Assembly (NCBI RefSeq): GCF_020386615.1
Contig: NZ_CP077769.1
Coordinates: 6,373,501-6,437,500, forward strand
Reading direction: 5' to 3'
Length of the DNA: 64,000 nt
DNA from: Chitinophaga pendula
Lineage (GTDB): Bacteria; Bacteroidota; Bacteroidia; Chitinophagales; Chitinophagaceae
A program made the position numbers and the translations under genes. The first letter of the stretch is position 1; every line of letters starts with the position of its first letter. This document shows, one piece after another, positions 1-64,000 of this stretch. The notes beneath the pieces were generated by a model. That model was not told where the DNA came from, ran no database searches, and was given only the letters and a program-made list of their open reading frames with translations.

Positions 1-1
1 C

Positions 2-3000
2 CAAGAAGTCACCTTGTTCCAGGTACGCTACTTCGGTGGCAGCGATATGCGCCGCATATACGCCATCGCACACAAAGCCCTGCACATCGAAGCCGACTTC
101 ACCCCCTTCGACCTCAATGGCGCCTGGCGCCGCCGTATAGACCAGCTATACAACAAAAGCAGCCGCCGCCAGGTAGAATGGTTCGACTCCGCCGGCCGAT
201 ATGCACAACGCATGGTAGAAGTGCTGGGCATGCAAAGCCTGCAAGCACTCAGCCTCTTCAACCAGACCGTAGGTATCAAAGTCCTCGGCAACCTCGACGA
301 GTTCATCCGCATGCATATGCTCGAACCGCGTAACATGGAAGAACAGTTCCAGGACCTCAAAAAACACCTCGCTACCCTCCTCGATGCCCAACGCAATATC
401 GAAAAAGCAGAAGCCCAGATCGCCCTGCTGCTACCCCTCCAGGATCACTACGCCTCCTATCAGCAACAAGCAGCACAACTCGCACTGGCCAAACAGGAAG
501 TAGAAATAGGCACCATCTGGAACAGCTACACCAAATACCAACTACTCGGAGAAGCCCTCACCAATGGCCAGAAAGCCCTCGAAGAACTCAAACTACGCCT
601 CCAACAAGCCCGCGAACAAGTAGCGCGACTCCAGGACGAAGAACGCCAGATCAAAAACCAAATAGATCAAAATAAAGCAGGACAACGCCTCCAGGCCCTT
701 ACCAAAGACCTGGAAGATGCCCGCCAGAAACTGTCCGATACACAAATCGCCCTCGACCAGTTCACCGAATGGTGCACCAACATCCACCTCGAAGAAACCA
801 ACGCCTCCGATGATGCTGCCTACAGCCGCATCAAAAAAGAAGCAGACAAAGCCAATAAAAGACTCGCCTTGGAAACCCGCAATAACGAGGAAGACTGGTA
901 CGACGCCCGCCAACAGCTCAAAAAAGCACAAGATGGCATCGTCACCGTGGAAAACGACCTCAACATGCTCCTCCAAAGCCGTAATAATATACCTGGCCAC
1001 CTGATCCACCTCCGTAAAGATATCTGCCAGGCCCTCAAACTGGAAACCTCCGAACTCCCGTTTGCAGGAGAACTCATGCAGGTAAGACCCGAAGACCTGG
1101 AATGGCAACCCGTACTGGAAAAACTACTCCATGGCTTCGCTCTCCGCCTGCTCGTTCCAGATAAACATTATAAAAAAGTAACCCGATACGTAAATACCAC
1201 CAACCTGCAAGCCAGACTAGTATACTACAACGTCGGCGAACTAGGCATGCACCAGTATGCAGAAGATGATACCGTTTGGCATAAACTGGACTTCCACCCA
1301 GATCACAAACTAAGCGACTGGGTAAGCCAACAGGTAATACGCATGTTCGAACACAGCTGCGTGGAAAGTGACAAAGAACTGGCCCGCTACGACAACGCCA
1401 TCACCATACATGGCCTTATCAAAAACAGAGACCGCCATGAAAAAGATGACCGCCCCGATCGTAATGATCCCAGCCGATACGTACTGGGCTGGAACAACGA
1501 AAAAAAGAAAGAAGCCCTCACCACTAAAAGGCTTCGCCTGATAGCAGAAGCAGAAAGCGCCAAAGAAGCACTCGACAGAGCCGATAATAAAAAGAAAAGA
1601 TTAGGCAAACAACTCGTCTCCGTTCAACATATCATCGATCATAACAGCTTCTCCCTGATCAATATCGCTGGCGTACAAAGAGCCATCCGTAATATAGAAG
1701 AGCAGATCAACGCCCTCAAACAAAGCAGCAACCAGCTGTCCGAACTGACCGGCCAGCTCACCGCCGTTCAGGAACAGATCATGCAGCAGGAAACCGACAG
1801 AGATGCCTTACTCACAAAAATCGGTATCAGCGAAAACAACCTGCAACAGGTAGAAACACAACAACAACACCTGCAGCCCCTCCTGCAGCAACTCACAGAA
1901 GAAGATACCCTGCAACTGCTCGACTTCCAGCGCAGACACGACTCCGTACTGCTTAATATCGGCCTCAACAACATCGACCTGGTATACCAGCAGATCAAAA
2001 ATTCCTTGTCAGAAGAAGTCAAACAACTGGAAGACGCCCTGATCAAAGTAGGTCGCGAACTCGACCGCGGCATCAACCGCATCAAAAATCCGCCTCTCGA
2101 AACCCTGCAACGCTTCACCGACTGGACAGGAGATGTACAACAACTCCCCTCCGACCGCGAATTCGTACAGGAATACATGGAATGGCTGGAAAAACTACAG
2201 TCCGACAACCTCCCCCGCTATAAAAAAGACTTCGAACGCTACCTCCACGAAACCATGGTCTACAAGATCGGTGAGCTCAACGAAGAACTGGAAAGCTGGG
2301 AACAAAAGATCAAAGGCAGCGTCAATACACTCAACCAGTCATTAGGTGGCATCAACTTCAACCGCCTGCCCGATACCTACATACAACTGGGCATGCGCTC
2401 CGTTCCTGACACCACCATCAAAGAGTTCCGTGCCAACCTGCTCAATGCATTACCACAAGCAGCAGACTGGCAGCAAAATAGCTTCGAAGAAAAAGCACTG
2501 CACTTCCGCCAGCACGTACAACCACTGATAGGCAACCTGGAAGAAAGCGAAAGCTATCGCTCCAGGGTACTCGACGTACGCAACTGGTTCGAATTCTGGG
2601 CAGATGAAAAATACCGCAATACCGACGAGCTGAAAAAAACGTATCGCCAGATGGGACAACTCTCCGGTGGAGAAAAAGCCCAGCTGACCTACACCATCCT
2701 CTGCTCCGCCATCGCCTACCAGTTCGGAATCACCAAAGAAGGCCAGAACTCCCGCAGCCTGCGCTTCATCGCAGTAGATGAAAGCTTCAGCAACCAGGAT
2801 GAAGAAAAAGCCACCTATCTCATGGAACTGTGCCGGCAGCTACACCTGCAATTGCTGGTAGTAACACCGAGCGATAAAATACAGATCGTACAGCGCTTTA
2901 TCGCCCACGTACACCTCGTACAACGTGTCAATAACCGCCACAGCGTAATGTATAATATGACCGTGAAAGAATTTACCGGCAAAAAAGAAGAAGTAATGGA

Positions 3001-3013
3001 ACTACAGGATTGA
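2..3013 (+). CDS. jetC: Wadjet JetC-like SMC ATPase (5' end outside window)
   Basis: This is the C-terminal ~1000 residues of a large SMC/MukB-like ATPase. The reading frame is open to the left edge, so the start and Walker A region lie outside the window and the TTG at 14 is not a real start. Long Gln/Glu/Lys-rich coiled-coil stretches fill most of the protein. Near the C-terminus there is an ABC signature LSGGEKAQL (from about 2660) and a Walker B followed by a catalytic Glu, FIAVDESFS (Asp codon at 2777). The spacing, the NxxDEEKA run and the VVTPSDK segment fit JetC, the SMC-like subunit of the Wadjet/MksBEFG anti-plasmid complex, which extrudes DNA loops and triggers cleavage of small circular DNA by JetD. 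No JetD-like gene follows; the next gene is rpiA on the other strand. RecN- or SbcC-type ATPases are alternatives but fit less well. Confidence 0.8.
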   Translation, partial: QEVTLFQVRYFGGSDMRRIYAIAHKALHIEADFTPFDLNGAWRRRIDQLYNKSSRRQVEWFDSAGRYAQRMVEVLGMQSLQALSLFNQTVGIKVLGNLDEFIRMHMLEPRNMEEQFQDLKKHLATLLDAQRNIEKAEAQIALLLPLQDHYASYQQQAAQLALAKQEVEIGTIWNSYTKYQLLGEALTNGQKALEELKLRLQQAREQVARLQDEERQIKNQIDQNKAGQRLQALTKDLEDARQKLSDTQIALDQFTEWCTNIHLEETNASDDAAYSRIKKEADKANKRLALETRNNEEDWYDARQQLKKAQDGIVTVENDLNMLLQSRNNIPGHLIHLRKDICQALKLETSELPFAGELMQVRPEDLEWQPVLEKLLHGFALRLLVPDKHYKKVTRYVNTTNLQARLVYYNVGELGMHQYAEDDTVWHKLDFHPDHKLSDWVSQQVIRMFEHSCVESDKELARYDNAITIHGLIKNRDRHEKDDRPDRNDPSRYVLGWNNEKKKEALTTKRLRLIAEAESAKEALDRADNKKKRLGKQLVSVQHIIDHNSFSLINIAGVQRAIRNIEEQINALKQSSNQLSELTGQLTAVQEQIMQQETDRDALLTKIGISENNLQQVETQQQHLQPLLQQLTEEDTLQLLDFQRRHDSVLLNIGLNNIDLVYQQIKNSLSEEVKQLEDALIKVGRELDRGINRIKNPPLETLQRFTDWTGDVQQLPSDREFVQEYMEWLEKLQSDNLPRYKKDFERYLHETMVYKIGELNEELESWEQKIKGSVNTLNQSLGGINFNRLPDTYIQLGMRSVPDTTIKEFRANLLNALPQAADWQQNSFEEKALHFRQHVQPLIGNLEESESYRSRVLDVRNWFEFWADEKYRNTDELKKTYRQMGQLSGGEKAQLTYTILCSAIAYQFGITKEGQNSRSLRFIAVDESFSNQDEEKATYLMELCRQLHLQLLVVTPSDKIQIVQRFIAHVHLVQRVNNRHSVMYNMTVKEFTGKKEEVMELQD

Positions 3014-3036
3014 CCGCTGTTCCCGTATAAATACAA

Positions 3037-3080
3037 CCGGGGCCTGGCAGATACAATGAGATGTATCTGCCAGGCCCCGG
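3037..3080. terminator. Bidirectional hairpin terminator between jetC and rpiA
   Basis: A perfect 18-bp inverted repeat (arms 3037-3054 and 3063-3080, 8-nt loop) lies between two convergent genes. The T-runs outside the arms are weak (CTCTTTGT on the right, TTGTATTTAT on the complementary strand), but the position and strong stem support shared transcription termination. Confidence 0.7.
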
Positions 3081-3097
3081 CTCTTTGTATCAACTAT

Positions 3098-3784
3098 TTA
3101 CAGGTGATGTAACGTCGTCGTTGTACCATCCGCCTTCCCGATGATCACCGTATGCGCCATCTGCACAAAAAGCCCCGTCTCCACTACACCAGGTATACGA
3201 TGTAGCAAGGTATCCAGCGACGCAGGATCAGGGATCTCCCCATAAGCACAATCAATGATGTAATTGCCATTGTCCGTCAGGAACGGATAATCGCCTTCTT
3301 TCCGCAGACTCGGCTTATTACCGGTAGCCTCCAGCTTCCGCAAAGTCATCTCCCAGCCAAACCGTACCACCTCCACCGGCAACGCAAACGCACCAAGCGT
3401 CTTTACCTTTTTAGCATCGTCTGCGATCACGATCATCCGTTTGCTGGCAGCAGCAATGATCTTCTCCCGAAGCAACGCCCCGCCACCGCCCTTGGTCAGG
3501 TTAAGCTGCTCATCTATCTCATCCGCCCCGTCAATATCAACATCAATATGACTGATCCCGGCAAAGTTAACCAACGGGATATGCAGCCGTTGCGCCAACG
3601 CCTCCGAAGCGGCAGATGTCGCAATAGCCCGTATGTTAAGCCCCTGTTTCACCAACTCCCCTATCTTAACGATAGCCCAGTAGGCTGTAGAGCCGGTCCC
3701 CAACCCGATGGTCATCCCCGGCGCTATATAATTAACCGCTTCTTCCGCAGCGGCCTTTTTTGCTCTTACGATCGCTTCCTGCAT
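3098..3784 (-). CDS. rpiA: Ribose-5-phosphate isomerase A
   Basis: RpiA interconverts ribose 5-phosphate and ribulose 5-phosphate in the non-oxidative pentose phosphate pathway in the cytosol. The product is 228 aa, the usual family length (about 219-230). Diagnostic motifs are GLGTGSTA near residue 30 (phosphate binding), DIDGADEID with catalytic Asp residues near 80-90, and the KGGGGALLREK loop with the catalytic Glu just after. A longer frame runs to 3850, but the ATG at 3784 (MQEAIVRAKK) matches the family N-terminus and has AGGGA about 7 nt upstream. It is divergent from the MFS gene across a ~120-bp gap and converges on jetC. A housekeeping gene with no oddities. Confidence 0.96.
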   Translation of the reverse strand: MQEAIVRAKKAAAEEAVNYIAPGMTIGLGTGSTAYWAIVKIGELVKQGLNIRAIATSAASEALAQRLHIPLVNFAGISHIDVDIDGADEIDEQLNLTKGGGGALLREKIIAAASKRMIVIADDAKKVKTLGAFALPVEVVRFGWEMTLRKLEATGNKPSLRKEGDYPFLTDNGNYIIDCAYGEIPDPASLDTLLHRIPGVVETGLFVQMAHTVIIGKADGTTTTLHHL

Positions 3785-3902
3785 ATAAATTCCCTGAATA
3801 AACGTAAAATATTCCCTGTCAACTACACCGGCTCCAATCATCCTCCGCAAAAATAATATAACTTGTTGCCCACCGTATGTCTATCGTTCATTTAATACGT
3901 TC

Positions 3903-5213
3903 ATGAAAAATAATCATTCCACCACAACCAATAACGCATGGCGACTAAAAGCCATCTTTACCGGAGCAGTAGGAAATCTTGTCGAATGGTACGACTGGTA
4001 CGCCTACACTGCCTTCGAATTTTACTTCGCCCCGGTATTTTTCCCGAATGGCAACCGCACCCTCCAACTCCTGAATACCGCCGCCATCTTCGCCGTAGGC
4101 TTCCTGATGCGCCCTATCGGCGGCTGGATGTTTGGCCGTATTGCCGATCGTAGTGGCCGTAAAGCAGCGATGACACTCTCCGTCTTACTCATGTCCCTCG
4201 GCTCCTTGATGATCGCTCTTACGCCTTCTTTTAACACCATCAGCTATGCAGCACCCGCACTCCTACTACTGGCCAGACTACTGCAAGGCCTCAGCGTAGG
4301 CGGCGAATATGGCGCCTCCGCCACCTACCTCAGCGAAGTAGCCACCGCCGACCGCAGAGGCTTCTACTCCAGCTTCCAGTATGTCACCCTCATCGGCGGA
4401 CAACTACTCGCACTCGGCATACAGCTCCTACTGCAAAAGGTGTTCCTGACTCCCGAACAACTACACAACTGGGGATGGCGCATCCCTTTCGCAATCGGCG
4501 CCCTCCTCGCCCTCAGCGCCCTCTTCATGCGCCGCGGCATGCAGGAATCCACCGACGTATCCAACCATCGCGCCGACCGCGGATCACTAAAAACCCTCTT
4601 CTCCAAATACCCCAGGGCCGTACTCACAGTAGTAGGCCTCACCATGGGGGGCACTCTGGCTTTCTATACCTACACCACCTACATGCATAAATTCCTGGTA
4701 AACACAGTACATCTGAGTGAAGAACAATCCACCATGATCGTTTTTTTCCTGCTCTTCATCTATGCAGGCATGCAGCCAATATTCGGATCCCTGTCTGACC
4801 GCTTTGGCAGAAAACCATTACTCGTAGGTTTCGGCGTCCTGGGCACCCTCTTCACCGTACCGATCCTCTCCACACTAAGCCACACCTCCGATGTATGGCA
4901 GGCATTCCTCCTACTGCTCGCAGCATTGGTCATCGTAAGCGGATATACCTCTATCAATGCAGTCGTAAAAGCAGAAATGTTCCCGGCAGAAGTAAGAGCA
5001 TTAGGAGTAGGATTCCCTTATGCCATCACCGTCGCACTATTCGGCGGCACCGCCGGTTATATCGCGCTCTACTTCAAAAAGATAGGCCATGAATCTTACT
5101 ACTACTGGTATGTGACCGGCTGCATATTCATCTCCCTCATCGTATACACCCTCGTAAGAGATACCAAACATACCTCCTTCATAGAAAAGGACCTGACAAA
5201 AACAACAACATAA
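3903..5213 (+). CDS. MFS metabolite:H+ symporter (KgtP/ShiA-like)
   Basis: A 436-aa inner-membrane transporter with about 12 hydrophobic segments. The N-terminal GNLVEWYDWYAYTAF segment and the loop GRIADRSGRKAAM are hallmarks of the metabolite:H+ symporter branch of the major facilitator superfamily, which includes alpha-ketoglutarate, shikimate and proline/betaine carriers. The second cytoplasmic repeat GSLSDRFGRKPLL is also present, as is the family-typical GGEYGASATYLSE. A dicarboxylate or 2-oxoacid substrate is likely, but the sequence does not fix it. It is divergent from rpiA and converges on the quinone oxidoreductase with only 10 nt between stop codons. Confidence 0.9.
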   Translation: MKNNHSTTTNNAWRLKAIFTGAVGNLVEWYDWYAYTAFEFYFAPVFFPNGNRTLQLLNTAAIFAVGFLMRPIGGWMFGRIADRSGRKAAMTLSVLLMSLGSLMIALTPSFNTISYAAPALLLLARLLQGLSVGGEYGASATYLSEVATADRRGFYSSFQYVTLIGGQLLALGIQLLLQKVFLTPEQLHNWGWRIPFAIGALLALSALFMRRGMQESTDVSNHRADRGSLKTLFSKYPRAVLTVVGLTMGGTLAFYTYTTYMHKFLVNTVHLSEEQSTMIVFFLLFIYAGMQPIFGSLSDRFGRKPLLVGFGVLGTLFTVPILSTLSHTSDVWQAFLLLLAALVIVSGYTSINAVVKAEMFPAEVRALGVGFPYAITVALFGGTAGYIALYFKKIGHESYYYWYVTGCIFISLIVYTLVRDTKHTSFIEKDLTKTTT

Positions 5214-5223
5214 TTTCTCAACA

Positions 5224-6195
5224 TTAATCGATCGTCAATACGATCTTGCCTATATGCTGGCTGCTTTCCATCAACTGGTGAGCAGCCGCCGCTTCCGCTA
5301 TAGAGAACGTCTTATATATCACCGGTTTAATAACTCCTTTATCTAATAATGGCCACACTTCCGCCTCCAACGCAGCTGCCACCCCAGCCTTAAATGCAAT
5401 ATCCCGGTTCCGCAATGTGCTGCCCGTAATGGTAAGTCGCTGCCGCATAATATATAACATATCCAACTCGATCAACCCGCCCTCCATCGCATTGATAAAT
5501 ACCAGCCTGCCGTCAGGACTCAACAATCGGATGTTTTTCGGAATATAATCGCCGCCTACCATATCCAGTATCACATCTATCCCCTTGTCCGCCAGCACCG
5601 CCGCAAAATCCGCCGTTCTATAGTTAATACACTGCGTGGCTCCCAGCTGCTCACATACGTAACACTTATCATCATTTCCCGCCGTAGCAAATACAATGGC
5701 ACCAAAAGCCTTCGCCAACTGTATCGCAGTGATGCCAATACCACTCGAACCTCCGTGCACCAGGAAATGCTCTCCCGCCTGCAACCGCCCCCGCTGAAAC
5801 ACATTGTGCCACACTGTAAACATCGTCTCCGGCAGAGAAGCGGCAGCCGCAAAATTCCACCCGGCTGGTACCGGCAAACAATGCTCCGCATGCACGATCA
5901 CATATTCCGCATAACCACCTCCGCCCACCAGAGCACAAACACGATCTCCTACCTGCCAACGCTGCACACCCGCTCCAAGCTCCACAACCTCGCCCGCAAT
6001 CTCCAACCCCGGTATGTCCGCCGGTACTCCCGGCGGCGGCGGATAATTCCCCTTGCGCTGAAAAACATCCGGCCGGTTAATACCCGCCGCATGCACCTTC
6101 ACCAATACTTGCCCTTCTCCGGGCACCGGCCGCGGACGCTCCTGCCATTGCAGTACCTCCGGTCCTCCCGGTGTTGTGATAACAATTGCTTTCAT
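5224..6195 (-). CDS. Zinc-free NAD(P)H:quinone oxidoreductase, PIG3-like MDR family
   Basis: The 323-aa protein belongs to the medium-chain dehydrogenase/reductase superfamily, quinone oxidoreductase branch (TP53I3/PIG3-like). The N-terminal GroES-like part has MKAIVITTPGGPEVLQW and AGINRPDVFQRKGNYPPPPG. The Rossmann cofactor motif is VHGGSSGIGITAIQLAKAFG near residues 143-162. Zinc-binding cysteines of the alcohol dehydrogenases are absent, as expected for this branch. The likely reaction is NADPH-dependent reduction of quinones or other reactive carbonyls. The DUF4375 gene lies 20 nt upstream on the same strand, so the two may be cotranscribed. Confidence 0.92.
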   Translation of the reverse strand: MKAIVITTPGGPEVLQWQERPRPVPGEGQVLVKVHAAGINRPDVFQRKGNYPPPPGVPADIPGLEIAGEVVELGAGVQRWQVGDRVCALVGGGGYAEYVIVHAEHCLPVPAGWNFAAAASLPETMFTVWHNVFQRGRLQAGEHFLVHGGSSGIGITAIQLAKAFGAIVFATAGNDDKCYVCEQLGATQCINYRTADFAAVLADKGIDVILDMVGGDYIPKNIRLLSPDGRLVFINAMEGGLIELDMLYIMRQRLTITGSTLRNRDIAFKAGVAAALEAEVWPLLDKGVIKPVIYKTFSIAEAAAAHQLMESSQHIGKIVLTID

Positions 6196-6215
6196 CTGAC
6201 CGTTTTTCTGTTGAT

Positions 6216-6737
6216 CTAAATAATATCTGCAAACTCGGCTATATGCTCCTGGATATACTGTCGCAGCATCGCCTTTGATCGCTCACCTACCCCTTGAAAA
6301 TATCGCATGTTAACCTCGTGGAAATAAGGCAACAGTTTCACATTAAGCGCGTGGAACGCCGCCATATCCCCGGGTCGTTCCTCACTCGTCCTAACAATCT
6401 CCTCCTGGTAGGTCCCATATAATGGTAATACGTCCCGCAACAGTTGTACCAGCTGCAATACACCATATGCCTCCATCGCCCGCAGAAACTCCTCCTGTAA
6501 CCCGAATATATAATGCCCGTAACCATTATATATCAGTTGAATAAATCCCCCGTTGTTCACCTGCTTATCCATAATATCAAAGAGATAAGGAAATATAATA
6601 CCGGGATCTTCAAAATCATCCCAGGTATACCCCTGCTCCAAACATTCATGTACCGGCGCTAACAGCGCCTCCATAAAAAGATCATCCGGAGCCAGCATAA
6701 CCGCTGCCGTTAACTGTAAACGAACCTGTTCTGACAT
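6216..6737 (-). CDS. DUF4375 (DMP19-like) protein
   Basis: A 173-aa soluble protein. The central VNNGGFIQLIYNGYG segment matches the signature of the DUF4375/DMP19-like family, small acidic proteins of unknown role that are common in Bacteroidota and sometimes resemble immunity proteins. It is predicted to be helical, with no signal peptide or membrane segment. The ATG at 6737 is the first in frame. It sits 20 nt upstream of the quinone oxidoreductase gene on the same strand. The function is unknown. Confidence 0.75.
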   Translation of the reverse strand: MSEQVRLQLTAAVMLAPDDLFMEALLAPVHECLEQGYTWDDFEDPGIIFPYLFDIMDKQVNNGGFIQLIYNGYGHYIFGLQEEFLRAMEAYGVLQLVQLLRDVLPLYGTYQEEIVRTSEERPGDMAAFHALNVKLLPYFHEVNMRYFQGVGERSKAMLRQYIQEHIAEFADII

Positions 6738-6804
6738 AAGTTAGAATTGATAGGTCTCAAATGTACGTTTTTACCCCTTCCGTTGACAAACTCCCGCCCC
6801 TGAC

Positions 6805-6822
6805 GAATGACGATCGTCATTC
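6805..6822. promoter_or_regulatory. 18-bp perfect palindrome, possible operator
   Basis: GAATGACGATCGTCATTC is perfectly self-complementary and lies in the divergent region between the DUF4375 gene and the RtcB-PrfH cassette. The size and symmetry suit a dimeric repressor site. No regulator gene lies beside it, so the role is inference. Confidence 0.4.
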
Positions 6823-7140
6823 TTATCTGCAGTTAACCGATTATATTTTCCCGCCGCAAAAACTATCCGTACCTTCGCGCCAGCAATTTCTTCCTCACGT
6901 TTTCACTAAACTATATGGAGGACTTTACATATGCTGGAACAAACTACACATATCGCCTAACGGACCACTTTCCCTGGTAATTTTATGGAAGTGTTACCCT
7001 GCTTTGCTGCAAAAGCAAATGCATGCTCGTATTAACTACAATACCTGACTGCTGCCGCTGCCCAAACAGGAAACTCCTGTAGCTACTCCCAACCAGTACT
7101 TCCCCACCGGTCCGTTACTCCTCATCCGATCATAAACAGA

Positions 7141-7160
7141 TCGCGATCACTCGCGGTCAC
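7141..7160. promoter_or_regulatory. Tandem 10-bp direct repeat before the RtcB cassette
   Basis: TCGCGATCAC and TCGCGGTCAC lie head to tail (9 of 10 bases identical), ending 28 bases before the ATG of the first cassette gene. A 10-bp step places both copies on the same face of the helix, which suits a regulator or promoter-proximal site. No direct evidence of function. Confidence 0.35.
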
Positions 7161-7188
7161 TATTTATTCACCGGCAAAATATTTTGCT

Positions 7189-7881
7189 ATGGTACAGAAT
7201 TCCTCTTGCCAGGAATTACTGCAGCATTGCCGTATCCGCTCCGCAAGAAGCAAACGCAGAATGGTATACGAAGACTGGGAAAAAAAACTGCTGCGGTTAG
7301 ACCGTACGACCACCAACCTGTATACGCAGATCCGGCAACTCGGATACGAAAAACTGGATCCGCCATATCAACGTGGATGGAAAAGAAGCTTCATCCTGCG
7401 GAATGATACAGCACTTGGCAGACAAGCAACCTTCTATCAGGGAATACTGGACAAGATCAACACGATAGCATACAGCCATCGCAAAGACTTTAAAGTTAAA
7501 AAACGGATACATCGTAAACGAGTATACGTTAACAATGAACAACATCTCAGACAACCTGATTTGAACACGTTTGTAAAACTAAAACTGACGGAAAAAGAAG
7601 CAGCATTGTTTGAACGGGTCACCAGCTATTGCAGTCATTATAAAAAGATGATCACCCGGGTAAAAAAACGGAACCATGAGCTGGAAAGCTCCTTGGCAGA
7701 ATTAAACCGCTATATCACAGACCGGCATCTGCGCCCTCATATCTACAAACTAACCTGTAGCCGGGGATATCAATACTGGTTCGAAAACAGAAAGTATGAA
7801 AAGAGCCCCCTCCTCAACAGGTCGCTCTCCGACATACTTAATCAGCACTACTATCAAAACGAAGAAAATGAGCAATCATAA
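7189..7881 (+). CDS. Unknown basic protein, first gene of an RtcB-PrfH cassette
   Basis: I do not recognise this 230-aa family. It is rich in Lys and Arg (for example VKKRIHRKRVYVN near residue 105), has no signal peptide or membrane segment, and has an amphipathic helical stretch around 125-180 followed by a Tyr/Trp-rich tail (GYQYWFENRKYEKSP). The charge suggests contact with nucleic acid, perhaps rRNA or tRNA, but that is inference. Its last 14 bases overlap the rtcB start (ATG at 7868, stop at 7879-7881), so translation is probably coupled. The overlap is the main evidence that it is a real gene acting with RtcB and PrfH. A start at a later in-frame ATG (7261) is possible. Confidence 0.7.
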   Translation: MVQNSSCQELLQHCRIRSARSKRRMVYEDWEKKLLRLDRTTTNLYTQIRQLGYEKLDPPYQRGWKRSFILRNDTALGRQATFYQGILDKINTIAYSHRKDFKVKKRIHRKRVYVNNEQHLRQPDLNTFVKLKLTEKEAALFERVTSYCSHYKKMITRVKKRNHELESSLAELNRYITDRHLRPHIYKLTCSRGYQYWFENRKYEKSPLLNRSLSDILNQHYYQNEENEQS

Positions 7882-9280
7882 CATACGACTTAAAGACCTC
7901 AGCAAACTGGGTTATACAGACGACAGAAGCCGCAGCATTGCAATAGGTATACTTAATAAGCAGTCCAGGCACATAGCCAGGGAACTGCTGATACAAACAC
8001 TGACCGCTATCCATCAGCAACCGCAGCAATGGCTGCAGGATGAAGTATGGCATAAACTGGCAGCCACCTTACTGCCGGAAGAAGAAGAGCATAACTATAT
8101 AGCATATGAACTGCGCTCCGAACAGACCGCAGCACCGGTTAAAGCATTCGGTAGCAAACATATCGAACCTGCCGCCAAACAACAGATGCAGACATGCCTG
8201 CGCCTGCCGGTAGCCATACAGGGCGCGCTCATGCCGGATGCCCATGCCGGTTACGGATTGCCGGTAGGCGCTGTACTCGCCGTCGAAAACGCCCTGATCC
8301 CATATGGTGTAGGCGTAGACATCGGATGCCGCATGGCACTCACATTATATGATACCGGTCGCAACTTCCTCCAAAGGAACACCTACCAGCTAAAAATGGC
8401 CTTACAGGACTATACCCACTTCGGCATGGAAGGAGGACTACCCTTCTCCCAGGAACACGAAGTACTCGACAGAAAAGAATTCAGCTACACCGCCTTGCTT
8501 AAAAGTCTGCATGGCAAAGCAGTCCGCCAGTTGGGTACCAGCGGTAGCGGTAACCACTTCGTTGAATTTGGCAATATGCTCCTGTACGCAGATAACCTAT
8601 TGGGGCTTCCCGAAGGTAACTACCTCGCCATCCTGTCCCACTCCGGATCCAGAGGGCTTGGGGCCTCCATTGCACAACATTATACACAACTCGCGATGGA
8701 ACAATGCCGATTGCCAAGAGAAGCCAGACAACTCGCCTGGCTCGATATGAATACCGAAGCAGGACAAGAGTACTGGCTCAGCATGAACCTGGCAGGCGAT
8801 TATGCCAAAGCCTGCCATGACCGCATACATCTCAACCTGGCAAAAGTACTTGGCTTAAAACCAGTCGCCAAAGTAGAAAACCATCACAATTTCGCCTGGA
8901 AAGAGAGCCTGCCCGATGGGCGTACTGCCTATGTACACCGGAAAGGCGCCACACCGGCACATACCGGAGAAGCAGGTATCATCCCCGGCAATATGATAGA
9001 TGGTGGCTTCCTCGTAACAGGTAAAGGCAACAGCACATCCCTCCAGTCCGCTGCCCATGGAGCCGGTAGAGCGATGTCCAGAAAAAAAGCCAAAGAAAAA
9101 TTCACACAGTCATCCCTTAAAAAGCTACTCTCCGCCGCCGGTGTCACCTTGATCGGAGGTAGCGTAGAAGAATCTCCTATGGCTTACAAAGACATACAGA
9201 CAGTAATGAACGCGCAGGAAGAACTCATCACCATACATGGACACTTCACCCCGCGCATCGTAAGAATGAATAAAGAATAA
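7868..9280 (+). CDS. rtcB: RNA-splicing ligase RtcB
   Basis: RtcB joins RNA 2',3'-cyclic phosphate or 3'-phosphate ends to 5'-OH ends using GTP and Mn2+, through a guanylylated histidine. The 470-aa product has the metal-binding core: MPDAHAGYGLPVG, GVGVDIGCRMA (Cys154), GTSGSGNHFVEFG, SHSGSRGLG (His258), ENHHNF and VHRKGATPAHTGEAG, which surrounds the nucleotidyl-histidine region. An N-terminal extension of roughly 90 residues precedes the core, so it is longer than the ~408-aa E. coli RtcB. The frame runs upstream to 7796, but the ATG at 7868 is chosen because it overlaps the end of the preceding gene by 14 nt. prfH follows after 4 nt. RtcB paired with PrfH is known to repair ribosomes cut in the 16S decoding centre, as ribotoxins do. 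Confidence 0.96.
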   Translation: MSNHNIRLKDLSKLGYTDDRSRSIAIGILNKQSRHIARELLIQTLTAIHQQPQQWLQDEVWHKLAATLLPEEEEHNYIAYELRSEQTAAPVKAFGSKHIEPAAKQQMQTCLRLPVAIQGALMPDAHAGYGLPVGAVLAVENALIPYGVGVDIGCRMALTLYDTGRNFLQRNTYQLKMALQDYTHFGMEGGLPFSQEHEVLDRKEFSYTALLKSLHGKAVRQLGTSGSGNHFVEFGNMLLYADNLLGLPEGNYLAILSHSGSRGLGASIAQHYTQLAMEQCRLPREARQLAWLDMNTEAGQEYWLSMNLAGDYAKACHDRIHLNLAKVLGLKPVAKVENHHNFAWKESLPDGRTAYVHRKGATPAHTGEAGIIPGNMIDGGFLVTGKGNSTSLQSAAHGAGRAMSRKKAKEKFTQSSLKKLLSAAGVTLIGGSVEESPMAYKDIQTVMNAQEELITIHGHFTPRIVRMNKE

Positions 9281-9284
9281 TTAC

Positions 9285-9917
9285 ATGGAACAAAACATAA
9301 ATAACAACAGCTTACTACAACTATCTGCCGGCAAGGGTCCCACGGAATGCTCCCGCGTAGTGGCACTGGTATTGGAACAACTCCTGAAAGAAGCCAGGAA
9401 AAATAATATATACGCTGACGTTATAAATAAAATACCGGGTACGATGAACGGCACATTGCTGTCCGTAACAGTAAAATTATCTGGAAATGAATTAGTGTCA
9501 TTTATACAATCATGGATCGGTACCATCCAATGGATCGGCCAAAGCCCTTATCGCAAAATGCATAAAAGGAAGAATTGGTTCATCACCATACAACGGTACG
9601 ATACATTATCACTGAAAGAATGGAATACGAAAGAGGTAAGTTTCAAAACCTGCCGTGCGGCAGGCCCCGGAGGACAACATGTAAATAAAACCGAAACCGC
9701 CGTCAGGGCAACACACATACCCTCCGGTATCAGTGTCCTCTGCATGACATCCCGCTCACAACATCAGAATAAGAAGGAAGCAGTCGAACGGTTGAAAGAG
9801 AAGGTACAGTCATGGCAATGGCAACAGGCAGCGATACAGGCAACGCAACAATGGCAACAACACCATTATACAAAGCGGGGCAATGCCGTCAGAACATTTA
9901 CACTTCCGCTCTTTTAA
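9285..9917 (+). CDS. prfH: Peptide chain release factor H
   Basis: The 210-aa protein is a class I release-factor homologue that keeps the peptidyl-tRNA hydrolysis domain with GGQ at residues 129-131 inside AAGPGGQHVNKTETAVR. It lacks the large N-terminal and codon-recognition domains of RF1/RF2. Length and the linkage to rtcB identify PrfH rather than ArfB (about 140 aa). PrfH is understood to release peptide from ribosomes whose 16S rRNA is cleaved at the decoding centre, so that RtcB can reseal the rRNA. The gene begins 4 nt after the rtcB stop, so the two are one transcription unit, and it ends just before a strong hairpin. Confidence 0.95.
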   Translation: MEQNINNNSLLQLSAGKGPTECSRVVALVLEQLLKEARKNNIYADVINKIPGTMNGTLLSVTVKLSGNELVSFIQSWIGTIQWIGQSPYRKMHKRKNWFITIQRYDTLSLKEWNTKEVSFKTCRAAGPGGQHVNKTETAVRATHIPSGISVLCMTSRSQHQNKKEAVERLKEKVQSWQWQQAAIQATQQWQQHHYTKRGNAVRTFTLPLF

Positions 9918-9920
9918 TGC

Positions 9921-9954
9921 ATACCGGGAGTATGAGTAGACATACTCCCGGTAT
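9921..9954. terminator. Bidirectional hairpin terminator after prfH
   Basis: A perfect 14-bp stem (9921-9934 with 9941-9954, 6-nt loop) ends the RtcB-PrfH cassette and the convergent helicase gene. It begins 4 bases after the prfH stop and is followed by TATATTTAA. Confidence 0.8.
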
Positions 9955-9959
9955 TATAT

Positions 9960-12900
9960 TTAAGCAGTTATTTTAAGCCATTCTCCATCCTCGATAACGA
10001 CCTGCTGATCTACCGCCTTTTGCAGATGCTCCAGTATAGTCAGTTTCATCTCTTCCGTAACACGGGTAAAGCCAAATAACTTCGCAATCAGCGGCACCGC
10101 ATCTTCAGCAGTGATAGCAATAGCGGCAGTGACGACTTGCAAAATAGCAAGCTGTAATTCCTCCGGTGCAATGTATACCAATTTGCGAGAGGAGGCTGGC
10201 AACTCACTCCTATTACGCAGCAATGGCGTCTGCATATCTTTATGCCAGAGGAAGTCCCCTTTTACCTTAATAATCCCTTTATCTGCAGCAAAATCCATCG
10301 TTGTTTTAAGACTTTCCTTCACCCGGCTACTGATCCGTTGTAATCCCGCCGCCTCGCCAAACCGGCGCGTCACTTCTTCTATGTGAACAGGACTCTCCAC
10401 ATTTACAATGTCCTCCATCCAACCACTCAGCCTGCCAATAGGATGATCATGAAAATCAACAGCCGCAATCTCCTGAGGCACTGTCGCCTGCTCGTACATC
10501 ACAACAGTCGCTTCCGGCAATACTTCCTTCTCCTCCCGTTCTAGTATAGCCACTGGCTCGTTAGCAGCAGCTACTGTATGAACACTAGCCTTGGCGTCCT
10601 CTATAGCATTGATCAATCTTTCCAGCTCCCGCTGAGGATGACGCAACCAATCTGTACTCCATACCCGGTACAGCTTCCATCCCATCCCTTCTAATACCTG
10701 CTGACGCAAACGATCCCTGTCACGCACAGACCGCGCTGCCTGGTAAGAAGCACCATCACAGGTAATACCAAGCAGGTATCTCCCCGGCGTAGCCGGATCT
10801 GCAATAGCAAGATCAATATAAACACCTGCTGTACCCACCTGCGTATGAACGGTATATCCCCGCTCTCGCAACAAGGCAGCGATATGATCTTCAAAAGGAT
10901 GTACCAATGGCTCGACGGTACTATCCGCAGCCATCGTACTACCATGTGCCGCGTAATACAGGAAATGTTTCAACGCTTTTACCCCCCTGCTCTGCGTACG
11001 CCCCAGATCTATATTTTCCGGTCTCAAATTGGTAAACACCTCACAGCGCAATTTAGCCCGGGTGATCAACACGTTCAGCCGCCTTTCACCGCCTTCATTA
11101 TTCAAGGGCCCAAACGACATACTAACAGTTCCTTCCGCCGTCTTTCCATAACCCACACTGATAAATATGACCGCTCGCTCATCACCTTGTACATTCTCAA
11201 GATTCTTAACAAAAAACGGTTCTTCTGGATGCTGCCGGAAAAATACTTCCTGATCCGGAGAAGCCTTCCGTAATGTCTCCAGCTCTTCCTGTATCGCCTG
11301 CATCTGCGTCGTACTAAACGCTACTACCCCCAAACTGAGATGAGGATATATTCGCGCATGCTCCATCACCTTCGCAGCTATACTGGCTGCTTCTTGCCGG
11401 TTCGTTCGCGTCTGCCCTTTGTCATATACCGTATCAGGCAGATAATGCCATACCAGCCCCATACGGTCCTCTCCCCCAGGACTCGGGAAGATCACCAGCT
11501 TGTTATCGTAGAATTCCTGGTTGGATAAATTGATCAGCGATTCATGACGGCTGCGATAATGCCACCTCAACATACGCTGCGGCGCACCTTGCGCTTCACA
11601 CATCCCCAATATACTCTGCATATCGGCCGTTACATTCTCCTCATCCTCCAGGTCTGCCGTAAGAGAATCAAAGAAACTGGTCGGGGGTAATTGTTTACTG
11701 TCTCCTACCACCACCAACTGCTTCCCCCTCAAAATGGCACCTAGTGCATCTACCGGCTTCACCTGACTCGCCTCATCGAAAATGACCAAATCAAATTCCA
11801 ATGCTCCCGGTGGTAAATAGTTGGCAATAGACAAAGGGCTCATCATAAATACCGGCTTGATCGCCTGAATGGCCAGCCCCGCCTCCTGCATCAGTTTGCG
11901 GATAGGCATATGCCTCGCCTTTTTATTAAACTCCGTCCGGAGCACATTCACCTGCCCACCGGCTTCCAGCCGCGGAATAGCTTCCCAATGCGTAAGAGCC
12001 GCCCTCGCCCTGTTATATCGCTGATGAATAATATCTAGCTTACGGAATTGACGAATGGCCTCCTCATGACTGCTACGTTCAAAACTTCGTATAGCAGGTG
12101 CCGATAGGATCGCCTGCTCCAGGAGATAGTTATACCAGCTTTGTTCCAATGCCGCCTTTAGTTGGGTCCCCGCAGCAGGCCAGTGTGCCGCTTCCTGTAT
12201 CAGGCAGTCCAGCTGCAAAGCAGTAGCTTTCTCCTTCAGATTGTTCCACGCGATCACCTGGTGCAGCTCCGGCAACCGCTGTTTCCACACAGACAATATT
12301 AGCAGCTGCTCCTCATAGGGACGTTGCAAAAGCAATGGACCGTCAGTAAAATGTACCTTTTCGTCCAGGTCGATCAGACCAAGCAATTCACGCAACTGCT
12401 GCGCCTGTTGTTGCAAGGCTTGCTCCAGCTCCTGGTGATGAGTAGCCGCACTGATGGCTGGTTCCTGCCGCTGCAGATAAGCAGGTAATATCGCCAGGCA
12501 ATCGCCTTGCTGCACAGCCCGATGTACTTGCTGCAAATAAACATGTATCGCTTCCAGCTGCGCCCAGTCAGATGTTTGCTGCTTCCAGCGAACACCAAAT
12601 AATGCTTTGGCCAACGTATCGTAGACCTGCAAAGAGGCCGTCAGCTGCTGGGCCTGTAGTATAGCATCTACGAGCGATAACTGCGTCGCCGTATCAGCAG
12701 GCAGATCGTGCTTACACAGGGCTGCCAACTGTTGTTTGCTACGGCGATAAGTCCCCATCACAAACTTATACCACTTGTCTCCATAAGCGAGCAACTGCGA
12801 CCGGATATCAAGTACCGGCTGCTGCCAGGCAATAGGTAGCAATACCTGCTCATACGCCTTACGGATAGCATCCAATTGCCTGCCTACCTGCAATAAATCC

Positions 12901-14591
12901 TGTATATCAGCAGCCTGCAATAGCCAGGCATCATGCTGGACATGGATATCAGACAGATCCGGCTTTTGCGATGCCAGCCGCATCGTAACAGATAGCAATA
13001 CCGTCTCTGTCCTATTCAACGGGGCAGGTGTAGCTACATGTGCCGCTACCGTGGCTGACAATGCCTGTAAAGCTTGTACCGCGTCGTTAGCTCGCTGCAA
13101 AGAGTTAGCTACAACCGTTTGTTGCTGCGGTACCAGCACCTGCAACCGGGAACCCCAGAAGGCATTGTCCGCAGGCTGACCAGATGCCGCTATCCAGGCC
13201 TGTATACGTTCCGCCAGGGCAGATGCCTGTTGCATCTGCTCAGCACCCCACATAGACATACCGGGAGGCACCAGATGGGGCAGCTCCACCGGGTACTCCG
13301 CCGCGATCTGCAGCAGACGTCCCGTAACCTCCTGAGCATTCCACCCACTCTTCCCTATTTCTGTATGTATCGCCGCACAATATCCGTTCAGCTCATCCTG
13401 ATACTCCGCCAGCATCGATACTTCCTGTTGCAGTTTCTGAATAGCTGGCTTACCCAGATCAAGCACTCTTTTCAATGCCTGATGAAGCTCCTTTTTATTG
13501 GCTTTGTGGCTATGCAATTCCAGACAGGCCTCTCCCAATGCAATATTGTCCAACCTCCGCTTTACCACCTCCAACGCCGCCATCTTTTCGGCAACGAACA
13601 ACACCTTCTTCCCTTCCCCGATCGCATTCGCAATAATATTGGTGATCGTCTGGGACTTACCCGTACCCGGAGGACCTTGTATCACCAGGTTACGGCCTTC
13701 CTGGATAGCCAGCATCGCCAACAACTGTGAACTATCAGCATCTACCACCTGGTGTAAGGTCGCGGCCCTCGGTTCCGCATCAATAAAAGCATCCTCGGGC
13801 ACAGATGGCTGCGCATCCCGGAAACCATCCGTATAAAGATCCTGTAAAATAGGATGCGCAATCGGTTTACTATCTGCCGGCCATTGCGTACTATCCAGAT
13901 CATGATATAACATGAATTTCCCGAAAGAGAAAAAGCCGAGTTCAATAGCATCCGCAACGACCTCCCAGCCCGACATCCCTTTGATCACTTTTTCCACCGC
14001 CAGGATGTAAGCAGCAATATCTGTTTCCTCTTCATCCGGGATATCAGGCAGGAATAGGTTAAAATCTGCTTTCAGCTTCGCTTGCAGGGACAAGTTCATC
14101 TCTACCTCTGCCCCGGTATATCGCAGACGGAATCGTTCCCGGGCACTGGAACGCTCCAGAGATACCGGAACCAATATCAGCGGAGCCTGCCTCACCTCCG
14201 TACCATTCGCCGCCTCATACCACCGCAACATGCCAAGGGTCAGGTACAACGTATTGACCCCTTGCTCTTCCACACTGGTACGCGCCGCATAATAAGTGTT
14301 CAGCAACCGGAGCTGTAACGCCGCAGCTAACTCCGTTGTCTGCAATTTTGCATCCGGCGCATTATCAATCGTTTCGGAAAGCACATCAGCAGGCATTTTC
14401 TCCGGCCGCGGACTAAACGTCATCGCCTTGCCCTGGGCAACGAGTATATCATACGTCGCCACCGATTGCTCCTGTACGATTCGAATACCGCGTCCTGCGG
14501 GTAATCTGTAGTTTAATAAGGGATTGCGCATTCCGAGGTCCAATAGTTCCCTCCGGGATGCTTCCAGCTTTTGAAGGATGGTCTCCTGCAT
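9960..14591 (-). CDS. DUF4011-helicase-Vsr-like nuclease protein (Hhe-type defence candidate)
   Basis: A 1543-aa multidomain protein. An N-terminal DUF4011-type region (about 1-270, with RRELLDLGMRNPLLNYR) leads into an SF1/Upf1-like helicase. Walker A is GPPGTGKS (306-313), Walker B contains Asp939-Glu940 (FDLVIFDEASQ), and VGDSKQLPPTSFF and LRWHYRSRHESL follow. Around 1220-1335 is a Vsr/DUF559-like endonuclease fold (HPFEDHIAALL, DLAIADP, then RDRDRLRQQVLEGMGW). A DUF3320-like winged segment follows near 1375-1447. DUF4011-helicase-Vsr proteins are among computationally predicted and tested phage-defence genes (named Hhe). It is a single gene, consistent with a stand-alone system. The activity is presumably ATP-driven translocation coupled to nucleic-acid cutting; the target is unknown. 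Confidence 0.88.
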   Translation of the reverse strand: MQETILQKLEASRRELLDLGMRNPLLNYRLPAGRGIRIVQEQSVATYDILVAQGKAMTFSPRPEKMPADVLSETIDNAPDAKLQTTELAAALQLRLLNTYYAARTSVEEQGVNTLYLTLGMLRWYEAANGTEVRQAPLILVPVSLERSSARERFRLRYTGAEVEMNLSLQAKLKADFNLFLPDIPDEEETDIAAYILAVEKVIKGMSGWEVVADAIELGFFSFGKFMLYHDLDSTQWPADSKPIAHPILQDLYTDGFRDAQPSVPEDAFIDAEPRAATLHQVVDADSSQLLAMLAIQEGRNLVIQGPPGTGKSQTITNIIANAIGEGKKVLFVAEKMAALEVVKRRLDNIALGEACLELHSHKANKKELHQALKRVLDLGKPAIQKLQQEVSMLAEYQDELNGYCAAIHTEIGKSGWNAQEVTGRLLQIAAEYPVELPHLVPPGMSMWGAEQMQQASALAERIQAWIAASGQPADNAFWGSRLQVLVPQQQTVVANSLQRANDAVQALQALSATVAAHVATPAPLNRTETVLLSVTMRLASQKPDLSDIHVQHDAWLLQAADIQDLLQVGRQLDAIRKAYEQVLLPIAWQQPVLDIRSQLLAYGDKWYKFVMGTYRRSKQQLAALCKHDLPADTATQLSLVDAILQAQQLTASLQVYDTLAKALFGVRWKQQTSDWAQLEAIHVYLQQVHRAVQQGDCLAILPAYLQRQEPAISAATHHQELEQALQQQAQQLRELLGLIDLDEKVHFTDGPLLLQRPYEEQLLILSVWKQRLPELHQVIAWNNLKEKATALQLDCLIQEAAHWPAAGTQLKAALEQSWYNYLLEQAILSAPAIRSFERSSHEEAIRQFRKLDIIHQRYNRARAALTHWEAIPRLEAGGQVNVLRTEFNKKARHMPIRKLMQEAGLAIQAIKPVFMMSPLSIANYLPPGALEFDLVIFDEASQVKPVDALGAILRGKQLVVVGDSKQLPPTSFFDSLTADLEDEENVTADMQSILGMCEAQGAPQRMLRWHYRSRHESLINLSNQEFYDNKLVIFPSPGGEDRMGLVWHYLPDTVYDKGQTRTNRQEAASIAAKVMEHARIYPHLSLGVVAFSTTQMQAIQEELETLRKASPDQEVFFRQHPEEPFFVKNLENVQGDERAVIFISVGYGKTAEGTVSMSFGPLNNEGGERRLNVLITRAKLRCEVFTNLRPENIDLGRTQSRGVKALKHFLYYAAHGSTMAADSTVEPLVHPFEDHIAALLRERGYTVHTQVGTAGVYIDLAIADPATPGRYLLGITCDGASYQAARSVRDRDRLRQQVLEGMGWKLYRVWSTDWLRHPQRELERLINAIEDAKASVHTVAAANEPVAILEREEKEVLPEATVVMYEQATVPQEIAAVDFHDHPIGRLSGWMEDIVNVESPVHIEEVTRRFGEAAGLQRISSRVKESLKTTMDFAADKGIIKVKGDFLWHKDMQTPLLRNRSELPASSRKLVYIAPEELQLAILQVVTAAIAITAEDAVPLIAKLFGFTRVTEEMKLTILEHLQKAVDQQVVIEDGEWLKITA

Positions 14592-14764
14592 GCTCGTATA
14601 TGGTAGTTTATCGCATATAATAACGGGATACCCCCGCTATGAAGTGCACTAAATTAATCTTTTTGTATGGACGTAAGAAAGAAAGGCACACCTTGTGATG
14701 ATAACTGGTAGTGACTTAACTGACTACAAATTATTTTAACTTTAGACAGGCAATACTTTCTCAC

Positions 14765-16243
14765 TTGAATTCGATCGTACAACTATTATCCGGATCAACA
14801 TGGCATCCCTATGTAAAAATAGCGGGCTATGTACTGCTTGCACTTACCTTCATAGGCGTAGTAGGCACTATTTTACTGGAAAGCCGCAATCCGGTTAAAG
14901 CCTCCGCCTATATATTATTGCTGATCTTTGTACCCGTACTGGGACTGATCGTATACTACTACCTGGGCCGCGATCTGCGCAAACGCCGCCGTTTTACCTT
15001 AAAAGGAAGTAAAGATGAAACACTGATCTACCGCTTCTGGGAAACACAACGGCCCGAAATGGAACGCATGCAGCTGGAACTACGACAACAGGTAGCCAGT
15101 AAACAGGAAGTATCCACAATGCTCCTTAACACCAGGCAATCAGTTCTTACCAAACACAACCGCGTACACCTCCTGTTAAATGGAGAAGAGAAATTCCCCG
15201 CCCTATTCAAAGCACTGAAACATGCCAAACATCACATTCACATAGAATACTACATTTTCGTAGCGGATGATATCGGCAACGCCGTAACAGAAATACTCAT
15301 CGAAAAACTCAAAGAAGGCGTAGAAGTAAGACTAATATATGATGACCTGGGCAGCAATCATATCGGCGATATACCTGCCCGCCTTAAAGCACATGGCGCA
15401 GAAGTATACCCCTTCTCCCCTGTCCGCATATACTTTTACCTGAACGCTAACTATCGCAATCACCGTAAGATCATCGTCATCGACGGACGTGTAGGCTTTA
15501 CCGGTGGTATCAATGTTGACGAACGCTACGTCAACAACGGAAAACATAGTACCTTCTGGAGAGATACCCACCTGATGATTGAAGGCGACGCAGTAAACAA
15601 CCTCCAACTACAGTTCTTGCTGAGTTACCGCTATTGCAGCAAACAAACATTCTCTTTTGCCATTCCTTACTTTCAGCGTTCTACCATACGGGAAACTTGC
15701 TTCTCAGACATCGTAGCCAGCGGCCCCGATTCAGAATGGCCCATGGCAATGCAATGCATCCTCATGGCTATCAATGTAGCCAAACGTCGCATCAGGATCT
15801 GTAATCCCTATTTTATCCCCAATGAACAAATATTGACTGCTTTGCAGATAGCAGCCCTGGCGGGTAAAGATGTGGAGCTGCTATTACCCGAAAAAGGAGA
15901 TTCATTCGTAGTACAGCACGCAGCTATGTCATTCATCAAATCCCTGTTGGAAGCAGGTATTCATGTATACTTGTATAAGAAAGGTTTCATGCACGCAAAA
16001 ACCATCCTGATAGACGACAATGTAGCCATGGTAGGCACCGTAAACCTCGACAACCGTAGCTTCTATCTTAACTGTGAAATAGCTGCTATTATTTACGATC
16101 AAACATTCGCCAACAAACTGAATAAAAGTTTTGAAGACGACCTGTGCGACGCCGTCAAAGTAGATAGAAAGTCCTGGCGCAACCGGCCATTATTCCAAAA
16201 GTTCACCGACGCCGTGTGCCGCTTACTGACACCTTTATTATAA
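14765..16243 (+). CDS. cls: Cardiolipin synthase
   Basis: Phospholipase D-superfamily enzyme that condenses two phosphatidylglycerol molecules (or PG with another phospholipid) into cardiolipin at the inner membrane. The 492-aa product has two N-terminal membrane segments (about 18-38 and 45-68) and two HKD motifs: His233/Lys235/Asp240 (NHRKIIVIDG) and His410/Lys412/Asp417 (HAKTILIDD), each followed by the usual GGIN or GTVNLDNRS. The start is a TTG at 14765; there is no in-frame ATG until about residue 85, which would remove both membrane segments, and an in-frame stop lies at 14717. The acidic protein gene on the other strand ends 3 nt beyond its stop. Confidence 0.95.
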   Translation: MNSIVQLLSGSTWHPYVKIAGYVLLALTFIGVVGTILLESRNPVKASAYILLLIFVPVLGLIVYYYLGRDLRKRRRFTLKGSKDETLIYRFWETQRPEMERMQLELRQQVASKQEVSTMLLNTRQSVLTKHNRVHLLLNGEEKFPALFKALKHAKHHIHIEYYIFVADDIGNAVTEILIEKLKEGVEVRLIYDDLGSNHIGDIPARLKAHGAEVYPFSPVRIYFYLNANYRNHRKIIVIDGRVGFTGGINVDERYVNNGKHSTFWRDTHLMIEGDAVNNLQLQFLLSYRYCSKQTFSFAIPYFQRSTIRETCFSDIVASGPDSEWPMAMQCILMAINVAKRRIRICNPYFIPNEQILTALQIAALAGKDVELLLPEKGDSFVVQHAAMSFIKSLLEAGIHVYLYKKGFMHAKTILIDDNVAMVGTVNLDNRSFYLNCEIAAIIYDQTFANKLNKSFEDDLCDAVKVDRKSWRNRPLFQKFTDAVCRLLTPLL

Positions 16244-16245
16244 GA

Positions 16246-16617
16246 TCAATCCTCATGTCGATCACCACCCAGACTGTAGAAATTATTCTCCTCGTCTTCT
16301 CCTCCCGTCTCTTCATCCGCATCATCCAACTCTGCACCGGGTACATCCAACCCTTCATCCATATCTTCTCGCGCAGTACGTTGGCGCTCGCGTAATATTT
16401 CATCATTCAGCTGGGTAGAACGGGTAGCATCTTCTACATCCATATCCACCTCCTCATTACGACTGGTGATATCTTCTCCTTTAGGATAACTGGGGTACCC
16501 GGGAAACAACTCATCATGCCGCTGCTCCTGCTCCGCTGCTGTCGGTGGTTGCGGCTTATCTTGCCTTTGCCCGCCAGGTACCTGCGACTCCTCGTTTTTC
16601 GGCTGTTTATCTTTCAT
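16246..16617 (-). CDS. Small acidic hydrophilic protein of unknown function
   Basis: A 123-aa, strongly acidic, low-complexity protein rich in Glu, Asp, Gln and Pro (MKDKQPKNEESQVPGG at the start; DADEETGGEDEENN near the end). It has no hydrophobic segment and is probably disordered. The ATG at 16617 is preferred to one 27 bases upstream because the upstream residues are hydrophobic and unlike the rest. Such proteins are frequent in Chitinophaga-like genomes and resemble stress-related hydrophilins, but no function can be assigned. Confidence 0.6.
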   Translation of the reverse strand: MKDKQPKNEESQVPGGQRQDKPQPPTAAEQEQRHDELFPGYPSYPKGEDITSRNEEVDMDVEDATRSTQLNDEILRERQRTAREDMDEGLDVPGAELDDADEETGGEDEENNFYSLGGDRHED

Positions 16618-16662
16618 AACACTACATTTTAGTAAGTATCGCAAAAAGATAGTGCCAGTATC

Positions 16663-17805
16663 TTATTGACGGGACGTCATTTTAAGACAAACCGGCATAG
16701 CGATCTTTATTTCTTGCCCCGTAGCAGCCAGTTTACCCGTATTGACATCTCTTTTGAATACCACCACATTATCAGAATCCTGGTTCGCCGTCAGCAGAAA
16801 CTGACCAGAAGGGTCTATCATAAAATTGCGGGGCGTCTTACCACCACTGCTGTGCCGGTCCACATAAGTAAGTTTACCACTATTCATAGCGATGCGGTAA
16901 ATGACAATATCATTGAGTGTACCACGGTTAGAAGCATAGAGAAATTTACCGTCCGGAGAAATATGTATGTCCGCGCCGGAGATCGTGCCGTTAAAGCCGG
17001 CAGGAAGGGTCGTAATGGTTTGAAAACGATCCAGTGCTCCGCTCTGTGGCTGATAGTTAAATGCACTGATCTTCCCATCTAATTCATGAATTACGTATGC
17101 CCACTTCCCGTTATTATGGAATACCAGGTGCCGAGGTCCTGAACCTCCCGGAAAAACCACATAAGCAGGAGATGCAGGCTGTAAAGGTTGTGTTGCCGCC
17201 GGATCAAATTTGTAAATATTTACTTTGTCCGTACCCAGGTCCGGTACATAGAGATAATGTTGCTCAGGAGAAAATTCTACACAGTGTACATGCGGCGTTT
17301 CCTGCCTGCTCTTGTTGATGCTGGAGCCGGTATGTTGTATGGTTTGTACCGGCGCTGCAATATTACCGTCTACCTGTATAGGCAGCGCCGATAAACTACC
17401 ACTCGCATAGTTACCCACCACAACAAACTTACCTTGCCTGTCGGTATTAATATAACAAGGACCATCACCACCCGCAGGCTGCTTACCCGTAAATGTCAAC
17501 AGGCCGGCACTACGGTCCAGAGTGAATGCACTCACACTGCCCTTACGACTCGCACCTACCTCATTCACGGAATACACCTGCTTACCATTAGGCGATACCA
17601 CCAGATAGGAAGGATTGTCAACTTGCTTCGCTACACCCACAGGTTGTAACTGTCCATTCTTGCTGTCAAATTCATAGAGATATATCCCCTCGCTGCTGGT
17701 TTTGGTATATGTGCCGATCAGTAGCAGCTGCTTATCTGCAGTTCCTTGTGCCATAGCTATAAATGGTATTATTATCGGGTAAAAGAATAATAAAAACTTA
17801 TGCAT
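16663..17805 (-). CDS. Secreted lactonase-family beta-propeller protein (6-phosphogluconolactonase-like)
   Basis: A 380-aa seven-bladed propeller of the YbhE/Pgl lactonase family. An N-terminal signal peptide (MHKFLLFFYPIIIPFIAMAQ) predicts export, unlike cytosolic YbhE. Family features are LLIGTYTKTSSEGIYLYEFD at the first blade, repeated NPSYLVVSPNGKQVY and PRHLVFHNNGKWAYV strands, and a C-terminal GKTPRNFMIDPSGQFLLTANQDSDNVVVF. Export makes a role in the cytosolic pentose phosphate pathway unlikely; an extracellular or periplasmic sugar-lactone substrate is an inference. It is transcribed alone, leftward. Confidence 0.85.
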   Translation of the reverse strand: MHKFLLFFYPIIIPFIAMAQGTADKQLLLIGTYTKTSSEGIYLYEFDSKNGQLQPVGVAKQVDNPSYLVVSPNGKQVYSVNEVGASRKGSVSAFTLDRSAGLLTFTGKQPAGGDGPCYINTDRQGKFVVVGNYASGSLSALPIQVDGNIAAPVQTIQHTGSSINKSRQETPHVHCVEFSPEQHYLYVPDLGTDKVNIYKFDPAATQPLQPASPAYVVFPGGSGPRHLVFHNNGKWAYVIHELDGKISAFNYQPQSGALDRFQTITTLPAGFNGTISGADIHISPDGKFLYASNRGTLNDIVIYRIAMNSGKLTYVDRHSSGGKTPRNFMIDPSGQFLLTANQDSDNVVVFKRDVNTGKLAATGQEIKIAMPVCLKMTSRQ

Positions 17806-17886
17806 TTGTATCAGGGTTTAATCGTTACAAAATACAAAAACAGCGCCCACTTTTTCAAAGAGGCGATCATTGGAAATACAACGTTG

Positions 17887-19260
17887 TTATCTCCTTCCGT
17901 GTAAGTTGAGTTGAATAGCCGCACCCGCACTGAACAGGTTGATTTCACCAAAACCAATGGGGCGTAATGGTATTTTGGCGTAAGGCTGGAGTCCGAGTGT
18001 GGTGTGTTTGCCTAATGAATACTGATAGGTAATACCGAGGTTAAGTATGGATAAGTAATGCTGGTTTTTGTTATTCAGTTCTATCTCTTTGGGAGTAGCC
18101 CAGGCATATATGTAGCAATAGTTCTCCCTGATCATAAAATAACTGGAAAGGCCTGCCGTAGCAGTCCAGCGATGCCGGTTCTTTTCCGCAAAAGTGTAAT
18201 TTACATTGATCGGCACATCCAGTACAATACAATCCGCATCTACCTTTTTAACTACGTAATAAGGAGAACTGGGCGGGGGTAATTTTTTTAGCAGTTTATA
18301 GTCAGATGGCGTCGCACCATACGATTTCTTACTGTACACCAAACCTGTGGAAACAGACCAGCGATTGTTAAAATAATAGTTGACAGACAATCCAAAATTA
18401 GGTTTGATCTTTCCATATTTCAGAGAGGGTGCACTATTATAATCCGCTCCCAATGATAACCCTACACCAATCCCCTTCACTTGCGGCTCCTTACGGGATT
18501 TATTGCCGGCAATCACTACTGTCGTCGTTTCCTTTACAGGCATTGCCGTAGGCCGTTGCAGCGTAAGACCGGTAGCGATCTCCGGTTCTTGTGGGAACAG
18601 GGAAGCAATCGCTTGTATGGTATTCGGTATTGCGGCAGTATTGGGAACAACGGTAGTATTCGTTTGCGAATATTCCGGTATCTGCGCCCCCTCCGAAGGT
18701 GAAGCAGTAGCCTGGTGCTGACCACTCACAGCTGCTAATACAGGTGGCCGGTGTCCAGGCACAGTTGAAGCAGTGGATATTCCTTTTTTCGCCGGTGTGA
18801 TGCTGGTGGTAATAGCCTGTTGCTGACCATGATGAGCACCAGATGAAATACTAGGGTCGTCCACCTTTCCATTATTTCCATTACCAAGAATCAAATCACT
18901 ACCTGTATTACTATACGCTGACGTACGGGATATATTTTTCTGCGTTGAATGATCGTTTCTATCTTTTGTAAGGGGGAGAGAAGTAGCAGATGAAGGATGT
19001 TTATCAGATACAGACAATTGAGCAGCGACAGGCGTTGAGCTATGTTTATTTAATAGGATGCCGCCCGGCCAGATGAAAATACCACCTGCCAGCAGAAGTA
19101 CAAGCACAGGTATCCACCACCACCAAAAGGCGCCGGTTTTGTCATCATCGCCAGTAGCATCGAGTTGGGCTTTCATCTTCTCCCAGGCAATGGGATCAAA
19201 TGATTCCTGCTCTGCCTTTTCTAGCTTCTCACGGATCTTATTTTCAAAAGCATCTTTCAT
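17887..19260 (-). CDS. Sigma-factor partner: TM anchor plus C-terminal beta-barrel-like domain
   Basis: This 457-aa protein has an anti-sigma-like layout at its N-terminus: a short charged cytoplasmic segment (about 1-44), then one membrane span (about 45-66, WWWWIPVLVLLLAGGIFIW). A long Ser/Thr/Pro-rich linker runs to about 265. The last ~190 residues alternate hydrophobic and polar residues like an outer-membrane beta-barrel (GVGLSLGADYNSAPSLKYG, YYFNNRWSVSTGLVYSKKS). Its ATG overlaps the stop of the sigma gene (ATGA, 19257-19260), so the two are translationally coupled. An inner-membrane span and a barrel in one chain are hard to reconcile unless it spans the periplasm or the C-terminal domain is not inserted. 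No zinc-binding anti-sigma motif is seen. Confidence 0.7.
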   Translation of the reverse strand: MKDAFENKIREKLEKAEQESFDPIAWEKMKAQLDATGDDDKTGAFWWWWIPVLVLLLAGGIFIWPGGILLNKHSSTPVAAQLSVSDKHPSSATSLPLTKDRNDHSTQKNISRTSAYSNTGSDLILGNGNNGKVDDPSISSGAHHGQQQAITTSITPAKKGISTASTVPGHRPPVLAAVSGQHQATASPSEGAQIPEYSQTNTTVVPNTAAIPNTIQAIASLFPQEPEIATGLTLQRPTAMPVKETTTVVIAGNKSRKEPQVKGIGVGLSLGADYNSAPSLKYGKIKPNFGLSVNYYFNNRWSVSTGLVYSKKSYGATPSDYKLLKKLPPPSSPYYVVKKVDADCIVLDVPINVNYTFAEKNRHRWTATAGLSSYFMIRENYCYIYAWATPKEIELNNKNQHYLSILNLGITYQYSLGKHTTLGLQPYAKIPLRPIGFGEINLFSAGAAIQLNLHGRR

Positions 19261-19835
19261 TTCCTGTCGGTAAGCCTCCCCATGTCTTCGTTATTAAATG
19301 CGGTATAAGCAGCTGTTTCGGTAATCCGATCCTTCAATATCTTCTTTGCTTTAAATAGATTGGATTTGGACGTCCCTTCAGAGATACCTAATATTTCTGC
19401 TATCTCATGATGTTGATACCCCTCCATAATGTATAGATTAAACACCGCCCGGTAGCCCGGTGGTAATGATTGTATCAGCAGCAGCAATTCTTCGTAAGAT
19501 AATTTATCTAGCGTCTTGTCATCTACCCCTATTTCATAAGTCTGGGAAATATCTTCCGTAAAAGCCAGTTTCTTTTTAGTTCGCAGAAAATCTATGGAAG
19601 TGTTGACCATGATCCTGCCCAGCCAACTTTTGAATGGACGATTCATATCAAAAGTATCAATATGCTGGAATATTTTTAGAAATCCATCATTGAGTATCTC
19701 AATAGCTTCTTCTCTATGATGTGAATAGCGCAAACAGATGCTCATGGCATATCCAAAGAATTGCCGGTATAACTCTTCCTGGCTGCTTCGGTTTTGCTTC
19801 CGGCAACCTGCTATTATATTTGTTAGGTCCTGCAC
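19257..19835 (-). CDS. ECF-type RNA polymerase sigma factor
   Basis: A 192-aa sigma-70 family factor of the extracytoplasmic-function group. Region 2 is visible around residues 20-95 (EELYRQFFGYAMSICLRY, then FKSWLGRIMVNTSIDFLR) and region 4 around 120-180 (LPPGYRAVFNLYIMEGYQHH, then EIAEILGISEGTSKSNLFKAKKILK). The start codon is GTG at 19835, with AGGA about 7 nt upstream. It overlaps the downstream membrane/barrel gene by 4 nt, the usual layout for a sigma factor and its membrane partner in Bacteroidota. The pair is probably autoregulated; the signal is unknown. Confidence 0.93.
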   Translation of the reverse strand: MQDLTNIIAGCRKQNRSSQEELYRQFFGYAMSICLRYSHHREEAIEILNDGFLKIFQHIDTFDMNRPFKSWLGRIMVNTSIDFLRTKKKLAFTEDISQTYEIGVDDKTLDKLSYEELLLLIQSLPPGYRAVFNLYIMEGYQHHEIAEILGISEGTSKSNLFKAKKILKDRITETAAYTAFNNEDMGRLTDRK

Positions 19836-20368
19836 AAATTATCCTGATATCCGGATTTGGTTGTTCATGTTCGAGTTTAATATCGAATTTCTTTTTGCAC
19901 CTCAGTGAGTACGGAAGCCGTCCATAAACAGTTGCCTGAAGAAAAAATTTTTTTCACTTTTTGACAAATCGTCAAATTCAGGCGTTTTAGCCAATTTAAG
20001 GACACCTTTCTCCTTTTGGATGAATGGTATTAACCGGGTGGCGTTCGGCAAATTTTACCGCCTTTCTGAGAGCTGTTTTTTTAAGAGATGCGTCGAAAAA
20101 GTGATGTTTGAACAATAAAAATGATTGTTGTGACTTGCTTTGGTAATTGATACAAATAGGGTCTAAGTTTTTCAGATTTAAAAGTCTACAATATCTACGG
20201 GTTTTCCAAATTGTATTTGTGTTAGCTGAAGGCCATTTCATATACAAACCGTTTCACCACTAGATCAAACAATAATCAAATCCCGGTTCTCTAATCATCC
20301 CCGAATAAGTTAAACTTGTAAAGTGGAACATTACAACTAATGACCGCCATATCCGTAAACCAAATTGC
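19836..20368. other. Intergenic region upstream of the sigma gene
   Basis: About 530 AT-rich bases with no supported gene. A short inverted repeat TTTGAC-N5-GTCAAA lies at 19960-19976, about 125 bases before the sigma start, and could be a regulator site. An 83-codon leftward frame (19996-20247) lacks any family resemblance and is not called. Confidence 0.5.
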
Positions 20369-20782
20369 ATGAATAATAACCCGGAAGGATCTAAAGAATA
20401 TTGGGAACTCTTTAATACAAAAGTTCGACCACTCACAGAAAAACAACAACGGATGATCACTTATAACTTTTGCTTGCTCACCGGTAACCACCTGGATGAA
20501 CTGGGTAAAGGTGCCCTGCAATTGATCAAACAACTTACCACAGATCATCCCCCCTCCCCACACTACGAATCATACCAAAAGAAATTACAGCAAAAACTGC
20601 CCAACGATGGCATGAGTGTATATAGTCCATTGATCTGGGCGCTTATGCCAGGCAGTACCAGTTATCCCGTCTGGTATGCAGCCGCAATCGTCGGACTAAA
20701 TATTGCCGAACTCCAGCTATCTACATTACCTGAACTGACCAGGCTGACAATAGAGATATTGGACTGTTTCGCTGCCAAATAA
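20369..20782 (+). CDS. Hypothetical protein of 137 aa
   Basis: A small soluble protein (starting MNNNPEGSKEYWELFNTKVR) with helical periodicity in its first 70 residues and a hydrophobic C-terminal half (SYPVWYAAAIVGLNIAELQL). I do not recognise a family. Gene status is supported by its ATG start, balanced composition and a strong terminator directly after the stop. It converges on mnmG. No signal peptide is present. Confidence 0.6.
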   Translation: MNNNPEGSKEYWELFNTKVRPLTEKQQRMITYNFCLLTGNHLDELGKGALQLIKQLTTDHPPSPHYESYQKKLQQKLPNDGMSVYSPLIWALMPGSTSYPVWYAAAIVGLNIAELQLSTLPELTRLTIEILDCFAAK

Positions 20783-20816
20783 AAAGCGCCGGTCTGAAAT
20801 CAGACCGGCGCTTTTT
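20781..20816. terminator. Bidirectional intrinsic terminator
   Basis: A perfect 16-bp stem (20781-20796 with 20801-20816, 4-nt AAAT loop) with A5 on the left arm and T5 on the right arm. It serves both the hypothetical gene (rightward) and mnmG (leftward), whose stops flank it. Confidence 0.92.
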
Positions 20817-20830
20817 ATTTGGCTTATTTT

Positions 20831-22699
20831 TTATCGTCCCATGTACACCATGAGTATCTGTACATCACTGGGATTTACACCGCTGATCCTGCTGGCCTGC
20901 CCTAATGTACGGGGACGTATTTTGTTGAATTTTTGTCTGGCCTCTGCACTCAGCGATACCAGTTTACCATAATCAAAACTATCTGGAATAATCAGATCTT
21001 CCAGTTGACTCATCTTCTGAACCAACTCCTGCTCCTTCTCTATATAGACATCATACTTCACCTGGATCTCTGCTTGTTCCAGTATCTCCCGGTCATATCC
21101 CTTCAAGGCATTTCCAATCTTGTCTACCTTTTGCATCATAGAGAAAATATCCATTCCAGGACGTAACAACAGCTGGAAAGCTCTTTGTCTTTGTACCAGG
21201 AGAGCAGAATTTTTTTCCTGCAACAGGTGATTAATATCCTCCGGATCAATAGGCAACTCCTTCAGTATTTTTTTAATGGCAGCTACTCCACTCCCTTTCT
21301 CCTCTACACGACGCGCCCTTTCTTCTGAAGCCAGCCCCAGGCGGTAACTTTTCTCCGTGAGTCGCAGATCCGCATTGTCCTGCCTAAGCAAAGTCCTGAA
21401 TTCAGCCCTCGAAGTAAACATACGGTAAGGTTCATCTGTACCCTTATTGATCAGATCATCGATCAATACCCCTATGTAAGCTTCACTCCTTTTCAGAATA
21501 AAAGGTTCCTGTCCGTTCACTTTCAGGTGGGCATTCATCCCCGCCATGAGACCCTGACAGGCAGCTTCTTCATACCCGGTAGTACCATTTATCTGCCCGG
21601 CAAAATAGAGATATGCTATTTGTTTGGTCTCAAGGGTAAACTTCAGCTGGGTAGGTGGGAAGTAATCATACTCGATAGCATACCCGGGACGGAACATCTT
21701 CACGTTCTCAAAACCAGGCACCATCTTCAATGCCTTCATCTGTACATCCTCCGGCAGGGAAGTAGAAAAACCGTTCACATATATTTCTTCCGTGTTCCAG
21801 CCTTCCGGTTCTACAAACAGCTGGTGCCGGTCCCTTTCTGCAAAACGATTGATCTTATCTTCAATACTTGGACAATACCTGGGGCCTACTCCCTGTATCC
21901 TGCCTTGGAACATAGGGCTACGGTCAAACCCCGTCCGAAGCATCTCATGTACCGCTTCGCTGGTATAGGTGATATAGCAGCTTCTCTGCTGGGAAGGTTT
22001 TATTTTTTCTACATCCAGGTAAGAGAACCCGGTGATGATATCGTCCCCTTTCTGTTCTTCCATCCGGGAATAATCCAGACTCCGTCCATCTACCCTGGGA
22101 GGCGTTCCCGTTTTAAGACGATCACTTTCAAAACCCAGGGAAACCAGTTGTTCCGTTATACCGGTGGCCGCGGTTTCCGCCACCCGGCCCCCGCCAAATC
22201 TTTTATCACCGATATGGATCACACCATTAAGAAAAGTACCATTGGTCAGTACCACCGCTTTTGATTTGATCTCATGTCCAAGCCCGGTGATCACCCCGCA
22301 ACAGCTTCCATCTTTTACCAACAGTCCTTTTACCATGTCCTGATAAAAATCCACATTCGATGTCCGCTCCAACGCCTCTCTCCACTTGGCAGCAAATAAC
22401 ATCCGGTCATTCTGGGTACGGGGGCTCCACATCGCAGGACCTTTTGAAAGATTCAGCATACGGAACTGTATCATGGATTGGTCAGTGACAATACCGGAAT
22501 ATCCTCCCAAAGCATCTATCTCCCGAACTATCTGTCCTTTAGCGATTCCACCCATAGCAGGGTTGCAGCTCATCTGCGCGATAGTCTGCATATTCATGGT
22601 CACCAACAATACTTTGGAGCCCATATTGGCAGCAGCAGCCGCTGCCTCGCAACCGGCATGACCGGCGCCTACCACAATTACATCGTAAGAAGGAAACAT
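20831..22699 (-). CDS. mnmG: tRNA uridine-5-carboxymethylaminomethyl modification enzyme MnmG
   Basis: MnmG (GidA) is a FAD enzyme that, with MnmE, adds the carboxymethylaminomethyl group at C5 of the wobble uridine in several tRNAs. The 622-aa product has the dinucleotide-binding VVGAGHAGCEAAAAAANMG at the start, SCNPAMGGIAKGQ near residues 44-56, TGTPPRVDGRSLDYS near 200, and MFTSRAEFRTLLRQDNADLRL near 380, all family-typical. mnmG is classically found near chromosome origins, which fits the parS-like site just upstream (22768) and the DnaA-box cluster 5 kb away. It ends at a strong bidirectional terminator. Confidence 0.98.
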   Translation of the reverse strand: MFPSYDVIVVGAGHAGCEAAAAAANMGSKVLLVTMNMQTIAQMSCNPAMGGIAKGQIVREIDALGGYSGIVTDQSMIQFRMLNLSKGPAMWSPRTQNDRMLFAAKWREALERTSNVDFYQDMVKGLLVKDGSCCGVITGLGHEIKSKAVVLTNGTFLNGVIHIGDKRFGGGRVAETAATGITEQLVSLGFESDRLKTGTPPRVDGRSLDYSRMEEQKGDDIITGFSYLDVEKIKPSQQRSCYITYTSEAVHEMLRTGFDRSPMFQGRIQGVGPRYCPSIEDKINRFAERDRHQLFVEPEGWNTEEIYVNGFSTSLPEDVQMKALKMVPGFENVKMFRPGYAIEYDYFPPTQLKFTLETKQIAYLYFAGQINGTTGYEEAACQGLMAGMNAHLKVNGQEPFILKRSEAYIGVLIDDLINKGTDEPYRMFTSRAEFRTLLRQDNADLRLTEKSYRLGLASEERARRVEEKGSGVAAIKKILKELPIDPEDINHLLQEKNSALLVQRQRAFQLLLRPGMDIFSMMQKVDKIGNALKGYDREILEQAEIQVKYDVYIEKEQELVQKMSQLEDLIIPDSFDYGKLVSLSAEARQKFNKIRPRTLGQASRISGVNPSDVQILMVYMGR

Positions 22700-22767
22700 A
22701 ATTTATAAATCGAACTGCAAAGTTACAGAGAAGCAAGGAAAAATCAGGCGCTATTCCATTTGATGAA

Positions 22768-22783
22768 TGTTCCACGTGGAACA
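22768..22783. other. parS-like ParB binding site 1
   Basis: TGTTCCACGTGGAACA is a perfect 16-bp palindrome matching the bacterial parS pattern (TGTTnCACGTGnAACA; B. subtilis has TGTTTCACGTGAAACA). It lies in the short gap between mnmG and the small membrane-protein gene. An identical copy is 468 bases to the right. Paired copies next to mnmG strongly suggest a centromere-like site bound by ParB near the origin. Confidence 0.88.
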
Positions 22784-22790
22784 TTTGAAT

Positions 22791-23180
22791 TTACTGTTTG
22801 CGTTGGTAGATCAAAAAGGCACAGGTGCCTCCCGCCAATATGATGTACAAACAAATCGCCCACAAAAATTGCCCAGGAGCAGATAGCAGGTAACGATAAA
22901 GAAAGGCACTTCCTAACAAACTACAACCCATAGCAACCACCGGTAAAAAGGTATACCCTAACCCATTCATTTGCATAGACCACTTAGACAAAAGTGCACA
23001 ACTCCATTTCACACCGGCCAAGTTGATCAGGAGAAATCCAATAGTTCCCCAGACCATCCAACCTAATGGTAAAGTAATAAACCAGCAGATCAATAAAAGG
23101 ATCAGCGCATGCATGCCGGCAAGCAGCAACATAAAAAGTAGTAGGTAGGTAATTACCCTCATTGGCATAGACAGTATCAT
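22791..23180 (-). CDS. Small four-helix membrane protein of unknown function
   Basis: A 129-aa hydrophobic protein with about four membrane segments (roughly 8-30, 32-54, 75-97 and 103-125) and few charged residues, ending in LIYQRKQ. No family is recognised. The start may be the ATG at 23180 or one of the next two Met codons (23168, 23162). It is bracketed by the two parS-like palindromes. It reads in the same direction as ybeY and mnmG. Confidence 0.65.
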   Translation of the reverse strand: MILSMPMRVITYLLLFMLLLAGMHALILLLICWFITLPLGWMVWGTIGFLLINLAGVKWSCALLSKWSMQMNGLGYTFLPVVAMGCSLLGSAFLYRYLLSAPGQFLWAICLYIILAGGTCAFLIYQRKQ

Positions 23181-23235
23181 AAAAAACTGGAACTAATAAT
23201 GGGAAACGGTATAAAAACTCCGTTGGCAAATGTGA

Positions 23236-23251
23236 TGTTCCACGTGGAACA
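23236..23251. other. parS-like ParB binding site 2
   Basis: A second identical TGTTCCACGTGGAACA palindrome, located between the membrane-protein gene and the ybeY stop codon, which it nearly touches. Both copies are followed by TTT on the + strand. Two perfect copies of a 16-base palindrome within 500 bases cannot reasonably be chance. Confidence 0.88.
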
Positions 23252-23252
23252 T

Positions 23253-23678
23253 TTACTTGGAAAAATATTTTTGAAGATATTCTTCTTCTTTTTCTCTCAT
23301 CAACGACGCCTCTTTTTTCGTTTTATCCTTGAAACCACAAAGATGTAATGCACCGTGAAAAATAACGCGGTGTAATTCCTGCTCCGGAGATACCCCATAT
23401 TTTTCCGCATTATCCTTTACCCGATCCACACTCACATAAACCTCCCCCTCCGTAATAGCAGGATCATCACTCATCTCAAAAGTCACTATATCAGTATACG
23501 TATCATGTTGCAAAAAAGATTGATTGATCTCCAACAAATAATCATCAGAACAAAAGATATACTGTAGCCCAGATAATCCCTGTTGTTCTGCAGCAAATAG
23601 ATCCTTTAAAAAGGACTTTAACCTGGTCTTGTTCCTGAGATCTAATTTAATCTCATGTGCTATAAAGTTAATCGCCAT
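23253..23678 (-). CDS. ybeY: Endoribonuclease YbeY (16S rRNA maturation)
   Basis: YbeY is a zinc-dependent endoribonuclease needed for 16S rRNA 3'-end maturation and ribosome quality control. The 141-aa product carries the UPF0054 metal site HGALHLCGFKD near residues 105-115; the usual third His of the HxxxHxxxxxH pattern is replaced by Asp, a variant I associate with Bacteroidota YbeY. FCSDDYLLEINQSFLQHDTYTDIVTFEM is the conserved central block in two adjoining parts (about 42-70). The frame extends upstream to 24026, but the ATG at 23678 (MAINFIAHEI) matches the family start, and a longer product would run over the divergent feoA gene. Confidence 0.94.
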   Translation of the reverse strand: MAINFIAHEIKLDLRNKTRLKSFLKDLFAAEQQGLSGLQYIFCSDDYLLEINQSFLQHDTYTDIVTFEMSDDPAITEGEVYVSVDRVKDNAEKYGVSPEQELHRVIFHGALHLCGFKDKTKKEASLMREKEEEYLQKYFSK

Positions 23679-23841
23679 GTTTCTCGCTATCCGTAATAAA
23701 GATGTAAAAGTATAGTGAAATTTTGGTTTACAGCACCTCCGTGTTTGGCCAATTGCCACCGGACAGATACCTTTGTTCATTATTCCATTGCAAGTCTCCC
23801 GAAAACGAATGGCAAAGTTCATCACGATTAATCGTAGGTAC

Positions 23842-24078
23842 ATGAAAAAAGAAATGATCAAACTTTCTGCATTAAGCACAGGTAGAAGCGCAGTTATAAT
23901 AGAATTTGAAAAAGACGATCTGCATATTAAACTCATGGAAATGGGATGTGTGCCAGGCGAAACCGTTAAGATCGAAAAAATTGCCCCCCTGGGAGACCCA
24001 ATATCTATCATGGTAGCAGGATACAATCTGTCCCTCCGAAAAACAGAAGCCGATCATATTTGGGTAGAGGAAATTTAA
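23842..24078 (+). CDS. feoA: FeoA domain protein
   Basis: A 78-aa SH3-like FeoA protein, the small cytosolic partner of the FeoB ferrous-iron transporter. Diagnostic segments are IKLSALSTGRSAVI, LMEMGCVPGETVKIEKIAPLGDP and the C-terminal LSLRKTEADHIWVE. The frame opens at 23773, but ATG 23842 (MKKEMIKLS) gives the standard family length. It is unusual in standing alone: no feoB follows, and the next 2.66 kb is non-coding. feoB may be elsewhere or joined to its own FeoA domain. It is divergent from ybeY. Confidence 0.9.
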   Translation: MKKEMIKLSALSTGRSAVIIEFEKDDLHIKLMEMGCVPGETVKIEKIAPLGDPISIMVAGYNLSLRKTEADHIWVEEI

Positions 24079-24282
24079 AGTTCCTCTTTTTGCCGCCATG
24101 CCTCCACCTCTATTGTGATCACTGTATCCAACAAAATCAATATACCGCCCCCTTTATCGTATTACATCCACCAGACTCCCAGTCTCCAGCGCATTAAAAG
24201 ACATCAAACAACTCCTTCCTATCCAAAAACTATAAGATGCACACACTTCTCGCATTGGAATCTACCCTTCCCCCCAGGCCCC

Positions 24283-24530
24283 CTTTATACAAGTACACGT
24301 GTAGACAATAAAAAATATATACCCTCCACACATTAAAAGCCATCCTTCTCACCCATACAAGCCTTTATACAAGCACACGTGTAGACAATAAAATGCATAC
24401 CCTCCACACATTAAAGCCATCCTTCTCACCCATACAAGCCTTTATACAAGCACACGTGTAGACAATGAAATGCATACCCTCCACACAATTAAATGTCATT
24501 CTTCTCACCCATACAAGCACACCTGCAGAT
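24283..24530. repeat. 3.3 copies of a ~78-bp tandem direct repeat
   Basis: Units begin at CTTTATAC on 24283, 24363 and 24440, giving periods of 80 and 77 bases, with a partial fourth copy after 24517. Shared blocks are ACACGTGTAGACAAT, ATACCCTCCACACA and TTCTCACCCATACAAG. Each full unit has an ACACGTGT palindrome (24295-24302, 24375-24382, 24452-24459) whose CACGTG core is the same as in the parS-like sites. Copies differ at several positions and by small indels, so the array is not a recent duplication. Confidence 0.9.
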
Positions 24531-25254
24531 ATTAATTGACTGTACTCCTTCTTACATTGCTTCCCAAAATCATTAAGTGTATGCATTCCAGGTAATCGGT
24601 CCAAATCCTCTCTCATCAACTTTATCACAAACAAATATCCACTTGCACAGATCCAAATCCGAATTCGTTATTCCTATCAGTGCCTTCACCGAATCACCAG
24701 GTACGTCTCCATGCGATTAAATCGAATTCAATCCTTACCCGCCAAACACTCTCAACTTGCTCCGTCAACACCTTGGTTCTCTCCCGGTCAAACACATTAA
24801 AATTCGCTCCTCAGCTTTTATCGCCTGCTACCTGGCTCCGTACTTTATTGGATATAGTAAGCTCATCTCCCCTCCTTTCGCTGATATCAACAGAACCTCC
24901 TACACCTCCAAATACCAATAAATAATCCATTCTCAGCCTTCCTACTATGCCTGCTGGCCCTGGCGGAATACCTTCATCCTGCCCTACCCCTTGTGTTTAT
25001 AGAAATTTGATATTCTCCGCTCTTTGTAAATGCCTGCTCCTTAACTGCTTTTGGATATCTCCGTACATACCTCGGCAAAAAACATCCACACAATTCTCAG
25101 GCGATAGTAGTCGCCTCCCAGTTTGTTTCCCGAAACACATATCCGGGGATGTATCAAGCGAATAAACTTTCAGCATAATCTCAGCCCTTGGCAAACCAAG
25201 GGAGAATTCCGTCAAACCCTTCCACTGAATACAACTTAGTTAAAACGACCTCCG

Positions 25255-26620
25255 TTCAATTCTCAGGGCTTAAATAACGCGCTGAGATTATCCCTGGTAA
25301 TAAATATAAAAACAGTTGCAGGTGAGTTTTAAAATATTCAATGCTCAGCGCTCTTCTTATCCGGCGAGGATCAAGCGTAAATACAGTTTTCGCGCTGTGT
25401 ATAGAAACAAAAAAAATTTTTATTTCTAAGCGCCTCTATCACCTCAGGAGGTTCGCATGCGATATCATTTTATGGACATACCCAAAGAACAAATAAAATA
25501 AGCCATTCTCAAAGCCCTGTATGTGCTATTAAAATAGTACCAACAATAAACTCCCGGGGTGACCAGGAGAAAATAAGCAGAATTGAAATCTCAAGCCTTT
25601 GTAAAAAGGCTCAAAAACGCGCGAAAAACATTTTCCTGGCATAGGGGAAGGAGCATAGGAATATATTCGATTCTGAGCGCTTAAAAAGCCCGCTGACAAT
25701 CGCTTATTATTATCCTCGTTGGTAGATAGTAGGAAAAAGTAGAAATTTTAAAATCTCAGCGCTTTAAGAAGACGCTGAGATTGCTACAATGTAAAATTAG
25801 TGATACAAACAGCCACCGGAAATAAATATTCAATTCTCAGCGCCCTTATTAGCCAGCGAGAATGAGCAAAAAGATTTTAGCAGATCCCATACTTCAGAAG
25901 GAAAGTTTTTACGCCATTCACATATCATTGCTTCAGCACGCTAAAAAAATTTGAAGCAACATTTTCAGATCGCTTTACAGATCATATTTGTAATACTAGG
26001 GTAAAGCAAAAAAAAATTTTAAAATCTCAGCGTTTTAACGAGCAGCTGAGATTTCCATAGATAGGCTTGATCCGCCTCGCAGCAAGTAATCGGGAAAATA
26101 TTCAATTCTCAGCGCCTGAACAAGCCAATGAGAATTGACCCATATTGTGTTGTCCGTGGTTACTATCAACACGAAATCAAAATAAGCAATCCTCAGCGTG
26201 TTAATAATGCCGCGAGAATTAGCCAAAAATCAGATATCCTATACCTTCATCAGCAATTAACCAAATATTGAAATCTCAGCGCCTTCTAAAAGTGCTGAGA
26301 ATTAAATATTCATGGCGTAATCAGACTAACCCACTGATTTTATAAAAATATCGCACTCTCATCGCCTTGTTAAAGCGCTGAGAATTTATTTTTTGAAGTA
26401 ATGAAAGGAATAGATGGGTTAACAAAACTGTAAAAGCGCTCATAGCATACAGCCTAACCAAAGATAAAGTCCGCTTCCAGTAGGGAATAGCGCAAAATAT
26501 ATCGTAACTTCATTCGCTAAATCTGTCTCGTAATGTACCAGAATTGAATAGTCCTGGTAATACCGTTGCCGAAAAAAACTATTTCACTCTCAGCTCGCTG
26601 GTCAGGCGCTGAGAATTGAA
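25255..26620. repeat. ~82-bp periodic array of imperfect hairpins (about 13 recognisable of up to 17 units)
   Basis: Each unit has a left arm like ATTCTCAGCGC, about 11 spacer bases and a right arm like GCGCTGAGAAT. CTCAG or its variant starts at 25262, 25344, 25590, 25673, 25755, 25836, 25932, 26026, 26108, 26192, 26275, 26358 and 26589. Most steps are 81-84, and the 246-base step equals three units. Perfect 10-bp stems occur at 25752-25782, 26022-26054 and 26102-26138. The unit at 25928-25959 has different arms (TTGCTTCA and TGAAGCAA) that still pair, suggesting selection on structure. Left flanks are AT-rich and of recurring types (TTTTAAAATCTCAG, ATATTCAATTCTCAG). Linkers are not conserved. 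Confidence 0.88.
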
Positions 26621-26628
26621 TAAATAAA

Positions 26629-26673
26629 AAACCCTCCAGGTATTGGCAGAAATACTGCACTCCTGGAGGGTTT
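26629..26673 (-). terminator. Intrinsic terminator downstream of nadA
   Basis: A perfect 12-bp stem (26629-26640 with 26662-26673) contains a small inner hairpin (GCAG-AAATA-CTGC, 26646-26658). On the minus strand the stem is followed by a T-rich run (TTTTTTATTTATTC), placing it as the terminator of the leftward nadA gene 67 bases away. Confidence 0.8.
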
Positions 26674-26739
26674 GATGCCTTTATTGGTCGATACTAACTA
26701 TATTAATACTTTACAACTAATTGAAAATCAATTAGTTAA

Positions 26740-27747
26740 TTACAATCCCGCTTGGGCGCTTATTTCTAACATGCGCTCAATAGGTTTCCTGGCTGCTATA
26801 CGCAAAGTCTCATCCATCGTAATCTCAGGTTCTTCGTACTCCATACAGAGATATAGTTTCTCCAGCGTGTTCAATTTCATGTGCGGACAATCATTGCAAG
26901 CACAGGCATTGTTAGGTGGAGCTGGAATGTAAGTCTTGTCTGGATTCTCTTTCTGCATCTGGTGCAGAATTCCCGTTTCGGTCACAACGATATATTCCTT
27001 CGCACTATCCCTTTGCGTAAATTTCAGCAAACCCGTCGTGGAACCGATGTAGTCAGCAACATCCAAAACCGCCTGCTCACATTCCGGATGTGCAATCACC
27101 TTCGCATAAGGATGTCTCACTTTCAATTTCAGAATCTTCTCAAGAGAGAATATCTCATGTACCATGCAGGCACCGTTCCACAACTTCATTTCCCGGCCCG
27201 TCTTTTTCATCAGGTATGCACCCAGGTTTCTGTCAGGTGCAAAAATGATAGGCTGGTCTTTCGGAACACTTTCAATTATTTTTTCTGCATTCGAAGAAGT
27301 ACAAATAATATCACTGAGTGCCTTGATACCGGCAGAACAGTTGATGTAAGAAATCACCAGGTGATCAGGATACTTTTCCTTAAACTTCCGGAATAATTCA
27401 GGTGGAGCACTGTCTGCCAGTGAACAGCCAGCTTTCAGATCGGGTAACAACACTTTTTTCTGAGGACTGAGGATCTTAGCCGTCTCCGCCATAAAGTGTA
27501 CGCCGGCAAAAACTATAATATCCGCATCAGTTTTGGCGGCTTGCTGACTAAGTCCAAGACTGTCTCCAATGTAATCCGCTACATCCTGAATATCCGGTTC
27601 CTGATAATAGTGCGCCAGGACGATAGCATTCTTCTCTTTTTTCAGCCTTTCAATTTCAGCGAAGAGGTCCAGGTTGACGTCAATAGGTATATCCAAAAAA
27701 CCATTACGCTGCAAATTTTTTTTTGCGTTGGTCAGCTCCCTAATCAT
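26740..27747 (-). CDS. nadA: Quinolinate synthase NadA
   Basis: NadA uses a [4Fe-4S] cluster to condense iminoaspartate with dihydroxyacetone phosphate into quinolinate in de novo NAD synthesis. The 335-aa product has [20 protein letters not shown] near residues 45-64, the cluster cysteine in LKAGCSLAD (Cys108), [10 protein letters not shown] and CTSSNA in the middle, HPECEQAV, and the C-terminal [14 protein letters not shown]. No nadB or nadC is adjacent. The gap upstream (27748-28514) holds the DnaA-box cluster, so this gene borders the probable origin on its left. Confidence 0.97.
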
Positions 27748-27799
27748 AATTATATATCTATTTATTTATTTAAAAAGAAAAACCCACTACTATTAGGGC

Positions 27800-28514
27800 C
27801 GTGAATATGTGGAAATTAAATTTTTAGCCCGTGTACAAATGTAGTTGTTATTCTTCTGAGCTAGGCTATCCACAGGAAATTAACACGCTAAAATCCCGCC
27901 AATATTGACTTTCTATATAGTATTCCACATAGGTGGATATCGGGGAACGTGAAAATCTTTTAGTCAGGAGCTATATTAAAAAAGTGTTAACAGTTGGGCG
28001 GAACTATTCACAGCAAATCCGGTTTTTGAGCGGAAATGATTTCTGTGGGAATAACAAAATTAGTTTTCCCTCTTCATGAGGGTAGGTTTTCCCACCTGTT
28101 TTCTGATTTATCTAGGGCTTTTACACAGCCAATGTGGAAAAAATTGCTTCAAAACACCACCGACGTTTTAAAGAGCTGTAATAGCCTGTAAATAGTTTTT
28201 ATACACATTTGGGGTGTGAATGAAGAAATTAACATTTTTCAGTTTTGTGAATAAGCACCCAGGTACCTACACCGTCGAAAAATGCCCAAATATTTGCTCC
28301 TTATAGCAAAAAGGTACATTGAAATTAGTAAATTTACCTATCAACCAACAGAGCAGCTTTGTGGATAACCTGTGAAATATGACCTGACGGAAAGCAGGTT
28401 CTACTTCTTGAAATCCTTTACTGTATTGGATTTGATGCCAAAAAAACCTATTTTGCAGTTACAGTTATTTTATTCTATTTTTGCTTTCCTTAAAAATTTA
28501 TACTATATAATATT
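27800..28514. other. Probable chromosomal replication origin (oriC)
   Basis: This gene-free gap contains one perfect DnaA box (TGTGGATAA, 28360-28368) and four boxes with one mismatch (27866-27874, 28133-28141, 28199-28207, 28246-28254). Boxes with two mismatches lie at 27808-27816, 27921-27929, 28004-28012 and 28119-28127. Under equal base use about 0.16 boxes with at most one mismatch are expected in 735 bases; five are seen, though AT-richness raises the expectation. A very AT-rich end (28441-28514) could be the unwinding element. Genes on either side diverge (nadA leftward, ppiD-like rightward), and parS-like sites and mnmG lie about 5 kb away. dnaA itself is not in the window. Confidence 0.72.
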
Positions 28515-30611
28515 ATGTCAGTTATTCAAAAGATCAGGGACAAATATGCCGTAGTGATCGTTGTAGTGATTTGCCTGGCTATTGTTAGTTTCCTTCTTCA
28601 AGATGCCTTTTTTGGTAGGAACTCTATAGGCAGTCGCTCCACTTCAGTGGGAAAAGTAAACGGTGAAGCACTGGATTTCGCTGAATATCAACAGCGTATT
28701 CAAAATGCGGAGAACGGCGCCCGGTCACAAATGCCGAACGGAAATATCGATGAACAAACACGTCAATATATCCGCGAGCAGGTTTGGAACCAGTTCCTGA
28801 CCGAACAGATCATGGTAGACGAATATGCTAAACTGGGTCTGCAAGTAACTGAAGCAGAAGTAGTAGACCAATTCAACGGCAAAAATCCCAATCCGATCGT
28901 TGTACAACAATTTACCAATCCCGAAACCGGTCAATTTGACAGAGCACTGATGCAACAGGCCCTGCAGAACGTAGGCCAGGATCAATCCGGTAGAATGCGT
29001 GACGCACTACAACAACTCGAAGAAGCAATCGCCAAACAACAACAACAACAGAAATATATTACCCTCGTAAGACAAGGCGTATATTATCCTAAGTGGTTAG
29101 CAGAACAACAACAGAAAGATAACAGCCAAACAGCTGCTATATCTTATGTAAGCGTTCCCTATGCAACGATCGCTGATTCAACAATCAAAGTGACCGATAA
29201 TGAATTGAACAAATTCATCCAGGACCATAAACCGCTCTTCAAAACAGAAGAAGCGCGTAAAATAGAATATGTTGCTTTCGATGCACTGCCTTCCGCAACA
29301 GATTCTGCAATGGCACTCAAACAACTGAATGAACTGAAGGCTGAAATGGATACCACAAAAGATATCCAGTCATTCCTGAACCTCAATTCAGAAATCAAAT
29401 ATTTTGACGGATATGTGTCAAAGTCCGCACTGATGGTACCTCAGAAAGATACGATCGCTGCACTGGCTATAGGACAAACATTCGGACCTTACGCTGATAA
29501 TAATCTTATCGTATATGCGAAAATGTTAGATCGTAAGACATTACCCGATAGCGTTAAAGTACGCCACATATTAGTAGCTACTAAACCAGGATTAACCGAC
29601 TCCATCGCCAAGATCCGCATCGACAGCATCGATGTTGCCATCAAAGGTGGTGCTGACTTCAAAACAATGGTGGAAAAATTCTCTGACGATCCTGGTAGCA
29701 AAACCAATGGAGGAGAATACGATGTAACACCTAGTTCTTCCTTCGTTCCAGAATTCAAAAACTTCGCACTCGAAGGAACAAAAGGTCAACGTAAAGTAGT
29801 GAAAACACAATTCGGCTACCACCTGATTGAAATACTGGATCAGAAAAACTTTGGCCCCGCTATCCGGGTAGCTTACCTGGGTCGCCCAGTAGACGCAAGC
29901 AAAGAAACTGACAGTAAGGCATATGCTGCCGCCAGCGAATTCGCTGCCGCCGTAAAAGATCAGGGTTCCTTCGATAAAAAAGTACAGGAAAAAGGATATG
30001 CTAAACGCCTGGCAGATAACATCCGCCCCATGGACTTCGTAATACCTGGTGTAGGCCAGGCACGCGACCTCGTTCGTTGGGCATATGAAGGTAAAAAAGG
30101 CGCCGTAAGTAAAGTATTCTCTTTCGATGACAAACACGTAGTAGCCGTAATCAGCGGTAGCCGTGAAGAAGGTACTGCGCCACTGGACGAAGTTCGCCCA
30201 CAGGTAGAAGCAGAAGTAAGAAAGCTTAAAAAAGCGGAAAAGATCATCGCACAACTGAAAGAGCCCGCCAGCCTGGATGCTGCTGCTAAATCCAGTAACC
30301 AACCCATCCTCAAAGCAGAAGGCGTAAACTTCGCATCTCCTTTCATCCCCGCTATGGGCTTTGAACCTCGCGTAACAGGCGCCGCTTTCAGCAAGAAATG
30401 GGGTGTAGGAAAAACTTCCGCTCCGATCGAAGGCAATGCCGGCGTATACGTGATCAAAGTAGACGCTTACCAACCTACACAAGCACAACAAGACGTTGCT
30501 ACCCTGCGCGCAGCTTATGAGCAAGGTATCAAGTCCCTGTTAGATCAACAACTGTTCGAAGTGCTGAAGAAACTGAGCAAAGTACAAGACAACCGCGCCA
30601 AGTTCTTCTAA
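28515..30611 (+). CDS. PpiD/SurA-like membrane-anchored peptidyl-prolyl isomerase
   Basis: A 698-aa periplasmic folding factor anchored by one N-terminal membrane span (about residues 11-28). A SurA_N-like helical domain follows (about 45-260), then a parvulin domain (about 345-440) with VKVRHILVATKPG, FSDDPGSKTNGGEYDV, FVPEFKNFALEGTKG and TQFGYHLIEI. A further region to the C-terminus resembles a degenerate second parvulin/SurA_N unit (about 455-690). The layout matches PpiD, which assists exported proteins leaving the Sec translocon. It lies directly right of the probable origin and ends before a strong terminator. Confidence 0.92.
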   Translation: MSVIQKIRDKYAVVIVVVICLAIVSFLLQDAFFGRNSIGSRSTSVGKVNGEALDFAEYQQRIQNAENGARSQMPNGNIDEQTRQYIREQVWNQFLTEQIMVDEYAKLGLQVTEAEVVDQFNGKNPNPIVVQQFTNPETGQFDRALMQQALQNVGQDQSGRMRDALQQLEEAIAKQQQQQKYITLVRQGVYYPKWLAEQQQKDNSQTAAISYVSVPYATIADSTIKVTDNELNKFIQDHKPLFKTEEARKIEYVAFDALPSATDSAMALKQLNELKAEMDTTKDIQSFLNLNSEIKYFDGYVSKSALMVPQKDTIAALAIGQTFGPYADNNLIVYAKMLDRKTLPDSVKVRHILVATKPGLTDSIAKIRIDSIDVAIKGGADFKTMVEKFSDDPGSKTNGGEYDVTPSSSFVPEFKNFALEGTKGQRKVVKTQFGYHLIEILDQKNFGPAIRVAYLGRPVDASKETDSKAYAAASEFAAAVKDQGSFDKKVQEKGYAKRLADNIRPMDFVIPGVGQARDLVRWAYEGKKGAVSKVFSFDDKHVVAVISGSREEGTAPLDEVRPQVEAEVRKLKKAEKIIAQLKEPASLDAAAKSSNQPILKAEGVNFASPFIPAMGFEPRVTGAAFSKKWGVGKTSAPIEGNAGVYVIKVDAYQPTQAQQDVATLRAAYEQGIKSLLDQQLFEVLKKLSKVQDNRAKFF

Positions 30612-30627
30612 TAAATAATTGACAAAG

Positions 30628-30664
30628 AAAAAAGGCTATCCGATGCCGGATAGCCTTTTTTCTT
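30628..30664 (+). terminator. Intrinsic terminator of the ppiD-like gene
   Basis: A perfect 15-bp stem (30628-30642 with 30647-30661, 4-nt loop) in which the last bases form an A6/T6 pair, followed by TCTTTTT. It begins 17 bases after the stop. Confidence 0.9.
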
Positions 30665-30716
30665 TTTAGGGGCCTACACCACCCTAAAGCCGGTATTCCA
30701 TGAAGGCCGGATTTCG

Positions 30717-30724
30717 TAAATTTG
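30717..30724 (+). promoter_or_regulatory. Bacteroidota-type -7 element (TAAATTTG)
   Basis: TAAATTTG fits the TAnnTTTG consensus of the primary Bacteroidota sigma factor and lies 63 bases before the DUF2480 start. No good TTTG -33 element is found at 19-base spacing, so the call is tentative. Confidence 0.35.
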
Positions 30725-30787
30725 TTATAATGTGTAAATGACAAAGATGCTGTGAAGAATATACATATATACTAAACATTGAAAATC

Positions 30788-31291
30788 ATGGAAGAGATCA
30801 TAAATAAAGTGGCACAGAGTGCATTACAAACCCTGGACCTCGAAGATCATTACCCCGAAGGCACATTCGTCACATTCGATCTGAAACCATTCCTTTTTAT
30901 GGAATTGATCCTGAAAGAAAAGGATTTCAGAGCAGCCATGCAGACACATGATTGGGAACAATATAGCGGCAAAAACGTTTCTATTATTTGTACAGCTGAC
31001 GCTGTTATCCCGTTATGGGCCTATATGCTCGTGATGACTTATCTGGAGCCAATAGCCAAATCAGCTATGGCAGCAGATGAACATACACATCATAATACCT
31101 TGTTCTTGGAGAAGTTAAGAAGCATCAACACGGAGGAATATAAAGATAAACGCGTAGTGATCAAAGGTTGTGGAGATAAAGGAGTAGATCAGCTGGCTTA
31201 TGCAGAGATCACCCGCCTGCTACGCCCCGTTGTGAAAAGCATAATGTATGGAGAGCCCTGCTCTACCGTACCTATCTACAAGAAAAAGTAA
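30788..31291 (+). CDS. DUF2480 family protein
   Basis: A 167-aa cytosolic protein of the DUF2480 family, which is typical of Bacteroidota. The N-terminus MEEIINKVAQSALQTLDLEDHYP, split in two by the conserved Ala-Leu, and the stretch AVIPLWAYMLVMTYLEPIAK are the recognisable family parts; VVIKGCGDKGVDQLAYAEI near the C-terminus is also conserved. The function is unknown. The ATG at 30788 is preferred to an upstream in-frame TTG at 30779. The next lipoprotein gene begins 58 bases downstream. Confidence 0.85.
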   Translation: MEEIINKVAQSALQTLDLEDHYPEGTFVTFDLKPFLFMELILKEKDFRAAMQTHDWEQYSGKNVSIICTADAVIPLWAYMLVMTYLEPIAKSAMAADEHTHHNTLFLEKLRSINTEEYKDKRVVIKGCGDKGVDQLAYAEITRLLRPVVKSIMYGEPCSTVPIYKKK

Positions 31292-31349
31292 ATGTACCTG
31301 CCATTTTACCGACCTATATGTAGGCTCATTCGGAAACAGGAAGCTATTA

Positions 31350-32000
31350 ATGCTAATAGGTATGCTCCGTATCAAGGAAAAACCGGGAAGTGTCTTCACT
31401 GGCGTAGCTCTTATTGCCTGGTTGTTACAGAGTTGTAACGGAGGTAGTACTCATTCTCACAACAAAAAGATCGAGCAACCCGACAGTATATTGACCCATC
31501 GCCAAAAGATGGATACGATAAAACTATGGACAGAACTAAGATTGATCAAGTGGAAAAGCTGGATAGATAGTAACACGCGTTTTATATTCAGTACCGACAG
31601 CATGTACTACACCGGTACAGCACAACTGAGATTCCCCACGACCCATACCATAATGTCCGATAAACAGTTCAATGAATTTGACTCCTTTTTTATTTATAGC
31701 CCCGACAGTAGCTATGTACTGGATATGATCAGTTATAGAAAAAGTACCGGAAATGATACAGATGGAAAAGAACAAAGGGCTGGAAAAGGCACAGAAGTGG
31801 CTTTGGTAAACGTACAAACAAAGGAACGCCAGCTTATACTTTCAACAAGTCCCGCTACAATCATTAAACAGGAAGTATGGATAGACGACAGTACCCTTTT
31901 TATCGGCGGCGGAACCTACGATCACCAACGGAAATTGATGCCGGATCTATGGCGATATAATGTAAAACAACAAACACTGTCACACTGGACATATCATTAG
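31350..32000 (+). CDS. Putative lipoprotein of unknown function
   Basis: A 216-aa lipoprotein candidate. A signal sequence ends in a lipobox LLQSC (Cys29 from the ATG at 31350, Cys25 from the ATG at 31362). The mature part contains SYVLDMISY and TEVALVNVQTKERQLIL, with WIDDSTLFIGGGTYD near the C-terminus, resembling short propeller-like strands but no family I recognise. The start at 31350 is chosen because AGGAAG precedes it at 31338; frames further upstream overlap DUF2480. Its stop overlaps the convergent corA stop by 3 bases. Confidence 0.7.
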   Translation: MLIGMLRIKEKPGSVFTGVALIAWLLQSCNGGSTHSHNKKIEQPDSILTHRQKMDTIKLWTELRLIKWKSWIDSNTRFIFSTDSMYYTGTAQLRFPTTHTIMSDKQFNEFDSFFIYSPDSSYVLDMISYRKSTGNDTDGKEQRAGKGTEVALVNVQTKERQLILSTSPATIIKQEVWIDDSTLFIGGGTYDHQRKLMPDLWRYNVKQQTLSHWTYH

Positions 32001-33103
32001 AACCACCCTCTTTTCTTAAACACAATGATCATCAGTATAAACAAGACCACCATTACCCCCAGTGTGATAAAATAACCATGGGGGCTATGCAGCTCCGGCA
32101 TATTATCAAAGTTCATCCCATATATACCCGCAATAACTGTCAAAGGCGCCATTAATGTCGTTACCACCGCCAGCACCTTCATCACCTCGTTCATCTTGAC
32201 ATTCAGTTGCGTATGATATAACTCCTGAAGGTTGAGCATCATATCTCGATAACTCTCTATCAGTTCACTGGCTTGGACAATGTGATCATATACATCCTTA
32301 AAATACTTGGTTGTACGCTCATCGAGTAACGAACTCTCCGTTTTAAGAAACCCATTGACCAAGTCCCTCACTGGAAGTACCCCCCTTTTGAAAAAAGCCA
32401 GCTCTCTCCTGAGAAAATTGATCCGCGCCAGCGCCCGTGTATTAGGCTGATGCTGAATAACGTCTTCCATCAATTCAATTCGCTCGCCTAACCGCTCCAT
32501 AACAGTGAAGTAATTATCGACAATAATATCTATCAGCGAATAACAGAGATAGTCCGCACCGGCCATCCGCAACCGGGAACCAGCTATGCGCAGACGTTCC
32601 CGTACAGGATCGAATACATCGCGCCGGGGATCTTCCTGGAAAGAAATCACAAAGTTTTTACCCAGTACAATACCTACCTGCTCTTGCTCAATAGTAGAAC
32701 TTTCTTTATTGAAATATATCATTGGTAGCAGACAAAACAACCGGTCGCCAATCTCATCCATTTTAGCCCGCTGACCAATACTTAGTATATCCTCCTCTAT
32801 CAGGTAATGAATACCATAACGGATACAAATAGCATGCACCGCTTCCTTACGGATACCATCGATGTTGATCCAGCTCACTTGGGGAGTATCCAGGTACTTA
32901 AAAACATCTTCTACCTCAGTTACCTTGATCTCTTCAAAGGTCTTACCGTCATAGTCAAATACAGTAATGGTAATGCATTCGGCATCCTTACGCGAAATAT
33001 TACTGGTGACAGGATTGAAACTCATCAACCGCTGCTTTTTTACCTTAAAAGGATTCAAAACATCCAGTACTTCAGGGATGGGTAAAATGTTTCTTTTAGA
33101 CAT
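31997..33103 (-). CDS. corA: CorA-type magnesium/cobalt transporter
   Basis: CorA forms a pentameric inner-membrane channel for Mg2+ (also Co2+/Ni2+). The 368-aa product has a large cytosolic N-terminal domain, then two C-terminal membrane helices. The signature YGMNFDNMPE (Gly-Met-Asn at about 329-331) ends the first helix and is followed by the second helix (ITLGVMVVLFILMIIVF) and a basic tail KKRGWF. The ATG at 33103 (MSKRNILPIPEV) is preferred to the upstream ATG at 33130. It is convergent with the lipoprotein gene. Confidence 0.95.
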   Translation of the reverse strand: MSKRNILPIPEVLDVLNPFKVKKQRLMSFNPVTSNISRKDAECITITVFDYDGKTFEEIKVTEVEDVFKYLDTPQVSWINIDGIRKEAVHAICIRYGIHYLIEEDILSIGQRAKMDEIGDRLFCLLPMIYFNKESSTIEQEQVGIVLGKNFVISFQEDPRRDVFDPVRERLRIAGSRLRMAGADYLCYSLIDIIVDNYFTVMERLGERIELMEDVIQHQPNTRALARINFLRRELAFFKRGVLPVRDLVNGFLKTESSLLDERTTKYFKDVYDHIVQASELIESYRDMMLNLQELYHTQLNVKMNEVMKVLAVVTTLMAPLTVIAGIYGMNFDNMPELHSPHGYFITLGVMVVLFILMIIVFKKRGWF

Positions 33104-33328
33104 GGAAGCACAACTATTTAAGCACTGCAATCAATAAACACCACAATATACATAACCGGCCTGTTATAGGCGTTTATCCGGCAAAATTGTGCCAGATGAT
33201 ACCTTGCCCCGGAAAACCGGGAAAACCTGCCGCAAAACAGGCGCAGATAAGCGTAAAAATTAATTAAAGTATCCTTAACCCAGCGATAACATAGGCCGGG
33301 TATCTTCATTACCTGTAAAAACCTACAC

Positions 33329-34804
33329 ATGTTAACTGTAAGGAAGCAAATTTGTTTACTCAGCCTGATGGCTGCATGCGGACTATTATCCTGTAAGAAC
33401 AATGATCACCGGGATACAAACCCCGAAACAGGAATTGCATTCAAAGATCAATCGAAAACCCCGGCGTTGATCAAAAAACTAACAGGATTTGAAGGAACGG
33501 AAGTATACGCTTTGATTGGCAGCGATGATACACTGTCCGAAAGTAAAGACTTTATTTTCGGTGGCTCCGCAGATGGAGCCGGGCTGGTAAAACAAGGCGA
33601 CAAGTATATCATGCTGGTCAACCATGAAGATAACTTTGCTGTGTCCCGTATCACACTGGACAAGACTTTCAAACCAGTGAAAGGCGAATATATCATGAAC
33701 ACCAATGGTGGCCAATGGCGCCTATGCTCGGCTACCATGGCAATGCCGGAAGAACATGGCTTTGGCCCGCTGTACCTTACCTGCGGCGAAAGCAATGAAG
33801 AAGCCAACGTACATGGCCTGGACCCTTTTGCTACCTATAATGATGTAAGCAGCAGCCATGTACTGAAAGGCCTAGGCTTCCGTAGTGCCGAAAACGCCGT
33901 GCCATTACCACAGAAAACCTATACAGGCAAGAGCATAATACTGATTGGAGAAGATGATGACGCCGCATCCGGTGGACAACTGTTTATGTATATAAGCGAT
34001 AAAGTCGGCGACCTCCAGAATGGAAAACAGTATATGCTGCGTCGCACCGACCTGAATCAGAGAGAGACCGATATCAGAACAGGCAATACCTACGACGTAG
34101 AGTTTGTTAACTATAGCAGTGACCTTACAGGCGCCCAGGTAAGTGCACAGGTAGATCAGCTGAAAGCAATAAAATTCGGCCGGGTAGAAGATGTGGATTA
34201 TCGCAAAGGAACAGATAAAGCCGCCGGTCGTGAGATCTATTTTACCGCAACAGGACAGGATAAATCCGGTTACAATGCAGATGGCTCCCGAACAATGTAT
34301 GGTCGTGTATACCGGCTCATACTCGACGAAACCAACCCTTTAAAAGGTAAACTGGAAGTAATATTGGATGGAGATGACGACAATGGGCCGGCAAAAGAAT
34401 TTCAGGACCCGGATAATATCTGCGTAACAAAGAACTATGTGTATATCCAGGAAGATTCCAATGGATATGGCACAGAAGACCATGACGCTTACATCTACCA
34501 GTATAATATCGCCACAAAAGAATTAAAGAAAGTATTTGAACTGGACCATCGTAGAAATGTACCTGGAGACGCACAGAAATTTGGTAGCGCTAACTCAAAA
34601 AAAGGAAGCTGGGAATACGGTGCACTGGTAGATATCTCTGATATCATAGGCGTGGAAAACACCTTCACATTAAGTGTGCAACCACATAGCTGGACAACTG
34701 CAGCCACAGGCAATCAACGTTATACCAATGCAGATGGTGGAGCAAGATCAAAGGGCGACGACCAGGCAAGTCAGATCGTATTGATAAAAGGATTGCCCAG
34801 ATAA
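33329..34804 (+). CDS. PhoX-like (DUF839) lipoprotein
   Basis: A 491-aa exported protein with a lipobox (LLSC, Cys22). The mature part has the PhoX/DUF839 beta-propeller look: DKYIMLVNHEDNFAVSR, TMAMPEEHGFGPLYLTCGES, FGRVEDVDY, AAGREIYFTATGQDKSG and FQDPDNICVTKNYVYIQED. PhoX enzymes are Ca2+/Fe-dependent alkaline phosphatases, and conserved acidic and Asn/His residues of that type are present, but I cannot confirm every metal ligand. An esterase or lactonase-like role is possible. The dihaem peroxidase gene starts 32 bases downstream, so the two are probably one operon acting in the periplasm. Confidence 0.7.
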   Translation: MLTVRKQICLLSLMAACGLLSCKNNDHRDTNPETGIAFKDQSKTPALIKKLTGFEGTEVYALIGSDDTLSESKDFIFGGSADGAGLVKQGDKYIMLVNHEDNFAVSRITLDKTFKPVKGEYIMNTNGGQWRLCSATMAMPEEHGFGPLYLTCGESNEEANVHGLDPFATYNDVSSSHVLKGLGFRSAENAVPLPQKTYTGKSIILIGEDDDAASGGQLFMYISDKVGDLQNGKQYMLRRTDLNQRETDIRTGNTYDVEFVNYSSDLTGAQVSAQVDQLKAIKFGRVEDVDYRKGTDKAAGREIYFTATGQDKSGYNADGSRTMYGRVYRLILDETNPLKGKLEVILDGDDDNGPAKEFQDPDNICVTKNYVYIQEDSNGYGTEDHDAYIYQYNIATKELKKVFELDHRRNVPGDAQKFGSANSKKGSWEYGALVDISDIIGVENTFTLSVQPHSWTTAATGNQRYTNADGGARSKGDDQASQIVLIKGLPR

Positions 34805-34836
34805 GCATTTTTTTAACTGAAAGAGCTGTTACCTGC

Positions 34837-36666
34837 ATGTACAAGAGTATTACTATCATAGCGATTACGTTACTGGCCATATTTTCTTACACATTACTGG
34901 ATGAAGATGGTGGAAGAAAAGAAGCCGTATCAAATACTAAACAATGGTATCAACATGAGGTAACAGCATTGCAAAGCAGTGTCGATAATTTATGTAAAGC
35001 ACTGGCTACTCACCAGTCACTATCTCAAATACAGACTGCTTTCAAAGAGGCCCGCCTGCAATATAAAGCGTTGGAAGTGGTGACCGCCCATTTTAACCCG
35101 TATACGGAAAAGTTCATCAATGGACCCAATATACCTGAAGTAGAAGCAGATGAGAAAGAGGTAGTGATCGATGCACAGGGATTCCAGGTACTGGAAGAAT
35201 TGATATTCCCGGCATTGGAAACGGAAGACGAACCGCAGGCGCTGGAACAGGCAAAACAACTCAGAGCCAATCTGAACAGGTTGCAGATGACCGCAGAAAT
35301 ATTACAGGCAACGGATGCCCAGCTGTTCGATGCCATGCGACTGGAACTATTGCGTATTACCTCGCTGGGTATCAGTGGATTCGATTCGCCGATCGCGCAA
35401 CATAGTATTCCGGAAGCTGCGGCAGCGTTAAAAGGGATCACTACCATCTGGCATTTTTACGTACCAAGTCTGCAACTGATCAATCCTTCCCTGACCAATT
35501 ATACCAGCACACTCCTGGAAGATGCACAGCAACTCCTCCGGAAGGAAAAAGATTTCAACTCCTTTGACCGACTTGATTTTACTACCCGGTATTTGAATCG
35601 CCTCAGCGTCAATTTAAAACTGGCAAGAGAGGCTTTGAAGATACCATACGATAATCTCCCCTATTTCCTGGACCCTGCCGCCTCCAACGCATTTGCGAAG
35701 GATGCCTATAATCCGGCTTTTTTTGCACCGGATCAGACCCTGCAAGCAACACCCGCACAGGTTGCTCTCGGAAAACAATTGTTTCAGGATCCTATTCTTT
35801 CGCAAGACAAAGATCGATCCTGCGCCACCTGTCACCAACCCTCGAAGGCATTTACAGATGGACAAACGTTACCGTTGGCACTACATGGAGAAAAGGCGCA
35901 GATGAGGAACACGCCGACCATACTGAATGCCGCATTGCAGCCATTTCTCTTTTACGATCAGCGAGTAGCTTATCTGGAAGACCAGGTACATGCGGTTGTC
36001 CATAACAAAGCAGAAATGAATGGTTCGCTTGAAAAGGCAGTGACCGTTATACAACAAAGACCTGATTACCCAGAATTGTTTAATAAAGCCTTTAATATTG
36101 AAGCGGCAAAAATATCACCACGGGAAGTGCAAAGTGCTATCGCGGCTTATGTACGTTCGCAAGTGAAATTAAATAGTCCTTTTGATGCTTATATGCGCGG
36201 AGATACCGCTGCTATAGATAACGCCGCACGCAGAGGATATAACCTGTTTATGGGGAAAGCAAAATGTGGCACCTGCCATTTTACACCTTTGTTCAGCGGA
36301 GTAACCCCGCCATTTTTCAGAAAAGCAGATGCAGAGATCATCGGAGTGCCGACAGCACCCCATACAACACAGATAGATCCCGATCAGGGGAAGTTTAACC
36401 TGTACGATATCCCACAACAACGGTTTGCCTTTAAAACTCCAACACTTAGAAACATAGCCGTTACAGCACCCTACATGCATAATGGTGCCTTCAGCTCCCT
36501 CGAAGAAGTAATGGAGTTCTACAATAACGGCGGCGGCGCCGGAATGGGAATAGCAATCGAAGGACAGACATTGCAGAAAGACGCTTTACACCTCTCCCAA
36601 CAAGAACAACAGGATGTCATCTCCTTTATGAGAACCCTCACAGACACCACTCAAATCACACATTAA
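34837..36666 (+). CDS. Dihaem cytochrome c peroxidase with imelysin-like N-terminal domain
   Basis: A 609-aa periplasmic protein with an N-terminal signal or anchor (about 1-20). Residues about 30-260 are helical and resemble imelysin/EfeO proteins; GFQVLEELIF (115-124) aligns with the imelysin GxHxxE motif but has Gln in place of His. The C-terminal half is a CcpA/MauG-type dihaem peroxidase with CATCHQ (Cys329-Cys332-His333) and CGTCHF (Cys477-Cys480-His481), plus the peroxidase segments FKTPTLRNIAVTAPYMHNG and LEEVMEFYNNGGG. It should reduce H2O2 or oxidise a partner. The PhoX-like lipoprotein gene lies immediately upstream. Confidence 0.88.
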   Translation: MYKSITIIAITLLAIFSYTLLDEDGGRKEAVSNTKQWYQHEVTALQSSVDNLCKALATHQSLSQIQTAFKEARLQYKALEVVTAHFNPYTEKFINGPNIPEVEADEKEVVIDAQGFQVLEELIFPALETEDEPQALEQAKQLRANLNRLQMTAEILQATDAQLFDAMRLELLRITSLGISGFDSPIAQHSIPEAAAALKGITTIWHFYVPSLQLINPSLTNYTSTLLEDAQQLLRKEKDFNSFDRLDFTTRYLNRLSVNLKLAREALKIPYDNLPYFLDPAASNAFAKDAYNPAFFAPDQTLQATPAQVALGKQLFQDPILSQDKDRSCATCHQPSKAFTDGQTLPLALHGEKAQMRNTPTILNAALQPFLFYDQRVAYLEDQVHAVVHNKAEMNGSLEKAVTVIQQRPDYPELFNKAFNIEAAKISPREVQSAIAAYVRSQVKLNSPFDAYMRGDTAAIDNAARRGYNLFMGKAKCGTCHFTPLFSGVTPPFFRKADAEIIGVPTAPHTTQIDPDQGKFNLYDIPQQRFAFKTPTLRNIAVTAPYMHNGAFSSLEEVMEFYNNGGGAGMGIAIEGQTLQKDALHLSQQEQQDVISFMRTLTDTTQITH

Positions 36667-37123
36667 GAAACATCCTTTACGAACGAATCACGTTTTTTTA
36701 TGGGGCAAAAACTGCCGTGAAGGACTCAACGGCAGCTGTGGTTTCGGTTAATATGAATGTAGGATATGGAGACAGGACAAATACCGGCAGCCATGATAAA
36801 TGACAATTGCTACTGGTGTTGATAGGGGGAAACGAACGGAAGGATGAGGCGGCAAATAAAAGCGTTGAAAACCGAAAAAACAAGTCCCGTAACAAAAAAA
36901 TTATTTGCACGAAAAACGATCCCATCCTTAGATAGCAATTCTATCGTTTTTCTACTAAACATCTTATACCATTCCTACCCGTATTGAGTAAGAAAATTCC
37001 CATTTCACTTGCGATAAATTACCCCTAAGCGCCTGTTTACAAGGAGATTAACGACTTTCATATCGAAGGACCTGTTTTTGCTTGTTTCTTTAGAGCAAAG
37101 ATGCACAACCTAAAAATAAGGTT
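36667..37123. other. Intergenic region, nothing recognised
   Basis: About 457 bases. A 75-codon leftward frame (36698-36925) has no family resemblance. No clear hairpin terminator or repeat was seen. It presumably holds the promoter for the FAD/Rieske gene. Confidence 0.5.
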
Positions 37124-38737
37124 ATGGAAGAGGCAAGGCAAAACGTAAATAGTAATCGTATTGATAGTTATCTCACATCCGGAGTGCACAACAGCTACTG
37201 GCTGGAAACGCTGCCGACATTAGAGTATGCACCGTTGCAAACTCATGAGGAAACAGATGTAGTGATTGTAGGCGGTGGTATAGCTGGGATCACGATCGCT
37301 TACCGGTTATCGCAGCTGGGATATAAAGTTGTAGTGGTGGAAGACGGCAGTATCGGCAGTGGAGAAACAGGACGTACCACTGCACACCTGGTAGCAGCCC
37401 TGGATGACAGGTATATGGAATTAGCAAGGATATTCGGTAAGGATACAACTAGAGAAATCGTCGCCAGTCATAACGCAGCGATAGATTTTATTGAGGCGAC
37501 AATCCGGGAACTGTTATTGGATTGTGAGTTCAAACGCGTACCTGGATACTTGTTCCAATACGAGATAGAACAGACAGACATTATTCAACAGGAGTTTATC
37601 GCGGCAAAGGATGCGGGACTTACGGTATCATTGTGCGATACTGTTCCTGGACTAAAAATGCCTACCGGACCAGGTATCCTATTTGAAGAACAAGCCAGGT
37701 TTCATCCAATGAAGTATCTGCATGGACTTTGTGCTGCAGTGATCAATATGGGCGGCCGGATTTATACAGGCACACACGCCGCGGAGATAGACAGTAACGG
37801 GATCATAACAGCAGAAGGGCATGCAGTGAAAGCCAAACACGTAGTGATAGCGACTAACACCCCCGTAAATAACAAATACACGATCCACTTGAAGCAGTTT
37901 GCCTATCGCACCTACGTAATAGCTAGCCCGGTGCCGAAAGGAAGTGTACCGGATGCGCTATGGTGGGATACTGGTGATAAAAAAGCCAACAGCGACATTC
38001 CCCCGTATCATTATGTCCGGCTACAACCTTACAATGAACAGTATGACCTGTTGATCTGCGGCGGGGAAGATCATGCCACAGGATTAGCGTTTGCACAACA
38101 GGTGGCAGAGGAAGACAGGTATGCATTATTGGAGAGATGGATGAGAGCACGTTTCAATACTGGAGAAATCGTTTTTAAATGGTCGGGACAAGTAATGGAA
38201 CCCATGGATTCACTGGCATACATCGGCCGTAATCCCGGAGACAAAGAGAATGTATATATCGTCACCGGCGATTCCGGCAACGGCATGACACATGCTACCA
38301 TAGCAGGACTGATGATACCGGAAATGATTATGGGAAACAAACCTCGCTGGGAATCGATATACGATCCGGCAAGAGCCAAGATCTTTAAATCCGGCAAGAC
38401 CTGGCTTAAAGAATTCGCGGGTGGTTTTTTTGAGTATTTGCGCGAATATCCCAGGGATGCAGAGAAAATATCGCTTTCGTCCATACCCGTCGGAGAAGGT
38501 CGTATCGTCGCACTGAATGGCAAAAAGTACGGTATATATAAAGACGAACATCATATGCTACATGTAGTAGAAGCAAGTTGTACGCATTTGCAATGCATTG
38601 TGAAATGGAATAATGATGAAAAAAGCTGGGATTGCCCCTGTCACGGGAGCCGTTTTACCTACGAAGGAAAAGTGATTAATGGACCGGCGAATCAGGCATT
38701 GCAATACTTCAGGGAGCCCGAGCCGGCGATTAAATGA
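37124..38737 (+). CDS. FAD-dependent oxidoreductase with C-terminal Rieske domain
   Basis: A 537-aa DAO-family oxidoreductase joined to a Rieske [2Fe-2S] domain. The FAD-binding motif is VVIVGGGIAGITIAYRLSQLG (from about residue 46, in two parts) followed by GETGRTTAHL. The Rieske ligands are Cys486/His488 (CTH) and Cys504/His507 (CPCH, followed by GSRFTYEGKVINGPA). This layout is known from B. subtilis YhfW-like proteins, whose substrate is unclear. No signal peptide is seen, so it is cytosolic. The DJ-1/PfpI gene begins 41 bases downstream, suggesting a shared stress-related operon. Confidence 0.92.
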   Translation: MEEARQNVNSNRIDSYLTSGVHNSYWLETLPTLEYAPLQTHEETDVVIVGGGIAGITIAYRLSQLGYKVVVVEDGSIGSGETGRTTAHLVAALDDRYMELARIFGKDTTREIVASHNAAIDFIEATIRELLLDCEFKRVPGYLFQYEIEQTDIIQQEFIAAKDAGLTVSLCDTVPGLKMPTGPGILFEEQARFHPMKYLHGLCAAVINMGGRIYTGTHAAEIDSNGIITAEGHAVKAKHVVIATNTPVNNKYTIHLKQFAYRTYVIASPVPKGSVPDALWWDTGDKKANSDIPPYHYVRLQPYNEQYDLLICGGEDHATGLAFAQQVAEEDRYALLERWMRARFNTGEIVFKWSGQVMEPMDSLAYIGRNPGDKENVYIVTGDSGNGMTHATIAGLMIPEMIMGNKPRWESIYDPARAKIFKSGKTWLKEFAGGFFEYLREYPRDAEKISLSSIPVGEGRIVALNGKKYGIYKDEHHMLHVVEASCTHLQCIVKWNNDEKSWDCPCHGSRFTYEGKVINGPANQALQYFREPEPAIK

Positions 38738-38778
38738 TGGTAGTAAACAGTATTAATCAACATAAAAAAATACGTGTT

Positions 38779-39330
38779 ATGGAAAAGCAATTGAGTAACA
38801 AGAAAGTGGCAATACTGGTCGCTAATGGTTTTGAAGAATCAGAATTTACACAACCGCTGGAAGCATTAAAAAATGCGGGGGCACAGGTAGAAGTGGTATC
38901 GTTAAAAAGCGGAAAAGTAAAGGCATGGGCAGAAAAGGATTGGGGTGGAGAATATGAAGTAGATGTAACAATAGACCAGGCAAATGCAAAGGATTATGAC
39001 GCCTTAGTATTGCCAGGGGGTGTAATGAATCCGGATTTCCTTCGCGTAAATGCAGATGCAGTAAGTTTTGTAGGGGGCTTTTTTGACGACAGCAAACCCA
39101 TAGCGGCTATCTGTCACGGCCCTTGGACCTTGATAGAAACAGGAGAATTGAAAGGAAAAAGAATGACCTCCTACCCTTCTATCAAAACAGACCTGATCAA
39201 TGCCGGGGTGGATTGGGTAGATGAAGAAGTCGTGGTAGACAACGGACTGGTTACCAGCCGCAATCCCAATGACTTACCTGCATTCTGTAAGAAAATGGTG
39301 GAAGAGATCGCGGAGGGCATACATGCCTAA
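38779..39330 (+). CDS. DJ-1/PfpI family protein (type 1 glutamine amidotransferase-like)
   Basis: A 183-aa protein of the PfpI/YhbO branch of the DJ-1 superfamily. The nucleophile elbow is AAICHGPW with Cys112 and His113; VAILVANGFEESEFTQPLEA opens the fold and DALVLPGGVMNPDFLR is the conserved middle strand. Members act as stress-induced chaperones, glyoxalases or deglycases; which applies here is not visible. The start at 38779 (MEKQLSNKK) is chosen over an upstream ATG at 38734 that overlaps the FAD/Rieske gene. It ends shortly before a hairpin terminator. Confidence 0.92.
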   Translation: MEKQLSNKKVAILVANGFEESEFTQPLEALKNAGAQVEVVSLKSGKVKAWAEKDWGGEYEVDVTIDQANAKDYDALVLPGGVMNPDFLRVNADAVSFVGGFFDDSKPIAAICHGPWTLIETGELKGKRMTSYPSIKTDLINAGVDWVDEEVVVDNGLVTSRNPNDLPAFCKKMVEEIAEGIHA

Positions 39331-39394
39331 AAAAAGAGTAGGAAAAAAATAGCTGGCGAGCAAAACAGCTACATAAATATTTTCTCTAGTCAAC

Positions 39395-39432
39395 AACGGT
39401 TCATGGTGTATACAACATCATGGACCGTTTTT
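39395..39432 (+). terminator. Hairpin terminator after the DJ-1/PfpI gene
   Basis: An 11-bp stem (39395-39405 with 39419-39429, one G-T pair) followed by a T-run that overlaps the stop codon of the convergent rlpA gene. Confidence 0.65.
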
Positions 39433-39799
39433 AGTTTTTAGGCTTTTTATAACGTATTTCTACTGGTGCGACACCTGTACTTATCATCCCCAGCTGCCTG
39501 GCTGCCTTTTTAGAAAGATCAATAATACGCCCGTCTACAAATGGCCCCCTATCGTTGATGCGCACTTTGATGGACCTGCCATTGGCCAGGTTAGTCACTT
39601 TTACTTTAGTACCGAAAGGTAAGGTACGGTGTGCCGCCGTCTTCCTTCCTTGCCGGAATATTTCCCCATTAGCGGTACGTCTACCCTGGAACTTATCGGC
39701 ATAAAAAGAGGCTTTACCAGTTTGGGTAACCTTTCTGGCACAGGATGTGGTGCATAGCAACGTGATGATAGTCAGGAGAAATAAATAAAATGCCTTCAT
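39431..39799 (-). CDS. rlpA: RlpA-like septal ring lipoprotein
   Basis: A 122-aa lipoprotein with a signal sequence and lipobox (TTSC, Cys20) followed by one double-psi beta-barrel domain. [20 protein letters not shown] and the catalytic-type [19 protein letters not shown] are the family motifs. RlpA proteins bind or cleave peptidoglycan glycan strands lacking stem peptides. The C-terminal SPOR domain of larger RlpA proteins is absent, so septal targeting is not certain. It is divergent from poxB. Confidence 0.9.
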
Positions 39800-39941
39800 A
39801 CAGGATAGAGAATTTAGGATAAAAATAAGGCATAATTCTTCAATCGGATAGCTATTGGAGAGATATGAACAAATAGCTGTTATCTACGTTAGATATTCAT
39901 TCGCCAACAGATCATATTCCGGAAAAAATAAACCTCAATAT

Positions 39942-41675
39942 ATGGCAACAGTAGCAGAGCAATTAGTAGAAATGCTGGTAGCAGCAGGGATCAAAAGAAT
40001 CTATGCTGTGACTGGAGATAGTTTAAATCATGTGAACGATGCCGTTCGCAGAGACGGACGGATCAAATGGATACATGTAAGGCATGAGGAAGTCGGGGCC
40101 TATGCTGCCGGTGCGGAAGCAGAATTAAATGGATTGGCTTGTTGTGCCGGCAGTAGCGGGCCGGGACACGTACACCTGATCAATGGCTTATACGATGCAC
40201 ACAGGGCAGGGGCTTCCGTACTGGCGATTGCGTCTACCTGTGCCACCAAAGAATTTGGTATGGGTTATTTCCAGGAAACCAACACCATAAAGCTGTTTGA
40301 TGACTGTAGTTGTTATAATCAGATCGCTACGACAGCAGAACAACTACCCAGGATGTTACAGGCAGCCTTACAACATGCGGTTCACCAGCGGGGTGTGGCG
40401 GTGCTGGGATTACCGGGCGATGTGGCTGCTTCCGAGGCTGCAGAGGCTGAAACAGCCACTCTCCTGTACAGACCTCAGCCAGTCATCCGCCCGTCTGACG
40501 AAGAGTTGCAGCAGCTGGCTAGCTTGTTAAAGGAAGGCCGGAAAGTGGCCATATTCTGCGGCATAGGAGCCAGTGATGCACATGATGAAGTAGTACGCCT
40601 GGCCGCCTTGCTGAAAGCGCCGGTAGCCTACTCTTTCCGTGGTAAAATGAGCATCCAGTACGACAATCCTTACGAAGTAGGAATGACCGGATTACTGGGC
40701 CTGGCATCTGCTTATAAGGCCATGCATGAAGCAGAGGTATTGCTGCTGTTGGGAACGGACTTCCCTTACACACCTTTCATGCCTGCCAAGGCAAAGATCA
40801 TACAGGTAGAGATTAAACCGGAACGGTTGGGACGACGGGCTAAACTCGAGATGGGCCTCTGCGGGCAGGTAAAGGATACCTTACATGCCCTGCTTCCCTT
40901 ACTGACAGAACAATCCTCCCGCGAATTCCTGGAGGAGATGCTGGAATTTTATAAGGAAGTTAAACAACGACTACAGGCATATGTGGAAGACAAAGGAAAG
41001 GAAAATGCGATCAGCCCGGAATATGTCGCTACGGTGATTAGCCAGCTGGCGGCCCGGGATGCCATCTTTACGGTCGATACGGGCATGACCAATGTATGGA
41101 CGGCCCGTTACCTGGAAGCGACCGGCAAGCGGGTGTTATTAGGCTCTTTTAATCATGGTTCTATGGCGAATGCCATGCCGCAGGCGATAGGTGCCGCACT
41201 TGCCGCGCCAAGCCGGCAGGTCGTCGCGCTCTGTGGCGACGGAGGCATCAGCATGCTGCTGGGCGACCTGATGACCATCATCCAATATCAGCTACCTATC
41301 AAAGTGATCGTATTCAATAATCAGTCGCTGGGAATGGTAAAACTGGAAATGGAAGTAGCAGGACTACCCGACTGGCAGACAGACATGGTAAACCCCGACT
41401 TTGCAAAACTAGCCGCCGTCATGGGTTTTACTTCCTATGCCATTCATCAGCCGGAAGAAGTAGAACGTACGCTGGAAATGGCACTGAAGCAGGATGGCCC
41501 CGTGCTGGTAGAAGTAAGGACTAATCCTAATTCATTGGCAATGCCTCCTAAGGTAGAATTCAGCCAGATGAAAGGATTTGCGTTGTGGATGGGCAAACTG
41601 ATACTAAGCGGACGATATGAAGAAGTGTTTGATGCCGTAAAGTCCAATTATAAACATATACGGGACGTATTATAA
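39942..41675 (+). CDS. poxB: Thiamine-dependent pyruvate:quinone oxidoreductase (PoxB-like)
   Basis: A 577-aa ThDP/FAD enzyme, close to the E. coli PoxB length (572), that oxidises pyruvate to acetate and CO2 and passes electrons to membrane quinone. Motifs are GIKRIYAVTGDSLNHVNDAV near residue 15, the catalytic Glu in IHVRHEEVGAYAAGAEA, GSSGPGHVHLINGLYDA, and the ThDP/Mg2+ site LCGDGGISMLLGDLMTIIQYQ (in two parts) followed by VIVFNNQSLGMVK. The C-terminal part resembles the PoxB membrane-binding segment only weakly. Pyruvate oxidase and acetolactate synthase are related alternatives. The ATG at 39942 fits the family start; the frame runs upstream to 39855. Confidence 0.9.
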   Translation: MATVAEQLVEMLVAAGIKRIYAVTGDSLNHVNDAVRRDGRIKWIHVRHEEVGAYAAGAEAELNGLACCAGSSGPGHVHLINGLYDAHRAGASVLAIASTCATKEFGMGYFQETNTIKLFDDCSCYNQIATTAEQLPRMLQAALQHAVHQRGVAVLGLPGDVAASEAAEAETATLLYRPQPVIRPSDEELQQLASLLKEGRKVAIFCGIGASDAHDEVVRLAALLKAPVAYSFRGKMSIQYDNPYEVGMTGLLGLASAYKAMHEAEVLLLLGTDFPYTPFMPAKAKIIQVEIKPERLGRRAKLEMGLCGQVKDTLHALLPLLTEQSSREFLEEMLEFYKEVKQRLQAYVEDKGKENAISPEYVATVISQLAARDAIFTVDTGMTNVWTARYLEATGKRVLLGSFNHGSMANAMPQAIGAALAAPSRQVVALCGDGGISMLLGDLMTIIQYQLPIKVIVFNNQSLGMVKLEMEVAGLPDWQTDMVNPDFAKLAAVMGFTSYAIHQPEEVERTLEMALKQDGPVLVEVRTNPNSLAMPPKVEFSQMKGFALWMGKLILSGRYEEVFDAVKSNYKHIRDVL

Positions 41676-41683
41676 GCAGACGG

Positions 41684-41786
41684 GGGCTGTCTCAAAAATA
41701 ATTTTTACCCGATTTTATTCGGGTACTTGGAGAGAAATTTCATATATACAATACTCAAGCCCTTCAGATTACTTTTGAGACAGCCC
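41684..41786. mobile_element. 103-bp MITE-like element with 14-bp terminal inverted repeats
   Basis: GGGCTGTCTCAAAA (41684-41697) is exactly inverted as TTTTGAGACAGCCC (41773-41786). Inside is a smaller hairpin ACCCGA-N6-TCGGGT (41707-41724). Ends of the form GGGCTGTCTCAAAA are found on Bacteroidota insertion sequences, so this is probably a non-autonomous remnant. No clear target duplication is seen and no transposase is encoded. It lies between convergent poxB and tamL, where it could also end transcription. Confidence 0.6.
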
Positions 41787-41811
41787 TGTCAATAACATGT
41801 ACAAATACGTA

Positions 41812-44112
41812 TTAGAACGGATACCCGATCGCAATATTAAGCACTAGATTCTCCTTCCTCCATTCAGGATCTCCGAAGCGGATATCTTTAAATACCCACC
41901 GCTCTTTTTCCGGCAGCCAGGGCTTACGCAGTGGGAATGCCAGGTCGAAACGGACTACCACAATGGATGCGTCGATACGTAAACCAGCTCCGGCACCTAC
42001 TGCTATCTCACTGGTAAAACGGCTGGTTTTAAACTCAGAGCCGGGCTTACTATCCACCTCATTCCGCAGCCAGATATTACCTGCATCTACGAAAACAGCG
42101 GCATTCACCACGCTCGCGATATGCATCCTTAGTTCTGAGTTGAATTCCAGTTTAACATCACCGGCCTCATTGGCGAGGAACAGGTTAGTAGTATCATTAT
42201 GATAAGATCCTGGTCCCAGGGTTCTTGCACGGAACGCGCGGATACTGCTGCTCCCACCGGTAAAATACTGTTTGATAAAAGGCAATGACTTGGAGTTCCC
42301 GTAAGGGATACCATAACCGGCAAAAAGGCGGTTCACCCAGGTCATTCCTTTACTCAGTTTCCAATAGTGTCTGCCTTCTGCTCCAAAGCGAACAAACTGG
42401 GCGAAAGGATTACCAAATATCTGGCGGGCGGTATCTCCTTTCTTCGGAACGATAAGACCAGCCAGGTTACCGGATACATCTACATTACCACTCAGGTAAA
42501 ACCCATGTATCTTTTCAGCAGATTGATTATTGTAGGTGATCGTATAGTTACTTCCCAGGATGAACTGTTTGGAGATGGCATTACGTTGTGCCGGGTCTAC
42601 CTTTAATATACTGTCGTAAGCTGCCGTTGTTTTGGTAGGAAGTACATAGGTGATGGCGATGGGGGCCAGGTTATGCTCCAGGAAGGCCGATTTTTTCCAG
42701 AGGTATTGCAGCTGTACGGTATAAGCGTTCAGGTTGTACAGGTTAGCCCGGCTGAACAGTTCATAGCTGCCACTGATACGCGTACGGGGTACATAAGGTG
42801 TGCGCAGGTTGACGTTCTGAAAGAACGGAATGAAAAACCTGGGCATGGTCACGGATAGCTCCCCTTTCAGGCTATAAGAATTGGTGCTAGCCTGTTGGCT
42901 GCGGCCACCTGTCTGCCACTCCATACCGCCGGAAAGTGCCAGTTCCAGTAAGTTAGCTGCGTGCAGCCAGTTACGGTTACGGGCCGTGACCCGGATCTCG
43001 GAGCCGACGAAGTTGTTGGATTTGGAGGTACCCCTTAGCTCCGCCTGTAGCGAGCGACGCGGATAGGGCGTCAGGTAGAAATTGGCATTCAATTTATTAC
43101 TGTCGCGTACAGGCCGGAACTGGCCCCTTACAAACTTGAAAGTACCCAGATTCACCAACCTTTGCAGGGTGATATTATGCGCACTCAGTCGATAAAGACT
43201 ATCAGGCTTCAGGAACACAGAGCGTTCGAACACCTCGGGTTTGAACTTTTTCTGCGGATCTACCAGGTTCAGTCCTTTATATACCACCGTGTCCCCCGTC
43301 GTAGCGCTGGAATCTGCTTCCAGCGAATAGCTGGGATACAGGGTAACATTTTTCATGGTGTATTTGCGCCGCGCGATACCTGGTGTCGTCTCTTTGACCT
43401 TCACGTACAGGTCCACAAAGCCCTGGTTGGTGCTGTCTACTTCTACTAGCAGGTAGTCCTGCGTGAAATAGTAATAGCCCAGTTCTTTCAGCCAGAGATG
43501 TATGCGCTGACGTTCTGCCTTGACACTGTCGAGGCTATACGGTTTTTTAACGATCAGGGAGGAGTTAACGGCAGTCTGTGCCACTGTTTTACCCAGTTCG
43601 CTGCTATCGGTTTCGTAGGTGACGCTTTTGATATAATAACGTTGATCCGGGGTAGCCGTATAGATACCAGCTGCTTTCTTTTCCCCGCTGTTCTTTATGG
43701 CAGAAGTTACGGTTCCCTTGAAGTACCCGTTGTCTACCAGGTATTGCTCCAGCACGTTGGCGGTATAATCGGGTTTTGCCTGACTCAGGAGTACAGGCGG
43801 CTCTCCCCACTTTTTACGCAGGAGGTAGTTAAGTCCCTTTTTACCTGGTTTGGGTTCTTTTCCCAGGTTATACAGCCAGAGTTTGATGGGCATGCCAAAA
43901 AAGCGGCGGTTAGGCGCAGGGCGTACCCTCTTGTCGAGGCCGGATTTAAGGGAAGAATAATCTTTCGGTTTTTTCCCTTCCCACTTGACGGTAGTACCTG
44001 TGTACAGGCGGTCTCCTTCGGGCACACTGCGGGTAGTACTGCACGCATGCAGGAAGAGAGCGGCACAGGCCGTCAGGAGGATAGTGGAGATATGTTTCGT
44101 TGTAGATCGCAT
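41812..44112 (-). CDS. tamL: TamL: lipoprotein-type BamA/TamA family outer-membrane protein
   Basis: A 766-aa Omp85-family protein. A signal sequence ends in a lipobox (LHAC, Cys24), which marks the Bacteroidota TamL variant of TamA. POTRA-like repeats occupy about 40-340 (YLVDNGYFKGTVTSAI, IHLWLKELGYYYFTQD) and a 16-strand barrel domain follows, with GYGIPYGNSKSLPFIKQYF, SSSIRAFRARTLGPGSYH (the conserved loop-6 RxR-type segment) and the C-terminal strand NLVLNIAIGYPF. With TamB it moves lipids and/or barrel proteins between membranes. tamB lies 9 bases upstream, so the two form an operon. Confidence 0.92.
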   Translation of the reverse strand: MRSTTKHISTILLTACAALFLHACSTTRSVPEGDRLYTGTTVKWEGKKPKDYSSLKSGLDKRVRPAPNRRFFGMPIKLWLYNLGKEPKPGKKGLNYLLRKKWGEPPVLLSQAKPDYTANVLEQYLVDNGYFKGTVTSAIKNSGEKKAAGIYTATPDQRYYIKSVTYETDSSELGKTVAQTAVNSSLIVKKPYSLDSVKAERQRIHLWLKELGYYYFTQDYLLVEVDSTNQGFVDLYVKVKETTPGIARRKYTMKNVTLYPSYSLEADSSATTGDTVVYKGLNLVDPQKKFKPEVFERSVFLKPDSLYRLSAHNITLQRLVNLGTFKFVRGQFRPVRDSNKLNANFYLTPYPRRSLQAELRGTSKSNNFVGSEIRVTARNRNWLHAANLLELALSGGMEWQTGGRSQQASTNSYSLKGELSVTMPRFFIPFFQNVNLRTPYVPRTRISGSYELFSRANLYNLNAYTVQLQYLWKKSAFLEHNLAPIAITYVLPTKTTAAYDSILKVDPAQRNAISKQFILGSNYTITYNNQSAEKIHGFYLSGNVDVSGNLAGLIVPKKGDTARQIFGNPFAQFVRFGAEGRHYWKLSKGMTWVNRLFAGYGIPYGNSKSLPFIKQYFTGGSSSIRAFRARTLGPGSYHNDTTNLFLANEAGDVKLEFNSELRMHIASVVNAAVFVDAGNIWLRNEVDSKPGSEFKTSRFTSEIAVGAGAGLRIDASIVVVRFDLAFPLRKPWLPEKERWVFKDIRFGDPEWRKENLVLNIAIGYPF

Positions 44113-44121
44113 TCCTTGCTG

Positions 44122-47100
44122 TTAACGCTTTTTCTTTTTTGATTTTTTCTTCTCTTTCTGCAGATCGTCGGCAATTTCCTTATCTTTTCTGCTACGGCGG
44201 AAGATTTCCCGGAATTCGTCATAATCCATTACGATCATGAACGCTACACCGGTTTCTACCACCTGGCCCTGTACAATGGTCTCTGTAGCATTACGCTGGT
44301 AGATCCTTACACGATAGCGCCCATCGGCCGTAAGCTGGTATTCTGCAGAGATATCCCCTACGAGGGAGCTGGTGTTTTGTTGTGCCTGGCCCTGCAACAT
44401 GATATTAGAACCCACTGATACCGTTAACCGGTCGTTGAAAAGGCGTTTCGATACCCCCACATTGAGATTGGTGCTCTCCTGGGCAGAGCCGGTGGAATAA
44501 TCCTGCCTGCTTTGCAGGTCGAAGTTGATATCTACTCCTTTGATCAGGTTACCGGCCAGGTTATTCAACTGCTGGGAGAGTATTTTACTTACACTCTGGC
44601 GGGCGGCTTGCTCTACTCCACCTCCGCCACTGAGAGCGGCCATCGGATCATCCGGAATGAAGCTGCCCAGAACAAGTAAGCCCATTACCTGTTTATTCAG
44701 TTCTGAGGTTACCTGGTTGATCTGTTTGAGGCGGTTATATACACTACCACCGAAGGCGTTACGCTCTCTCTCCGGCATATCCAGCCGGAAGGAGATATCC
44801 GGTTTGGCAAGGTTACCTTTGATCATAAGGTATACTTCGAATGGCAGCCGTTGTTTGTATTTATTGCGGTCGGTCTCGTTCATATTGCCCAGTTGATCTG
44901 CTACCAGGTCCATCGCCTGGGCGTTGGCAGTATACTTGGCAGTAATGTCGAGGTCTGCATCCATTGCGTCACCGTTGAAGGTGATCACACTTCCTTTTAC
45001 AATATCGAAAGAGCGTTTGATGAGTTGGTTCAGCGACATCTCATATTTACCCTCTTGCAGCTCATACCGGCCGGTGAGGCTCATCTTGCTGCTGGGGTCC
45101 AGTGTAGCGTTGATGTTGGCCGTACCTTTTGCCTCTACGAAGTCACCGTTTTGCGGATCGATGATCATCTTGATGGTAGAGGCCGGGGTAATCTCGGCGT
45201 TACCGGAGAATATGATGCCTTTGAGACGGGGATTCTGGAAACGGGTAGTATCCTGGTTGGTGATCAGGGAGGAATCGATAGGATTGTCCTTATCGACGAA
45301 TACGATCACGCCTTCCCTTTCTGATACACCCGGATCGCTGGAAGGCATGGACACGGTCACTTTAGATTTATCACGCAGGGTCACGGAGACATCTACACGA
45401 GGCAGATCCAGGGTGCCCCTGATCTTTGCCTTGGCGTCGATGAAAGCGGGGCCGTATATCCACTGGTCCTGGCTTTTTTGTTCACCCAGCGCCATAAAAT
45501 CCTCTGCATTTACATCCAGCAGGAATTGGAAATTGGAGAAGTCGTTGGTCTGGATCTGCCCATTTACTACCAGTTCATTGTTAAGGCTGTCGGCGATCAC
45601 CAGCTTATTGAGGGTAATGCCTTTTTGATCGAAGAGCAGCGTTTCATCCGGCAGTCTTAAGGTAGAGCCGATGTAGGCTATATTTCCGCCTGCATCGTTG
45701 AAATGGAGTTTACCGTTGACCTGTGGTTTCGAAGGGGTACCGGCAACTGTAAATTGCCCATCCATGCTTCCTTGCATCTGGGTAACCTGGCCGAAGGTAA
45801 AGGCTTCCAGTGAGGCCATATTGAGCTTGGCAATATCTACGTTGGCGTTGATGGTGCTGTCGTAGGTACCTTCGATATTGATGTTATTGTCATTGCCGCT
45901 CAGATTGGCGGCCAGTTTGTATTGGTTCGGCTGAGGTGTTTGTACATCTGCTTTCAGGATACCCAGTTTGGAGCCCCGGAAGGTGAGGCTGTCGAGTTGG
46001 ATATTGGCAGCGATCAGCGGTGATTTGTCCAGGTTACGGGCGGTAGCTTCGCCATTCAGGATGCCGGTGGCCAGCAGCGTGTCCGCGGCCAGCAACCCGG
46101 TGATGGTAGACAGCTGGAAGTCTTTGATCTGGGCATTTACGGCAGGGAAGGTAGTACTGTCCGACTGGGTTACCAACGCGATAGACTGTTCCTTATACGA
46201 TAGTTTGAGATGGGCGCTGTCAGGCAGGCCATCGCGCAGGCGTACGATATTATGCTCTCCTACATTCCATTTCAGGCGGTTGAGCAGCAGGTCTGGTTTA
46301 ATGCTGAGTTCCATTACGTTGGCCGGCAGGAAGGACAGTAAGCCGCCGACCTGATACTTGGGCGCATGTTTATTGTCTTCCAGCAGCAGGTCCCAGTCGA
46401 GTTTTCCGGCAACAGCATTTGCTTTCAGCTCGGTATGGTGTAATGGTGCCAGCGGATGTTGCAGGCGGGCGATTGAAATATCGGCCTGCAGGAGGCTGTC
46501 TTCTATACTGGCTTTCAGCTGCAGGCTGTCTATCAGCAGAGAGTCGTACCGTACTTTAGGCAGGGAGGCATTTATCCAGAGCAATGCGCTGTCTGAATTG
46601 AGACGGCCTTCCATGACCAGGGGTGTTTCCATACGCAGACCGGGCAGCAGGTCCTGCAGGCTGCGGGGCCACGAAATAGCCGCATTCCAGGCCAGTAATT
46701 GCCCGGAAGGGATCTTCACTATCCTGGCAGTATCCGGTGGCTGAATCGGGCGCATAATGAGTTTGCTGAAGGCATCTCCTACTTTGGTATAGTCAATGTC
46801 TCCGCTAGCGTTTAGGAACCCGAAAGGTCCTTTCAGCGAGATGTATTGCAGGCTATCCCTTTTGGCATCGAGTGATACGGTGTCGAGAGGGAACACCTGG
46901 CCTTTGGTAGCGACCTGGATACCGGTGATGAGCGCCTGGCCCTGGATGTTACGGGGTTCGATGCTCGGAAAGTCTGCATTCAGATCGGCTTTGAGTACGA
47001 AAGGAGCTGCATACCAATGGGTGGCGTAGAGGTCTGCTTTTTCAATCTGCAGGTGGGCAACCAGTTCGCGCAGCGTGGTATCGGCCAGGACGCCGGCGAT

Positions 47101-49182
47101 ATCAAAGTTTGCGGTGATAGCAGTGTCTCCACTCTGGCCGTTTACCTGGAAGCGGCGGTGATCGATATTACCATCTACGGACACATCGTGGTAAGTATAG
47201 CCGTTATAGGTAGCTTCATTCAGCCTGGCGGAGGCGTTGGCCACCATGGATTTCAGCACATAGCCCTGCCCTTTGGCACTCAGGTGGCCCGACACCCAGC
47301 CGATAGCGGTATCGTACAGCATCACACCCGGATGTATGCGGAAAAATGGCATGCTGACATCGTAGGTCGCACGGATGCTGTCGGTAATATTTTGCAGATG
47401 AGCGGTGAGATTGGCAGTGGCGATATTGCTTTTGAGCTGTATGGAGGTCTGCATATCCTTCATACTACCCAGGAACGACCCGGTGATGGACATTCTTTCG
47501 GGCAGACGCGGTGTATCGGGCAGGGTGCCATGGGGTAGCCAGGAGCGGATCGCCCGGTTGCCGGTTTGTATATACAGGGCGGGGATATTGGCTTGCAGCA
47601 GGTCCATGTTGGTAACATGTGCTACCTCTCCCTTCGTTTGTATGAGGTTGCCTTCATTATCCCGGAGGTATAATTCTTCTATGATCAGTTTTCCCAGGCT
47701 GCCTTTCAGGATAGCATTGATAGCCAGCTGTTTGTTCCATAAAGGCGCAAAGTTCTTGTTTTTGCGGGCATCGGGAACGAATGGCAGCCACTCCCCTAGT
47801 GCGATACGGCTGGAGTCCAGGTTCGCATTGATCTGCAGCAGGTCGAGATGATCGGCGATAGTAGACCATGAAGGAACGGTGACGGCTATATTTTTTCTGA
47901 GGATGCTTTTGTTTGTTTCCAGCAGCAGTTGTTGCAGGGAAACGGTCTGCGGTGTATATAGCAGATTGGTCCGGAATGTTTTTACGGCAAAGCCGGAATG
48001 ATCTTTCAGTGTCAGCTGTTTGAGCTGTGCGCTGGTAGAGTCGGGCTTATAGCGGAGGTCTGCTATGTTGGCGGTGAAGCCGGTCAGCAGCAGGTGATTG
48101 TAGTCCGGATCATGATGAGGAGCCCTGGGGCTGTTACTGCTGTTGTTGTCAAAACGTACGGCCAGATTGTTCAACGCTACTTTGGAAGCCAGCACCTGCC
48201 AGGTGTTGGGGGCGGCGCTGGTATCTACCGGGGCGGTGGTGGTATCCTTTCCGGCATTGAGGGCGAATACACCGCGGGTATTATCCAGTTTCAGTTCGCC
48301 TATCTGTACCCGGGTAGAATCCTGGTCGATATTGCTGTTATCCAGTTGCAACGCTCCGATCTGCCAGGCGGTGTAGATGCCGCTGCCAGCGTCGGTGTAG
48401 AGGAAGCTGCTGTTACTGATACGAAGTTTTTTAAGCAGCAGGTGGAAAGGGGTGCTGCTGGTATCTGCCGGTGGTGGCGGCGGCTCTGCTTTGGTGATCC
48501 TGTCTGGCAGGTATTCCTGTTTGAAGAAGCCTTTGAGGCCGGAAAGGGCAAGGCCCCTGAACGCATATACGCCCTCGTTGAGCAGGATATCATCCGGGTC
48601 AACGTGCAGGGAGTCGAAGCGTACCACGGCAGACATACCGGTAAGGCCATCGATATAGCGGAGGCGTACCTGCCGCAGGTCGAGGTCTTTGATATGGAAT
48701 TGGAGGGTGGTACCGGTTTCGGCGGAGAGGGTATCCGGTTCGGTCTTTTTGCTGACGAAGGCATCGATGATGAACTGGTAGTTGAAGGTGCTATCCTGCG
48801 GGCGGCGGTATACGTTGGCCAGCACGGAGTCCCATTCCAGCTTATTGATGCGTAGTTCGTTGTTGATCAGCGACAGCAGGTTGTATCGCACTTTCAGGGA
48901 GCCACTGTACAATAATGCCTGGGAGGCGGTATCTGTAACGGATACATGCCGGAGCTCCAGGTATTGCCAGCCCCGGGCCCGGAGATAACCGATTCGGACT
49001 TTGGTATGTAGTTTACGTTCCAGGTATAATTCGCCCTGACGTCGCAGGTAATCCTGTACTGGTGCTAACTGGAGCAGTAGTACAGCCATTACCGGCAATA
49101 ACAAGATACCTGCGATGATCCATATAATCCATCGCCACCAGGGACGACCATGATATTGTTGTTCCTCTGTCGTTGCTGCCAC
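44122..49182 (-). CDS. tamB: TamB: translocation/assembly module inner-membrane protein
   Basis: A 1686-aa AsmA/TamB-family protein with one N-terminal membrane span (about 13-37, WWRWIIWIIAGILLLPVMAV) and a very long periplasmic part rich in repeating beta-strands that would form a hydrophobic groove reaching the outer membrane. The C-terminal DUF490/TamB domain lies at about 1230-1640. The tail is Lys-rich (KEKKKSKKKKR). It partners with TamL, encoded 9 bases downstream. The start codon is GTG at 49182; no ATG occurs before the membrane span. Length is in the usual range for Bacteroidota (about 1450-1700). Confidence 0.93.
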   Translation of the reverse strand: MAATTEEQQYHGRPWWRWIIWIIAGILLLPVMAVLLLQLAPVQDYLRRQGELYLERKLHTKVRIGYLRARGWQYLELRHVSVTDTASQALLYSGSLKVRYNLLSLINNELRINKLEWDSVLANVYRRPQDSTFNYQFIIDAFVSKKTEPDTLSAETGTTLQFHIKDLDLRQVRLRYIDGLTGMSAVVRFDSLHVDPDDILLNEGVYAFRGLALSGLKGFFKQEYLPDRITKAEPPPPPADTSSTPFHLLLKKLRISNSSFLYTDAGSGIYTAWQIGALQLDNSNIDQDSTRVQIGELKLDNTRGVFALNAGKDTTTAPVDTSAAPNTWQVLASKVALNNLAVRFDNNSSNSPRAPHHDPDYNHLLLTGFTANIADLRYKPDSTSAQLKQLTLKDHSGFAVKTFRTNLLYTPQTVSLQQLLLETNKSILRKNIAVTVPSWSTIADHLDLLQINANLDSSRIALGEWLPFVPDARKNKNFAPLWNKQLAINAILKGSLGKLIIEELYLRDNEGNLIQTKGEVAHVTNMDLLQANIPALYIQTGNRAIRSWLPHGTLPDTPRLPERMSITGSFLGSMKDMQTSIQLKSNIATANLTAHLQNITDSIRATYDVSMPFFRIHPGVMLYDTAIGWVSGHLSAKGQGYVLKSMVANASARLNEATYNGYTYHDVSVDGNIDHRRFQVNGQSGDTAITANFDIAGVLADTTLRELVAHLQIEKADLYATHWYAAPFVLKADLNADFPSIEPRNIQGQALITGIQVATKGQVFPLDTVSLDAKRDSLQYISLKGPFGFLNASGDIDYTKVGDAFSKLIMRPIQPPDTARIVKIPSGQLLAWNAAISWPRSLQDLLPGLRMETPLVMEGRLNSDSALLWINASLPKVRYDSLLIDSLQLKASIEDSLLQADISIARLQHPLAPLHHTELKANAVAGKLDWDLLLEDNKHAPKYQVGGLLSFLPANVMELSIKPDLLLNRLKWNVGEHNIVRLRDGLPDSAHLKLSYKEQSIALVTQSDSTTFPAVNAQIKDFQLSTITGLLAADTLLATGILNGEATARNLDKSPLIAANIQLDSLTFRGSKLGILKADVQTPQPNQYKLAANLSGNDNNINIEGTYDSTINANVDIAKLNMASLEAFTFGQVTQMQGSMDGQFTVAGTPSKPQVNGKLHFNDAGGNIAYIGSTLRLPDETLLFDQKGITLNKLVIADSLNNELVVNGQIQTNDFSNFQFLLDVNAEDFMALGEQKSQDQWIYGPAFIDAKAKIRGTLDLPRVDVSVTLRDKSKVTVSMPSSDPGVSEREGVIVFVDKDNPIDSSLITNQDTTRFQNPRLKGIIFSGNAEITPASTIKMIIDPQNGDFVEAKGTANINATLDPSSKMSLTGRYELQEGKYEMSLNQLIKRSFDIVKGSVITFNGDAMDADLDITAKYTANAQAMDLVADQLGNMNETDRNKYKQRLPFEVYLMIKGNLAKPDISFRLDMPERERNAFGGSVYNRLKQINQVTSELNKQVMGLLVLGSFIPDDPMAALSGGGGVEQAARQSVSKILSQQLNNLAGNLIKGVDINFDLQSRQDYSTGSAQESTNLNVGVSKRLFNDRLTVSVGSNIMLQGQAQQNTSSLVGDISAEYQLTADGRYRVRIYQRNATETIVQGQVVETGVAFMIVMDYDEFREIFRRSRKDKEIADDLQKEKKKSKKKKR

Positions 49183-49341
49183 TATTAAAATTTACTATGA
49201 TTAATTTACTGAAATAAACGCTTTACAGCATTTATGGTTTAGTTAGGGACAAATACGGACCTTGGGGTATTTTTCCGCAACAAAATCCATACCTGTACGG
49301 ATAAGTATGGCTACTGCGGGGCCAGCACATGGTCCTGTTAT

Positions 49342-49971
49342 TTATTTTCTTGTCAGGGCCAGTTTCACGCCCAGCAAGATAAAAACGCTTCCTGATATAC
49401 GATTGAGCCATTGTTTTACGCGAACGTTATATTTCAGCTGCGCAGACATGGCTGCGGCGCACCACACGATTACCAGGAACCATAAGACGCTGGTGATCAC
49501 GAAGCACAGCCCCAATACCAGGTAAGGTATAGGGGATTGTATATGGGCTTTGTCAATGAATTGTGGGAGGAAGGCCAGGAAAAAGAGGGCCACTTTGGGG
49601 TTTAATACATTGGTCAGTACACCGGACCAGAATATTTTGTGTCCGGAAGGGGCATTACCAGGCAGTGTAGCTGTATGGAGGTCGGCGCCTTTGGTCAGGG
49701 TGCGGACGCCCAAATATACCAGGTATACGGCCCCGGCATATTTTACTATGCTAAAAGCGAGTGCGGACCGGGCAATGATGAGGGAAAGTCCAAAAGTGGC
49801 AGCCAGGGTGTGAAAAATTATCCCCGTACTGATGCCCAATACAGAGGAGATACCCGCTTTTTTCCCTTGCGAGATACTACGGGCGAGTATATACATAGTA
49901 TCAGCTCCCGGGGTGATATTTAGCAATATCCCTGCCAGCAGGAAAGCGCCGAAGTTGTCAATGCCAAGCAT
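49342..49971 (-). CDS. LysE family translocator
   Basis: A 209-aa inner-membrane exporter of the LysE/RhtB family with about six hydrophobic segments. Diagnostic stretches are FLLAGILLNITPGADTMYI near residue 10, SQGKKAGISSVLGISTG, and GVLTNVLNPKVALFFLAFLPQF in the middle. These proteins export amino acids or related metabolites by proton antiport; the substrate is not evident. It is a single gene in the leftward block between tamB and an unknown secreted protein. Confidence 0.93.
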   Translation of the reverse strand: MLGIDNFGAFLLAGILLNITPGADTMYILARSISQGKKAGISSVLGISTGIIFHTLAATFGLSLIIARSALAFSIVKYAGAVYLVYLGVRTLTKGADLHTATLPGNAPSGHKIFWSGVLTNVLNPKVALFFLAFLPQFIDKAHIQSPIPYLVLGLCFVITSVLWFLVIVWCAAAMSAQLKYNVRVKQWLNRISGSVFILLGVKLALTRK

Positions 49972-50059
49972 ACAGGTTGAATTTACGGTTAAGAACCGTA
50001 AAGGTACTTAAAGCAGGAGAAATGAGAGCTGCGTATAGCTGTGAGCGGTAGTTAGTACC

Positions 50060-50698
50060 CTATTGTATAGGCCGTTTATGCTGATTATAGCGCTGAATAT
50101 AGTATTCCAGGCGATCCTGCCGTTCTTTATCTGCCTTGAACTCGTCCAGCAGTGGGGGATCGTCGGCGAGGATATATTTGCGCATATAAAAGACCGTGAG
50201 GTCATATTGCTGTCCTGTGTAGGCGTTGAACACCCGTTGTTTTTTGTAGGAGGAAGCTACCGGTCTGATTTGGATATCGTTGGGATTGTAACCTGGAGTG
50301 GCACCTACCCCTCTGATCTCATACAGGCACCAGGAGCCGACCATCTGGATTTTATTCCAACCATTATCGCGGATATAGATGTCTTTGCCATCGCTGTAGC
50401 CCCAGGCTTCTTTTATCTTTTGTTCGAACCCGTTGTCATCGACGAGGTATAGTTCGTTTCTGCTGGCAAGGAGGTATTTCTGAGCGGTGGCGCTTCGTTG
50501 GCGGATAACCACATTTCCCTGCATGGAGGGGGTATTGAGCTGGAATTCCTGGAAGGACTTATAGACCCCTGGCCGGAAGGTATTGGCCAGCAGGATAAAG
50601 TCCTTGGCGGAGGGGAGCTTACCGGCGCTGTCCTGTGCTGTGATGGCGGATATGGGCAACAGGAAAAGCAGTGATAGCAGAAGAATGGCTGGTCTCAT
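50060..50698 (-). CDS. Secreted protein of unknown function
   Basis: A 212-aa protein with a clear signal peptide (MRPAILLLSLLFLLPISAITAQ). The mature part has a Gly-Tyr-rich centre (EAWGYSDGKDIYIRDNGWNK) and a charged C-terminus (DEFKADKERQDRLEYYIQRY). It resembles uncharacterised Bacteroidota exported proteins that bear short beta-strands, but no family is recognised. It lies alone between lysE and the glutamate synthase genes. Confidence 0.7.
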   Translation of the reverse strand: MRPAILLLSLLFLLPISAITAQDSAGKLPSAKDFILLANTFRPGVYKSFQEFQLNTPSMQGNVVIRQRSATAQKYLLASRNELYLVDDNGFEQKIKEAWGYSDGKDIYIRDNGWNKIQMVGSWCLYEIRGVGATPGYNPNDIQIRPVASSYKKQRVFNAYTGQQYDLTVFYMRKYILADDPPLLDEFKADKERQDRLEYYIQRYNQHKRPIQ

Positions 50699-50844
50699 GG
50701 CCTAAAATTACCCGGCGGGGCAGACATGAGAAGCGGAAATAGCTTAATGGGCGGATTGTATCGCCTGATCGGGGAATATTACCAGCGGGTGGTTCTTTGG
50801 GGGGCGTTGAAGTGCCGGCGGCCGATAATTGTACCCGGGACAGT

Positions 50845-50871
50845 AAAAAAAGGCCGGGTGAATACCCGGCC
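50845..50871 (-). terminator. Intrinsic terminator of the gltBD operon
   Basis: A perfect 8-bp GC-rich stem (50852-50859 with 50864-50871, GAAT loop); on the minus strand it is followed by seven T residues. It lies about 150 bases beyond the gltD stop, so the operon has a long 3' UTR. Confidence 0.8.
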
Positions 50872-51019
50872 CGGCTGAAGGTTACAACAAAATCTAAACC
50901 TGCTTATGAGAAAAAAGTTAAAATTCGATGTTCGAATTTCCAATCATCCACAGATCTACCATTAAAGTATAAAAAATCCCGCTGGTTTTTGCATTAAAAC
51001 AGCGTTATTATTTTTCACA

Positions 51020-52498
51020 TTACAAGATAGCGAGTGCCTGGAGGGAATTGTCCTTGCTTTCGAGCTGGGAGGTACCCATGAGGAATTCGTCTACTTTGCG
51101 GGCGCATTCGCGTCCTTCGCTGATGGCCCATACTACCAGGGACTGTCCCCGGCGGATATCTCCGGCGGCGAATATTTTGGGTATGGAAGTTTGGTAAGCT
51201 CTTTCGGTGGCTTTTACATTGCCTCTTTCATCTTTTTCGACGCCCAGGTCGTCCAGCATGCCGGTATGCTGGGGATGAACGAAGCCCATGGCGAGGAATG
51301 CCAGCTCGCAAGGTATTTCCTGTTCGGTACCTGGCACTTCTTTGAATCCACCTGGTCTGCCATCGGCGCCCAATGCCCATTCCAGTTTCACGATCTTCAG
51401 CGCTTTCAGTTTGCCCTGTTCGTCGCCGATAAAAGCTTTGGTGGCCACGGCCCATTCTCTGCTGGCGCCTTCTTCGTGGGAAGAGGATGTTTTGAGTACC
51501 ATGGGATAAGTAGGCCATGGCATGAAGGAGGTGCGGGCTTCGGGTGGTTTGGGAAGCAGTTCAAGTTGGGTGATGTTAGTAGCACCATGGCGGTTGGAGG
51601 TACCTACACAGTCGGAGCCGGTATCGCCCCCTCCTATTACTACAACGCGTTTGCCGGCGGCCAGTATATCGGAGCCCTCTACCTGGCGGTTGCTGACTCT
51701 TTTGTTCTGTTGTTTGAGGAAATCCATGGCGAAGTGTACGCCCTGGAGGTTACGACCCGGGATATCGAGATCGCGGGGGATGGTGGAGCCACCTGCCAGC
51801 ACGATAGCGCTATATTCGCGCAGTAGGTCGTTGACGTTGACATTTACGCCTACGTTGGCATTACAGAGGAAGGTGATCCCTTCTTCTTCCATCAGTTTTA
51901 TACGGCGGTCGATGACCCACTTTTCCAGTTTAAAATCGGGGATACCGTATCTGAGGAGGCCTCCGGGGGCGTCATCTCTTTCGAATACGGTGACGAGATG
52001 GCCGGCAGAGTTGAGCTGGGCGGCAGCGGCGAGGCCGGCGGGGCCGGAGCCTATTACTGCCACTTTTTTGCCTGTGCGCACGCGAGGTGTTTTGGCCTGT
52101 ACGAGCCCTTTATCGAAAGCGATCTCGATGATATGGCGTTCGATCTCTTCGATGGCAACGGGAGGTTGGTTGATGCCCAGTACGCAGGCGCTTTCGCACG
52201 GAGCTGGGCAGATGCGGCCGGTGAATTCCGGGAAGTTGTTGGTACTGGTTAATATATCGTACGCTTCGCGCCAGTCCTGGCGGTATACGGCGTCATTGAA
52301 CTCGGGTATCACGTTGCCCAGAGGGCATCCGCTATGGCAAAAGGGAACGCCACAGTTCATACAACGGGCGGACTGCTGGTTCAGCTTCTCTTCCGGGAAC
52401 CGCTCTATAAACTCGTTATAGTGTTGTATCCTGTCTGCCGGCTTTGATTTGCCAGGCAGTTCGCGCGTAAATTCAAGAAATCCTGTTGGTTTGCCCAT
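51020..52498 (-). CDS. gltD: Glutamate synthase (NADPH) small subunit
   Basis: GltD feeds electrons from NADPH through FAD and iron-sulfur clusters to GltB. The 492-aa product has cysteine clusters [17 protein letters not shown] and [12 protein letters not shown] near residues 42-110, the FAD-binding [19 protein letters not shown] near 150, the NADPH-binding [20 protein letters not shown] near 290, and the C-terminal [21 protein letters not shown]. Length fits the bacterial family (about 470-490). It lies 34 bases after gltB in the same direction, so this is a gltB-gltD operon. Confidence 0.98.
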
Positions 52499-52532
52499 TA
52501 CTGAAAATTTAGAGGGTAATAGAGAAATGCTG

Positions 52533-55500
52533 TTATTTTCTTACCTGTTGTTTGGCAGAGACAGCGGCTTTCAATGCTACCTTGTATTCTTTCGGGAATA
52601 CTTTTACGAAATGCCGTAGTTGATTTTCCCAGTCTTTGAGGATGAATCTGGCCACGGTGCTGTTAGTATAAGCGTGGTGTTTGGTGATCAGGTCGTGCAG
52701 CTGGGTGATGTCGTCCTGATCGAGCGGATCGAGGTCGATCATATCGCGGTTACAGTACCCGGCGAAGGTGCCTTTTACATCGTATACGAAGGCGATACCG
52801 CCACTCATACCGGCGCCGAAGTTGCGGCCGGTGCTGCCGAGTATGACGGCTTTACCGCCCGTCATATATTCGCAGCCATGATCGCCTACCCCTTCTACCA
52901 CGACGGTGGCGCCGGAGTTGCGGACGCAGAAACGTTCGCCGGCTTTACCGCGGATATAGGCTTCTCCGGAGGTGGCGCCGTAGAAGGCTACGTTACCGGC
53001 GATGCTGTTTTCTTCTGCTTTGAACCCGGCTTCAGCAGACGGGTAGAGGATGAGCTTAGCACCGGAGAGGCCTTTACCGAAGTAGTCATTGGCTTCTCCT
53101 TCGAGTTCGAGGGTCACTCCTTTGGTATTGAAAGCACCGAAGCTTTGTCCGGCGGAGCCCAGGAACTTGAAGTGGATGGTATCTTCCGGCAGTCCTTCGC
53201 TCTTATACTTTTTAGATATTTCGTTGGAGACGATGGTACCGATGGTCCGGTCTGTATTGCGGACGTTGTATTGCTGGAATACGCGTGTTTTCTTATCTAT
53301 AGCAGGTTGTGCTGCTTTGAGCAGTTGCCAGTCGAGCACTTCGCTGATACCGTGATCTTGTTCTTCCTGTTTGTACAAGCCTACTTCTGGTCCGGCGGGT
53401 TCGCGATAGAGTACCGGAGAGAGGTCGAGGTGTTTGTATTTCCAGTGGTCTACCCCTTCGCGTACCTGGAGGCATTCTACCTGTCCGACCATTTCGTTGA
53501 TGGTACGGAAACCGAGGCTGGCCATGATTTCGCGGAGTTCTTCGACTAGGAAGGTGAAGAGGTTCACTACGTGTTGCGGATCACCGGCGAAGCGTTTGCG
53601 CAGTTCGGGGTCCTGGGTAGCGACGCCTACGGGGCAGGTATTGAGATGGCATTTGCGCATCATGATACAGCCTTCTACTATGAGAGCAGCGGTGGCTACG
53701 CCCCATTCTTCGGCGCCGAGCAGGGTGGCGATGGCGATATCGCGGCCGGTGCGGAGTTGTCCGTCGGCCTGTACGATCACGCGGCTGCGAAGTTTGTTAC
53801 GAACGAGGGTCTGATGGGTTTCGGCGAGGCCCAGTTCCCAAGGCAGCCCTGCATGTTTGATGGAGCTGATGGGAGAAGCGCCGGTGCCGCCATCGTTACC
53901 TGCGATGAGGATCACGTCGGCATGGGCTTTGGCCACACCGGCCGCGATAGTGCCTACACCGGCTTTGGATACCAGCTTAACGCTGATACGGGCGGCGCGG
54001 TTGGCGTTTTTAAGGTCGAAGATGAGCTGTGCCAGGTCTTCGATAGAGTAGATATCGTGGTGTGGAGGAGGTGATATGAGGCCTACTCCCGGTGTGGAGT
54101 GTCTTACTTTGGCGATCCATTCGTCTACTTTATGGCCAGGCAGCTGTCCACCTTCACCCGGTTTGGCGCCCTGTGCCATTTTGATCTGCAGTTCGTCTGC
54201 GTTGGTGAGGTAGTAGCTGGTGACACCGAAGCGGGCGCTGGCGACCTGTTTGATGGCGGAGCGCATGCTGTCGCCATTGGGCAGGAGTTCATAACGCAGT
54301 TCATCTTCTCCCCCTTCGCCGGTATTGCTCTTGGCGCCGATGCGGTTCATGGCGATGGCGAGTGTGGAGTGGGCTTCGTGCGAAATGGAGCCGAAGCTCA
54401 TGGCGCCGGTAGCGAAACGTTTCAGGATGTCGGCTGCTGGTTCTACTTCTTCGATGGGTACGGCACTGCGATTACGTTTGAAGGAGAAGAGGCTGCGTAA
54501 GGTGCAGGCCTGTTCGGTCTGTTCGTTGATCGCTTTGGAGTACTTCTTGAAGATATTATAGTCACCCTGGCGGGTAGCGTATTGCAGCAGGTGGATGGTG
54601 GTCGGGTTGAATAAGTGGAATTCGCCCTTCCTTTTCCATTGGTATACGCCGCCGGTGGTGAGGCGTTGTACGGGTGTTTCTTTGCGGCCATATCCTACCC
54701 AGTGTTTGGCCAGTGTTTCTCTTGCGATCTCGTCGAGGCCGAGCCCTTGCAGGCGGGAAACAGCACCGGCGAAGTAGCGGTCTACCACGGACTGGTTGAT
54801 ACCCAGTATTTCGAATATCTGTGCCCCCTGGTAAGACTGGAGGGTGGAGATACCCATTTTGGAGAATACTTTGAGCAAGCCATCGCAAACGGCTTTGATA
54901 TAGTTCTTTTTGAGTTGATCTACGTCGAGGGAGGTTTGCAGTTTGCCACCCAGTTTCATATCGCGGATGGTGCTGAGAGCGAGGTACGGATTGATGGCGG
55001 TGGCACCGAAGCCCAGCAGGCAGGCGAAGTGATGTACTTCCCAAACGTCGCCGGCTTCTACGATAAGTCCTACCTGGCCACGGTATCCTTTTCGGATGAG
55101 GTGGTGGTGAACGGCGGAAGCGGCCAGCAGGGAGGGGATGGCGGCATGTTCGGAATCGATGGCCCTGTCGGAGAGGATGATTACTTCGAAACCATCATCT
55201 ACGGCATCTACAGCATAGCGGCAGAGGCGGGCGAGGCCTTTTTCGAGGGAGCCTGGTTTGCCATCGGCTTTGAAGTAGGTATGTAAGGTTTTGGCCTGGA
55301 AGATACCGGTGTCGATGCTGCGGATCTTTTCCAGTTCGTAGTTGTTCAGGATGGGATGATGCAGGGCGAGACCGTGACAGTGCAGCGGGTTCTCGTCGAG
55401 CAGGTTGCCATTGTTGCCGACGAAGGTGGCCAGGGACATCACCAGTCTTTCCCGGATGGGGTCGATGGGTGGGTTGGTTACCTGTGCGAACAGCTGTTTG

Positions 55501-57062
55501 AAGTAGCTGCTCAGGTGTTGTGGCTGATCGCTGAGGATGGCCAGTGGTACGTCGGTGCCCATGGAGCCTACGGGTTCTTTGCCCTCGATGGCCATGGGGG
55601 AGATGATGGTTTCCAGGTCTTCGGTGCTGTAACCGAAGGATCGCTGGTATTTGAAGATCTGGTCGTGTTCCAGGTGGGTGAAGGTGACCCTAGGTTCCGG
55701 GAGTTCTTCCAGTCTGATCTTGTATTTATTGAGCCATTCGCCGTAGGGCTGTTGGGTGCAAATGGTTTGTTTGAGCTCTTCATCACCGATGATGCGGCCC
55801 TGTTCCATGTCTACGATGAACATTTTGCCCGGTTGCAGCCGGCCTTTTTGCTGTATGTTGGCGGGGTCTATGGGCAGTACGCCGGCTTCGGAGGCCATGA
55901 TCACGCGATCGTCTTTGGTAACGACGAAGCGGCTGGGGCGAAGTCCATTACGGTCGAGGGTGGCGCCGATGATCTTACCATCTGTGAAGGAGATGGAAGC
56001 GGGGCCGTCCCAGGGTTCCATAAGGGAGGCGTGGTACTCGTAGAATGCTTTTTTGGCCGGGTCCATGTCTTCGTTGCCATCCCATGCTTCGGGGATGAGC
56101 ATCATCATTACATGTGGCAGTGACCGGCCGGAGAGGGTGAGTAGTTCTACGACGTTGTCGAGGCTGGCGGAGTCGGACTGGCCTTCTTCTACGATAGGCA
56201 GGATCATTTCCATTTCTTCTGCGGAGAAGTATTTGGAGGCGAAGTCCCTTTCGCCGGCGCGCAGCCAGTTGAGATTTCCTTTGAGGGTGTTGATCTCGCC
56301 GTTGTGGGCGATATATCTATATGGGTGTGCCAGTTTCCAGCTGGGGAAGGTGTTGGTTGCGAAGCGGGAGTGGATGAGCGCGAAGGCGGACACCATTTTC
56401 TCGTCGCTGAGATCCATATAGTAATGTCTTACCTGGTAGGTGGTCAGTTGTCCTTTATATACGATCGTTTTAGAGGAGAGGGAAACGATGTAGAAGGAGG
56501 CTTTGTCTTTGGGAACGGTGTTCCGGACAGTTTTTGAAATATAGTTACGGAGAATGAACAGTTTGCGTTCGAAAGACTCCTGGTCGTTAATATGATGCGG
56601 GCAGGCGATGAATACCTGTTCGATCTCGGGTTCTACGGAGAGGGCGCTCTCTCCTATTCCTTCGGGGCGAACGGGTACTTTACGATATCCTAATATTTCG
56701 AGGCCGAGTTTTTCGGCCGCTCTTTGCAGTATTTCGCGGCATTCTTCTCTCCAGCGAGGTTCTTTGGGGAAGAAGATCATGCCGACGCCGTATTTACCAA
56801 ATTCGGGGAGGCGGATGCCTATTTCCAGACATTCATTATACAGGAACTCATGGGGCATCTGGATGAGGATGCCGGCGCCATCACCCGTGGTGCGTTCGCA
56901 GCCGCAGGCGCCGCGATGTTCCATGTTTTCGAGCATGGTCAAAGCGTCCCGGATGATCTGATGCGATTTGCGCCCTTTGATGTGGGCGGTGAAACCGGTT
57001 CCGCAGGCATCATGCTCAAATTCCGGGCGATACAGTCCTTGCAAATTTCTCACTTCGTGCAT
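52533..57062 (-). CDS. gltB: Glutamate synthase large subunit
   Basis: GltB converts 2-oxoglutarate and glutamine to two glutamates. The 1509-aa product starts with a short propeptide before the N-terminal nucleophile Cys20 (DACGTGF) of the class II glutamine amidotransferase domain (about 20-430). The central domain follows, then the FMN-binding synthase domain (about 820-1190) with the [3Fe-4S] ligands Cys1132, Cys1138 and Cys1143 (CIMMRKCHLNTCPVG). The C-terminal GXGXG beta-helix is at about 1250-1440 (GVGDHGCEYMTGGKAVILG). Its partner gltD follows. A 12-unit 11-bp repeat lies about 405 bases upstream of the start. Confidence 0.98.
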   Translation of the reverse strand: MHEVRNLQGLYRPEFEHDACGTGFTAHIKGRKSHQIIRDALTMLENMEHRGACGCERTTGDGAGILIQMPHEFLYNECLEIGIRLPEFGKYGVGMIFFPKEPRWREECREILQRAAEKLGLEILGYRKVPVRPEGIGESALSVEPEIEQVFIACPHHINDQESFERKLFILRNYISKTVRNTVPKDKASFYIVSLSSKTIVYKGQLTTYQVRHYYMDLSDEKMVSAFALIHSRFATNTFPSWKLAHPYRYIAHNGEINTLKGNLNWLRAGERDFASKYFSAEEMEMILPIVEEGQSDSASLDNVVELLTLSGRSLPHVMMMLIPEAWDGNEDMDPAKKAFYEYHASLMEPWDGPASISFTDGKIIGATLDRNGLRPSRFVVTKDDRVIMASEAGVLPIDPANIQQKGRLQPGKMFIVDMEQGRIIGDEELKQTICTQQPYGEWLNKYKIRLEELPEPRVTFTHLEHDQIFKYQRSFGYSTEDLETIISPMAIEGKEPVGSMGTDVPLAILSDQPQHLSSYFKQLFAQVTNPPIDPIRERLVMSLATFVGNNGNLLDENPLHCHGLALHHPILNNYELEKIRSIDTGIFQAKTLHTYFKADGKPGSLEKGLARLCRYAVDAVDDGFEVIILSDRAIDSEHAAIPSLLAASAVHHHLIRKGYRGQVGLIVEAGDVWEVHHFACLLGFGATAINPYLALSTIRDMKLGGKLQTSLDVDQLKKNYIKAVCDGLLKVFSKMGISTLQSYQGAQIFEILGINQSVVDRYFAGAVSRLQGLGLDEIARETLAKHWVGYGRKETPVQRLTTGGVYQWKRKGEFHLFNPTTIHLLQYATRQGDYNIFKKYSKAINEQTEQACTLRSLFSFKRNRSAVPIEEVEPAADILKRFATGAMSFGSISHEAHSTLAIAMNRIGAKSNTGEGGEDELRYELLPNGDSMRSAIKQVASARFGVTSYYLTNADELQIKMAQGAKPGEGGQLPGHKVDEWIAKVRHSTPGVGLISPPPHHDIYSIEDLAQLIFDLKNANRAARISVKLVSKAGVGTIAAGVAKAHADVILIAGNDGGTGASPISSIKHAGLPWELGLAETHQTLVRNKLRSRVIVQADGQLRTGRDIAIATLLGAEEWGVATAALIVEGCIMMRKCHLNTCPVGVATQDPELRKRFAGDPQHVVNLFTFLVEELREIMASLGFRTINEMVGQVECLQVREGVDHWKYKHLDLSPVLYREPAGPEVGLYKQEEQDHGISEVLDWQLLKAAQPAIDKKTRVFQQYNVRNTDRTIGTIVSNEISKKYKSEGLPEDTIHFKFLGSAGQSFGAFNTKGVTLELEGEANDYFGKGLSGAKLILYPSAEAGFKAEENSIAGNVAFYGATSGEAYIRGKAGERFCVRNSGATVVVEGVGDHGCEYMTGGKAVILGSTGRNFGAGMSGGIAFVYDVKGTFAGYCNRDMIDLDPLDQDDITQLHDLITKHHAYTNSTVARFILKDWENQLRHFVKVFPKEYKVALKAAVSAKQQVRK

Positions 57063-57466
57063 TAGTTTAGAGTTTTAGGCCAGGCACACTTCACCCCATA
57101 GGCGTATGCCTTCGGAAAATGTACCGTAATTGTTTTGGGAACGGTTTAAAGATACTAAAGGAATGCGGTATTTTTTGCACAAACATTTGTTTAAAATGAA
57201 AAATTTAGAAAATTATAAAAAGTAAGTACGGTTTATTAAAAATATACGAAGATGAAGTGCGGTGATCGTCCGGGAGAGAACGGTAAGCAAGAAAAGGGGA
57301 AGTGGAGAAAATGTGGAAATGTTAAAATAACATTATATGAAAGGAAGCCCGGCGGCGAGGATACCTCGTGAAATGGGTTTTAATATATTGATTTACAAGG
57401 AATTACGACGGCCTGTATACGTCCGACAATGCATAAGGTGTTGATTTATAGTATAGTTATGCGGGT

Positions 57467-57598
57467 GTTGTATAACCAGGCTATAAGCGTTGTATAAGCA
57501 TTGTATAGCCATTGTATAGGCAGGGTATATCGAGGTATATCCGTTGCTTATAGGAAGGCTATAGGAATGTTACAGGAATGCTACAGGAGAGCTATAGG
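57467..57598. repeat. Twelve degenerate tandem 11-bp repeats
   Basis: Twelve consecutive 11-mers without gaps: GTTGTATAACC at 57467, then steps of exactly 11 to AGAGCTATAGG ending at 57598. Typical units are ATTGTATAGCC, AAGGCTATAGG and AATGCTACAGG, with a TATA-type centre and GG or GC ending. Units differ from each other by several bases, yet the phase is never broken. An 11-base step is close to one helical turn. The array does not encode a plausible protein. Confidence 0.85.
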
Positions 57599-57648
57599 AA
57601 GGGAGATGGAAGAAAGACTAGGCGGAGGTGGTGAGTAGTATAAAATTA

Positions 57649-57679
57649 ACCGGCCACATCAGAATATGATGTGGCCGGT
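57649..57679 (-). terminator. Hairpin terminator after the GHL10 hydrolase gene
   Basis: A perfect 13-bp stem (57649-57661 with 57667-57679, 5-nt loop). On the minus strand it is followed by TAATTTTATA. It lies 27 bases after the hydrolase stop. Confidence 0.8.
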
Positions 57680-57705
57680 AGTATATTCAGCTGATCTTAT
57701 CCTGT

Positions 57706-59247
57706 TTAAGGTTCAAAGAGGAACTGTACTTCCCTGCCGGCCATGCGCATACGCAGCGGGTCGCTGGCGGGGCTTTCGTTTTGTACACGATCGAGGGCGG
57801 TGACGATGTAGGTGTACAGATGTCCTTTGACGTAGGCGACATCGACGAATTGCGGATCCGGCATTTGCGGAACGATAGCGATGATCTTGGACGGATCGTT
57901 GAGATTGATGACTTCATTGGCTTCGAAGCGATAGAGGGCGTATTGATTGGTACGGCCGGAGGTATCGTCGTCGGCCCAGTATAGATGCAGGCCGGAGGGG
58001 CGTTCGAAGGCATCGATGAAATACGGAGGCTCCGGTGCGCGGAGGCCCAGCCAGGGCATGGCAGGCCGGAGGGCTGGATATTTATAGAGGTGATTACGCA
58101 AGGTGTCTTCTATGCCCAGCGGGTTGCCGGAGAACGACTTGGCGCTATAGAACATGCTGCCCTGTACGGTGCTGAGGGTGCGGGCATCCAGTATTTGCTG
58201 GGGCAGTTCGTTGGGATTTTTCCAGGCGGCATTGCTGCCGAGGCGGTATACGCCATGGCCGATATAGACGTGACGGCCATATCCATGGCGGCTCCACCAG
58301 TCGAGCAGTACTTCATATGCGACGAGGCGGTGGCCACTCTCCCAATACAATTGGGGGGTTACATAATCTATCCATTTATTGCGCAGCCATTTGAGCACAT
58401 CGGCGTAGAGGTCGTCGTAGTTGGTCTGGCCGCCGCGGGTATCGGAGCCTTCTGGGTCTTTATCGCGGTTGCGCCATACGCCGAAGGGGCTGATACCGAA
58501 TTTTACCCAGGGCTTTTCTGCTTTAATGGTAGTGCCGAGTTGCTGGATGATAGCATCGACGTTGGCACGGCGCCAGTCGTCGATCATCATGTTAGTGCCT
58601 TGCAGCCGGTAGGTGGCGTAGTCGGGAAATTCTTTTCCCGGCAGGCGGTAGGGGTAGAAGTAATCGTCGAAGTGAACGGCGTCGATATCATAACGATGTA
58701 CGACGTCTTTGATGATGAGAGCGACATAGTCGCGTACTTCCTGTATACCCGGGTTGAAGTATTTTTTATCGCCGTAGGTAAGGAACCATTGTGGTTTGAG
58801 CCGGGTGATGTGGTTGGCGGCAACGCTGCTCCTGTTGACGTTGAATACGGCGCGATATGGATTGAACCAGGCATGGAACTCCATTCCCCTTTTATGGGTT
58901 TCGGCGATCATGAACTGGAGGGGATCGTAGTAGGGATTGGGGGCCTGCCCTTGTACACCGGTGAGGTATTCGGACCAGGGTTCGAAGGGGGAGGCATAGA
59001 AGGCATCGGCTACGGGACGTACCTGTACGACCACGGCGTTCATGCCATTTCGTTGTTGCTGGTTGAGAATATTAATGAACTCCTGTTGTTGTTGTTCGGA
59101 GGATAGTCCTCTTCTGGAAGGCCAGTCGATGTTTTCTACGGTTGCGATCCAGACAGCTCTTAGTTCCCGTTTGGGCGGCAATTGCGCCCGAGCCGGACCC
59201 AGGAAGCTGCATAGTAGCACCACTCCGGCTAAAAGTTGCTTCACCAT
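57706..59247 (-). CDS. Secreted GHL10 (DUF187) family glycoside hydrolase-like protein
   Basis: A 513-aa exported protein with signal peptide MVKQLLAGVVLLCSFLGPARAQ. A GHL10-type TIM barrel spans about 27-360: ELRAVWIATVENIDWPS, MNAVVVQVRPVADAFYASPF, GMEFHAWFNPYRAVF, YDIDAVHFDDYFYPYRLPG and IDYVTPQLYWESGH. A C-terminal region of about 400-505 looks like a fibronectin type III domain (LHLYWADDD, NQYALYRFE). Related proteins act on peptidoglycan or other glycans, for instance YngK/DigH, which cleaves denuded glycan strands. The substrate here is inferred to be envelope or environmental glycan. Confidence 0.92.
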   Translation of the reverse strand: MVKQLLAGVVLLCSFLGPARAQLPPKRELRAVWIATVENIDWPSRRGLSSEQQQQEFINILNQQQRNGMNAVVVQVRPVADAFYASPFEPWSEYLTGVQGQAPNPYYDPLQFMIAETHKRGMEFHAWFNPYRAVFNVNRSSVAANHITRLKPQWFLTYGDKKYFNPGIQEVRDYVALIIKDVVHRYDIDAVHFDDYFYPYRLPGKEFPDYATYRLQGTNMMIDDWRRANVDAIIQQLGTTIKAEKPWVKFGISPFGVWRNRDKDPEGSDTRGGQTNYDDLYADVLKWLRNKWIDYVTPQLYWESGHRLVAYEVLLDWWSRHGYGRHVYIGHGVYRLGSNAAWKNPNELPQQILDARTLSTVQGSMFYSAKSFSGNPLGIEDTLRNHLYKYPALRPAMPWLGLRAPEPPYFIDAFERPSGLHLYWADDDTSGRTNQYALYRFEANEVINLNDPSKIIAIVPQMPDPQFVDVAYVKGHLYTYIVTALDRVQNESPASDPLRMRMAGREVQFLFEP

Positions 59248-59395
59248 CTACAATACTTTAGTTTCCAATAAACTGCGAAAATAAGCTATGACATCAGAAA
59301 GAATATAAAATATTCACGAATGAATAAATTCGAACCTATGCAGAGCGGTATACTGTATTGTATCCGGAAGGGGAATGTGGTGTGGGTATTGTGCG

Positions 59396-59917
59396 TTAGC
59401 TGTGGGTGTGAAGACGGAGTAACTTGATCAGTTTTTCGTTGACTTCGTTCATGGTGTGGTGATCGAGGCGGCCGAGGGTACCAGCGACCATGTCTTTAGC
59501 CAGGGTCGCGATCTTGGATAGCCGCAGCAGGGAGGTTCTTTTGATACCGTTGCCGGGCTGTGGGTGGATGAGTACATCGGTGGATTGCTGGTGGTGGATG
59601 CGGGTGGTCATGAATACGAGGGTGATGTCGTGGGAGGTTTGGGCGAGTACGAGGGCGGGGCGTAGTTTGGTGTCAGAGTTGTCGGTGAAGGGGAATGGGA
59701 TGAGAACGACGGTGCCTTTAGGTACTTTGTCGGGAGCGGTGTGAGTGGTGGGGGTAGTAGTGTGGTGGGTGTCGTATACCAGCGAATAGACTTCGGAGAG
59801 GTCGAGCAGGCGGTATAACTGGTGGAGGTGGTCATCGCTGTTGTCGGGTTCGAAGAGGAATACGGCGGTATCAGCGATATATTCAGCTTTGCTGTAGAGG
59901 ATGGTTTCCAACGACAT
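59396..59917 (-). CDS. MazF/PemK-like toxin-family protein with N-terminal extension
   Basis: A 173-aa protein. Residues about 65-170 match the PemK/MazF fold: KGTVVLIPFPFTDNSDTKLRPALVLAQ, in two adjoining parts, and a strand LVFMTTRI; the later RLSKIATLAKDMVAGTLGRL is the usual C-terminal helix. MazF proteins are ribosome-independent mRNA endonucleases. No separate antitoxin gene is next to it. Instead the first ~60 residues (SLETILYSKAEYIADTAVFL) with a His/Thr-rich linker resemble a small antitoxin-sized segment joined in frame. The ATG at 59917 is preferred; upstream residues to 60055 overlap the mgsA terminator. Confidence 0.8.
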   Translation of the reverse strand: MSLETILYSKAEYIADTAVFLFEPDNSDDHLHQLYRLLDLSEVYSLVYDTHHTTTPTTHTAPDKVPKGTVVLIPFPFTDNSDTKLRPALVLAQTSHDITLVFMTTRIHHQQSTDVLIHPQPGNGIKRTSLLRLSKIATLAKDMVAGTLGRLDHHTMNEVNEKLIKLLRLHTHS

Positions 59918-60002
59918 GACTGATAAGGGGGTTAAGGGGTTGTAACTATGAATTAAATTACGAAAAAAGGAGGAAGAGAGATGCGGGAAGTAGGAAAAAG
60001 AT

Positions 60003-60026
60003 ATCCCCGCCTGTTGGGGCGGGGAT
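60003..60026 (-). terminator. Intrinsic terminator of mgsA
   Basis: A perfect 9-bp GC-rich stem (60003-60011 with 60018-60026, 6-nt loop); on the minus strand it is followed by ATCTTTTT. It starts 13 bases after the mgsA stop. Confidence 0.8.
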
Positions 60027-60038
60027 CCTTCATTATGA

Positions 60039-60491
60039 TCAGACCTTGCGGCCAATGTATTGAGAGTAGTCGGGGAGGATGACCTCGTATTCCTGGTGCA
60101 TGAGCGGAGAGGTCATGAGGAAATCGGCGGAGGTGCGGTTGCAGGCCAGCGGGATATTCCATACGGCGCTGAGGCGGAGCAGGGCTTTGATATCCGGGTC
60201 GTGCGGCAGGGCTTCCATGGGGTCCCAGAAGAAGATAACGGCGTCGACGTTGCCTTCAGCGATGAGGGCGCCGATTTGCTGGTCGCCACCCAGGGGGCCG
60301 CTAAGTAGTTTGCGGACGGGCACGTCGAGGTTTTCTTCGAGCAGGCGGCCGGTGGTGCCGGTAGCGTAAAGTTCGTGACGTGCCAGGACGGTTTTGTTAT
60401 AAACAGCCCAGTCGATGAGCTCTGCTTTTTTGTGGTCGTGCGCGATGAGCGCGATGCGTTTCCTTGCTTTAAGTGTTTTAACGGCTTGCAT
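60039..60491 (-). CDS. mgsA: Methylglyoxal synthase
   Basis: MgsA converts dihydroxyacetone phosphate to methylglyoxal and phosphate, relieving sugar-phosphate build-up. The 150-aa product matches the family length and has RIALIAHDHKKAELIDWAV at the start, LYATGTTGRLLEE, the phosphate/catalytic segment LSGPLGGDQQIGALIAEG (catalytic Asp in GGD), IFFWDPMEALPHDPDIKALL and the C-terminal IPLACNRTSADFLMTS. It is a single-gene unit with its own terminator. Confidence 0.97.
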   Translation of the reverse strand: MQAVKTLKARKRIALIAHDHKKAELIDWAVYNKTVLARHELYATGTTGRLLEENLDVPVRKLLSGPLGGDQQIGALIAEGNVDAVIFFWDPMEALPHDPDIKALLRLSAVWNIPLACNRTSADFLMTSPLMHQEYEVILPDYSQYIGRKV

Positions 60492-60699
60492 GTCCCCTCT
60501 TTAGTTGTTGCAAAAATAGCAGGATAAGGGAGATTTTTTTAATAAAAGGGCATTGATCCGCGGGAATGCGGCAGTATGGCGACATAGGGGTTAAAATTAA
60601 TAAGTGTAAGGGAGATTATATAGGCTTGTCTTATACGGGTATTGTAAAATTCGATGGAAGATACGTGTTTAAAACCCGGACATTCTGGTGGAAGTTTGC

Positions 60700-60707
60700 T
60701 AACTTTG
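60700..60707 (+). promoter_or_regulatory. Bacteroidota-type -7 element (TAACTTTG) before the nfu gene
   Basis: TAACTTTG matches TAnnTTTG and ends 20 bases before the ATG. A -33 TTTG at 19-base spacing is not seen, so the call rests on the -7 match and position. Confidence 0.4.
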
Positions 60708-60727
60708 TGTTGTTAAATTAGGATAAA

Positions 60728-61324
60728 ATGATTAAAACAGGCAATCCCATTATAAGCATATATACGGAGATGACACCGAACCCGGAGACGATGAAGTTTG
60801 TGGCAAACAAACTGTTGTATCCTGGTAAGAGCATCGATTTTCCGGATGAGGCCAGTGCAAAACCGTCGCCCCTGGCTACGGAGTTGTTCAGCTTCCCTTT
60901 TATCAGAGGGGTGTTTATCATGGCAAACTTTATTACCCTGACAAAAACGGTGGATACTGACTGGAGTGATATCATTCCTACAGTGAAAGCGTTCTTGAAA
61001 GAGTATCTGGAAGAGGGTCGTCCGGTGGTGAACGAAGATGAGATCGTGGTGACAAAGACCGTTGCTACTAACGAAGTGAATGCGGATGACAGTGATGTAG
61101 TAAAACGTATTAAAGAATTATTGGAAAACTATGTGAAACCTGCGGTTGAAATGGATGGCGGTGCTATCCAGTTCAAAGATTATGAGGATGGCGTGGTAAA
61201 GCTGATGTTGCAGGGTTCCTGTTCCGGATGTCCTTCGTCCATGATCACGCTGAAGGCTGGTATTGAAGGTATGATGAAACGCATGATACCTGAGGTGAAA
61301 GAGGTCGTGGCAGAAGCTGAATAA
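60728..61324 (+). CDS. nfu: Nfu-type iron-sulfur cluster carrier
   Basis: A 198-aa protein with an Nfu N-terminal domain (about 8-95: IISIYTEMTPNPETMKFVAN, then FPFIRGVFIMANFITLTK) and a C-terminal NifU-like domain (about 120-195) whose cluster-binding CSGC is Cys165/Cys168 in LMLQGSCSGCPSSMITLK. It accepts [4Fe-4S] clusters from the assembly scaffold and passes them to apoenzymes, possibly including NadA and GltB/GltD, encoded in this window. It ends just before a strong intrinsic terminator. Confidence 0.95.
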   Translation: MIKTGNPIISIYTEMTPNPETMKFVANKLLYPGKSIDFPDEASAKPSPLATELFSFPFIRGVFIMANFITLTKTVDTDWSDIIPTVKAFLKEYLEEGRPVVNEDEIVVTKTVATNEVNADDSDVVKRIKELLENYVKPAVEMDGGAIQFKDYEDGVVKLMLQGSCSGCPSSMITLKAGIEGMMKRMIPEVKEVVAEAE

Positions 61325-61357
61325 GCCATAGTTGAGAAGAATGATAGTGTTAAAATG

Positions 61358-61385
61358 AGCACAGCCTTTGTGGCTGTGCTTTTTT
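61358..61385 (+). terminator. Intrinsic terminator after nfu
   Basis: A perfect 9-bp stem (61358-61366 with 61372-61380, 5-nt loop) followed by T5. It excludes the longer in-frame start at 61355 for the next gene. Confidence 0.9.
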
Positions 61386-61435
61386 ATTTGGGAGATGGAT
61401 TTGTTAGTTTTGGTGCTTCAAAAAAAGAACAGGAT

Positions 61436-63142
61436 ATGAACATGAGCCGAATTTTGGCTGTAGTAGCAGGTCTAGCCCTGATACAGCCGGTCATGGGACA
61501 ACGGAAGGCAGCGCCACCGCAACAAGAGGCAGTAGTGACCTATGGTGTCCGGAACAATGGAAAAGCGATCCGCGCCAACGCCCTTACCCTATACATCAAG
61601 GGGCCGCGGGTGTATCTGGCGCCACCCGATGGGGCATCGCAACAGGAACAGCAATACCTGGACATGCAGGAGCAGGTATCTTACCAGGTGTTGACAGACG
61701 ATAAGGGGCAGCGGTACACGCTGCGTAAACCCTTCTCTACCTATGCACAACCGGAATTATTAACGGACACGGCCACCATCCTGGGCTATCGCTGTAAGAA
61801 GGCGAAGCTGTTCATCCGTTCCAACACGATTGAGGTATGGTATACCGACCAGCTGCCGATCAAAGGGACACCCGGTATCGCTACGGGAGCAGGACTGGGG
61901 CTGGTGCTTAAAACCGTGCGTAACGGCAGTTTCGAACAGATTGCACAGAAGATCGACTTCCGTCCGGTAAAGGACAAAGAGCTGAACTGGCCAGCCGATA
62001 TGGGGCAGCGGGTAGATGATGCCGCTTATATGCAACAGGTGATCGAGCGCCGTTATGTGACGCTGCCCATATTTGATAATGAGCAGATCTGTTTCGGAGC
62101 GCCTACGGACACTGTGCAGCAGCTATCTGCCGGGGTCACCTATCATTTTGCCGGCGGCACGGTGATCCTCAAAAAAGTAAAACTGCCCGTACCGCAGGCC
62201 GGGCAACAGCTGTTTGCCGAGCTGGTACAATATTCCAACGGAGATGCCTACGACCGTACCGGTTCTGTGTTTGTGATCCCGACGGACAAGGCGACCTCTT
62301 TCCTGGATGGGCTGCAGAAAGGCGTACAGGCATTGCCGGTATATACCGATAAGCAAGGGAAAAAATACCAGGGCGTGACGGTAACGGATCACTACCAGCC
62401 TACGCTGGAGCTGATGCGGTTTTTTACGCCATTCGGGGTACGTCAATTCAACCAGCAGGTGCAGATAAAAGGATACCAGTGGGCAGATTCAGCGCTATAT
62501 AAACAGGATATCACGGAGTTGCATGCACGCATGCAGGGAGACGTGTTGCTGGGGGTATTTATCGGCAACTACGACAAAGGCGGCCACAAGGTGAGCCTGC
62601 GACTTAAATACTATCCCGGATACAGCAAAGAAGAATCCGCCAAGATGAGTAAGACCTGGATCAGCCCTGTGTTCAACACAACGAACCTGATGGAGATGGC
62701 CGGGCAGGAATATGCGACCATGTTCAAACAGGATTCTCTGCGTATAACCGTAGATATCCCGGCGGGACTGAAGAACCTGCAGCTGCGTTATATCACTACT
62801 GGCCATGGCGGCTGGGGCGGCGGCGACGAATTCAATCCCAAGCTGAACGAGATATTTGTGGACGGCAAGCGGGTATATCACTTTATGCCCTGGCGTACGG
62901 ACTGTGCGACTTACCGGTTGCTGAACCCAGCTTCCGGCAACTTTGGCAACGGATTATCCTCTTCCGATCTGAGTCGTTCCAACTGGTGTCCGGGTACGCT
63001 GACATTACCGGTGAGCATCCCATTGCCCGACCTGGCGCCCGGGAAGCATACAATACAGGTGGCGATCCCGCTGGGAGAGCCGGAGGGAGGCAGCTTCAGC
63101 GCCTGGAACGTCTCCGGTTGCCTGATTGGTGAGCAAGGATAA
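61436..63142 (+). CDS. Secreted GLPGLI-like / PNGase F fusion protein
   Basis: A 568-aa exported protein with signal peptide MNMSRILAVVAGLALIQPVMGQ. Residues about 25-200 resemble the GLPGLI family (LGYRCKKAKLFIRSNTIEVWYTDQ-type stretch, then LPIKGTPGIATGAGLGLVLK). Residues about 220-565 match peptide-N-glycosidase F: FFTPFGVRQFNQQVQIKGY, TTGHGGWGGGDEFNPKLNEI, PWRTDCATYRLLNPASGNFG and SDLSRSNWCPGT, with the C-terminal AWNVSGCLIG. PNGase F removes N-glycans from glycoproteins, so an extracellular deglycosylase for eukaryotic glycoproteins is likely. The ATG at 61436 follows AGGA; a frame from 61355 overlaps the nfu terminator. pnuC starts 27 bases after. Confidence 0.88.
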   Translation: MNMSRILAVVAGLALIQPVMGQRKAAPPQQEAVVTYGVRNNGKAIRANALTLYIKGPRVYLAPPDGASQQEQQYLDMQEQVSYQVLTDDKGQRYTLRKPFSTYAQPELLTDTATILGYRCKKAKLFIRSNTIEVWYTDQLPIKGTPGIATGAGLGLVLKTVRNGSFEQIAQKIDFRPVKDKELNWPADMGQRVDDAAYMQQVIERRYVTLPIFDNEQICFGAPTDTVQQLSAGVTYHFAGGTVILKKVKLPVPQAGQQLFAELVQYSNGDAYDRTGSVFVIPTDKATSFLDGLQKGVQALPVYTDKQGKKYQGVTVTDHYQPTLELMRFFTPFGVRQFNQQVQIKGYQWADSALYKQDITELHARMQGDVLLGVFIGNYDKGGHKVSLRLKYYPGYSKEESAKMSKTWISPVFNTTNLMEMAGQEYATMFKQDSLRITVDIPAGLKNLQLRYITTGHGGWGGGDEFNPKLNEIFVDGKRVYHFMPWRTDCATYRLLNPASGNFGNGLSSSDLSRSNWCPGTLTLPVSIPLPDLAPGKHTIQVAIPLGEPEGGSFSAWNVSGCLIGEQG

Positions 63143-63169
63143 GTGATCATTTTTAAATAAATATCTTTT

Positions 63170-63781
63170 ATGGATCTATACCAGGATCTGCTGACCGGGG
63201 TACACCAGATGAGCTGGCTGGAGATAATTGCTGCAGTATTCGGCGCTATCAGCGTAGTATGCAGTAAGCAGAACAGTATCTGGCTGTACCCTACCGGCCT
63301 GGTGAGCACGGGCATCTATGCTTATCTCCTTTCGCGGGAGCAATTCCGTTTGTATGCGGAGGCGACGTTGAACGTGTACTACTTTATCATGAGTGTATAT
63401 GGCTGGTACCATTGGGCAAGGAAAAAAGACCAGACGGACGTGCATATCAGCAAGGCCGGACAACGGGATTGGGTGGTGACCATCGCGATCGCTGTAATAG
63501 GCTGGGGACTGTTTTATGTGTTGCTGGCGAATTTCTCCAACTCGGATGTACCGGTGATCGATGCATTTGTATCGGCTACTGCATGTAGTGGTATGTGGTT
63601 GCTGGCGAGGCGGAAGATAGAGAACTGGATACTGCTGAATATCTCCAACCTGGTAGCGATACCGTTACTTTTTCACAAGCACCTGGTGCCTACGGCTTTA
63701 CTGACGATCTTTCTGTTTATTGTCGCGGTAATGGGCTACTTTAGCTGGAAGAAGCAACTGGAGCGTCGGGTGAGTGTTTGA
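63170..63781 (+). CDS. pnuC: Nicotinamide riboside transporter PnuC
   Basis: A 203-aa inner-membrane protein with about seven helices. Family motifs are LEIIAAVFGAISVVCSKQNSI, YPTGLVSTGIYAYLL, NVYYFIMSVYGWYHW (the substrate-binding NxxYxxxxxxGWYxW type) and VSATACSGMWLLARRKIENW. PnuC carries nicotinamide riboside by facilitated diffusion; trapping depends on phosphorylation by a kinase such as NadR, whose gene follows after 28 bases. The pair forms an NAD salvage unit. Confidence 0.95.
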   Translation: MDLYQDLLTGVHQMSWLEIIAAVFGAISVVCSKQNSIWLYPTGLVSTGIYAYLLSREQFRLYAEATLNVYYFIMSVYGWYHWARKKDQTDVHISKAGQRDWVVTIAIAVIGWGLFYVLLANFSNSDVPVIDAFVSATACSGMWLLARRKIENWILLNISNLVAIPLLFHKHLVPTALLTIFLFIVAVMGYFSWKKQLERRVSV

Positions 63782-63809
63782 GCGGCCGCTTCGTTGTATC
63801 AATCAGGAA

Positions 63810-64000
63810 ATGCACATGTATAGGATCGTTGTTTTAGGGCCGGAATCGACCGGAAAGAGTACACTTAGTCAGCAGCTGGCGGCACATTTTAATACGCGGT
63901 GGGTGCCTGAATATGCCCGGCAGTACCTGGAGGAATTGCCCCGTGCTTATGAGCAGCCGGACCTGCTAGTGATGGCGGAGGGGCAGCTGGCGCTGGAAGA
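63810..64000 (+). CDS. NadR-like nicotinamide riboside kinase (3' end outside window)
   Basis: The first ~63 residues of an AAA-type P-loop kinase. The P-loop VVLGPESTGKSTLSQQLA and the downstream EYARQYLEEL are typical of the ribosylnicotinamide kinase domain of NadR. The start may be the ATG at 63810 or the one at 63816, which has better spacing from AGGA at 63805. It follows pnuC and would phosphorylate imported nicotinamide riboside. The gene runs off the right edge. Confidence 0.88.
   Translation, partial: MHMYRIVVLGPESTGKSTLSQQLAAHFNTRWVPEYARQYLEELPRAYEQPDLLVMAEGQLALE

Follow-up and report, generated by a model that had tools for sequence, protein, structure and literature searches.

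An array of regularly spaced palindromes beside the probable replication origin of Chitinophaga pendula

The gene-free DNA between a feoA-like gene and nadA in Chitinophaga pendula carries an array of 31-bp imperfect palindromes set about 82 bp apart. Judging from comparisons among related genomes, this array appears to have been kept through long evolution in Chitinophaga, a genus of soil bacteria, and is probably bound by a putative protein. The stretch analyzed, from now on referred to as the window, comprises 64,000 nucleotides of a single 7.66-Mb contig of a Chitinophaga genome. Comparisons cover 78 other Chitinophaga genomes, one assembly per species, with the locus of G072 and the gap of G004 absent because contigs end there.

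Anatomy of the palindrome array

The array lies on the plus strand and spans about 24929-26616 of the window, as delimited by weight-matrix matches and the step pattern, with a weak left end. Inverted repeats recurring every 81-84 bp had been noted in the preliminary description. A weight matrix, for which 22 gaps with the window's among them served as the training set and reversed gaps and flanks as controls, confirms 15 strong units at a score of at least 11 in the window's gap, and the array, which also contains weaker units, is longer than first described and extends further left. The reversed, non-complemented gap yields no match even at a score of 4. Nine consecutive 31-bp units of the ATTCTCAGCGC-N9-GCGCTGAGAAT type form an unbroken plus-strand run at 25177-25863 with steps of 81-83 bp (starts 25177, 25259, 25341, 25423, 25505, 25587, 25670, 25752 and 25833). 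Five further consecutive plus-strand units are found at 26023-26385 (starts 26023, 26105, 26189, 26272 and 26355), and a last one, also on the plus strand, at 26586-26616, its start 231 bp past the preceding start. The start-to-start steps of the 15 units are 82, 82, 82, 82, 82, 83, 82, 81, 190, 82, 84, 83, 83 and 231 bp, 12 of the 14 falling within 81-84 bp. Three weak leftmost units on the same strand (24929-25123, starts 24929, 25012 and 25093) keep this step going leftward; those at 24929 and 25093 scored 7.2 and 6.3, and the one at 25012 was placed by eye. No one period fits the whole array, because its phase shifts at two points, with a 190-bp step before 26023 and a 231-bp step before 26586. 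The mean phase vector is 0.57 at 82 bp and 0.84 at 84 bp (n=15).

Across units, conservation is much stronger in the left arm than in the right arm. Copies show 60-85% ungapped identity to the reference copy, and the array is not among the repeats reported by Tandem Repeats Finder, from which it follows that the copies are diverged. This agrees with the earlier view that the geometry is unlike CRISPR, since near-identical direct repeats are lacking. The region had likewise been described as non-coding, and the feoA-nadA gap (24079-26739) indeed holds no ORF longer than 83 aa according to a script counting ATG starts.

Tandem Repeats Finder also reports a 77-bp tandem repeat between feoA and the array (24282-24518; three copies, 92% matches, CACGTG core). 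Straight after the array, a strong hairpin of the CCCTCCAGG...CCTGGAGGG type is located at 26628-26675 and is likely the nadA terminator.

Gene neighborhood and origin region

Left of the gap, mnmG (20831-22699, minus strand, Pfam GIDA) is followed by ybeY (23253-24026, minus strand), for which the coordinates are those of the listed ORF, with a Pfam YbeY match over residues 147-253 of 257 and a true start probably further in. The feoA-like gene (23773-24078, plus strand, Pfam FeoA) forms the left edge of the gap, and nadA (26740-27747, minus strand, Pfam NadA) lies between the array and the core origin. Two perfect copies of the parS-like sequence TGTTCCACGTGGAACA on the plus strand, at 22768-22783 and 23236-23251, are the sole parS sites in the genome at up to 1 mismatch, and both are outside the array. 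The probable core origin is found at 27748-28514, placed by DnaA-like boxes (up to 1 mismatch) at 27866, 28133, 28199, 28246 and 28360 and by the conserved box positions of relatives in an alignment. The parS-like pair and the DnaA-like cluster of five boxes (27866-28368), both pointed out previously, thus hold up. Throughout the window, 15 DnaA-like boxes at up to 1 mismatch compare with a shuffle mean of 17.1, so there is no excess; what stands out is how the boxes cluster locally and are conserved, not their overall number.

Of 25 loci compared, that of the window's species among them, 24 have at least two DnaA boxes within 1.5 kb upstream of nadA. Recurrent box positions upstream of nadA are near -620, -506 and -395, and each of these 24 loci has a box at about -608 to -622. 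A parS site lies between mnmG and ybeY in all 75 loci that have both genes; these loci hold 211 parS sites in total, 209 of them so placed. GC skew changes sign inside the window, with a cumulative minimum near 36-37 kb, 8-9 kb from the DnaA boxes, and was noisy in 20 samples taken elsewhere. Based on DnaA boxes, parS and skew taken together, the region comprising parS, ybeY and feoA, the array, nadA and the DnaA boxes is very probably the origin region, not placed to the base.

Distribution of the array among relatives

The order mnmG, ybeY, feoA, gap, nadA is the same in 75 of the relatives' 77 nadA loci. The remaining two, in which contigs end, lack mnmG in one case and all three neighbors in the other. 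An array of at least 7 units in the same slot and orientation of the feoA-nadA gap was identified in 30 of the 76 relatives with gap sequence, a count of related species and not of independent events. Among the 46 relatives without it, 34 have no unit and 12 have one or two. The flank control gave 11 matches in 1.21 Mb, both strands counted, corresponding to 2.5 expected in the gaps. In trees built from three proteins by quick search and rooted at the midpoint, all 30 array-bearing relatives fall on one side of one branch (SH-aLRT 98), with the window's species on an unresolved branch, and two state changes suffice to explain array presence, compared with a mean of 24 for shuffled labels.

The preliminary description had looked to the same array beside the same neighbors in relatives for support and had regarded relatives with these neighbors and no array as evidence against it. 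The expected support was obtained in 30 of the 76; the other 46, with fewer than 7 units, are of the contrary kind, so that the genus as a whole does not require the array. Yet presence follows the tree, some array-less relatives carry one-armed units, found on the other strand, and six carry another array in the same gap (L064, L070, L071, L100, L102 and L127). The latter consists of TCCCGAAAAA or TCCGAAAAAC together with CATTCAGAAA, has a spacing of roughly 130-136 bp as read from the list, is unrelated to the main palindrome and belongs to another Chitinophaga clade. In light of this different array, the feoA-nadA slot may be filled by fast-changing arrays, by analogy with the satellites that fill centromeres.

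A genus-wide search of 79 genomes, including C. pendula, with a model of the unit returned, among the matches listed, at least 6 matches at E<=0.001 in 31 genomes, 1-2 in 5 and none in 43. In the 7.66-Mb genome of C. pendula itself, all 23 unit-model matches at E<=1 are inside this locus (150 of 894 first-look candidates scored), a result that speaks against the earlier alternative of a scattered REP or MITE. The suggestion of a cis-acting element of the origin region, on the other hand, is borne out by the shared neighbors in relatives and the confinement to one locus. Outside the genus, a sequence-only model with stricter filters found no array in 239 genomes of other genera of the family, drawn evenly from a larger group, and one weak match in each of 5. 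Of 244 genomes screened for the left arm combined with a DnaA box (offset 38, up to 2 mismatches), one gave a match, and it is one of the 5 Chitinophaga included. Array DNA (24900-26640) showed no similarity in plasmid or phage collections. The exact palindrome pattern, TTCTCAGCGC-N8-10-GCGCTGAGAA, was found in 12 stretches of GTDB contigs. Seven of these come from Chitinophaga, and each of the other 5 (L132, L134, L136, L138 and L139) is a single perfect copy in a record unrelated to it, a number somewhat above simple base odds. The five records belong to Verrucomicrobiaceae, Lachnospiraceae, Thermomonospora, Chloroflexi and one bin.

Fixed spacing and diverged linkers

The spacing analysis used 20 selected species, the remaining ten of the 30-species clade having shifted or shorter layouts. 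Array length across these 20 species, measured from the unit at about -1138 to nadA, is 1126-1142 bp (sd 5.2), compared with 410-941 bp (sd 181) for the segment between that unit and feoA. All 20 species share a 74-bp step, and an 82-bp step recurs in all 12 that have both of its units; the kept series reads 82, 74, 82 and 85 bp. Other steps are mostly 81-84 or 85-86 bp, the more variable ones being 214-222 bp, 105-117 bp and one 73 in place of 82. Among species pairs of the most distant bin, 254 of 304 step comparisons differ by no more than 1 bp, and the 143 linkers of equal length have an identity of 0.41 versus 0.29 when shuffled. Unit-specific features, namely one-armed units and the second palindrome described below, sit at unchanged positions in an alignment of the 20 species. 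Taken together, the 31 arrays comprise 309 consecutive steps, of which 174 measure 80-84 bp and 53 measure 72-75 bp.

A second palindrome and DnaA boxes in the gap

A second palindrome, GGGGTWACCCC, is centered 41 bp, or half a repeat, from the main palindrome. Sequences matching it at 7 or more of 10 positions occur in 54 of 245 linkers from 25 species, 52 of the 54 at an offset of 51-52 from the unit start, which places two dyads 41 bp apart. Shuffled linkers reach 7 of 10 in 9 of 245 cases and at least 8 of 10 in none, versus 33 observed; as the motif was first read from the alignment of the 20 species, this count is not independent of its choice, but the fixed offset is. A copy in register in the window, GGGGTGACCAG (25556-25566, plus strand, 8 of 10), was assigned by the offset rule and begins 31 bp before the unit at 25587. 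A motif-free profile of dyad symmetry showed no signal at the 41-bp point, its top offsets lying in and beside the unit.

One-armed units, defined here as the 308 left-arm matrix matches on both strands of all 77 gaps, carry a DnaA box (up to 1 mismatch) at offset 38 in 16 cases and at offset 34 in 13, compared with a mean of 0.5 per offset. The combination of one-armed unit and DnaA box is also present in the array-less genomes L054, L066, L069, L072 and L080. Overall, the 77 gaps contain 231 DnaA-like boxes against 11.2 expected, and the 31 gaps with an array contain 156 against 5.3 expected, with at least 3 boxes in 21 gaps; the TT[AT]T[CT]CACA box is absent from 4 gaps, namely the window's own and 3 of the other 30 with an array. 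Two-armed units show no clear DnaA-box peak. Because of this and the box-free gaps, the link between array and DnaA is not universal. In some species, DnaA-like boxes are repeated directly with a period of about 51 or 62 bp, immediately upstream of the palindromes. The gaps of L094, L111 and L101 hold long arrays of 15 to 21 DnaA-like boxes beside the palindromes, mostly spaced every 62 bp.

Putative palindromic protein sites versus hairpins

Stems kept by selection for pairing had been proposed for these units, however, arms exchanged between units pair as well as the two arms of one unit. In 268 units of 22 arrays, 1914 Watson-Crick cells were counted within units versus 1942 +/- 18.5 after permutation within the array (z -1.5), and G-U pairs within these units showed no excess. 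Selection for pairing is therefore not supported. Mean folding energy for 340 units of 31 arrays was -8.06 kcal/mol compared with -7.86 kcal/mol for arm-exchanged chimeras, with z-scores over the 31 arrays of -1.2 for the plus strand and -2.5 for the minus strand, and of -3.1 for array L114 alone. The 15 units of the window average -10.1 kcal/mol versus -9.3 in the within-array control (z -1.2). A set reduced by hand to 52 units that had been preselected for pairing is 80.2% paired versus 79.0% when shuffled, with 35 of 500 shuffles as high and 21 of 500 reaching its covariation score. The unit at 25928-25959, whose differing but still pairing arms had been taken to suggest selection for pairing, sits about 12 bp out of register, the expected spot being occupied by a degenerate ATTCACA at 25916, and is therefore weak evidence for compensatory change. 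Many units are one-armed. Given the lack of within-unit covariation and the far better conserved left arm, the units fit the half-sites of a protein-binding palindrome better than a stem, and thus look like putative palindromic, double-stranded protein sites.

Interpretation and rival explanations

We favor, at somewhat better than even confidence, an interpretation in which the array is a lattice for a putative dimeric protein that would act with DnaA to organize or time initiation. We hypothesize that a homodimeric or tetrameric DNA-binding protein would occupy the palindromic double-stranded sites. The half-sites TTCTCA/TGAGAA are separated by about two helical turns, and GGGGTWACCCC lies 41 bp away; with this geometry, bound protein would be able to wrap or fold some 1.2-1.7 kb of DNA into a single, regular complex. 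This complex would most likely serve, together with DnaA, as a platform or sink by the core origin, controlling the timing of initiation. Among the points against this interpretation, a step of 82 bp amounts to a non-integral 7.8 turns of 10.5 bp each, and the left-arm bias exceeds what a simple symmetric dimer needs. A more elaborate version is possible, though less likely than not. Here, a putative Chitinophaga protein on a two-palindrome lattice with 41-bp alternation would form a regular, wrapped nucleoprotein structure in the interval from parS to the core origin. DnaA boxes would be docked on it at fixed places, initiation and segregation would be coupled, and other clades would have replaced the lattice with different arrays in this slot.

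RacA or Noc sites and plasmid parC provide models for anchoring and segregation sites, and a centromere-like or anchoring element, with sites for a segregation or nucleoid-anchoring protein working with ParB at parS and not in initiation, is a conceivable but unlikely alternative. The parS site 2 kb away in the window, its constant placement between mnmG and ybeY and the suitability of iterated fixed-pitch palindromes for a filament or condensate would all fit such an element, however, the DnaA boxes at fixed distance from one-armed units and the DnaA-box arrays in the gap point to initiation, and parS is also present in array-less species. That the array is a functionless relic, either a decayed satellite or an old REP-like tandem duplication, appears improbable. 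While the repeats, the differences between species, the many relatives without an array and the different array in six genomes are what a satellite would produce, in 20 species array length and single steps vary by no more than a few bp, even though linkers have diverged and the stretch next to the array differs in length by hundreds of bp; unit-specific features also keep their positions, and the C. pendula genome has no dispersed copies. Tandem small structured RNAs, a possibility raised at the outset, or hairpins in single-stranded origin DNA would explain the good folding of the window's units, the minus-strand and L114 values and the pairing and covariation of the preselected set. We consider this very improbable, as within-unit pairing is not in excess on either the pairing count or plus-strand energy, G-U pairs are not favored, one-armed units are frequent, and an Rfam covariance-model scan of the window gave no match at the gathering threshold. 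It is the covariation results and the spacing that disfavor both the RNA or hairpin and the satellite explanations.

Comparison with known systems

Non-coding clusters of sites such as datA and DARS tune DnaA outside the core origin. Many relatives carry DnaA boxes in the feoA-nadA gap, which recalls these loci; in E. coli they serve for titration or reactivation of DnaA through DnaA boxes (PMC4585315). The unit of the array is, in contrast, a 31-bp palindrome that does not resemble a DnaA box and recurs at an 82-bp step, and the window's gap is box-free. Iterons, for example the RctB sites of Vibrio cholerae chromosome 2, are short direct repeats spaced at about two turns that are recognized by a replicon-encoded Rep protein. 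The array shares with them repeated putative sites in one orientation beside an origin, however, its palindromes are long and about eight turns apart, and no Rep gene was found in the ten neighbors scanned. REP and BIME elements are imperfect palindromes in gene-free DNA that occur in many scattered copies; the array is similar in its imperfect palindromes and gene-free setting, but occupies one locus of its own genome with a fixed pitch and conserved positions. Centromere-like arrays, which include direct repeats of Deinococcus secondary replicons (PMC7671480), and clusters of parS are comparable in being origin-proximal, the known ones being linked to segregation. Unlike parS clusters, the array has a sequence unrelated to parS, and parS is present separately, outside the array. 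Iterons, DnaA-box clusters and centromere arrays are thus known kinds of element, and the 41/82-bp two-palindrome lattice did not come out as a member of any of them. Titles and abstracts from the searched literature on origins and ParB in Bacteroidota-type bacteria, which includes Cytophaga hutchinsonii papers mentioning oriC, gave no account of such an array.

A strictly spaced origin-side array in 30 related species offers a direct handle, through probe DNA and spacing mutants, on a putative new origin-binding factor, and the array types across clades represent a natural series for the evolution of origin control. An autoregulated gene was considered as a pointer to the binding protein and rejected, as the off-locus units among the matches listed (G047 contig 8 and G077 contig 3) do not precede an evident regulator. 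The former is a one-armed unit at about 5003-5045 of L129, near two Disulph_isomer genes. The latter is a full unit at 5339-5369 of L174; it closely follows an ORF (4512-5303), the end of which resembles a short-chain dehydrogenase on visual reading. In other clades, AraC and SDR genes occupy the feoA-nadA gap.
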